A stretch of 38,074 nucleotides of DNA from Candidatus Zambryskibacteria bacterium RIFOXYC1_FULL_39_10. Lineage in GTDB: Bacteria > Patescibacteriota > Minisyncoccia > Phycocordibacterales > WO2-35-19. The stretch is taken from NCBI GenBank assembly GCA_001824275.1, contig MHWW01000005.1, positions 31,174 through 69,247 of the forward strand, read 5' to 3'. Numbering within the stretch: the first letter of the stretch is position 1; each line of letters starts with the position of its first letter. Under the pieces are notes generated by a model, which was not told the origin of the DNA, did no database searches, and saw only the letters and a list, made by a program, of their open reading frames with translations. The translations under genes were made by a program, and so were the position numbers. Shown here one piece after another: positions 1-38,074 of the stretch.

Positions 1-919
1 TTTTCGTTTGTCATCGAATTGAACCGCATAATCCACCGCTTGTGCAAGTCCCCGTCTATTCCTTTGAGTTTTAAGCTTGCGCTCGTAATACCCAGGCGGA
101 TCGCTTAACGCGTTAGCTTCGCCTCTCAGAGGGTCGATACTCCGAAAAGCTAGCGATCATCGTTTAGGGCGTAGACTACTGGGGTATCTAATCCCATTCG
201 CTACCTACGCTTTCGTGTTTCAGTGTCAGGAATGCGCCAGTATATTGCCTTCGCTTTTGGTGTTCCCCATGATATCAACGGATTTCACCCCTACTCCATG
301 AGTTCCATATACCTCTCGCATCCTCTAAGTTTTGCCGTTTCCTTCGCACCTCCGCGGTTAGGCCGCGGGTTTTAACAAAAGACTAACAAAACCACCTACA
401 CACCCTTTACGCCCAGTGATTCCGGATAACGCTTGGGGCCTCTGTATTACCGCTCCTGCTGGCACAGAGTTTGGAGCCCCTTATTCATGATCAGATCAAT
501 AAACTTTCTTAATCATAAAAGGTTTTTACGTCCCGAAGGACTTCATCAACCACGCGGCGTCGCTCGATCAGGCTTTCGCCCATTGTCGAATATTCTCGGC
601 TGCAGCCACCCGTAGGTGTATGGACCGTTTCTCAGTTCCATCGGTGGGGGTCAGCCTCTCAGCTCCCCTAGACGTCATAGCCTTGGTAAGCCATTACCTT
701 ACCAACTAGCTGATATCCCGCAGGCCGCTCCTTTAGCAATAAATTTTTACTCTTTCGAGACTATCCGGTGTTACCCCCGCTTTCGCGGGGCTATTCCAGA
801 CTAAAGGGTACGTACCTACGTGTTACTACCTCGTTCGCCGGTTGCCCTTGCGGGCCCCCTTGACTTGCATGCCTTATCCACGCCGCCAGCGTTCATCCTG
901 AGCTAGGATCAAACTCTAA
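1..919 (-). rRNA. rrs: 16S ribosomal RNA, 5' part (to about E. coli position 978), truncated by window edge
   Basis: Minus strand carries AGAGTTTGATCCTAGCTCAG (27F-like), GTGCCAGCAGGAGCGGTAATAC (530 loop), ATTAGATACCCCAGTAGTC-like and AAACTCAAAGGAATAGACGG (907 region) in correct order and spacing. Confidence 0.97.
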
Positions 920-1295
920 AATTAAATCAAAAATTAAATTTTAGATTTTTGAACGGAACAAAACAAAAAATACCTTTATTTCGTTTTGATCCTAGCTACT
1001 AAGAATCACCGCTAATTTTTTTAAAAAATTAGCAAAAAATTTGGGCGCTGGTTTTTGCAAAACCAGCATCCTCAATTTTTATAGAGTCCTGGGCGGACTC
1101 TTAAAAATTGGGACTTGCAACTACTCATCAAACCTTACCATGGCTCAAAACGAGTAGTTCTTTTTCTTGTACTTATTCCAACAAATGAGGAGTAAAATGA
1201 AAATTAATTTTCATTTTATCCGAATGCAGTTGGAACAATTATTTATTATTTCAAGATGTCAATGAACTTTAAAAACTGCTCTCATAAGAGAGCAG
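920..1295 (-). other. Highly structured 16S rRNA leader with serial hairpins
   Basis: Perfect or near-perfect inverted repeats at 1011-1033, 1047-1067, 1073-1110, 1119-1159, 1193-1218 (26-bp palindrome) inside 1176-1235, and 1276-1295. Confidence 0.7.
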
Positions 1296-1299
1296 ATAA

Positions 1300-1327
1300 A
1301 GTATATACTTTTGAGAAAACAAGTCAA
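1300..1327 (-). promoter_or_regulatory. Putative rRNA promoter: TTGACT (1327-1322) - 16 nt - TATACT (1305-1300)
   Basis: Near-consensus -35/-10 hexamers with 16-nt spacer upstream of 16S; a TTGACA at 1262-1257 may be a second -35. Confidence 0.6.
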
Positions 1328-1368
1328 CCCCCACACCTAATATATATTAGGTGTTGGGGTCAAGCCTT

Positions 1369-1989
1369 TTATACCACAGTGGCTACGGCTGCCTTGCTTT
1401 GAGTGAGATTTCTATAAATATAGATGTAAGCTAGAGTTGAAACCGGGACTGAGACAAGCAAACCAACTCCGACTAGGATAAGTCCGGCAAGATTAAGTAG
1501 TGCCAAAACAATCCAAAATAGTGTGAGTTTCCAGAAATTTCCTTTTGTAATAGCGTAGCTTTCTTTCATTGATTTGATGGGACCCATCGCAGTGTCAATC
1601 ACAATGATAGGAGCAAACGAAAATCTGACTAGCCAGATAAGGCCAGGCACAATAAGAAGTATAAGCCCACCGAGCACTGTTAGAGGAACGAGAATAGAGA
1701 CACCAATATATCGCCAAAATGTTTTATATTCCTGAAATATATCTGAAAATTTTGTTTGTTCACCGTCATGCATTTTCAAATAAATTTTGTTATAACCAAT
1801 TCTAATTATAACCATAAATATAATGACGGCAAAATTGAACAAAAAATTATTCATATTCAATTCCTTGTCACTACCGACTGCACCGACGGCAAGCAAAAGC
1901 AAAGTTGTGAGGAGACTTATCTCTTTATTCTCTTTAAATTTTGCCCACCCGTATTTTATAGATTCTTTTATCGAAAACATAAATTTCAA
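1369..1989 (-). CDS. Multi-pass integral membrane protein (glycerophosphodiesterase-membrane-domain / DUF975-like)
   Basis: 206 aa ORF with several hydrophobic helices; divergent from rnr. Confidence 0.75.
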   Translation of the reverse strand: MKFMFSIKESIKYGWAKFKENKEISLLTTLLLLAVGAVGSDKELNMNNFLFNFAVIIFMVIIRIGYNKIYLKMHDGEQTKFSDIFQEYKTFWRYIGVSILVPLTVLGGLILLIVPGLIWLVRFSFAPIIVIDTAMGPIKSMKESYAITKGNFWKLTLFWIVLALLNLAGLILVGVGLLVSVPVSTLAYIYIYRNLTQSKAAVATVV

Positions 1990-2023
1990 TTAGTTATTAA
2001 TTGTATGCTATTATAATACAGAT

Positions 2024-4033
2024 ATGAATAAAAAGAAACCTTCCCACAAAGGTGGGGAAAACAAAAAGTTGTTAGGAATTATTAAAATTACCGCCAAACC
2101 AATGGGTTTTGTGGTAGTCCCTGATCGAGACGATGATATCATTGTATTTGAGGAAAATTTAAACTGCGCATTAGATAAAGATGAAGTTGAAGTTGAAATA
2201 ATAGGTAAGGACACCCGCCCGCCTCGCATACGCGAGAGCGTTGCGGGCGGGGAGACTAGAAAAAAGGGACGCATAACTAAAATTATAAAAAGAAATAAGG
2301 TGCGGTTTGTGGGCACCATAGAGTTGATTGGTTCCAAAATTATATTTAAACCAGATGATTTTAAATTTTATAAAGATGTTGATTTGTTTGATTTTCCCAA
2401 AGACATAAAGCCTGGAACCAAGGTTTTGGCTGAAATAAATTGGACTAATCCGAACCTAAATCCAAAAGGTAAAATAATTTCAGTGATTGGCAAAAAGGGT
2501 GAACACGAAACCGAGATGCAATCCATCCTTCTAGACAAAGGAATTGTTTATAATTTCCCACCTGATGTTGAAAAAGAAGCAGAGCAGGTGTCAAAGATGC
2601 CCTTTGACACATCTGACAGGCGTGATTTCCGCAATATAACAACCTTCACCATTGATCCCAAAGATGCCAAAGATTTTGATGATGCCCATTCGTATGAAGA
2701 ATTGGGAGAAAACAAAATTAGGGTAGGTGTACATATCGCTGATGTCTCACATTTTGTGAGACCCGGTACCGCTCTCGATCGTGAAGCAAAGGAGAGAAGC
2801 TTTTCTACATACCTAGTTGACCGCACTATCCCCATGCTTCCTGAAGTTTTGAGCAACAATCTCTGTTCTCTTATGCCCAATGTCGACCGCCTAGCCTTTT
2901 CAGCCGTATTTGATATTAAGGTTGATACTGGGGAAATACTTGATCGTTGGTTTGGTAAAACCATAATAAATTCTGACAAAAGATTTAGTTATGAAGAAGC
3001 ACAGGAGTCATTGGATGAAGCGGCAGGGAGCAACTCTTTTCGCTCCCAAGATGCTGCGCATATCTCGCTACAAGAGTTTTCCCTGCGGCTTAAGGAATTA
3101 AATAGAATTGCCAATATATATAGAGCAGAAAATAAAAAAAATGGAGCCATAGAATTTGAAACAGATGAAGTGAGGTTTGAACTTGATGAAAAAGGCAAAC
3201 CAATTAGAATCTATAAAAAAGAGAGGCTAGATACAATGAAGATGATTGAGGAGTGGATGCTTTTAGCTAACAGAGAAGTGGCAAAATTTATAAGTGATAA
3301 AATAGGCAAAAAAGGTGGAGCAGGTATATTTAGAGTCCATAATTTACCTAAAATGGAGCGTATTGAAGAATTGGCAATTTTCGTTAGAGCTTTGGGTCAC
3401 GATTTGCCAATCAAAAATGGTGAAGTTTCTGCCAAGGATATTAATTTATTGCTCAAACAAATAGAGGGTCATGCTTCCGAGTCACTCATTAAGACTGCTA
3501 CCATCAGATCAATGGCCAAGGCTATTTATTCCACCAAAAATATTGGGCATTTTGGATTAGCGTTTAAATATTACACTCATTTCACCTCACCAATCCGTCG
3601 TTACCCTGACCTTATGATTCATAGAATACTCGAGAGATATTTAAAAAATGAACCGGTACCCAAAAACGAATTTACCAATTTCTCCAAAATTGCAAATGAC
3701 GCCAGTGAAAAGGAGGTTGTGATTGCAGAGGCGGAGAGAGATAGTATCAAATACAAACAAGTAGAATTTATGATTGATAAAATCGGGCAAGAATTTGATG
3801 TGGTTATTTCGGGTGTGACCGAATGGGGTATGTATGTTGAAAATCCTGAGACTAAGGTCGAAGGATTAGTACGAATAAAAGATCTCGGTGACGACTTCTA
3901 CAAACTTGATCAAAAAAATTATTGTATTAAAGGCGAGCGTACGAAAAAGAAATTTTCGCTCGGCGACTCTGTCCGCGTCAAACTCCTCTCCGCCGACCTC
4001 AACCGCAAAACCCTAGATTTTAAGTTGGTTTGA
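2024..4033 (+). CDS. rnr: Ribonuclease R (RNB-family exoribonuclease)
   Basis: 669 aa; RNB motifs FTIDPKDAKDFDDAHSYE and HFTSPIRRYPDLMIHR, C-terminal S1 domain. Confidence 0.95.
   Translation: MNKKKPSHKGGENKKLLGIIKITAKPMGFVVVPDRDDDIIVFEENLNCALDKDEVEVEIIGKDTRPPRIRESVAGGETRKKGRITKIIKRNKVRFVGTIELIGSKIIFKPDDFKFYKDVDLFDFPKDIKPGTKVLAEINWTNPNLNPKGKIISVIGKKGEHETEMQSILLDKGIVYNFPPDVEKEAEQVSKMPFDTSDRRDFRNITTFTIDPKDAKDFDDAHSYEELGENKIRVGVHIADVSHFVRPGTALDREAKERSFSTYLVDRTIPMLPEVLSNNLCSLMPNVDRLAFSAVFDIKVDTGEILDRWFGKTIINSDKRFSYEEAQESLDEAAGSNSFRSQDAAHISLQEFSLRLKELNRIANIYRAENKKNGAIEFETDEVRFELDEKGKPIRIYKKERLDTMKMIEEWMLLANREVAKFISDKIGKKGGAGIFRVHNLPKMERIEELAIFVRALGHDLPIKNGEVSAKDINLLLKQIEGHASESLIKTATIRSMAKAIYSTKNIGHFGLAFKYYTHFTSPIRRYPDLMIHRILERYLKNEPVPKNEFTNFSKIANDASEKEVVIAEAERDSIKYKQVEFMIDKIGQEFDVVISGVTEWGMYVENPETKVEGLVRIKDLGDDFYKLDQKNYCIKGERTKKKFSLGDSVRVKLLSADLNRKTLDFKLV
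2214..2253. repeat. GC-rich palindromic element inserted in frame in rnr (family A)
   Basis: ACCCGCCCGCCTCGCATACGCGAGAGCGTTGCGGGCGGGG; arms CCCGCCCGC/GCGGGCGGG; encodes RPPRIRESVAGGET between GKDT and RKKGRITK. Confidence 0.85.
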
Positions 4034-4057
4034 CAAAAATCTTTTAAGGAATACCAT
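4030..4057 (+). promoter_or_regulatory. Promoter of candidate sRNA: TTGACA - 16 nt - TACCAT
   Basis: TTGACA 4030-4035, TACCAT 4052-4057. Confidence 0.6.
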
Positions 4058-4063
4058 AGTTGC

Positions 4064-4230
4064 TAGTCAGGTTCCTTGTGGAATGGAGAACTAAGCAGGA
4101 CTCGTGCGGGAAACCGTAGCGGCTGGTCTCAGATAACCTTTCTTCACTCGTTCCAACGTATAAGCGAACAAGGCTTCCACAAGGTTGGAAATCTGACATG
4201 TGCCCGGGCGTTCACGCGTCCGGGTTTTAT
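4064..4230 (+). ncRNA. Candidate structured small RNA, family unassigned
   Basis: Promoter, closing helix GTCAG..CCTTGTGGAA / TTCCACAAGG..CTGAC, then intrinsic terminator; no ORF. Confidence 0.65.
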
Positions 4231-4231
4231 T
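4203..4231 (+). terminator. Rho-independent terminator of candidate sRNA
   Basis: CCCGGGCGTTCACGCGTCCGGG followed by TTTTATTTATT. Confidence 0.75.
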
Positions 4232-4343
4232 TATTCGATAGATTACTAAAAATAGTTATAACATTTGTGACGGTCGTCACATTTGTCATGACTATACACT
4301 TTTCCGCGACCGCGGATTTTTGTATAAAAGATTCTTTATAAAA

Positions 4344-4373
4344 GAGTTGCCCCGATTGTTAGTCGGGGCTCTT
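4344..4373 (-). terminator. Terminator hairpin of the 85-aa cassette gene
   Basis: AGAG..GCCCCG attgttagt CGGGGC..CTCT; minus-strand downstream sequence is T-rich. Confidence 0.65.
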
Positions 4374-4380
4374 GAGAACG

Positions 4381-4638
4381 TCAGTCGTGTTTCCATCGAC
4401 TGTAACCATGTATGACTACACCGACTACTTTGCCGGCATCTTCACCGTGGTTTTTCTTGAGAATTCCTATTGCACTACCCGGTGCCGTTTCTTCGGTGTA
4501 GAAGCAATTTTCTTGTAAGATTACTAATTGGTCCAACCTAGGAAGTTGGGCAAAACATGGTCTGAATTCGACCATTTTCATTCTTGAAAGTTCTTCAAGA
4601 ATTTCCTTGGGTACTCCAAAACTACTTCCTTCGCTCAT
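4381..4638 (-). CDS. Hypothetical protein (cassette gene)
   Basis: 85 aa ORF; SD GAGGTGA upstream of ATG and terminator downstream. Confidence 0.7.
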   Translation of the reverse strand: MSEGSSFGVPKEILEELSRMKMVEFRPCFAQLPRLDQLVILQENCFYTEETAPGSAIGILKKNHGEDAGKVVGVVIHGYSRWKHD

Positions 4639-4720
4639 AGCGTCACCTCTATTTACATATTAAAACATTTATTTGGCGACAGCAATGTGTAATCAATGGC
4701 AATTGTTATATAAAAGAAAA

Positions 4721-4743
4721 GTCCGAACCTCGTAAGGTCGGAC
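4721..4743 (-). terminator. Terminator hairpin
   Basis: GTCCGaaCCTcgtaAGGtCGGAC then minus-strand TTTTCTTTTAT. Confidence 0.7.
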
Positions 4744-4766
4744 CTTTGCCGCATTGCGGCCAGTGT

Positions 4767-5708
4767 CTAAAAGACACAGTCGCGAACGATTTTTGTGATC
4801 TCCTCAAGTGACAGATTTGTCGGTGATACGTCGGGATGCGACGTGCTTCCGTTGAAGAGCATCTGGCCTTTTTTAAAGAAGTGCCATTCCTCCGCTCCCC
4901 GAACTGATCCGTCTCGTTCAAGATCCTCGGGTTTAAGCGTGAGTAGTTTCCCCTTTTTCTTCTGTTCAGCAATCCGGATGAAACGAGCGATTTTGTTCAT
5001 GTTAACCTTATATCTTCTGTTAGAAAAGATTTGAACATTACCGCTACTCTGCTTTTGGATCACCAACGCCGCATTACCGCCTCGAGCGGCACGTGCAAAT
5101 TTGGCCACCATGTCATTGTCTGATTGAATCACAGCAACCTTCATCGTGTGGTTCGCACCGTTCGGGACGTTGAAGACTCGTGCGCCATGATATTCACTCA
5201 CCGCTTGCTGAGCAAACTTTGCCTGCTCACGGTAAAACGCTTCGAACGCAAGTGTTGCCCAGTTGATCACTTTTTCTGCTGGCATCATGGTATACATTTT
5301 GCGGCAGATTGAAGCAATATCAAACATCGAGCCACTGCCATTTAAGTCGTTGCGCTGGACGAAGTCCAGTATAAACTCCAAGGCCGGATCATCGTCGATG
5401 CCCAGGTGTTCAGCAACAAGAGTGGCCGAGCATTTGCCACTTTTCCTTTCACTGTCGACAGTAGAATGCTCGTCAAACATTCCACCACCAACACCCACCA
5501 AAAGCACTCCTTCTGCAAGAAATTCTTCTGGGGATTTCATTATCGCCGTTGTTCCTTCGCTCCAGAAAATCACTGGAGCGGTTTCAATTCCTATAAATTG
5601 ACTTCTACCATATCGGCGTAAAAGCCAGATTCCACAAATCTCGTCGATATGTGGACTTACGTGTGTGACAATCGTGTTGATCGACACACTAACTGCTTCA
5701 TCTACCAT
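4767..5708 (-). CDS. Conserved-looking hypothetical, possible distant DHH/MYG1-like hydrolase fold (cassette gene)
   Basis: 313 aa; VTHVSPHIDE and VGGGMFDEHS...CSATLVAEHLG resemble MYG1-type motifs (weak). Promoter TTGCAA-N17-TATAAT and SD AGGAG. Confidence 0.6.
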   Translation of the reverse strand: MVDEAVSVSINTIVTHVSPHIDEICGIWLLRRYGRSQFIGIETAPVIFWSEGTTAIMKSPEEFLAEGVLLVGVGGGMFDEHSTVDSERKSGKCSATLVAEHLGIDDDPALEFILDFVQRNDLNGSGSMFDIASICRKMYTMMPAEKVINWATLAFEAFYREQAKFAQQAVSEYHGARVFNVPNGANHTMKVAVIQSDNDMVAKFARAARGGNAALVIQKQSSGNVQIFSNRRYKVNMNKIARFIRIAEQKKKGKLLTLKPEDLERDGSVRGAEEWHFFKKGQMLFNGSTSHPDVSPTNLSLEEITKIVRDCVF

Positions 5709-5756
5709 AGTACACTCCTATTCTTATTATATCATGTATTAGTTGAAATTGCAAGT

Positions 5757-7997
5757 TTATTTAGCTACTGCAACGGCCTCATCAAACGCGATGGAGAGGA
5801 GGCGAGAGACGCCGTCGCGGCCCATTGTGATGCCATAGATGACACCAGCGCGGGACATTGTTTCGCGGTTGTGAGTGATGAGGATAAGCTGGGAGACTTT
5901 TGAAAGATTTTCAATCATATCTCCATATTTTTTGGAATTAGCTTCATCGAGTGCGGCATCGGTCTCATCAAGAATAATAAATGGTGGTGGATTAACTTGA
6001 GAAATGGCAAAAAGAAGAGCAATTGAAGTGAGCGCTCTCTCCCCGCCCGAAAGCATATCTAACCCTCGGATGTTTTTTCTTGGCAATGATACTGTTATTT
6101 CAATTCCATCTTCTGGTTCTTTTTCTTCCGGCATTTCTCCAATCTCATCCTCGGGTAAATTTTTAATTTTTAATTTAAAATTTTTAATTAATTTTAATTG
6201 CGCATTACCTCCACCAAACATAAGTACAAAAAATTCATGAAATGTTTTGTTTATTTTCTCTATTCCCTGCTTAAATTCAATATCTAGTTTTTCAAGTAAC
6301 TCATTTATTAGTATTTCAAGAGATTCAGCCGATTTTTTTAAATCCTCTAATTCTTTTTGTAAAAATTCATCCCTCTCTACCGTCTCTCTATACTCCTTGG
6401 TCATTTCAGCACCACCTGCCCCACCAAGCTCCTCTAATCTTATTTTCATTTTTTCGAGCTCCCTTCGGAGTTCGTCCCGCGTAGCTTCAGCGAAGTGGAA
6501 TCCTTCATCCAAAACATCATTTTCAAACCCAATAATTGCAGTACCCAAAAGCACTCCCCCCTCTTGAATTTCCCTTTTCCAATCATCCTCTTCAATCGAG
6601 AGTCGATGCATTTTTTCATTCAAAATATCAAATTTTGATTGAGCTTCACTTCGCTCAGATGACACTCTGAATATATTTTTTTCTGCCTCGCGACTCGAAT
6701 CTTTTTCCTTTTCGACAGAATCCTTTATCTTTTGATACTCAAAATTTAGTTTATTTAAGGTATTATCAGTTGACCCAATTTTCTCTTCAACTTCTTTTCT
6801 TTGATTTTCTAGTTTTTGATTGATTGAAATAAGCTCATCCAAATTATTATGGGCAGTGCTTGCCTTGTGTTTCGATATAAATTCTCTGATCTTCTCAATA
6901 ATTTTAGATACTTCAGTATAGATTGACAATTCTGACTCTAAATTTTCAAGTTCCTTGAGGGGAATAGTCTTATTTTCTTCAGATCTTTGATCAAATCTAA
7001 TCTTCTCTATAATCCTTTGGTTGGCATTTATTTCGCCTTCAATTTTTCCAGCCTCCCTATAAAGCCTGTCCTTCTCTTCTCGTTCATTTTTTATTTTATT
7101 TTCAATTTCAATAATTTCCTGACTTTTTTCATCTTTTTTAGATGATTTGCTCAAAATCTCTTTGGCCTCCTCCATTTCTTTTTCCAGTCTCTCAAGTTTT
7201 TCTTTTAAGGGTTTTTGTTCTGACTCAATTTGACTCCTTTCACTTTCTAAATAAACTTTCTCCCTTTTTAAATATTCTCTATAAAATGAGACTAACTTAG
7301 TTCGCAATTCCTCAGCTTTCTCAACCTTCTCAACCTGTTTTTTTAAAAATTTTATGTGCGGAGCGATTTCGCACCTCAGTGATTCAACCTGTTTAATATT
7401 TTCTTCTGTTTTTGAAAGTTTTCTTTCGCTTTCTTCGCGTTTGTATTGATAAATTTTAAGACCCAGTGCATCTTCTATCATTTCCTTTCTCTCCTTTGTA
7501 TTTGCTGACAAAATACGATCAGCTTCGCCTTGGGAAATAATATGATGGCCAGAAGCGCCAATATGAGCCTGAGCCAAAAGTTCGATTACATCCTTTAGTC
7601 TTACAGTTGAACCATTTAAATAATACTCATTACTACCGTCACGATTGACTGTTCTTTCTATAATTACTTCTTCAAAATCACCTCCAGACTTGGCTTCTTT
7701 TTTAACAGAAGTGCTCTGAAGGGCAGAAAAAAAATTATTTGTGTTATCAAGCACAATTTTAACGTTTGCTCGATTTGATTTTGAAACATCAGTTGAACCG
7801 TTCCAAATCATATCCTCACCACGTTTGCCTCGCATTGATTTCATTGATTGTTCGCCCAAAACAAACCGAAAAGATTCGGCAACATTTGATTTGCCGCTAC
7901 CGTTTGGTCCGACAATTGCTGTTATTTGAGATTTAAAATTAAGCTCTGTCTTTTTTGCAAAACTTTTAAAACCAGAAACTTCCAAACTCTTAAGCAT
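5757..7997 (-). CDS. smc: SMC-family chromosome segregation ATPase, shortened
   Basis: 746 aa; Walker A GPNGSGKSN, signature LSGGERAL, Walker B IILDETDAALDE, coiled coil; no obvious hinge. Confidence 0.9.
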   Translation of the reverse strand: MLKSLEVSGFKSFAKKTELNFKSQITAIVGPNGSGKSNVAESFRFVLGEQSMKSMRGKRGEDMIWNGSTDVSKSNRANVKIVLDNTNNFFSALQSTSVKKEAKSGGDFEEVIIERTVNRDGSNEYYLNGSTVRLKDVIELLAQAHIGASGHHIISQGEADRILSANTKERKEMIEDALGLKIYQYKREESERKLSKTEENIKQVESLRCEIAPHIKFLKKQVEKVEKAEELRTKLVSFYREYLKREKVYLESERSQIESEQKPLKEKLERLEKEMEEAKEILSKSSKKDEKSQEIIEIENKIKNEREEKDRLYREAGKIEGEINANQRIIEKIRFDQRSEENKTIPLKELENLESELSIYTEVSKIIEKIREFISKHKASTAHNNLDELISINQKLENQRKEVEEKIGSTDNTLNKLNFEYQKIKDSVEKEKDSSREAEKNIFRVSSERSEAQSKFDILNEKMHRLSIEEDDWKREIQEGGVLLGTAIIGFENDVLDEGFHFAEATRDELRRELEKMKIRLEELGGAGGAEMTKEYRETVERDEFLQKELEDLKKSAESLEILINELLEKLDIEFKQGIEKINKTFHEFFVLMFGGGNAQLKLIKNFKLKIKNLPEDEIGEMPEEKEPEDGIEITVSLPRKNIRGLDMLSGGERALTSIALLFAISQVNPPPFIILDETDAALDEANSKKYGDMIENLSKVSQLILITHNRETMSRAGVIYGITMGRDGVSRLLSIAFDEAVAVAK

Positions 7998-8019
7998 GCA
8001 GATATTTTATCACAAAAAT

Positions 8020-8730
8020 TTAATCCCAGCCTTTTTCCTTGAGAGCGTTGCGGGCGGCGGATTGTTCGGCGTCTTGTTTTGAATCACCCTCGCCTTCGGA
8101 GATCATCTCATCATTTAAAAATACTCCAACCGTGAATTTTTTATCATGATCAGGGCCAATTTCCTTTAAGGTTTTATAAGCAGGAGTAACACCGACAATA
8201 TCCTGAGATTTTTCTTGAAATTTACTTTTAGAGTCTACCCAAAGTTCATCCTTTACTATTTGTTCGGTCATCGGAGTAATATATTTCAAAATAAATTCTT
8301 TAGCTTTTTCATAACCTAGATCCATATATATTGCGCCAATAATTGCTTCTAGAGCGTTTGCTAAAATATATTGTCGAGCTCTTCCAACGTCTTTAGCTTC
8401 ACCACGAGAAAGAAGCATGTAGTCATTAACTTCAATTCTTCTAGCCACCTCGGCACAAGTCTGTGCGTTGACTAGTGCACTACGTATAGAAGTTAAATCC
8501 CCTTCATTTTTTTCAGGATATTCATTATATAAATAATCAGTAATCACAAGTTCAAGCACCGCGTCTCCAAGAAACTCCAATCGCTCATTATGTCCTCCTT
8601 TCAAATTTTTATTCTCGTTCAAAAAAGAGCGATGTGTCAACGCTTGTTTGAGTAAATTTGTGTCATTGAATTCAACTCCAATTATTTTTTCAAACTGATT
8701 TAAATCTTTCATGTGATTTTGCGAAATCAT
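8020..8730 (-). CDS. rnc: Ribonuclease III
   Basis: 236 aa; NERLEFLGDAVLE motif plus C-terminal dsRBD. Start may be the internal ATG at 8712. Confidence 0.95.
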   Translation of the reverse strand: MISQNHMKDLNQFEKIIGVEFNDTNLLKQALTHRSFLNENKNLKGGHNERLEFLGDAVLELVITDYLYNEYPEKNEGDLTSIRSALVNAQTCAEVARRIEVNDYMLLSRGEAKDVGRARQYILANALEAIIGAIYMDLGYEKAKEFILKYITPMTEQIVKDELWVDSKSKFQEKSQDIVGVTPAYKTLKEIGPDHDKKFTVGVFLNDEMISEGEGDSKQDAEQSAARNALKEKGWD

Positions 8731-8761
8731 GCCGTGCGATACGTCCTTTGGAGCACGACCT
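8713..8761 (-). promoter_or_regulatory. Conserved two-hairpin leader element at rnc start
   Basis: AGGTCGTGCTCCAAAGGACGTATCGCACGGCATGATTTCGCAAAATCA; homologous to 33793-33840 with compensatory stem changes. Confidence 0.75.
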
Positions 8762-9641
8762 AGCTCTTTATTAATAAATTAATAGCTTTGGTTATGATTG
8801 GTAAAATATCGTCATAAAAATTCAAATCAAGAATTTCGGCCAATTTAAACCACTTTACATCATCCAATCCACCCTTATCTTCTTTGTTTTCCAATGTGAG
8901 TTCTTCAAAAGGCGCTTCAGCTAGAAAATAAACAACATGTTTTCTCAATTTTCCTCTCTCCGGATGAAATGTTTCGTAGGTGTTTTCGCCAAGTTTGTCT
9001 TTGATTTTTATAACTAGTCCCAATTCTTCTTTTGCTTCTCTTGCTATTCCATCTTCTTCAGTCTCATTTTTCTCTAATCTTCCCTTCGTTAGTGTCCAAT
9101 GACCAAAAACATCATGAACAAGTGCGACATAAACATCATTTTCGTGACGAGTGTAGACGACAGCCCCAACCAATGTTTCTTTAGTAATTGTTTTCTTATC
9201 CACACCCTTATCGTCTTTTCCGGGCTCACCCATTTCTTTATAAACAGCACCAAGGACACCGTTTATAAACTTACCACTTGTTTCTCCACCAAACTTTTTG
9301 GCGAGTTCAATAGCTTCATTGATAGCAACTTTTGGAGGGACTTGTTCACGATTCGCAAACAACAGTTCATAAAGACCGATACGTAAAATATTTCGGTCCA
9401 TGATACTTATTTTTTCGATTGGCCATTCTGGAGCTGCTTTAACAATAATATTATCAAGATCTTTACACTTATTTATGACTCCATCTAAAAGGGACTTCAT
9501 AAAATGATTATGCTCTGCTCCAGGTGCGAATTCAGTAGCATCTCTTTTCAAGATGTCATCAGGGTTTAATTTTTGGTCACTAAAATCCCACTCGTATAGA
9601 GTTTGGAGGACGGTTGATCTTGCAAGGTGCCGATTAGCCAT
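8760..9641 (-). CDS. nusB: NusB - NUDIX hydrolase fusion protein
   Basis: N-terminal NusB (SIMDRNILRIGLYELLF..VAINEAIELAKKFGGETSGKFINGVLG) followed by NUDIX box GRLEKNETEEDGIAREAKEELGL in one 293-aa ORF. Confidence 0.9.
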   Translation of the reverse strand: MANRHLARSTVLQTLYEWDFSDQKLNPDDILKRDATEFAPGAEHNHFMKSLLDGVINKCKDLDNIIVKAAPEWPIEKISIMDRNILRIGLYELLFANREQVPPKVAINEAIELAKKFGGETSGKFINGVLGAVYKEMGEPGKDDKGVDKKTITKETLVGAVVYTRHENDVYVALVHDVFGHWTLTKGRLEKNETEEDGIAREAKEELGLVIKIKDKLGENTYETFHPERGKLRKHVVYFLAEAPFEELTLENKEDKGGLDDVKWFKLAEILDLNFYDDILPIITKAINLLIKS

Positions 9642-9775
9642 AATGTATAATTAACCTAATTATACTAATTAACCTAAATAATTACCAATGCCTAAATCCT
9701 AATTTGGGGATTTGATTATTGGTGCTTGTTTAGAATAATTAGAGTACTTAGAACAATTAGAATAATTTGCTTAAT

Positions 9776-10006
9776 TTATTTCCCCGCTTGCTGCGCCTTT
9801 TCTTTCGCTTTCTTTTCTCTTTTGGCAATTTTAGAGTGCACATCTAAAACTTGTCTGCCCTTATATTTGCCACAAACCATACATGCTGAATGAGGCGCCT
9901 TTGGACTGCCGCATTCCTTGCACAAGGTAAGTGAAGGCGCCACCAAAGCATGGTGACTTCTTGTGTTACCCGTTTGGCTACGGTTATGTCTCATTCGTAC
10001 TACCAT
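9776..10006 (-). CDS. rpmF: 50S ribosomal protein L32
   Basis: MRHNRSQTGNTRSHHAL...CKECGSPKAPHSACMVCGKYKGR. Confidence 0.92.
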   Translation of the reverse strand: MVVRMRHNRSQTGNTRSHHALVAPSLTLCKECGSPKAPHSACMVCGKYKGRQVLDVHSKIAKREKKAKEKAQQAGK

Positions 10007-10047
10007 GTTTGTATATTAATATATTTCGCAAAATAAGGCAAGAAAAT

Positions 10048-10077
10048 GGGGGCAAGTATCATTTGATGCTAGCCCCC
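10048..10077 (-). terminator. Hairpin downstream of 382-aa cassette gene
   Basis: GGGGGCAAGTATCATTTGATGCTAGCCCCC then minus-strand ATTTTCTTGCC. Confidence 0.55.
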
Positions 10078-11217
10078 TAATATTGCCCCATAAAAATCAA
10101 CAGGAATGAATACTTGTTGATTTTTGAGAAGGCGCGCAATTTTGCGGATATGGTCGTTATTAGATTCGTGAGTCCGGAGTTGCAATATTGGTGTTTCAAA
10201 ACCAGGAATCTCATTGAAGATGAGGCCAGTTATGAGCCGCCATTTACAATCTCTTTCCTCGTCCTCCGACAAGTCCCATCTGTATTTTCGTGTGCGTAGA
10301 GCTTCAATGTTGAGAATACGCCGTGCCAGCATTTCGCCAGTCATATGGTGCAATCCAAAACGGTGATTAATGAGCGTCTCTAACGTAATCGGATCAATGG
10401 CATAACCATTAACTTTACTACCACAGTTGACTCGGGTTACGTAGACACCACCGCCCTCGGCTGGCTCTCTACCCCATGCTCTTAAAATTGTGTCGGCAAA
10501 ACACTTGCGTTCCTCTGGTGTCATTTTCTGTATCCTCCGCAATTCCTGCCGATAGACAGAAGGCTTGGAAGGAATGAAAACTCGTTCGTCTTCTTCAAGA
10601 GTGTCGTCAAACTCCTCTTTCAGAAAAATGGTCGGCAATAACCCGATACGCAGAGCTTCGGCGACAATTGAGTGGTTGAAATCTGGTGTTCCAAACATTC
10701 TCTCATCGTCCTCTTGAAGATAATGCTTGGTGTAAGCATTTTCCAGTTGGGACAAAAGAAGGTTTCTTTCTTCTTCCGTTCCAACTCCGAGAATGGTGGT
10801 CGGCGGTTTCCACTTCAACGCGAGTAATTTGATAAACTCAATCAGCTCTGCGTCCGTGTGGTAAAAAGTGTAAACTTTGTCATCGGAACGTTCCTTGAAC
10901 TGTTCCCCAAATCCGCCTGGGAAAACCACAATCGGCATTTCTGCCGAGAGTTCCTTGCGGACTTGAGAGATGACTCTCTCGTGTTCGTTTGAGTATTCTT
11001 GCTGACACACCATCACCAGAATAATCTGGCTGGCCTGCGAGTATTTCTTTAACCTCGGAAGGTCTTCTCGAAAATACCAATCGTAATCGTAGAGGAGAAC
11101 CTCATAACCACACCGCTCTCTCAAGAAATAATAGAGAGCGTCTCGTTCTGGGTTGTCGTCGCCATCATAGCCTTTACTTTTTTGCTCCACATAAGCAATC
11201 ACAGGTCTTATTTCCAT
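10069..11217 (-). CDS. Hypothetical protein, N-terminal alpha/beta domain, unknown function (cassette gene)
   Basis: 382 aa; SD AAAGGAGGTG upstream of ATG; GC-richer than neighbours. Confidence 0.7.
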   Translation of the reverse strand: MEIRPVIAYVEQKSKGYDGDDNPERDALYYFLRERCGYEVLLYDYDWYFREDLPRLKKYSQASQIILVMVCQQEYSNEHERVISQVRKELSAEMPIVVFPGGFGEQFKERSDDKVYTFYHTDAELIEFIKLLALKWKPPTTILGVGTEEERNLLLSQLENAYTKHYLQEDDERMFGTPDFNHSIVAEALRIGLLPTIFLKEEFDDTLEEDERVFIPSKPSVYRQELRRIQKMTPEERKCFADTILRAWGREPAEGGGVYVTRVNCGSKVNGYAIDPITLETLINHRFGLHHMTGEMLARRILNIEALRTRKYRWDLSEDEERDCKWRLITGLIFNEIPGFETPILQLRTHESNNDHIRKIARLLKNQQVFIPVDFYGAILGG

Positions 11218-11310
11218 AATAGCACCTCCTTTCTATGTATATGAACATCTGGTTGAAAATACTATAACAATATATTTATAAAATCAATTTTTTGAAATAT
11301 GCAAATTAAA

Positions 11311-11345
11311 AGCGGTAGCCACATCTTGGGGAGATGGCTACCGCT
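11311..11345 (-). terminator. Terminator hairpin
   Basis: AGCGGTAGCCA..TGGCTACCGCT, minus-strand T-run follows. Confidence 0.7.
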
Positions 11346-11360
11346 ATGAGCGAACAGTGT

Positions 11361-11570
11361 CTAGTCAAAACGGAAATTCCACACTTCGGGAGAAATCTTT
11401 TTAGCCTCCTCCAAGCGAGCAATTTCCTTATTAAGCTCGGGAAGTGCTTTTTTTAGAAATTTCTCTGCTTCCTTTGTGGTCATTGCACGGATTTTGAGGT
11501 GTTTCTCTGCCGCCCGTATCGTGACAGCACGCTTTCCTCTTGGTTTCTTCTTGCTTGGCATTTTGAGCAT
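11361..11570 (-). CDS. Small basic hypothetical protein
   Basis: 69 aa; SD TAGGAGTTG overlapping the stop of the upstream 56-aa ORF. Confidence 0.6.
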   Translation of the reverse strand: MLKMPSKKKPRGKRAVTIRAAEKHLKIRAMTTKEAEKFLKKALPELNKEIARLEEAKKISPEVWNFRFD

Positions 11571-11580
11571 TACACAACTC

Positions 11581-11751
11581 CTAAATCGTGATTCTTCCTT
11601 GCAAAGTTTCTGTCAATGGTCTGCTGTCCATGAGGGATTCTACCATTTCCCACATTGGGATAATTTTCTTTTCGATATTTTTGCAATCAATATCGCTCCA
11701 TCTCATATTGTTACAAGGAACCCCTTGTGACGAATTCTCTTGGTTGTCCAT
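11581..11751 (-). CDS. Small hypothetical protein (56 aa), absent from ORF track
   Basis: ATG..TAG encodes MDNQENSSQGVPCNNMRWSDIDCKNIEKKIIPMWEMVESLMDSRPLTETLQGRITI; SD AAAGGAGTG. Confidence 0.6.
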   Translation of the reverse strand: MDNQENSSQGVPCNNMRWSDIDCKNIEKKIIPMWEMVESLMDSRPLTETLQGRITI

Positions 11752-11784
11752 GTCTAAACACTCCTTTCACCATAGTAGAAGATA

Positions 11785-12393
11785 TTATAATTTTTTGCAA
11801 AAGGATTTGCGGTGGAGGTGGGAAAGGCCGTGCTTTTTGATGAGGAAATAGTGGAGTTTGGTACCATACCCCTTATGAATATCGAAGGCATAGTGAGGGT
11901 ATTTTAGGGCCAGACGGCACATCAGGCGGTCTCTTGTGACTTTGGCAACTATGGAGGCACAAGCAATGAAGACATCTTTTTCATCACCCTTTATAATTGT
12001 CTTTTGATTCGTATATTCTTTTGGTGCCTTTAGTGCTCCATCTAATTTTAAAATACAATGGCCGTCATTGTATTTTAAAGTGTGTTCTAATTTTTTTAGG
12101 CATGATGCAATTCCTTTTTTAATCGCAAAACTAATCCCATTTTTGTCTATTATTTTATTTGATGCGTGAGAGACTGAAAAATAAACTAGATCCTGCTTTT
12201 TTAAATTTATTAATTTTTTATAAATCTCTTCTCTTTTTTTAGGACTCAATTTTTTGGAATCTCGTAGTTTGTTATCAAAAATATTTTTAAGTAGCCACTT
12301 TTCCATCTTCTTTTCTGCCCCAAATATCCCCACAGTCACCGGGCCGGCCAATGGCCCTCTCCCTGCTTCGTCTATACCAACTACATATTTCAT
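11785..12393 (-). CDS. rnhB: Ribonuclease HII (start corrected to 12393)
   Basis: MKYVVGIDEAGRGPLAGP..; the longer ORF to 12588 is translated REP repeat (TPYPSPSLRRGE). Confidence 0.92.
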   Translation of the reverse strand: MKYVVGIDEAGRGPLAGPVTVGIFGAEKKMEKWLLKNIFDNKLRDSKKLSPKKREEIYKKLINLKKQDLVYFSVSHASNKIIDKNGISFAIKKGIASCLKKLEHTLKYNDGHCILKLDGALKAPKEYTNQKTIIKGDEKDVFIACASIVAKVTRDRLMCRLALKYPHYAFDIHKGYGTKLHYFLIKKHGLSHLHRKSFCKKL

Positions 12394-12408
12394 ATTTATA
12401 TTATAACT

Positions 12409-12534
12409 TATAACCTCATCCCCAGCCCTTCCCCTAGATGCAGGGGAAGGGAGAAAGAAGGAACGAGAGAATTGTTGATGTATCAACTTTGGTTCCCCTC
12501 TCCTAAGGCTAGGAGAGGGGTAAGGGGTGAGGTC
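12409..12534. repeat. Composite REPIN-like element (family B)
   Basis: ACCTCATCCCC - CCCTTCCCCTAGATGCAGGGGAAGGG - spacer - CCCCTCTCCTAAGGCTAGGAGAGGGG - GGGGTGAGGT; outer arms inverted. Confidence 0.75.
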
Positions 12535-12576
12535 GAAATGACAGCAAATTTCTGCTAGTATCATTATATGAAATTC

Positions 12577-12616
12577 ACCCCGAAGCAAAGCTCGCTACGC
12601 TCGCTTGCAACGGGGC
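12577..12616. repeat. Palindromic element upstream of dnaE
   Basis: CCCCGAAGCAAAGCTCGCTACGCTCGCTTGCAACGGGG. Confidence 0.55.
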
Positions 12617-12626
12617 ATGCCCACCT

Positions 12627-15600
12627 ATGAAATTTACACATTTACATACACATAGTCATTATTCCTTGTTACAAGCTTTACCCAAACTACCTGAGCTTAT
12701 AGAGGCGGCTAAGGTGGATGGAATGGAGGCCTTGGCGCTGACTGATAACGGTAATATGTATGGTGCGATTGAATTTTACAAGGAGTGCCAGAAACAAGGA
12801 ATTAAACCTATAATTGGAGTCGATGCGTATTTGGCAAGCCGGACTCGTTTTGATAAACAGGCAGGAGTTGATAAAGACAGATTTAGATTAGTATTGCTTT
12901 GTAAAAGTGAAATCGGTTATAAAAATTTATTAAAATTAGTGACTGCATCGTATCTTGAAGGATTTTATTACAAACCTCGTGTTGATATTGAGCTTTTAGA
13001 AAAATATAGCGAAGGATTGATTTGCATTTCAGGTTCATGGAGTGGTGATATTTCAACAGCAGTTAGAAACAGAAATTTTGAATTAGCCAAGGAACTAGTC
13101 CAGAAATATAAAAAAATTTTTAAAGAAGAAGATTTTTATATTGAAATTACCAAGCATCCCGAGCTTGAAGGCCACAATGAACACATGGTTGTGCTCTCAA
13201 ATTTTGCCAAAGAAAATGGAGTAAGTATCGTGGCATCACACGATGTTTATTATATAAAACTAGAAGATCGAGAAGCCAGAAATACACTCATGGCAGTCCA
13301 ACAAGGCGCTCCACAGGGTGGTGAAAGGGGCGCATGGGATGAGGATGAAAATTTCTCCTTTTTATCTACTGAGGATATGAAAAGCAGATTTGCTGATATG
13401 CCGGAAGCAATTTTCAATAACCAAAAAATTTCAGGACTTTGCAATTTAGAGCTTGAACTCGGTAAGTGGGCATTCCCAGATATTATAATTGAATCGGGTA
13501 AAAGTTATGATGATGAATTGCATGATCTCGCTTACAATGGACTTGAAAGGAGGGGTCTACCTAAAAGTGATGAAATAATTACAAGATTAGAATATGAGCT
13601 TGGTGTAATTAAGACTAAAGGTTATTCGCCTTATTTTTTGGTAGTGGCTGACCTTATGAATTATGCTCACGACCACGGGATACTCACTAACATTAGAGGT
13701 TCAGTTTCTGGTTCACTTACCACTTTTGCGTCTCATATCACCAACATTAATCCGCTGGAATACGAAATTCCTTTTGAAAGATTTTTAAATCCTGACAGAC
13801 CATCGGCGCCCGATATCGATATGGATTTTGCTGACAATCGTCGAGACGAAATGGTGGAATATGTTAAGCAAAAATATGGCGCCGATAAGGTCGCTCAGAT
13901 TGGAACATTTGGCACGATGGCAGCACGTGGTAGTGTACGTGATACCGCTCGGGCCCTTGGCTTTGCCTATACCTTGGGCGATAGAATTGCCAAACTTATC
14001 CCTATGGGTGCTCAGGGTCACCCCATGACTATTGATCGGGCACTCACTGAAGTGCCAGAACTTCTTGAACTGTATAAAAAAGATGTTGAAAGCAAAAAAA
14101 TTATAGATATGGCCAAAAAAATTGAAGGTTGTGCTCGCCATATCGGAGTACATGCCGCCGGAGTTGTTATTAGTCCAACTGATTTGACCAACTTCACCCC
14201 GCTTCAACTTGATCCAAAAGGCGAAGGTAAAATCATTACTCAATACGATATGTATAGTGTAGATGAAAATGGCGCCGGACTTTTGAAATTTGATTTCCTT
14301 GGTCTCAAAAACCTCTCTATCATTGCCGCCACTATTGAACTTTTGAAGAAGACAAAAAATGTAGAAATAAATCCTGACAACATACCAATTGATGACAAAA
14401 AGACTTTTGAAATGCTCGCTCGAGGTGAGACTGAAGACCTTTTCCAATTGAACGGAGATGGTATGACTAGATTTTTGGTGGAACTCAAACCTTCATCAAT
14501 TCACGATATCAACGCTATGGTTGCTCTTTATCGTCCAGGCCCGATGCAATTTATCCCCAATTATATTGAACGCAAACACGATGCTAGCAAAATAACATAT
14601 GCTGATCCAGCACTTGAACCGATTCTCAAAAAAACTTATGGCATTTTGGTTTATCAAGATGACCTCTTGATGATGGCTCACAAATTGGCCGGTTATTCAT
14701 GGGGCGAGGTAGATAAATTTAGAAAAGCCGTGGGTAAGAAAATTCCGGAAGAAATGGAAAAACAGAGAGAGAAGTTTATAAAAGGTTGTATGGAATATTC
14801 AAAATGGACTGAAAAAAAGGCCAAGGAGGTTTGGAAATGGATTGAACCTTTTGCTTCATACGGCTTCAACAAAGCTCATTCGGTTTCTTATGGTCGTGTC
14901 GCCTATCAAACTGCTTATCTCAAGGCCAATTATCCAGGTGAATATATGCGGGCAGTTCTTTCAGCTGAATCAGGGGATACTGAAAAAGTTGCTACTTCAA
15001 TAAATGAATGCAAAAGAATTGGTATAGAAATATTGCCACCTGACATCAACGAAAGTTTTTCTGACTTTACTCTTGTCAAGAAACCCGCCCGCCTCGCAAG
15101 CGAGAGCGTTGCGGGCGGGGAAGTTGCAGATAATAAGGAGACAATCAGATTTGGATTAACCACAATCAAAAACTTCGGTGAGGGTATATCGCACACCATT
15201 ACGGCCGAGAGGAAGGAGAACGGCAAATTTAAATCACTAGAAGATTTTCTCAGGCGTATTCAAGACAGAAATTTAAATAAAAAATCAATGGATGCTTTGA
15301 TAAAAGCAGGAGCCTTTGATAATTTTGACGAAAGAGGTCAGATGATAGCCAATATGGATAATCTTTTAGAATATAACAAGGAGTCGGTCGGAAATAAGGA
15401 TCAACATTCACTTTTTTCTGCAACACCCACACTTGATTACTCTCCTCTTCACTTGAATCCATCAGAACCAGCCACTGCTACTGAAAAACTGGCGTGGGAA
15501 AAAGAACTTCTGGGTTTGTATGTTTCTGGCCATCCGCTGGAACAATTTAAAGAAAAACTCGCTAATCAAAAAAATTCCATAAAAAATATTAAAGAAAATG

Positions 15601-15854
15601 CCAAAGAAAATGAAATAGTAGTAGTGGGCGGTCTTATAGAAAATATGCGCGACATTCTGACCAAAAATGGCGACAAAATGTTTTTTATCAAATTTGCTGA
15701 TTTAACAGATGAAATTGAGATGGTAGTTTTCCCCCGTACGCTTCAAGAATTTTCCAGCATATTCGTCCTCGATGAATGCATCGCCGTCAAAGCCCGCGTC
15801 TCTCTGCGCAATGGCGAAAAGTCTCTAATTGCCGAAAAAGCCAAAAAGTTATAA
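12627..15854 (+). CDS. dnaE: DNA polymerase III alpha subunit
   Basis: 1075 aa; PHP domain FTHLHTHSHYSLL, PDIDMDFADNRRDEMVEYVKQKYG, C-terminal OB domain. Confidence 0.96.
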   Translation: MKFTHLHTHSHYSLLQALPKLPELIEAAKVDGMEALALTDNGNMYGAIEFYKECQKQGIKPIIGVDAYLASRTRFDKQAGVDKDRFRLVLLCKSEIGYKNLLKLVTASYLEGFYYKPRVDIELLEKYSEGLICISGSWSGDISTAVRNRNFELAKELVQKYKKIFKEEDFYIEITKHPELEGHNEHMVVLSNFAKENGVSIVASHDVYYIKLEDREARNTLMAVQQGAPQGGERGAWDEDENFSFLSTEDMKSRFADMPEAIFNNQKISGLCNLELELGKWAFPDIIIESGKSYDDELHDLAYNGLERRGLPKSDEIITRLEYELGVIKTKGYSPYFLVVADLMNYAHDHGILTNIRGSVSGSLTTFASHITNINPLEYEIPFERFLNPDRPSAPDIDMDFADNRRDEMVEYVKQKYGADKVAQIGTFGTMAARGSVRDTARALGFAYTLGDRIAKLIPMGAQGHPMTIDRALTEVPELLELYKKDVESKKIIDMAKKIEGCARHIGVHAAGVVISPTDLTNFTPLQLDPKGEGKIITQYDMYSVDENGAGLLKFDFLGLKNLSIIAATIELLKKTKNVEINPDNIPIDDKKTFEMLARGETEDLFQLNGDGMTRFLVELKPSSIHDINAMVALYRPGPMQFIPNYIERKHDASKITYADPALEPILKKTYGILVYQDDLLMMAHKLAGYSWGEVDKFRKAVGKKIPEEMEKQREKFIKGCMEYSKWTEKKAKEVWKWIEPFASYGFNKAHSVSYGRVAYQTAYLKANYPGEYMRAVLSAESGDTEKVATSINECKRIGIEILPPDINESFSDFTLVKKPARLASESVAGGEVADNKETIRFGLTTIKNFGEGISHTITAERKENGKFKSLEDFLRRIQDRNLNKKSMDALIKAGAFDNFDERGQMIANMDNLLEYNKESVGNKDQHSLFSATPTLDYSPLHLNPSEPATATEKLAWEKELLGLYVSGHPLEQFKEKLANQKNSIKNIKENAKENEIVVVGGLIENMRDILTKNGDKMFFIKFADLTDEIEMVVFPRTLQEFSSIFVLDECIAVKARVSLRNGEKSLIAEKAKKL
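15084..15121. repeat. GC-rich palindromic element inserted in frame in dnaE (family A)
   Basis: ACCCGCCCGCCTCGCAAGCGAGAGCGTTGCGGGCGGGG; encodes PARLASESVAGGE. Confidence 0.85.
15814..15853 (+). repeat. Proximal copy of dnaE-tail direct repeat
   Basis: 36/40 nt identical to 16897-16936. Confidence 0.85.
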
Positions 15855-15884
15855 TTAATACAATTGTTTGATATTATAATCACA

Positions 15885-15922
15885 ATTATCCAAAATTTAA
15901 CGGCCGTTAAAAAATGGATAAT
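15885..15922. promoter_or_regulatory. Nested palindrome ATTATCCA..TTTAACGGCCGTTAAA..TGGATAAT
   Basis: Core TAACGGCCGTTA shared with 16519-16532. Confidence 0.55.
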
Positions 15923-15933
15923 CACAAGAATTA

Positions 15934-16500
15934 TTATTTCAATCTAAAATCTTCTCGGAGCCAGTTATCGTTTTCTATAGATTCAATTGTCATATATAAC
16001 ACCTCACCTTTCAAATCCAGATACTGTTTAAGTAAATTGATGATGTTTTCGCAAGGGTATGGATAAATCCAAACGCTTTGTTGTAAACAAATAAAACCAA
16101 AACTGCGAATCATAACCCTTAAATTGTCTCTGACTCCTCTTCTACTTTCTGATATATCGAATATTACTACTCTGTATTTCCTGTCCCATTTTTTAGGTTT
16201 ATTTGTTGCAAGCCCTTCCAGTTCATATTTTAAAAGCAGGCGTTTACCCTTATTTGTAATTTTCAGATATTTGCTATCCCGATCTTCCTTAATCTCGATC
16301 AGTCCTCTTTCTAACAATCTTTTTATGCCACGGTTAATCTCAAATACTTTAAGTTTAGATTTTTTCATGAGGGGTGTGTATTTCAAAAGTTGAACTGCAT
16401 TACCCATGGTTGCTGCCACGAAGACAAATCCCAATGTTCCAACGAGAATAAGCAAAGTTTTGCTGGCAGATAAAACTTTTTCTTTTGTTTCTACTCTCAT
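15934..16500 (-). CDS. PaaX-like regulator with Cas2-like C-terminal domain and N-terminal hydrophobic segment
   Basis: 188 aa; winged-helix-like region then KWDRKYRVVIFDISESRRGVRDNLRVMIRSFGFICLQQSVWIYPYPC. Confidence 0.7.
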   Translation of the reverse strand: MRVETKEKVLSASKTLLILVGTLGFVFVAATMGNAVQLLKYTPLMKKSKLKVFEINRGIKRLLERGLIEIKEDRDSKYLKITNKGKRLLLKYELEGLATNKPKKWDRKYRVVIFDISESRRGVRDNLRVMIRSFGFICLQQSVWIYPYPCENIINLLKQYLDLKGEVLYMTIESIENDNWLREDFRLK

Positions 16501-16518
16501 ATTGATATTGTATAAAAT

Positions 16519-16532
16519 CTAACGGCCGTTAG
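16519..16532. promoter_or_regulatory. Candidate operator CTAACGGCCGTTAG in promoter of the PaaX-like gene
   Basis: 14-bp palindrome 5' of TATACA -10-like box, start codon at 16500. Confidence 0.5.
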
Positions 16533-16579
16533 AAAGTGGATATATGTGTAATTAAAGTTTAAAATAGTAAATAAATAGA

Positions 16580-16626
16580 AAAGCCCGAGACATTATACGT
16601 TTTCACGAAATGTTTCCCGGGCTTTT
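16580..16626 (-). terminator. Terminator hairpin of 63-aa cassette gene
   Basis: AAAAGCCCGaGACATT..AAATGTTTCCCGGGCTTTT. Confidence 0.75.
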
Positions 16627-16650
16627 AGATACACGCTGCACCCCGATGCT

Positions 16651-16842
16651 CTACCCTTTATCTCTAAGCAGAGCTTGCAGTTCTTCCAGTTTTTTCGTAA
16701 CCATTTCGCACCGAGTGCGAGCATCATTTTGCGGATTCCGTCGAGTGACGATACTGTAGTCTGGTTGAGTGAAAGCGATCCAGAGTGTGGGTTCCATATG
16801 ATGAGGTAGTTGCCTAAGAAGTTCTTCGGCTCTTTTATCCAT
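16651..16842 (-). CDS. Hypothetical small protein (cassette gene)
   Basis: 63 aa; SD GGAGG upstream of ATG, terminator downstream. Confidence 0.6.
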   Translation of the reverse strand: MDKRAEELLRQLPHHMEPTLWIAFTQPDYSIVTRRNPQNDARTRCEMVTKKLEELQALLRDKG

Positions 16843-16896
16843 TGGTCAATCCTCCACGCACAGATTACCACTAAAAATAAATTTAGCAATCCTCTA

Positions 16897-16936
16897 GCGA
16901 AAAGTACTTAATTGCCGAAAAAGCTAAAAAGTTATA
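16897..16936 (+). repeat. Distal copy of dnaE-tail direct repeat (relic or att-like)
   Basis: Re-encodes EKYLIAEKAKKL* versus EKSLIAEKAKKL* in dnaE. Confidence 0.85.
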
Positions 16937-16958
16937 GGATTTTATTGGAGGTTTGTTC

Positions 16959-17180
16959 GTGAATAATAAATTGTTTCCGGTCACACCAGAACAAAGAAAA
17001 GAGCTCGAGGAAGCTCGAATCGAATGGCGAAAGAAGACGGCCAAACTCAGAGAGAGTATTCGTCGTTCTGAGCGAATTACTGCGAAGGATTTGGCGATTG
17101 TCATCAATGCCAGAGCAGATGATAGTTTTTGGTCACCAACGCAGCGCCCTAAAAGAAAGTCCCAAAAGAAGCGGAAATAA
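16959..17180 (+). CDS. Hypothetical small basic protein (cassette gene), likely GTG start
   Basis: SD GGAGG 7 nt before GTG at 16959; inverted CCGCTTC hairpin near the stop. Confidence 0.6.
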   Translation: MNNKLFPVTPEQRKELEEARIEWRKKTAKLRESIRRSERITAKDLAIVINARADDSFWSPTQRPKRKSQKKRK

Positions 17181-17207
17181 TCCGCTTCTTTTACGTTTAT
17201 AAAAGAA

Positions 17208-17251
17208 AAGCCCCGCACGTACTCTGCGCGCAGGCGCTTTTCGTGTGGGAC
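17208..17251 (-). terminator. Terminator hairpin
   Basis: GCCCCGCACG..CGTGTGGGAC with T-rich minus-strand flank. Confidence 0.55.
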
Positions 17252-17266
17252 TTGAGTCTGTTGTTA

Positions 17267-17458
17267 CTACTTAATCCTGACTGGTTCAGTAATCAAGTGA
17301 AATGGAATCAGTAGGGTTGTTGCTGACACCTGAGTATTGGTCCGACTGGTTCCGTTCGGAATCCAAGCCGCATCGTCGATTCGTAGGGAATTCTGTTCAA
17401 TAACATTAAGCTCCCCTTCCCAGCGTCCACCCGCAACCTTTACTTCAATTGTTGGCAC
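17267..17458 (-). CDS. Hypothetical small protein (cassette gene), GTG start
   Basis: 63 aa; SD AAAGGAGGT, upstream TTGACA. Confidence 0.6.
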   Translation of the reverse strand: MPTIEVKVAGGRWEGELNVIEQNSLRIDDAAWIPNGTSRTNTQVSATTLLIPFHLITEPVRIK

Positions 17459-17545
17459 AGAATCTACCTCCTTTCCTTAAAATATCATACAAAATCATAA
17501 TGTCAAGTAGTTTAATAATTATTAGAAAGCTGGTATTATTTATCT

Positions 17546-19288
17546 ATGAAAAATAATATTGAATTAGTTAGGCATTCCCTGTCGCATCTTATGAGTATGG
17601 CGGTATCTGAACTTTACCCAACCGTCGGTTTGGGAGTTGGACCAGTTATTGATAACGGTTTTTATCAAGATTATGACCTGCCTGAGGTAATCAATCCCGA
17701 GCTTTTACCAAAATTGGAAAAAAGAATGCGCGAGCTTATCAATAAGGACATCAAATTTGAACAGCATGATATGGATTTTGATGAAGCCTTGAAACTTTAC
17801 ATGGATGACCCTTACAAAACCGAACTTATAAATGATTTGAAAGAAGCGGGTGAAAAAAAGGTAAGTTTTTATAAATCTGGTGATTTTGACAATCTTTGCC
17901 TCGGTCCACACGTTAAATCTACTAAAGAAATTGATCCGCAAGCATTCAAACTTACTCACATTGCCGGAGCATATTGGCGCGGCAACGAAAAAAACAAAAT
18001 GCTCACTCGTATTTACGGGCTGGCTTTTGAATCAAAAGAAAAACTGGATGAATATTTAGTGCAAAGAGAAGAGGCTGAGAAGAGGGATCACAAAAAACTT
18101 GGTAAAGAAATGAGTTTATTTACTATTTCCGAATTAGTGGGTAAGGGATTGCCAATGTATTTACCAAAAGGAAACATAATAAGAACTGAATTGGATAATT
18201 TCATCAGAGCCGAAAAAGAAAAATTAGGTTATTCATTTGTTACCATTCCTCACATTGCTAGGAAAGAACTTTATATTCGCAGTGGTCACCTAGGAAAATA
18301 TGACGCCATGATGCCGATTATGACTGACAATAATGGTGAAGAATTTGTGCTGAAGGCTATGAATTGTCCTCACCATTTTGAAATCTATAACGCCGAACCG
18401 CATAGTTATCGCGATTTACCATTGCGAATCGCAGAAAATACTACTGTTTATAGAAATGAAAAGAGTGGAGAATTATCAGGTCTGCTCAGAGTAAAGGGTT
18501 TGTGCCAAGATGATACACACCACATCATACGACAAGATCAAATTGAATCAGAAATTGAAATGATTTTGGGTCTGATGCAAAAAGTTTATAGTGTATTTGG
18601 ATTTAATGACTACAAGGTTGAAATTTCAATTCGTGATCCAAAAAATAAAGAGAAATATTTTGGAGTCGATGACGTTTGGCAAAAAGCCGAGGAAATATTG
18701 GTTGAACAGGTTAAAAAATGGAATGTACCATATAGTATTGAAGAAGGTGAAGCGGCTTTTTACGGACCGAAAATTGATATCAAAGTGAACGATTCTATCG
18801 GCAGAGAGTGGCAGCTGACAACTATCCAGCTCGACTTCAATCAGCCAGAAAATTTTGAAATGGATTATACAGGTGAAGATGGCAAAAAACACCGTGTGGT
18901 TGTTTTGCATGTCGCCATTTTTGGTTCGTTTGAAAGATTTTTTGGAATACTCATTGAACACTATGCAGGCAACTTCCCTCTTTGGCTATCTCCTGTGCAG
19001 GTTAAAGTGATTCCAGTGCGCGATTCACACAATAAATATGCACAGGAAGTTTATGATTTATTAAAAGAAGCAGGTATTAGAGCTGTAGTTGATCTAGAAG
19101 ATGAAAACCTAGGTAAAAAAGTTCGCGCCACTAAAAATGAAAAAATCCCTTATTGGATTGTGGTTGGCGACAAGGAAGTTGAATCTAAAGAATTTACTCT
19201 CGAATCACGAGAAGGTAATAAACTAGAATCACTCTCTTCCCAAAAACTCCTTGATCTCCTCCAAAAACAAATTAAGGAAAAGAAATAA
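17546..19288 (+). CDS. thrS: Threonyl-tRNA synthetase, lacking N-terminal TGS domain
   Basis: HSLSHLM second-additional-domain start, class II core MNCPHHFEIY, GEAAFYGPKIDIK, anticodon-binding C-terminus. Confidence 0.95.
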   Translation: MKNNIELVRHSLSHLMSMAVSELYPTVGLGVGPVIDNGFYQDYDLPEVINPELLPKLEKRMRELINKDIKFEQHDMDFDEALKLYMDDPYKTELINDLKEAGEKKVSFYKSGDFDNLCLGPHVKSTKEIDPQAFKLTHIAGAYWRGNEKNKMLTRIYGLAFESKEKLDEYLVQREEAEKRDHKKLGKEMSLFTISELVGKGLPMYLPKGNIIRTELDNFIRAEKEKLGYSFVTIPHIARKELYIRSGHLGKYDAMMPIMTDNNGEEFVLKAMNCPHHFEIYNAEPHSYRDLPLRIAENTTVYRNEKSGELSGLLRVKGLCQDDTHHIIRQDQIESEIEMILGLMQKVYSVFGFNDYKVEISIRDPKNKEKYFGVDDVWQKAEEILVEQVKKWNVPYSIEEGEAAFYGPKIDIKVNDSIGREWQLTTIQLDFNQPENFEMDYTGEDGKKHRVVVLHVAIFGSFERFFGILIEHYAGNFPLWLSPVQVKVIPVRDSHNKYAQEVYDLLKEAGIRAVVDLEDENLGKKVRATKNEKIPYWIVVGDKEVESKEFTLESREGNKLESLSSQKLLDLLQKQIKEKK

Positions 19289-19291
19289 AAA
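19259..19291 (+). repeat. Proximal copy of thrS-tail direct repeat
   Basis: 30/33 nt identical to 20148-20180. Confidence 0.8.
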
Positions 19292-19705
19292 ATGGAAAAT
19301 TTAGATCAGAAAAAAAAGATTCGTCATGAAATCGAAAACGAACCATATTTTGAGGAAATTCATAGAAAAAATTTAGAATTTGCAAAAAGGATATACACTA
19401 CGATTCTAGAAATTGAACCAACAACAAGAGAAGTACTAAAAATGTCACTAATAGTTCAGAATGTTGAAAGAGAAAAAAGAAAACTTGAAAAGGAGCTTGA
19501 AAATTCTTCTTCTTTGGCACGCTTAGCTAGCGGACCGGATCCTATTGAAGATTTGGGTGAAAGGATTTTGAGTGAACTATATGGAGTTACTCATGAAGAG
19601 ATAGTGCAACTTTTTCCAAAATCTGAAGATGAAAGTGAGAATGAGAAAAATAAGGAATTAAAGAGAAAATATTTTAGAAGAAAACAGGCTGAACTTTATA
19701 GATAA
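19292..19705 (+). CDS. Hypothetical charged protein
   Basis: 137 aa; starts 4 nt after thrS stop. Confidence 0.7.
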   Translation: MENLDQKKKIRHEIENEPYFEEIHRKNLEFAKRIYTTILEIEPTTREVLKMSLIVQNVEREKRKLEKELENSSSLARLASGPDPIEDLGERILSELYGVTHEEIVQLFPKSEDESENEKNKELKRKYFRRKQAELYR

Positions 19706-19707
19706 AA

Positions 19708-19923
19708 ATGAACATTGTTTTCAGTAATCATGCTAAATATAGGCTAAATGAACGAAAAATATCTGTTGCTGATGTAAAACAAGCTATTAAAAACCCAAGT
19801 AGTAAAAGAGCTGATGAATATGGTATGATGATGGTAAGGAAGAATTTTAGTAAAAAGTCATTAGAAGTGGTTTATAAGGTTGAAAGTAATAGAATCATTA
19901 TAATAACGGCTTATTTTATATGA
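19708..19923 (+). CDS. DUF4258-like small protein
   Basis: FSNHAKYRLNERKISVADVKQAIKNP..VVYKVESNRIIIITAYF. Confidence 0.7.
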   Translation: MNIVFSNHAKYRLNERKISVADVKQAIKNPSSKRADEYGMMMVRKNFSKKSLEVVYKVESNRIIIITAYFI

Positions 19924-20135
19924 AAATAGATTATGACAAAACAGCAGATGCTGTATATATAAGAATAAAAACCGGGGTTGTTAAGAAAACAGCTAAACTT
20001 TCAAATTTAATAAACGCTGATTTAGATAAAAACGGAAAGGTTTTAGGTGTTGAAATACTTAAAGCTTCATTAAAATTCAGTAAAAAAGAAAAGTTGCAAT
20101 CAGTTATGAATATTCCTATGTGTGTGAGTGTTTAA
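19920..20135 (+). CDS. DUF2283-like small protein
   Basis: MKIDYDKTADAVYIRIKTG..LINADLDKNGKVLGVEILKAS; ATGA overlap with upstream gene. Confidence 0.75.
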   Translation: MKIDYDKTADAVYIRIKTGVVKKTAKLSNLINADLDKNGKVLGVEILKASLKFSKKEKLQSVMNIPMCVSV

Positions 20136-20147
20136 ATCCTCTCTTTT

Positions 20148-20180
20148 CTCCAGAAAGAAATTAAAGAAAAGAAATAAAAA
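20148..20180 (+). repeat. Distal copy of thrS-tail direct repeat
   Basis: Re-encodes LQKEIKEKK* versus LQKQIKEKK* in thrS. Confidence 0.8.
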
Positions 20181-22253
20181 TTAAATATCAATAGTGGCGA
20201 GTTTGGCGTTAGACTGGATAAATGATTTGCGGGATGGGACGTCGGTGCCCATGAGGACATCGAAGATGCGGTCGGCTTCTTGAGTATCTTCGACAGTCAC
20301 TTGTTTCAATATACGGCGCTTAGGATCCATAGTGGTCTCCCAAAGCTCTTCTGCATTCATTTCTCCCAAACCTTTGTATCTTTGAACTGAGATTTTTGGA
20401 GTTTTGGATTTGGTTGCTGATTTTTCGTCTTCCACTGTTTCATTTTCTGAATCTGCATTTTCGATCGGTTCGTCGGTTTCCACTATATCTTCTGAACTAA
20501 CATCCTTGCCGAGCACTTTTGCTTTTTCGTCATCACTATAAGCGTAATGGACTTCTTTACCTTTTTTAATTTTGTAAAGTGGTGGTTGAGCAATATAAAT
20601 AAATCCCCCATCAATAATTGGTCTGAAGTATCGATAAAGCAAAGTCAAAATAAGGGTGCGGATGTGAGCACCGTCAACATCGGCATCAGTCGCGATAATT
20701 ATTTTATGATATCTTAGTTTTTCTAAATCAAAAGTATCACCTATCGCCGTTCCGAGTGCTACCACCAAATTTTTGATTTGTTCAGAGCCGAGCATTCTAT
20801 CAAGTCTTGCTCTTTCAATGTTTAAAATTTTACCTCGGAGTGGTAAGATGGCCTGAGTCTTTCTATCCCTCCCGGTTTTAGCTGTGCCACCAGCTGAATC
20901 TCCCTCCACAATGAAAAGCTCAGACTCGGCCGCTGATTTGCTTTGACAGTCTGCAAGTTTACCGGGCAAAGTCATACCTTCCAAAACTCCTTTTCGAAGT
21001 ATTGAATCCTTGGCTGCCTTAGCCGCCTTTCTGGCTCGTAGGGCTAAAATAACTTTATTTATAATAGATCTAGCATCATCTGGGTTTTCTTCTAGAAATG
21101 AACTGAAAGCGTCTCCAAAAATATTTTCTACCATTCCTCTAGCTTCAACTGAGCCAAGTTTTGCTTTAGTTTGTCCTTCAAATTGAATCTCTCGTAGTTT
21201 TACTGAAACAACTGCCGTCAATCCCTCCAAAATATCTTCACCAGTAAAGGCGTCATCACCATCTTTAATCAAATTATTTTTCTTACCATAACTGTTTAAA
21301 GTTCGAGTAAGCGCCGCCTTAAAACCAGTGATATGTGTTCCGCCTTCACTTTGGTAAATATTGTTGGCAAATGGCATTATGCGAGCCGTAATATCATCAA
21401 TATATTGAAGTGCCACTTCTACTCCTTCAAAATTTTCGTTGTATTTTTCTACATAAAAAATATTTTTATGAATTGGTTTTTGAGTATGATTATAAAACCG
21501 TATCAGAGAAACCAAACCACCATCAAAATAAAATGTCATTGACGGAGCTTCAATACCCAGATCTCTCAAATAAAATGTCTCAGTATCTTTAATTTTTTGA
21601 CTAACCTCTCTCAGATCAAGCACTGAAATTTTAAGACCTTTAACCAAATAGGCTTGTTGACGCATATGGTGTACTACTCTTTCAAAATCAAAAACCACAC
21701 CCTCTTTAAATATTTCTTCGTCAGGTTCAAAAGTAATTATGGTGCCATGGAGTTTGGATGAACCAACTTTTTTGACTGCAGCCTTTTTTTTGCCCTTTGA
21801 ATATTCCTGCATAAAAGCACCGCCATCGCGATGAATCTCAGCACGCATATAAACCGAAAGGGCGTTCACCACAGATGCGCCCACACCATGCAAACCGCCT
21901 GACACCTTGTAGCCTTCACCTCCGAATTTGCCTCCGGCATGGAGAGTGGTCATAATTGTCTCAAGAGCGGAGACTTTGGTCTGTTTGTGCATATCAACCG
22001 GTATTCCACGGCCATTATCCACAACCCTTACTTTGTTGCCCGGCAAAAGCGCGACCTCAATATCATTACAAAAACCGCCCATCGCTTCATCGCGGGAGTT
22101 GTCAAAAATTTCGGATATTAAATGATGCAGACCATCAGGCCCTGTGGTACCAATATACATTCCAGGCCTCTTTCTTACCGGCTCTAGACCCTCGAGAACG
22201 GTAATCGAATCAGCTCCATAACTACTCTTTTTGTCTTTGCTTTCCTTAGTCAT
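20181..22253 (-). CDS. gyrB: DNA gyrase / topoisomerase IV subunit B
   Basis: 690 aa; VLEGLEPVRKRPGMYIG, EGDSAGG, QRYKGLGEMNAEELWETTMDP. Confidence 0.95.
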   Translation of the reverse strand: MTKESKDKKSSYGADSITVLEGLEPVRKRPGMYIGTTGPDGLHHLISEIFDNSRDEAMGGFCNDIEVALLPGNKVRVVDNGRGIPVDMHKQTKVSALETIMTTLHAGGKFGGEGYKVSGGLHGVGASVVNALSVYMRAEIHRDGGAFMQEYSKGKKKAAVKKVGSSKLHGTIITFEPDEEIFKEGVVFDFERVVHHMRQQAYLVKGLKISVLDLREVSQKIKDTETFYLRDLGIEAPSMTFYFDGGLVSLIRFYNHTQKPIHKNIFYVEKYNENFEGVEVALQYIDDITARIMPFANNIYQSEGGTHITGFKAALTRTLNSYGKKNNLIKDGDDAFTGEDILEGLTAVVSVKLREIQFEGQTKAKLGSVEARGMVENIFGDAFSSFLEENPDDARSIINKVILALRARKAAKAAKDSILRKGVLEGMTLPGKLADCQSKSAAESELFIVEGDSAGGTAKTGRDRKTQAILPLRGKILNIERARLDRMLGSEQIKNLVVALGTAIGDTFDLEKLRYHKIIIATDADVDGAHIRTLILTLLYRYFRPIIDGGFIYIAQPPLYKIKKGKEVHYAYSDDEKAKVLGKDVSSEDIVETDEPIENADSENETVEDEKSATKSKTPKISVQRYKGLGEMNAEELWETTMDPKRRILKQVTVEDTQEADRIFDVLMGTDVPSRKSFIQSNAKLATIDI

Positions 22254-22327
22254 ATGATTTTGTATAGCCTTATTATAGCAAATTTAAACCGTCTTTACCA
22301 GCCATTTGTGGGTAAAAATATTGATTT

Positions 22328-22948
22328 TTACTGAATAATTTCCTTTATTAAATTCTCACTTTTTCTCAAGTCCTCTCTGCCGTTTGGCACAATTACCACA
22401 AACCTTTCCTCATCGATATTTGCCACTCTTCTAAACCCGACAATTTTTGAAATATTTTCCAGATTTTTTAGATACTCTTTTACAACTCCACCATATCTTT
22501 TTGTTGCATGAAGTATTTCATCATTTCCTAAATAAAATACTACATGATCGACTCCTTCGGGCACTTTGGTGCCGGGAAGATATTCAACTGTCTCAAAGCG
22601 AATCTTGCCAATACCCGTATTGGAAAAAACTAAATCACCAAATTTTAATTCTTCTTTCGTTATCGGAGTTCCGTAAACATATTTATCTATAGAAAGTGAG
22701 GGCATCCAAACTCCCGCTTGAGTATAAAGATAACTTATAAGCGAGGAGCAACTAAAAGCATTTGGCGCGTCAAAACGCATACTTGAAGGGTTTTTATATA
22801 CCGCGTTTAAACAAAGAGGGATAGTTTCTTTCAAAACATCTTCTACCTTAACCTTTATATATTCAAGACCTTTCTTTGAAATTGCCTCTTTTATTTTTTC
22901 AAATTCTTCTGTTGAAAATCCTATTTTGTATTGCCAATTTTGAGTCAT
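22328..22948 (-). CDS. NlpC/P60-like cell-wall hydrolase
   Basis: CSSLISYLYTQAGVWMP, FGDLVFSNTG, DHVVFYLGNDEILHATK. Confidence 0.75.
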   Translation of the reverse strand: MTQNWQYKIGFSTEEFEKIKEAISKKGLEYIKVKVEDVLKETIPLCLNAVYKNPSSMRFDAPNAFSCSSLISYLYTQAGVWMPSLSIDKYVYGTPITKEELKFGDLVFSNTGIGKIRFETVEYLPGTKVPEGVDHVVFYLGNDEILHATKRYGGVVKEYLKNLENISKIVGFRRVANIDEERFVVIVPNGREDLRKSENLIKEIIQ

Positions 22949-22985
22949 TCTTGAATTTTAGCACGATTTTATTTAGAATGAATAT

Positions 22986-24128
22986 ATGAAAAATTATACA
23001 ATCCCAAACGATGATGAAAAAGCTTTGCTTCAGAGCCTCGAGAAAAGGCAAGATGCAGATGCTTTAAGGATGAAGCGCTACCTTGCTATGCCCGATCTTT
23101 CGCGTACTCCAGGTAGTCCCATTGCTGAGACGGTGGAACGCATTATAAAATACCCATTTTTTAAAAATTTGGACATAATGCAAACGCCAGAAATCGTGCC
23201 CGCAGATGTGAGTTTTGACCTTTTTGACTTCCCCGCAGATCATCCTGCTAGAAGTAAATCTGACACATATTATGTTGATGATGAAAATATTTTACGCACC
23301 CACACCACAGTTTGTTGGTATTACTATCTTGGGAACCTCGAAATTAGAGAACGTATTAAAAGAAATGAGCCAGTGGGTTGTTTCAGCTTCGGCAAGGTTT
23401 ATCGCAAAGATGAAATTGACCGTAATCATATGAATGTCTTTCATCAAATTGACGGCTGGTATTTGATTCCAAAGGAGGTAGGAGTGATGGGTCAAAAAGA
23501 TTTGGAAGAAGCTCTGGGCAACATTGCCACCGCAGTGTTTGGTCCAGATATAAAATACAGACTAAACAAAGACACATTCCCTTATACAGATCCTTCGCTG
23601 GAAATGGAAGTTGAGATTGAGGGTAAATGGGTTGAGGTGGTTGGTTGCGGCGTCGTAAAAGGTAGCGTTCTTGAAAAATTAGGAGTTGACTCCAGTAATT
23701 ATACCGGCTGGGCCTTTGGTTTTGGTCTAGAGCGACTGGCTATTGTCAGTATGTCTCTCCCAGATATTCGCCTACTTTGGTCAGATGATGAACGAGTTAA
23801 AAAACAATTAAAACTCGGCCAAAAATACAAAGAAGTAAGCAAATACCCTCAAATCACACGCGACATTTCTTTTTTGGTTGATAAGAGCTTCGTACCAAAT
23901 AACTATTTTGACTTAATCCGCGAAACAATTGGCGAAGAAATGATTGAAGAGGTTAAACTCATTGATAAATACGAAAATGAAGATAAATTTGGCAAGGATA
24001 ACGTAAGCTATGCCTATAGAATTATTTATCGCTCTCTTGAAAAAACTTTGATTGCCATCGATGTTGACCAAATGCACAAAAAACTTGAGCAAAAAACCGC
24101 AGAGACTTATGGGGCAAAAATTCGCTAA
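22986..24128 (+). CDS. pheS: Single-chain phenylalanyl-tRNA synthetase (PheS core + C-terminal FDX-ACB)
   Basis: GKVYRKDEIDRNHMNVFHQIDG, GWAFGFGLERLAI, then SKYPQITRDISFLVD..YAYRIIYRSLEKTLIAIDVDQMHKKL. Confidence 0.9.
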   Translation: MKNYTIPNDDEKALLQSLEKRQDADALRMKRYLAMPDLSRTPGSPIAETVERIIKYPFFKNLDIMQTPEIVPADVSFDLFDFPADHPARSKSDTYYVDDENILRTHTTVCWYYYLGNLEIRERIKRNEPVGCFSFGKVYRKDEIDRNHMNVFHQIDGWYLIPKEVGVMGQKDLEEALGNIATAVFGPDIKYRLNKDTFPYTDPSLEMEVEIEGKWVEVVGCGVVKGSVLEKLGVDSSNYTGWAFGFGLERLAIVSMSLPDIRLLWSDDERVKKQLKLGQKYKEVSKYPQITRDISFLVDKSFVPNNYFDLIRETIGEEMIEEVKLIDKYENEDKFGKDNVSYAYRIIYRSLEKTLIAIDVDQMHKKLEQKTAETYGAKIR

Positions 24129-24157
24129 TTTTTGGAAAATATATTATAATACAAACA

Positions 24158-25408
24158 ATGCATCTGATTTCGGAATCAATTACATATATTATTCTTTTTC
24201 TTGCTCTTTATGTGGAAGTATTTTTTCTAATTACATATTTTGAATTTAGAGATACCGACTTCGCTTCCAACTCCGCTAAAGATTCGCTCTACAAGAAAAC
24301 TACTAAATTACCGAGCGTATCTATTATTGTGCCTGTGTGGAATGAAGAAACCACAGTTCTAAAAACCATATTTTCTCTTTTGAAACTTAATTATCCGAAA
24401 GAGAAGCTCTCAATTTTTATAGTTGACGACGGTAGTACCGATAATACATGGAAGGTGATTCAGAGGTTTGCCAAAAACTCACAAATAAAGTTATTGCAAA
24501 AAGAAAATGGCGGCAAACACACTGCCCTAAATTATGCTCTTGAATTTGTTGATTCTGATTTGGTGGGCTGTTTAGATGCCGATTCATATGTCCATCCTGA
24601 GGCGTTAAAAAGAATAGTGGCAAAATTTGATGACAGTGAGATGATGGCCGTCACTCCATCAGTCAAAATATTTGAGCCAAAAGGGATACTTGGTCTTATT
24701 CAAAAAGCTGAGTATATATTTGGTATATTTCTACGAAAAGTTTTTTCATACTTGAATGCTCTATACATAACTCCTGGACCCTTTTCAATTTTCCGTCGTT
24801 CAGTTTTCAGACAGATTGGAGGTTATAAAAAAGCTCACAACACTGAAGATATGGAAATCGCGATGAGAATGCAAAAGAATAATATGAAGATTGGTAATGT
24901 CCACAATGCCTTTATTTACACCGTCGCTCCTACTAATTTATATGCACTGTATAAACAGAGACTTCGTTGGGTTTATGGCTTTCTTAAAAATGCCATTGAC
25001 TACCGAGGTATGTTTTTCAAACCTCAATATGGAAACCTTGGTATGGTAGTTTTGCCGGCCGCTGGATTCTCGGTTTTCTCAACAATGTATTTCTTTGGGA
25101 GTATGATTTTGAGCTGGATAAATTCGCTAATCAAAACAATTCAAGAGATTTCAACTGTTGGTTTAAATTTCAAAGGGTTTAACCTTGATTTATTTTATTT
25201 CAATACTGACATTATCGTCTTCATTTCATTTATTGCTGTTCTCGGAACACTTCTCATCATCGTTACTTCTAGAGGACTGGCCGAGGAGAAAAATGTTTTT
25301 GGTGTTGATAGCGTTCTTTTCTTAATGTTTTACACATTACTTGCTCCACTCTGGATGACCAAAGCTATTTATAACGTAGTATTTTCCCAAAAAACAAAAT
25401 GGAGATAG
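24158..25408 (+). CDS. Family 2 glycosyltransferase, membrane-bound
   Basis: VSIIVPVWNEE, FIVDDGSTDNT, GCLDADSYVHPEAL, ED, QRLRW plus TM helices. Confidence 0.92.
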   Translation: MHLISESITYIILFLALYVEVFFLITYFEFRDTDFASNSAKDSLYKKTTKLPSVSIIVPVWNEETTVLKTIFSLLKLNYPKEKLSIFIVDDGSTDNTWKVIQRFAKNSQIKLLQKENGGKHTALNYALEFVDSDLVGCLDADSYVHPEALKRIVAKFDDSEMMAVTPSVKIFEPKGILGLIQKAEYIFGIFLRKVFSYLNALYITPGPFSIFRRSVFRQIGGYKKAHNTEDMEIAMRMQKNNMKIGNVHNAFIYTVAPTNLYALYKQRLRWVYGFLKNAIDYRGMFFKPQYGNLGMVVLPAAGFSVFSTMYFFGSMILSWINSLIKTIQEISTVGLNFKGFNLDLFYFNTDIIVFISFIAVLGTLLIIVTSRGLAEEKNVFGVDSVLFLMFYTLLAPLWMTKAIYNVVFSQKTKWR

Positions 25409-25460
25409 AAGTAGTATTTAGCTATTAGATTTTAGATAAAAAATATAATAACTAAATGAA

Positions 25461-25482
25461 AGCCAGACCTCTCGATCTGGCT
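25461..25482 (-). terminator. Terminator hairpin of two-gene cassette
   Basis: AGCCAGA cctctcga TCTGGCT then minus-strand TTCATTTAG. Confidence 0.6.
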
Positions 25483-25510
25483 ACCTGAATACAGGCTTTG
25501 TATTTGGGAG

Positions 25511-25966
25511 TTATCCCATCAGTTCCCGGTGACTGTAGCCACGGTTTCTCATTTTAAGAAAAACCACTTTGACAATCGCCAATTCTTCGCTGGTCAATTT
25601 TCTGCTTTGATTATCAGACCATCCAAGGATCTGGGCGACCTGCAGTTCATATCCCAGTTCGAGAATGCTCTGACGAATCTCCACGAGATGAAAGGCTTTG
25701 ATGGTGTGACCGGATGCGTGTTCCGGCTTCACCACCCCATTATCTTCGAAGTAGATCGAGGCCATCTTCAAGCGGATCCAGAAGTTATTCTGATACACTC
25801 TGAACAGTTCATCGCCAGACAAATTTCGAAGATCAGCTTCGTGCTGCACTTCAGATTCGCTGGCGGGATGTCCGCTTCTTTGGATCCGCTCGTTTTGCAG
25901 TTGGATTCGCCGTTCGACCCATGCGTGCATCTCTTGCTCGAGGGCTTCTTCGTTGATCTGGATCAT
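25511..25966 (-). CDS. Hypothetical protein (cassette operon gene 2)
   Basis: 151 aa; ATGA overlap with upstream gene; GC-rich. Confidence 0.7.
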   Translation of the reverse strand: MIQINEEALEQEMHAWVERRIQLQNERIQRSGHPASESEVQHEADLRNLSGDELFRVYQNNFWIRLKMASIYFEDNGVVKPEHASGHTIKAFHLVEIRQSILELGYELQVAQILGWSDNQSRKLTSEELAIVKVVFLKMRNRGYSHRELMG

Positions 25967-26643
25967 TTTTCCTTCAGATCGTTGTACTTCTCGGCGGATT
26001 CGCCGAGAGCAAATTGTTCAGCACGATGGCAGAGGAGATTGCGCTCCATGATGAAGCGGTTTTTCAACTGTGCCGCCAGAGTCCGCGTCTCTCCGCGAGA
26101 AGAGCTCAGAAGTCCGGTTAGTGGGTTGGCCTCGTTCGGCTGAAGCATTTGATCGATCCATGCCACCGGCTGAAACGGAGCAGGATTGAATGCTGGCCAC
26201 GGCCACACTGGGTGATCGCGTCTGAAGGTGTGGTCCACGTCGTCATAATCAACGGTTATGTCTCCCTTGTTATTTACCTGAACGGTATCTTTGGGAGCCA
26301 CCACATATTCCAGTGATTTGGTTCGCTGAACAACGAAGAACCACAAGCGTTGAGGCGCTGATGACTGAAAACTATTCAGCGTCAAGCAAATGCCGTAGAT
26401 CTTTGGTGAGAGATTCGGCCGCGGGAAGACAGTGATGCTGTCAGTTACGCGTGAGGCAACTGAATGTGGAACACTCTCGCCCGTTATTCCTTCAATTGCG
26501 TAGGCGGTTGAGATCCAGCAGTATTCCTCTGCCTGGAGTTTCCAATCGTTTGGCTTGCCAAGGAGAGAATTTACGACCGCAAGTGCAAAGTCGCAATTTT
26601 CCATCACCTTTACAACCTTGTCAAACTGTTTCAGGGTTATCAT
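25963..26643 (-). CDS. Hypothetical protein (cassette operon gene 1)
   Basis: 226 aa; SD AAAGGAG and ACTTGCAATTTC promoter upstream. Confidence 0.7.
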   Translation of the reverse strand: MITLKQFDKVVKVMENCDFALAVVNSLLGKPNDWKLQAEEYCWISTAYAIEGITGESVPHSVASRVTDSITVFPRPNLSPKIYGICLTLNSFQSSAPQRLWFFVVQRTKSLEYVVAPKDTVQVNNKGDITVDYDDVDHTFRRDHPVWPWPAFNPAPFQPVAWIDQMLQPNEANPLTGLLSSSRGETRTLAAQLKNRFIMERNLLCHRAEQFALGESAEKYNDLKEK

Positions 26644-26803
26644 ACAACTCCTTTCTGCTCTTGGTTATTTTTAAGGCGCGCCAAGCCACGCAAATTCAAC
26701 GAACTAGCTACAAATATATAAACATGTTTAAAAAGAAATTGCAAGTATATTATTTTTGTTTTTTGCTATAATCTAAAGCATATCATCTAATAATTTTTTC
26801 GAC

Positions 26804-27526
26804 ATGGATTGGAAAAAATATGCCTATACGTTTCTAATTACGGCTGTTATTTTTATAACAGCTATATATTTGAGTAATTATTTTAGCCAGAAGAAGATAA
26901 ACGAGATAAAGAACATTGAAAGCCGCATTGCTGTAGACATATTGGCCTCTGAGACTCAATTTTCGCTTCTCTCAGAGCTTTCCTGCCGAGATATAGGAAG
27001 TAGCTTCCTTTCTAAGGAATTGGCCACTCTGGGCGATAAATTGGCCTATACAGAGCAAAATCGTGGTTCTGACGACCCTGAAGTACTCAACCTAAAGAAA
27101 TACTATTCCTTACTCCAGATTAAGGACTTTTTGCTTATGCAAAAGATTAAAGACCGTTGCGGTTCAGTCCAAGCAAACAATGGGCTTTCTCTAATGTATT
27201 TCTATTCAAACGAGGGTGATTGTGAGGATTGCGAAAAAGAAGGCTATGTCTTGACCAAACTCCGAAGCGACTACCCAGAGCTCAGAGTATATTCATTTGA
27301 TTACAATTTAGACCTCTCTGCACTCCAGACTTTAGTTAGCGTTTACAATATTCAAAATAAACTCCCTGCGATCCTAATTAACGATAAAGTTTACTATGGT
27401 TTTAAATCTGTTGAAGATATGAAAGTTGCTCTTCCATCCCTAGTAGAACTTGATAAACAAAAAGCCAAGGCTGAGGCCGAAGCCGAAGCTCTCAAATCCA
27501 AACAAGCCACTTCTTCAGACCAATAA
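26804..27526 (+). CDS. Membrane-anchored thioredoxin-fold protein
   Basis: N-terminal TM; YFYSNEGDCEDCEKEGYVL CxxC and LPAILINDKVYYG. Confidence 0.7.
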   Translation: MDWKKYAYTFLITAVIFITAIYLSNYFSQKKINEIKNIESRIAVDILASETQFSLLSELSCRDIGSSFLSKELATLGDKLAYTEQNRGSDDPEVLNLKKYYSLLQIKDFLLMQKIKDRCGSVQANNGLSLMYFYSNEGDCEDCEKEGYVLTKLRSDYPELRVYSFDYNLDLSALQTLVSVYNIQNKLPAILINDKVYYGFKSVEDMKVALPSLVELDKQKAKAEAEAEALKSKQATSSDQ

Positions 27527-27549
27527 GCTAACAAAATAATATAAAAAAG

Positions 27550-27581
27550 AACCGCCCGGAGCGAGCGGCTCTCGGGTGGTT
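27550..27581 (-). terminator. Terminator hairpin
   Basis: AACCGCCCG..CTCGGGTGGTT followed on minus by CTTTTTTATA. Confidence 0.7.
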
Positions 27582-27589
27582 AAAGATTG

Positions 27590-27787
27590 TCACTTTTTGA
27601 CCTCGACAAAGCCTTTGTCGGGATGATAAAGCGACCAGTAAAACCTGTTTGGTTCACTGATTTCGAGTTGAGTACCACACTTCCGGCATTTGATTTGAGG
27701 AAGTACTCGGTCTTCAAATTTCTTTGATTGATTCTCAGTTCGTCCTCTGTAGGGACAAGGAATTTTTGCCTTCTTTTTGGTTGTCAT
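27590..27787 (-). CDS. Hypothetical zinc-ribbon-like small protein (cassette gene)
   Basis: 65 aa with CPYRG..CRKCG; SD AAGGAG. Confidence 0.6.
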   Translation of the reverse strand: MTTKKKAKIPCPYRGRTENQSKKFEDRVLPQIKCRKCGTQLEISEPNRFYWSLYHPDKGFVEVKK

Positions 27788-27889
27788 CTCAAGGAACTCC
27801 TTTTCACCAATATTTAATCATATTTTAATAAAAAAAGCAATGCTTGGGGGAGTTATGTTTTTGTGGCTCTTTTTTATAATTTTATCTTG

Positions 27890-27962
27890 AGCCGGCACGA
27901 GGGTTCGAACCCCGGACATCCACTTTACAAAAGTGGCGCTCTACCAACTGAGCTATGCCGGC
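27890..27962 (-). tRNA. tRNA-Thr (anticodon UGU), no encoded CCA
   Basis: GCCGGCATAGCTCAGTTGGTAGAGCGCCACTTTTGTAAAGTGGATGTCCGGGGTTCGAACCCTCGTGCCGGCT cloverleaf. Confidence 0.95.
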
Positions 27963-28199
27963 TTATATTCTGCTTTCTAAAAATCTTCTACCGTATCCTG
28001 TCTTAAAATATTTTTCTCTTTTTATAGCGTTATCTTTATTTTTACAAGCTTCGTAATAAACTAATTCCAATGGTCTTCTTTCCTTTGTGGACTGAACATT
28101 ACCAGAATTATGTTCTAATATACGATTTTTTAAATCATTAGTCCAGCCTACATAAAACTTATTATCGATTTTACTTCTCAATACATAAGTATAATTCAT
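27963..28199 (-). CDS. GIY-YIG nuclease-family protein
   Basis: YTYVLRSKIDNKFYVGWTNDLKNRILEHNSG; stop codon abuts tRNA 5' end. Confidence 0.85.
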   Translation of the reverse strand: MNYTYVLRSKIDNKFYVGWTNDLKNRILEHNSGNVQSTKERRPLELVYYEACKNKDNAIKREKYFKTGYGRRFLESRI

Positions 28200-28234
28200 A
28201 CATAATTCTAACTGACCCGCCCACTTTAATAAAC

Positions 28235-28276
28235 TACCCGCCCGACTCGCCTACAGCGAAGCCGTGGCGGGCGGGT
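28235..28276. repeat. Family A palindromic element overlapping an ORF 3' end
   Basis: ACCCGCCCGACTCGCCTACAGCGAAGCCGTGGCGGGCGGGT. Confidence 0.7.
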
Positions 28277-28661
28277 CTTCAATTTTACCTTTTGCGACAT
28301 GTCCTTTTTCTTCAGTAATCTTCTTCAAATAAAAGGACACTGAACCACCATTTATAATTTCTTTTTTACCCATTATCACATCCTGTCTCTTTTTAAATTC
28401 GCTCACCGCCTTCTGTTCTGCTTTTTTAATATAATCCTTAAACATCTCACTACCATGAACAAAAATAATGTAGCGAATACTTTGAATCAACTGCAAACTT
28501 CTAAATCTAATTTTTGACACAATGAGTTCAAGCCTATCGTCTGCTTTTCCAATAAACCTAAGTAAAATATTTTTGCTACCATATTTTAATTCTAAGGTTT
28601 TAGTGAGTATAAGTATGAGGGCAACAGCAAGTGAAGAACCAAATACTACAATTGTGGTCAT
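28251..28661 (-). CDS. Hypothetical membrane-anchored protein
   Basis: 136 aa; N-terminal TM; C-terminal DPPATASL and stop provided by the palindrome. Confidence 0.65.
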   Translation of the reverse strand: MTTIVVFGSSLAVALILILTKTLELKYGSKNILLRFIGKADDRLELIVSKIRFRSLQLIQSIRYIIFVHGSEMFKDYIKKAEQKAVSEFKKRQDVIMGKKEIINGGSVSFYLKKITEEKGHVAKGKIEDPPATASL

Positions 28662-28665
28662 ATAT

Positions 28666-29250
28666 TTATTTAATAGAGAACCTTACAAAACGACCTATTT
28701 CTGTCCTTTCGCCAAATTTTTGGGTAGCCTGTTCTACAAGTGAACTAATTTTAACCTCTGGATTTTTAATAAATGCTTGTTCGAGCAAAACTTTTTCACC
28801 AAAGTACGCTGCAAGTTTGCCCTCTAATATTTTATCACGCATCTCCTTTGGTTTGTCGCCCAAATCTTTTTCAAACAACTCCTTGGCGCTCACCTTATCT
28901 TCTTCTTTGATGTCATCCATTTTAAGATATTCTGGAGCTAAGGCGGTAATATGCATAGCGATATCTCTCGCAACAGCCTTAAATTCGTCATTTTTAGCGA
29001 CGAAATCAGTCTCACAGAGGAGTTCAAGCATAGTTCCGACAGAATCATTGCCATGAATATAAGAGACCACTACGCCTGAGCCTAATGTTCGGGCAGACTT
29101 TTTGTCAGCCGATTGTTTGCTGATTTTTCTTAAAATTATTTTGGCTTTCTCAATGTCGCCACCCGCCTCTTCTAAAGCTTTTTTACACTGCATGACTGAG
29201 ACACCAGTAGCATCTCTAAGATCCTTGATTTGTTGTGTTGTTATTTCCAT
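28666..29250 (-). CDS. tsf: Elongation factor Ts
   Basis: IKDLRDATGVSVMQCKKALEEAGGDIEKA, ELLCETDFVAKN. Confidence 0.95.
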   Translation of the reverse strand: MEITTQQIKDLRDATGVSVMQCKKALEEAGGDIEKAKIILRKISKQSADKKSARTLGSGVVVSYIHGNDSVGTMLELLCETDFVAKNDEFKAVARDIAMHITALAPEYLKMDDIKEEDKVSAKELFEKDLGDKPKEMRDKILEGKLAAYFGEKVLLEQAFIKNPEVKISSLVEQATQKFGERTEIGRFVRFSIK

Positions 29251-29283
29251 ATAATTTATAATAACAAAATTCTAAATTCTAAG

Positions 29284-29385
29284 CATCAAATCCGAAACAA
29301 ATTCAAAATTTTTAAGTTTCAAAATTTTAAACATTTGAATTTAGATATTGTTTAGAATTTCGAATTTAGGATTTCGGATTTGATG
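29284..29385. repeat. Long inverted repeat spanning the rpsB 3' end and rpsB-tsf spacer
   Basis: CATCAAATCCGAAA (29284-29297) / TTTCGGATTTGATG (29372-29385). Confidence 0.7.
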
Positions 29386-30067
29386 TATTGTACGCTTCTG
29401 CAATTTTTTCAGCAAAAAATCTGATACTTGCGATACCAGAATCATTGGCAGGAATAGGATAATCTACTTCAGTAAGATTGTTATCAGAACCACACAAAGC
29501 AATGACAGGAATATTCAAGCTCTGGGCTTCTTTAAGAGCTGTTATTTCGTATCTTGGGTCAACAATGAATAGTGCTTTTGGCAAATTTGCCATATCTTTT
29601 ATGCCCCAAAACATTTTCTGCAATTTTTCTATTTTTCTATCGATAAGGACTCTTTCTTTTTTGGTATATTTAACTAATTCACCTTTTTCTTTTTGAGACA
29701 AAAGATCAATCATCATATCTACTCTCTTTCGGATTTCAGGGAAATTAGTTAGCGCTCCACCAATCCAACGACTGGCGACATACGGCATACCAACCTTTTC
29801 AGCCACCTCTTTAACAATATTTTGAGCCTCATTTTTGCCCCCGATGAAAAGTATGGTTGCTTTGGTAGCGGCAAGTGAAGCTACAAATTCTAAGGCTTTT
29901 TCCAATTTGTCATGAGTTTTTTCCAAATCAAAAATATCAACCCTATTTTTTGAACCAAAAATATAAGGGCTGTTGCTAGGGTGTCTCCTCGATTTACTAA
30001 AACCAAAATGCGCTCCGGCATTAAAGAGTTCGTCTAGATTTTTATCAGTTTTTGTTGCTTCTGTCAT
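29366..30067 (-). CDS. rpsB: 30S ribosomal protein S2
   Basis: LFNAGAHFGFSKSRRHPSNSPYIFG, GGALTNFPEIRKR, PVIALCGSDNNLTEVDYPIPAND. Confidence 0.95.
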   Translation of the reverse strand: MTEATKTDKNLDELFNAGAHFGFSKSRRHPSNSPYIFGSKNRVDIFDLEKTHDKLEKALEFVASLAATKATILFIGGKNEAQNIVKEVAEKVGMPYVASRWIGGALTNFPEIRKRVDMMIDLLSQKEKGELVKYTKKERVLIDRKIEKLQKMFWGIKDMANLPKALFIVDPRYEITALKEAQSLNIPVIALCGSDNNLTEVDYPIPANDSGIASIRFFAEKIAEAYNTSNPKS

Positions 30068-30145
30068 CCCGTTAGAAGTAGATACTTCTTAAATTAATTA
30101 TTAACTTGTATATCCCGTGCTTGTGTCTGAAACTTCTAACGGGAT
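30066..30145 (-). promoter_or_regulatory. rpsB leader with mutually exclusive hairpins covering start codon
   Basis: ATCCCGTTAGAAGT / ACTTCTAACGGGAT 14-bp perfect arms, plus alternatives. Confidence 0.7.
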
Positions 30146-30198
30146 CATACGGTTATCAATGTTATCAAATTTTAAAATTTATGCAAATTTTGGTTTAA

Positions 30199-30741
30199 TT
30201 ATGGGCATTTTGCAAATGTACTCATACCCCCTACTTGAAATCCAGGATTTATAAAATCCGTATTCACATTTTTTGAAATACCTGAGCTATCTACGCACCA
30301 TCCTTTATTGCCAGAGGTCGGATTATATAGTGGCGCCGCAAATGCCCAACTATCATGAGTAGAATTGCCAACTCCACAATAAATTCTCCAAAGACCAGTA
30401 CCTGTAGATTCGTTATGAACGGCTAATTCAAGACTTGTTATTGATTCATTAATGTTAGCATCTAGAAGTGTTCCAACTCCAGAAGGAGAGACTCTGCATT
30501 CTCCTATATCGTCGTTCGCCCAACCCGCTGGATTTGTGCCGTAATAAGACCCATATTTAATGTAAAATAATTCCGCCTGGTTTCTCATCTGTTGCATGGT
30601 GGATTTTATTTTCGCATCTTTGGCTTTAGAACGGGCATTGTTCAAAGAGGTAATTATGATGCTCGATAATACGCCGATAATTGCGATTACTATCAGAAGT
30701 TCTATGAGAGTAAAACCTTTATGGGTCAAAATCTTGTGCAC
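30199..30741 (-). CDS. Type IV pilin-like protein
   Basis: HKGFTLIELLIVIAIIGVLSSIIITSLNNARSKAKDAK. Confidence 0.92.
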   Translation of the reverse strand: MHKILTHKGFTLIELLIVIAIIGVLSSIIITSLNNARSKAKDAKIKSTMQQMRNQAELFYIKYGSYYGTNPAGWANDDIGECRVSPSGVGTLLDANINESITSLELAVHNESTGTGLWRIYCGVGNSTHDSWAFAAPLYNPTSGNKGWCVDSSGISKNVNTDFINPGFQVGGMSTFAKCP

Positions 30742-30769
30742 AATAGAATAATTATAACTCTAAAAATAA

Positions 30770-31732
30770 TTATTTAAAAACGTCAATAATAGCGGCCATC
30801 TGGCCTTTCATTATATTTTCAATACCGTGCCAAGACTTGTTGATACGGTGGTCGGTAATACGGTCTTGAGGGAAATTATAGGTGCGAATCTTTTCACTCC
30901 GATCACCTGTACCGACCTGGCTTTTGCGCTCACTAGCGTATTTTTTGGCATCTTCAACTTCTTTAAGTTCATTAAGTCTGGCTTCTAAAACTAACATCGC
31001 CTTTTCTCGGTTGGCTTGCTGACTTCTTTCAGCACGACAACTAACGACTATACCGGTTGGCTTGTGAGTAAGGCGGACGGCAGTTTCAACTTTGTTGACA
31101 TTTTGACCCCCTTTTCCACCAGCACAAGAAAATGCAACCTCCAAATCATTTGGATTCATCTCTACTCTACTTTTTTTCCTGATTGGCAAAATTGCTACTG
31201 AGACAGTCGAAGTGTGTACCCGACCCATCTTTTCGGTAGCAGGCACTCTCTGCACTCGGTGAATACCGGTTTCAGAACGCATCTCTTTATAAACATCTTT
31301 GCCTCTGATTTCAAAAGAAGCCTCTTTGTAGCCACCAAGTGGCGACTCAGCTTCATCCATTATTGAAACTGTCCAGTTCCTAGTATCTGCATATTTGCGA
31401 TACATTGTGCCGAGCTCTTCAGCAAAAAGTGCCGCTTCTTCACCACCGACGCCAGCTCTGACCTCCAAAACTATTTCGTTTGGAAATTCCTCTTCTTCTT
31501 TCTCTTTTCGGATTTCTTCTTCCAAAATTTCATCCATCTGTTTTAGGGCGACTTCTTTTTGAATCTCAATATTTTTCAGATCTGCTTCGGCCATATCTCG
31601 TAAGTCTGCCGATGAGGCAGGTTCATTTTCTTTTATCAATAGCAAAATATCAGCCTCTTCCTTAAGAAGCCTTTCAAAATTTTCCGCCAAATATTGAGTC
31701 TTTGGGTTTGATTTGTATTTTTCTAGGTCCAT
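30770..31732 (-). CDS. prfA: Peptide chain release factor 1
   Basis: [24 protein letters not shown] and [17 protein letters not shown]. Confidence 0.93.
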
Positions 31733-31744
31733 AATATTGTTCTA

Positions 31745-31840
31745 ACTCCTAATCTCCCCCTTAATGTAAGGGGGATTAAGGGGGTTATTTCTTTGCCATA
31801 ACTCACCCCTAACCCCTCTCTTACAACAAGAGAGGGGAAA
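31745..31840. repeat. Two palindromic REP-like repeats
   Basis: CTCCCCCTTAATGTAAGGGGGATTAAGGGGG and CTCACCCCTAACCCCTCTCTTACAACAAGAGAGGGG. Confidence 0.6.
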
Positions 31841-31851
31841 AAGAAAAAGAG

Positions 31852-32079
31852 TTATTTCTTAGTTTTAGAAACTTTGGTAGCTGCAGCTTTGCGAGCTTTA
31901 AACCTTTCCACTCTTCCAGCGGCGTCAATAACCTTTTCGTTGCCAGTGAAGAATGGGTGGCAAGCACTACAAATTTCCACTTTTATTTCTTTTTGAGTAG
32001 AACCTACAGTAAATTTATTACCGCAAGAGCAGGTAACTTTGGCATCAGTATAATATTGTGGATGTATTTCTGTTTTCAT
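31852..32079 (-). CDS. rpmE: 50S ribosomal protein L31
   Basis: [46 protein letters not shown]. Confidence 0.95.
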
Positions 32080-32130
32080 TTGATTTTAAATTCGATTATA
32101 AATATAACAGATGCCTGATTTTTATGCAAG

Positions 32131-32202
32131 GAAAAAGGCCCCCACTGTTACTCGTTACGAGCTCCTATACATATATGATATGTGTTGGAAATTGGGGGGC
32201 CT
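32131..32202 (-). terminator. Terminator of candidate RNA
   Basis: AGGCCCCC/GGGGGCCT arms then TTTTTCC. Confidence 0.65.
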
Positions 32203-32338
32203 AGTCGCGAATTTTTGAAAAAGAGTCTCGCCTCTCTTCAGATCCTGGGACCCGGAGTAAGGTCTCCAGCTAAGGAAAACTTCAAGTATACCTCCATATT
32301 GTTGCGGTCGAGTTAACAGTGATTGTCGTCTCGACTCT
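32131..32338 (-). ncRNA. Candidate structured RNA, family unassigned
   Basis: Promoter TTGACA (32372-32367) -16 nt- TAGGAT (32350-32345), AGAGTC/GACTCT long-range pairing, terminator AGGCCCCC..GGGGGCCTTTTT. Confidence 0.6.
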
Positions 32339-32393
32339 GTTAATATCCTACACCTACCCAATTCTCTGTCAAGCAAATATATATGTGGATAAG

Positions 32394-33809
32394 TTAAAAC
32401 CCCTCTAATGGATCAATCATAGTAAGCTGGATATTTTCAGCCTTTGCTAAAACTTGATTACCATAAAATGTATTTGCTGGCCCCCCACCGACTCCACACG
32501 AACGGCCAGAATAATATTTGCAGGCAGCATTGCGCTCAGCGGTATATGTGCCGCTCGACGCGCCGAGGTCAGACATATAAACAGCCGTAGCGAGAATCGC
32601 ATGTTCAGGGTTCCAAGGGTTAACACTGTCCGCGTCTAATCCCAGGCTACTACCAAGTTTATTTTTAAATAATTCCCATGTTGAAGGAATAAATTGTGAA
32701 GGTCCCATTGCCCCTCCATAGCCTCTTGATGCACTCCAAATCGTGCCTGGCGGGCAAGAAACAGGGGTCATTCTCCAGTCTTTGCCAAGTCTTTTGGTTA
32801 TATCCTCAAATGGCACAGTGTCTCTCGGTGCTTTCATTACCCTCTCAAAAATAGTTCCGGTATTTTTGCCAGCTCCATCACCATTTTCCAAATTATTTAC
32901 TAAACATGATCCTTGATTTTTACCAAGATCTGACTCTTGAGTCAAAATTGCCAAAATAAGTGCGGGCCTAACACCAGTTTTTTGCGAGGCTAAGGTGGCA
33001 TACTTCAGAGCATCACCAAAAGGGATACCCTCAGTATCGCGAAGTGAAAATAGGGCGGCTCTGATTTGAGCGGCCTTTTTCTGCTTTTCGGCGATCACTT
33101 GTTGGTAAGTTTTTTCCTGTGTCTTATTTATAGAAATTAATCTCTGCTTTTCTTTTTCATCTATTTCAACTTTTTTCTTGTCAGCCTCAATTTTGGCTTT
33201 AGTATCTGCTTCGGCGATTCTTTTGTCATCGAGAACCTTCCTCTCCTCATCAGTTTTCGCCTGCAAATACCTTATTTCATCAAACTGTTTTTCTAGTGAC
33301 TCCTTTATTGAACTAAATGAATCAATGTCCTCAAAAAATTCTGAGAAATTTTTATTTGAGAGCATCACTTCAACTAGCGAATATGTATCCAACTCATCGG
33401 TTGAACGCAGTATTGCCGCCAGCGACTCTTTGCCTCTACCCATCTTGTCTTCTAATTCCTGGATAGTTTTAGTTTTCAAACCAATATCGCGAGTCAATTG
33501 TTCAATCTGAATTTGCCTCTTCTTTATAAAAGCTTTTGCTTCATTAATTTTCGCCTGCAATATTTGAGAATCTCTTTCAAGTGAGGCGGTGCCCTGCTTA
33601 GTTTGGCCAAGTATAGATTCCCATTGCGCAATCTCTTTTTCTGTTGCTACTAGTTCTTCTCGCCATTTTGACTCCTGAGCGGCTATTTCACTTTCGGTTA
33701 AGGCGATAACTGGAGTAGTAAGTAGCAAGTAGCTAGTAGCTAGGGAAAAAAATAGAATAATAAAAAAAATTCTGTATTTTGAAAATTTCATATGATTAAG
33801 CGAAATCAT
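32394..33809 (-). CDS. Secreted coiled-coil protein with C-terminal lytic transglycosylase-like domain
   Basis: Signal peptide, CwlO/PcsB-type coiled coil, then ALILAILTQESDLGKNQGS and GYGGAMGPSQFIPSTWELF. Confidence 0.82.
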   Translation of the reverse strand: MISLNHMKFSKYRIFFIILFFSLATSYLLLTTPVIALTESEIAAQESKWREELVATEKEIAQWESILGQTKQGTASLERDSQILQAKINEAKAFIKKRQIQIEQLTRDIGLKTKTIQELEDKMGRGKESLAAILRSTDELDTYSLVEVMLSNKNFSEFFEDIDSFSSIKESLEKQFDEIRYLQAKTDEERKVLDDKRIAEADTKAKIEADKKKVEIDEKEKQRLISINKTQEKTYQQVIAEKQKKAAQIRAALFSLRDTEGIPFGDALKYATLASQKTGVRPALILAILTQESDLGKNQGSCLVNNLENGDGAGKNTGTIFERVMKAPRDTVPFEDITKRLGKDWRMTPVSCPPGTIWSASRGYGGAMGPSQFIPSTWELFKNKLGSSLGLDADSVNPWNPEHAILATAVYMSDLGASSGTYTAERNAACKYYSGRSCGVGGGPANTFYGNQVLAKAENIQLTMIDPLEGF

Positions 33810-33840
33810 GTCGAACGATACGTCGATTAGAGTTCGACCT
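33793..33840 (-). promoter_or_regulatory. Conserved two-hairpin leader element (second copy)
   Basis: AGGTCGAACTCTAATCGACGTATCGTTCGACATGATTTCGCTTAATCA directly after TATAAT. Confidence 0.75.
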
Positions 33841-33870
33841 TAATTATATCAGAAACCTAGATGCTTGCTA

Positions 33871-34524
33871 CTAACTACTTGCTACTTCTTCAGCGCCTTC
33901 CTCCTCCTTCTTACCCTTCTTTTCAACTTCTATTTGAGATAGGTCTGCCGATACTTCTACTTCTTCAACCTTCTCTGCCTTTGGAGTTGCTACAGTCACC
34001 ACCACCTCTTCTGGATTTTCAACAAGAGTCACACCTTTTGGTAAAATAAGATCCTTGGCCAAAATCTGACCTTCTAATTCGGTAATAGAGGAAATATCAA
34101 CATCAATTTGGTGAGGTAGATTTGCCGGCTCAGCTTCGATTTTAATTTCATGCATAATTTTCATAAGCACTCCAGCGAGATCTTTAACTGCGGGAGAAAC
34201 ACCGATAAATTCAATCGGAACATCAATTTCAACTTTGTGACCTTTTTCAAAAATATAAAAATCAGCGTGTCTTGGCTCGCCAGTTATAAGATCATAATCA
34301 ACATCATGAATCAAAACATCCAAATCTCCGCCCGGAATACTGAGTTTGATAACCGTAGATTCACCAGCATTTTTCCAAGCCTTTATAAAATCACTTTTTT
34401 TAATTTGGATTGGTAGAGCCTCTTTTTTATGCCCATAGCAAACAGCCGGCATCAATCCTTCATTCCTAAGGCTTTTTAATTTACCAAGTCTCTCTCTTTT
34501 TTCCGCTTTTATTTCTATTGTCAT
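33871..34524 (-). CDS. rplY: 50S ribosomal protein L25 (CTC-type)
   Basis: KAEKRERLGKLKSLRNEGLMPAVCYG, DVLIHDVDYDLITGEPRHADFY. Confidence 0.92.
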   Translation of the reverse strand: MTIEIKAEKRERLGKLKSLRNEGLMPAVCYGHKKEALPIQIKKSDFIKAWKNAGESTVIKLSIPGGDLDVLIHDVDYDLITGEPRHADFYIFEKGHKVEIDVPIEFIGVSPAVKDLAGVLMKIMHEIKIEAEPANLPHQIDVDISSITELEGQILAKDLILPKGVTLVENPEEVVVTVATPKAEKVEEVEVSADLSQIEVEKKGKKEEEGAEEVASS

Positions 34525-34540
34525 GAAAACAAGGATAACA

Positions 34541-34638
34541 CAACCTCACCCCGCTATGCAACCTCACCCCATGCAGCTTTATAACCTCACCCCGTTCGCC
34601 TTACGGCGAACGACCCTCTCCTAGATGCAGGAGAGGGT
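34541..34638. repeat. REP-like repeats (family B), three AACCTCACCCC iterations plus palindrome
   Basis: AACCTCACCCC at about 34550, 34560, 34582; CCCTCTCCTAGATGCAGGAGAGGG. Confidence 0.7.
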
Positions 34639-34650
34639 AAAAATGCGAAA

Positions 34651-34671
34651 GGCCGACCTATTTGGTCGGCC
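34651..34671 (-). terminator. Terminator hairpin of 67-aa cassette gene
   Basis: GGCCGACC tattt GGTCGGCC then minus-strand TTTCGCATTTTT. Confidence 0.7.
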
Positions 34672-34861
34672 TGTATCGGTTGAGCGCCCGCAAAGCTTCA
34701 GCAGCTTCTTGGAGCGGCTTTCTGACAAACTCGGCTAGTTCACCGGTCGTATCTTCCAACGCGAGCTTTACTGCAAACGAGTAAGATCCCATCCTTATTG
34801 CCGCTCTTATGGTTTCTCGTTGACTTTCGAAGGATCCACATTCTATTTGTGGCTGATCCAT
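34658..34861 (-). CDS. Hypothetical small protein (cassette gene)
   Basis: 67 aa; SD GAGGTGA. Confidence 0.6.
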   Translation of the reverse strand: MDQPQIECGSFESQRETIRAAIRMGSYSFAVKLALEDTTGELAEFVRKPLQEAAEALRALNRYRPTK

Positions 34862-34880
34862 AGTTCACCTCTGTTACTGT

Positions 34881-35243
34881 TTATACAACATTACAAAAAA
34901 ATTCACAAATTTTCTCTAAAACTTTCTCAGTATTGTTTTCCACTTCCTCATTTTTAAATCTCAAAACTTTGTAACCGAGTTCTTTAAAAAATTTATCTCT
35001 CACTATGTCATTTTTACGAAATTCTGATTGATTGTGTATTTCCCCATCAAGTTCAACTATTAATTTGCATTTTTGGCAATAAAAATCGGCAATGTAACCA
35101 CCGATGCTATGCTGCCTTTTAAATTTTGCTCCTAACTTATTATTTCTTAATTCAAACCAAAGTATTTCTTCCGCTTTTGTTTGATTTTTTCTTAATTCCT
35201 TTCTTCTATCACTTAGTGTTCTGTTGTTGTGTGTCCATTTCAT
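34881..35243 (-). CDS. DUF559 endonuclease-like (Vsr-like fold) protein
   Basis: RKNQTKAEEILWFELRNNKLGAKFKRQHSIGGYIADFYCQKCKLIVELDGEIH. Confidence 0.9.
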   Translation of the reverse strand: MKWTHNNRTLSDRRKELRKNQTKAEEILWFELRNNKLGAKFKRQHSIGGYIADFYCQKCKLIVELDGEIHNQSEFRKNDIVRDKFFKELGYKVLRFKNEEVENNTEKVLEKICEFFCNVV

Positions 35244-35428
35244 AACCTCACGTTATTTTATAAACCTCATCCCACTTACCTTCGGTATGTTGCCCTTCCC
35301 CTAGATGCAGGGGAAGGGAGAAATTAAAAATTAAATGTTTTTCAGAAATTTATGTGTGTCATAACGCCCCTCTCCTGCCTCTAGGAGAGGGGCAAGTCCC
35401 GAAGGGACTGGGGTGAGGTTATGAGGTT
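35244..35428. repeat. Composite REPIN-like element (family B)
   Basis: AACCTCATCCC - CCCTTCCCCTAGATGCAGGGGAAGGG - spacer - CCCCTCTCCTGCCTCTAGGAGAGGGG - GGGGTGAGGTTAT. Confidence 0.75.
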
Positions 35429-36299
35429 ATAACCCAGCAAACAACGCCATCCGCTTTTCCACAACCGTCTGCATTGCCTGAACGGCGGGTTTCAAATATT
35501 TATAAGGAGCGATTTCATCAGGATTTTCAATAAGTGATTTTTGGATACCCTGCTTGTAAGCCAATCTGATTTCGGTATTTATGTGTATTATGGAAATACC
35601 AGCCTCTATAGCCTGTTTAAATTCCTCATCTGTAATACCCGAGCCACCATGGAGGACCAGAGGCACGCCAGCTGATTCCCTTATCTGTCTTATTCTCTCT
35701 ATATCAATTTTAGGATTACCGCCTTTTACCATACCGTGAATGTTGCCGACAGCAGGAGCAAAAAGATCAATACCAGATTCCTTAACAAATTGTGCCGCCT
35801 CATCTGGCTTGGTCATAGTATTCTCTGATACTTCAACCCCATGTGGAAGTTCATCTAAAACCTTTGATGATTTACCTATAAAACCATATTCTGCCTCAAT
35901 TAATATTTCTGGATTTTTTGAATTTTTATAATCAACAGATTCTTTAGTCATTATTATGTTTTCTTCAAATGATTTTTCTGCACCATCAATAATAACCGCA
36001 TCAAATCCAGCGTCTATCACCTCTTTGACTCTATCAACTGAGTAAGTATGATCGGCATTTAAAAATATTGGTAAACCTTCTGTTTTAATTGTGTCTACCA
36101 AAGCTTTAACCTGCTTTACTCCAATAAAATCTCTCTCACCTTCAGATACACCAATAATGACAGGTAGGTTTAATTTTTTAGATGCATTTACCACCGCCCA
36201 AAAACCCTCGGAATTAGAAATATTAAAATGCCCAATTGCAATCTTTTTCTCTTCCGCTTCTTTTATATATTCTCGCAACGATTTCATATTCATATCCAC
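35427..36299 (-). CDS. fba: Class II fructose-bisphosphate aldolase family
   Basis: AIGHFNISN, LNADHTYSVDRVKEVIDAGFDAVIIDGA, VLHGGSGITDEEF, INTEIRLA. Confidence 0.9.
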   Translation of the reverse strand: MDMNMKSLREYIKEAEEKKIAIGHFNISNSEGFWAVVNASKKLNLPVIIGVSEGERDFIGVKQVKALVDTIKTEGLPIFLNADHTYSVDRVKEVIDAGFDAVIIDGAEKSFEENIIMTKESVDYKNSKNPEILIEAEYGFIGKSSKVLDELPHGVEVSENTMTKPDEAAQFVKESGIDLFAPAVGNIHGMVKGGNPKIDIERIRQIRESAGVPLVLHGGSGITDEEFKQAIEAGISIIHINTEIRLAYKQGIQKSLIENPDEIAPYKYLKPAVQAMQTVVEKRMALFAGL

Positions 36300-36354
36300 A
36301 TATTATCATATTTTTATTTTTTAAAAATTTTTATAGTGTATAATTAATTGCAAT

Positions 36355-37368
36355 ATGCAACTCTTTAATTTGTCTAAGGATTTTGATTTTGTGGCAATCG
36401 GCGATATTACTACCGATGCCTTTATTCGTATTAAAGATGCCAAAATTAGCCGTGACGAGTCAGGCAAAAAATCAGATTTAATTTTGAGATTTGGCGACAA
36501 GGTTCCTTATGAATTTATGGAAGAAGTGAGAGCTGTGGGCAATAGTGCAAATGCTGCAGTTTGCGCAGCAAAATTAGGACTAAACTCAGCCCTAGTTACC
36601 AACGTTGGTGATGATCATAATGGCCACGAGTGTATTGCGACTTTACAAAAAAATAAAGTTGCAACTAATTTTGTTACGATAGAAAAGGACAAAGAGACCA
36701 ATTATCATTATGTTTTGTGGTTTGAAGATGATCGCACTATCCTAGTCAAGCATCAGGAGTACGACTATAAATTGCCAGACATTGGTAGCCCAAAGTGGGT
36801 TTATTTATCATCAATAGGAGAGAGTTCAGCACAATATCATACTCAAATTGCTGATTATTTAAGGAAAAATCCCGAAGTTAAATTTGCTTTCCAACCAGGC
36901 ACCTTTCAAATGAAAATGGGGACAGAAATACTAAAAGATCTTTACAGCCGATGTGATATATTTTTTTGCAATGTTGAAGAGGCCAAAAATATTTTAAATA
37001 AGCCTGACGAGCAGGATATAAAAAATATATTAAAAGAGATGCATAGTATCGGTCCAAATGTGGTAGTTATTACCGATGGACCAAGAGGTGCTTATGCTTT
37101 TGATGGTTATGAAGGGTTCTTTATGCCACCATATCCTGATGTCAAACCTCCCTATGATCGCACTGGCGCTGGTGACGCTTTTGCTTCAACCTTTACATCT
37201 GCTATAGCATTAGGCAAATCTCTCTTTGATGCATTTATGTGGGCCCCAGTAAACTCTATGTCGGTAGTTGGTCAGGTTGGCGCTCAAAAGGGATTACTCA
37301 CTCAGGATGAAATGCTCAAATTTATTTCCAATGCGCCCGCAAACTATCGTCCTGAAAAAATTATGTAA
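36355..37368 (+). CDS. PfkB-family carbohydrate kinase
   Basis: VAIGDITTDAFI.., DRTGAGDAFASTFTSAI. Confidence 0.9.
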   Translation: MQLFNLSKDFDFVAIGDITTDAFIRIKDAKISRDESGKKSDLILRFGDKVPYEFMEEVRAVGNSANAAVCAAKLGLNSALVTNVGDDHNGHECIATLQKNKVATNFVTIEKDKETNYHYVLWFEDDRTILVKHQEYDYKLPDIGSPKWVYLSSIGESSAQYHTQIADYLRKNPEVKFAFQPGTFQMKMGTEILKDLYSRCDIFFCNVEEAKNILNKPDEQDIKNILKEMHSIGPNVVVITDGPRGAYAFDGYEGFFMPPYPDVKPPYDRTGAGDAFASTFTSAIALGKSLFDAFMWAPVNSMSVVGQVGAQKGLLTQDEMLKFISNAPANYRPEKIM

Positions 37369-37374
37369 AAAAAC

Positions 37375-37392
37375 GGCCACCCGAGGGTGGCC
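37375..37392 (-). terminator. Strong minus-strand terminator (GGCCACCCTCGGGTGGCC then GTTTTTTT)
   Basis: Perfect hairpin, poly-T only on minus strand. Confidence 0.7.
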
Positions 37393-37472
37393 AAAATGTG
37401 GAGTGAAGAAGTCGAATAAAAGGACTCGTGGGGGGAGAAAAAATAAGCTAAACTAGCAAGTGCGAGATCGCC

Positions 37473-37488
37473 GGATCACCTCCTTTCT
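37473..37488 (+). other. Free-standing anti-Shine-Dalgarno / 16S 3'-end-like sequence GGATCACCTCCTTTCT
   Basis: Identical to the usual bacterial 16S tail; reverse complement is a perfect extended SD. Confidence 0.6.
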
Positions 37489-37554
37489 CCTCCCCCCCTT
37501 TTGTCTATTCTTAAATTAGCAAACCTCTGAACTAATGCAAACCCAAGCTGTGGA

Positions 37555-38074
37555 TTAGTTTTTTCTCCCCATTACTCTCTCCACTGCCTTTTCAATACTA
37601 GAAACTCCCATACCATAATGCTCAATAAGTTCTGCTGGAGTACCCGACTGACCAAATTTATCGTGAATTCCTATGAACTCCATCGGCACTGGGTGATTTT
37701 GTACTAGGACTTCAGATACCGCTGAACCTAAGCCCCCAACAACCTGATGTTCTTCGACACTAACTATCGCCCCAGTTTCTTTGGCTAAATTTATTACAGC
37801 TTCAAAATCGAGAGATCTAACACTTGAGATATTTAAAACTTTAACCGCAATTCCTCTTTGTGAAAAATTTTGAGCTGCCAAAATTGCATTGTGGAGCAAT
37901 GCACCGGTAGCTACAATACCGACTTGAGCAGTCATTGGAGGATTAAAAAATACTTGGGCTTTGCCTATTTCAAACGGAGTATCCTCGGTTGTGATGATTG
38001 GAGTCTTCTCTCGAGCCAATCTTATATATACAGGTTTGTTAATTTTGGCCGCCTCCACCGTGGCCTTTTTTGCT
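37555..38074 (-). CDS. Transketolase C-terminal part, truncated at window edge
   Basis: KPVYIRLAREKTPI, VVGGLGSAVSEVLVQNHPVPMEFIGIHDKFGQSGTPAELIEHYG; frame open to the edge. Confidence 0.88.
   Translation of the reverse strand, partial: AKKATVEAAKINKPVYIRLAREKTPIITTEDTPFEIGKAQVFFNPPMTAQVGIVATGALLHNAILAAQNFSQRGIAVKVLNISSVRSLDFEAVINLAKETGAIVSVEEHQVVGGLGSAVSEVLVQNHPVPMEFIGIHDKFGQSGTPAELIEHYGMGVSSIEKAVERVMGRKN

Follow-up and report, generated by a model that had tools for sequence, protein, structure and literature searches.

The genome of Candidatus Zambryskibacteria bacterium RIFOXYC1_FULL_39_10 very probably depends on a single-chain phenylalanyl-tRNA synthetase (PheRS) of the PheRS-M design as its sole PheRS, an enzyme without an editing domain whose gene displaced pheS-pheT in place and lies next to an NlpC-B5 remnant of the latter. 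The gene occupies positions 22986..24128 of the forward strand (380 aa, ATG start) in the 38,074-nucleotide stretch of DNA analysed here (the window). The evidence, read at the level of sequence, consists of the architecture of the protein, the absence of pheT, a clade-wide mutual exclusion with pheST, conserved residues, synteny and the remnant. In the proposed mechanism, the class II core would activate phenylalanine and the enzyme's own FDX-ACB domain would read G34 of tRNA-Phe(GAA). The gene would have spread horizontally in Parcubacteria, displacing pheS-pheT beside gyrB about ten times or more, and the pheT displaced in the window lineage would have had an NlpC/P60 insert in its B5 domain, the NlpC-B5 piece surviving as 22328..22948. 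Three forms of PheRS are distinguished, of which the prokaryotic heterotetramer is described as conserved in all known species and the monomer as mitochondrial (PMC3275996). Many CPR PheT proteins were reported in 2017 to lack the B2 domain, in a paper that does not mention a single chain (PMC5370408). We found no paper describing a single-chain PheRS in bacteria, albeit most subscription journals lay outside the search, so that prior notice is possible.

A Pfam search of the 380-aa ORF returned the class II PheS catalytic core (PF01409, tRNA-synt_2d; residues 44-274, positions 23115..23807 of the forward strand, E 2.8e-54) and an FDX-ACB anticodon-binding domain (PF03147; residues 285-380, 23838..24125, same strand, E 2.9e-19), and nothing else. 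Bacterial PheS has a long N-terminal coiled coil; only 43 residues precede the core here and the protein therefore has none, just as the initial annotation had claimed in describing a PheS core fused directly to FDX-ACB. Both this architecture and the residues of the active site are kept in 99 full-length or near-full-length members of the clade, which excludes a chance origin of the ORF. A mere 37 bases (22949-22985) lie between the single-chain gene and the divergent remnant gene, with no AGGAGG ahead of the start, and the single-chain message is possibly leaderless. Promoter and terminator scans around the gene gave results at chance level.

A family search of the whole genome (744,429 bases, 25 contigs, 98% complete) located one PheS-type PF01409 locus and one FDX-ACB domain. 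No second PheS-type core, no second FDX-ACB and no B5 domain were found in it, nor was any pheT beyond the FDX-ACB of the single chain and a 121-aa free OB-fold ORF; a separate PheT with B3/4 and B5, the mark of a bacterial PheST, was likewise absent from this search. Another PF01409 match, on contig C19, was rejected as a second PheS, its translation reading as LysRS. A complete pheS/pheT pair elsewhere, which the initial annotation had named as the finding that would speak against it, was looked for across the genome and none was found. That pheT is missing merely from the assembly is unlikely, as the clade-wide pattern described below argues against it. The same genome encodes a free 107-aa tRNA_bind OB-fold protein (C11:50832-51050, L005), and the window contains a threonyl-tRNA synthetase ORF (17546-19288, forward strand) that seems, by eye, to begin at the editing domain, the N-terminal TGS domain that is normally present being absent.

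A tRNA-Phe(GAA) with G1-C72, A73 and G34-A35-A36 is present in the genome. Human mitochondrial PheRS (mtPheRS) reads C74, the 1-72 pair, A73 and G34 (PMC9976931), and the identities of this tRNA thus cover what the monomeric enzyme reads. The tRNA-Phe(GAA) gene at L041 (9719-9792, reverse strand) has no encoded CCA end and, judged by eye, apparently a G at position 59 in place of the U of E. coli. ARAGORN predicted a tmRNA at L052 (279-690, forward strand) with an unusually long tag (28 residues, ending YVRA), which may be a mis-call.

Among solved structures, the sequence closest to the single chain is that of human mtPheRS (E about 1e-56), with bacterial PheS ranking behind it. An AlphaFold model derived from 34 clade members (pLDDT 90) had its best PDB fold matches in human mtPheRS (5mgh/3cmq; TM 0.76 for 5mgh, rmsd 3.2) and a TM of 0.57 to the tRNA-bound open form 3tup, and the predicted fold is that of mtPheRS. 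Residues were numbered according to Thermus, with the numbering checked against PDB chains, and their conservation was counted over the 99 clade members. Those equivalent to R204 and R321 never vary (99/99), A314 is found in 99/99 and F258 in 98/99; the active-site residues in the window protein itself are R140, Q154, F198, Y200, A243 and R250. The class II arginines and Phe-pocket residues of a functional PheRS are thus present, and the single chain is probably catalytically active and monomeric. The residues reading G34 (D327, Y329, S341 and R380 in the window protein) have the equivalents D729 (99 of 99), S742 (99), R780 (98) and Y731 (Y in 95, F in 4). All four anticodon-G34 readers are conserved by this count, and the residue set predicts G34 reading of tRNA-Phe. 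The Phe pocket departs from that of canonical PheRS at S180 (T in 99/99), E220 (D or G in 99/99) and F260 (Y in 95/99), the corresponding window residues being T108, D156 and Y200. The B3/4 editing domain is absent from the single chain, and proofreading of Tyr-tRNA-Phe is probably weak or absent. One may speculate that the clade-specific pocket changes sharpen discrimination against tyrosine and so offset the missing B3/4 editing.

In a single scan, 84,980 species genomes yielded 130 relatives, the best 80 of which are 57-85% identical and carry, almost without exception, labels of Parcubacteria lineages. The view of the initial annotation that the enzyme sits in a bacterium is borne out by these CPR relatives, with the refinement that it is a trait of many Parcubacteria and not of one genome. 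In a sample of 286 genomes of the phylum, the single chain was present in 28, the B5 domain (indicating pheT) in 251 and both in none (Fisher p = 1e-32); the corresponding numbers for 108 genomes of the order were 22, 79 and 0 (Fisher p = 3e-17), both p values being nominal since the genomes are related and hence not independent. Seven families (f2, f3, f130, f139, f143, f151 and f163) each include single-chain as well as pheST genomes. No members of the clade were found on phages, plasmids or viral contigs, where only ordinary PheS and SrmL proteins appeared. A Nanoarchaeota-labelled contig carrying the gene (L120) was rejected as archaeal; it is probably mis-binned, its protein falling inside the Parcubacteria clade.

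Of the NCBIfam models, NF051887, SrmL, gave the window protein its highest score (248 bits); SrmL is a 'PheS-related mystery ligase' that resembles it in length and in joining the core and an FDX-ACB-like C-terminus in one chain. This top score is what would favor an SrmL-type enzyme acting on another substrate, with the real PheRS missing from the assembly; we regard such an explanation as highly improbable. The score falls below the SrmL cut-off of 300 bits. SrmL proteins have HPYT in place of the FPF/FPY loop seen in the window protein and lack most of the G34 readers, whereas the single chain keeps all of them. In the tree described below SrmL forms a separate clade (support 100/100). Moreover, all single-chain genomes lack pheT, and the account of a missing assembly part would need to hold in every one of them. 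On all three counts, score, motifs and tree, the window protein was judged not to be an SrmL. On the other hand, in three genomes (G297, G367 and G357; loci L277-L279) SrmL, at 349-390 bits and thus above the NCBI cut-off, is the only PheS-type protein; no B5 domain or pheT was reported in any of the three, and in G357 the SrmL gene adjoins gyrB, in the slot of pheST. This occurrence is new here, and on these sequence grounds SrmL is likely to be another kind of single-chain PheRS, in these three genomes if not elsewhere. A search of the literature returned no account of SrmL as an enzyme, the name occurring only as unrelated abbreviations. SrmL was also seen at 423 bits on a very large phage genome (uncultured phage LR745206, 634,780 bases; L169) and, annotated as hypothetical protein, on Azotobacter and Glutamicibacter plasmids (L167, L168).

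The relation to mtPheRS was assessed in an unrooted tree of 59 sequences, aligned over the core and FDX-ACB, with one mitochondrial sequence (human, taken from PDB alignments). The single chains, the PheST and the SrmL-type proteins each fall on one side of a fully supported branch. Human mtPheRS is long-branched, and a topology that unites it with the single chains is no worse (AU p = 0.505, for one mitochondrial sequence in an unrooted tree), so that the phylogeny proposed in the initial annotation, with human mtPheRS and CPR PheRS, neither groups nor separates the two. Common descent with mitochondrial PheRS is allowed by these data. The window protein scored 240 bits against TIGR00469, under the curated cut-off of 258 bits that no genome of the 286-genome phylum sample reached. 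Scoring below the cut-offs of both TIGR00469 and SrmL, it is not placed by the NCBIfam models. Of the 'mitochondrial-type' label of the initial annotation, the architecture, the absence of pheT and the closest sequence and fold stand, and kinship does not follow; the label is a description of design and not a proof of descent. Like human mtPheRS (FARS2; PheRS-M; TIGR00469), the window enzyme has a core fused to FDX-ACB, no coiled coil, no B1-B7 and no editing domain, and the same G34 readers where aligned, but for F in place of Y731 in the human protein. It differs in being a bacterium's sole PheRS, in scoring below the TIGR00469 cut-off and in its pocket (T108, D156 and Y200 versus S, E and F in human).

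With the heterotetrameric PheS and PheT of bacteria the single chain shares the catalytic core, the anticodon-binding fold and, in CPR genomes, a gyrB-linked locus; unlike them, it is one chain without B1-B7 and B3/4 editing, its core is only about 27-37% identical to PheS, and among the genomes sampled the two never occur together. A fusion within the lineage, joining CPR PheS to the FDX-ACB end of PheT with loss of the rest of PheT and independently of mitochondria, might be suggested by the graded reduction of pheST in close relatives. G169 (L170) and G230 (L172) have a PheS of 239-259 aa (about 255 aa at these loci) without the coiled coil and a PheT of 396-439 aa that retains B5, part of CLM and FDX-ACB and lacks B3/4. 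PheT ORFs of similar size occur in G311, G377 and G373. However, the mini-PheS of these relatives is about 50% identical to Anoxybacillus PheS, while the single-chain core stays at about 27-37% to bacterial and CPR PheS alike. In addition, CPR PheST groups with other bacteria in the tree, and a clade of single chains with CPR PheST is rejected (AU p = 0.013), so that the window protein is no recent fusion of the lineage's own genes. We accordingly hold a fusion inside the lineage to be quite improbable; one that took place in a far older ancestor, or beyond CPR, is possible.

In the window, a GT2 glycosyltransferase gene (24158..25408, forward strand) lies downstream of the single chain, in agreement with the neighbor named in the initial annotation, and is followed by a further conserved outer neighbor (26804..27526, forward strand); divergently upstream are the NlpC/P60 gene and then gyrB (20181..22253, reverse strand), a conserved neighbor of both pheST and the single chain in CPR bacteria. 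In two-gene CPR genomes gyrB comes after pheS-pheT (e.g. L173, L175, L179-L181, L183, L184 and L186-L189), and among some 100 other loci about 70 have it near the single chain, the short ones frequently stopping before gyrB is reached. The outer neighbors are likewise shared with the mini-pheST of relatives: the order is gyrB-pheT-pheS-GT2-26804 gene in G169 and gyrB-single chain-GT2-26804 gene in the window and its relatives. In a phylogeny of the GyrB proteins encoded beside them, single chain and pheST change places 13 times, 10 of these changes being forced by well-supported branches; since this phylogeny was built quickly, with SH-aLRT support, and gyrB itself may have moved, the number of switches is an estimate. 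The plain reading of these sequences is that the single chain has repeatedly displaced pheST in place beside gyrB, a pattern new here, and horizontal spread would be the probable cause of the distribution. At four single-chain loci (L064, L091, L151 and L160) a free OB-fold tRNA-binding ORF of 157-181 aa, resembling the N-terminal EMAP-like domain of PheT, lies upstream.

The NlpC/P60 gene (22328..22948, reverse strand, 206 aa) is very probably what is left of the displaced pheT. PheT proteins with an NlpC/P60 domain inside B5 occur in 26 of the 79 pheT genomes of the order, with ORFs of 750-840 aa (e.g. L183 and L199-L205, in G246, G138, G093, G221, G212, G020 and G118), and also outside it, in families f42 and f80; the insert always splits B5 at about position 34. 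No published description of such an insert was found in the literature searched. The window gene aligns end to end with the B5-NlpC-B5 segment of these PheT proteins, both B5 halves included, at 46% identity for G212 (L202, 46%), 42% for G246 and 35% for G221. Its NlpC/P60 domain spans residues 62-165 (22454..22765, reverse strand), with invariant Cys67 and His135, and its C-terminal B5 half residues 165-206 (22331..22456, reverse strand). With the insert cut out, the flanks scored 21.4 bits on the B5 profile, against 4.3 for the best of 200 shuffles, the cutting by joint alignment introducing a mild bias. The free genes of L110, L082, L147, L080 and L077 behaved like the window gene on this profile, and two unrelated NlpC genes scored below zero. 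Since the B5 match taken alone is weak (Pfam E 0.004), the assignment rests on the collinear alignment.

Bacteria commonly have NlpC/P60 genes, and the predicted structure folds as an NlpC/P60 hydrolase, its best Foldseek matches being NlpC/P60 hydrolases, mostly of the cell wall. The gene might thus be an ordinary wall hydrolase standing there by chance, of a kind once captured into the pheT of relatives from a free gene; this is improbable on several counts. It has both B5 flanks, meaningful only as parts of PheT, begins at a B5 half and shows no export signal by eye. A free NlpC-B5 gene adjoins the single chain in seven loci (the window, L110, L082, L080, L077, G195 and G369), occupying the pheT slot before gyrB, and in five of them (L082, L080, L077, G195 and G369) single chain, remnant and gyrB lie on one strand, i.e. 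in pheS-pheT-gyrB order. Family f143 includes both states, the NlpC-PheT in G299 and the single chain with the free gene in G369. We therefore read the gene at 22328..22948 as a leftover of pheT, a reading new here, and the earlier statement that the single chain has no pheT neighbor stands for an intact gene and fails for the other side, where the neighbor is pheT-derived.

This remnant may have a function of its own, given the invariant Cys67 and His135 and the predicted hydrolase fold. These two residues, and the retention of the piece at seven loci, at five of them immediately downstream of the single chain and on its strand, while the rest of PheT was lost, are the grounds for a more daring suggestion, to which we give little credence: that the NlpC-B5 piece is a working partner, a free cytoplasmic thiol hydrolase alongside the editing-less single chain, e.g. 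clearing mischarged tRNA. If true, this would add a new form of quality control for aminoacyl-tRNA, with the NlpC insert in the PheT of relatives as the fused version of the piece.

Overall, the enzyme is of a familiar kind, found where it was not expected in the tree of life, and the history of displacement behind it can be read with unusual clarity. A broad bacterial clade with a single chain as its only PheRS breaks the three-form scheme (PMC3275996), and is a natural system in which to ask how a free genome copes with the lack of PheRS editing. The repeated displacement in place lets one count how often an essential enzyme of two genes gave way to one encoded by a single gene, and the members of the clade add bacterial sequences to the question of where mitochondrial PheRS, whose origin is unexplained, came from.
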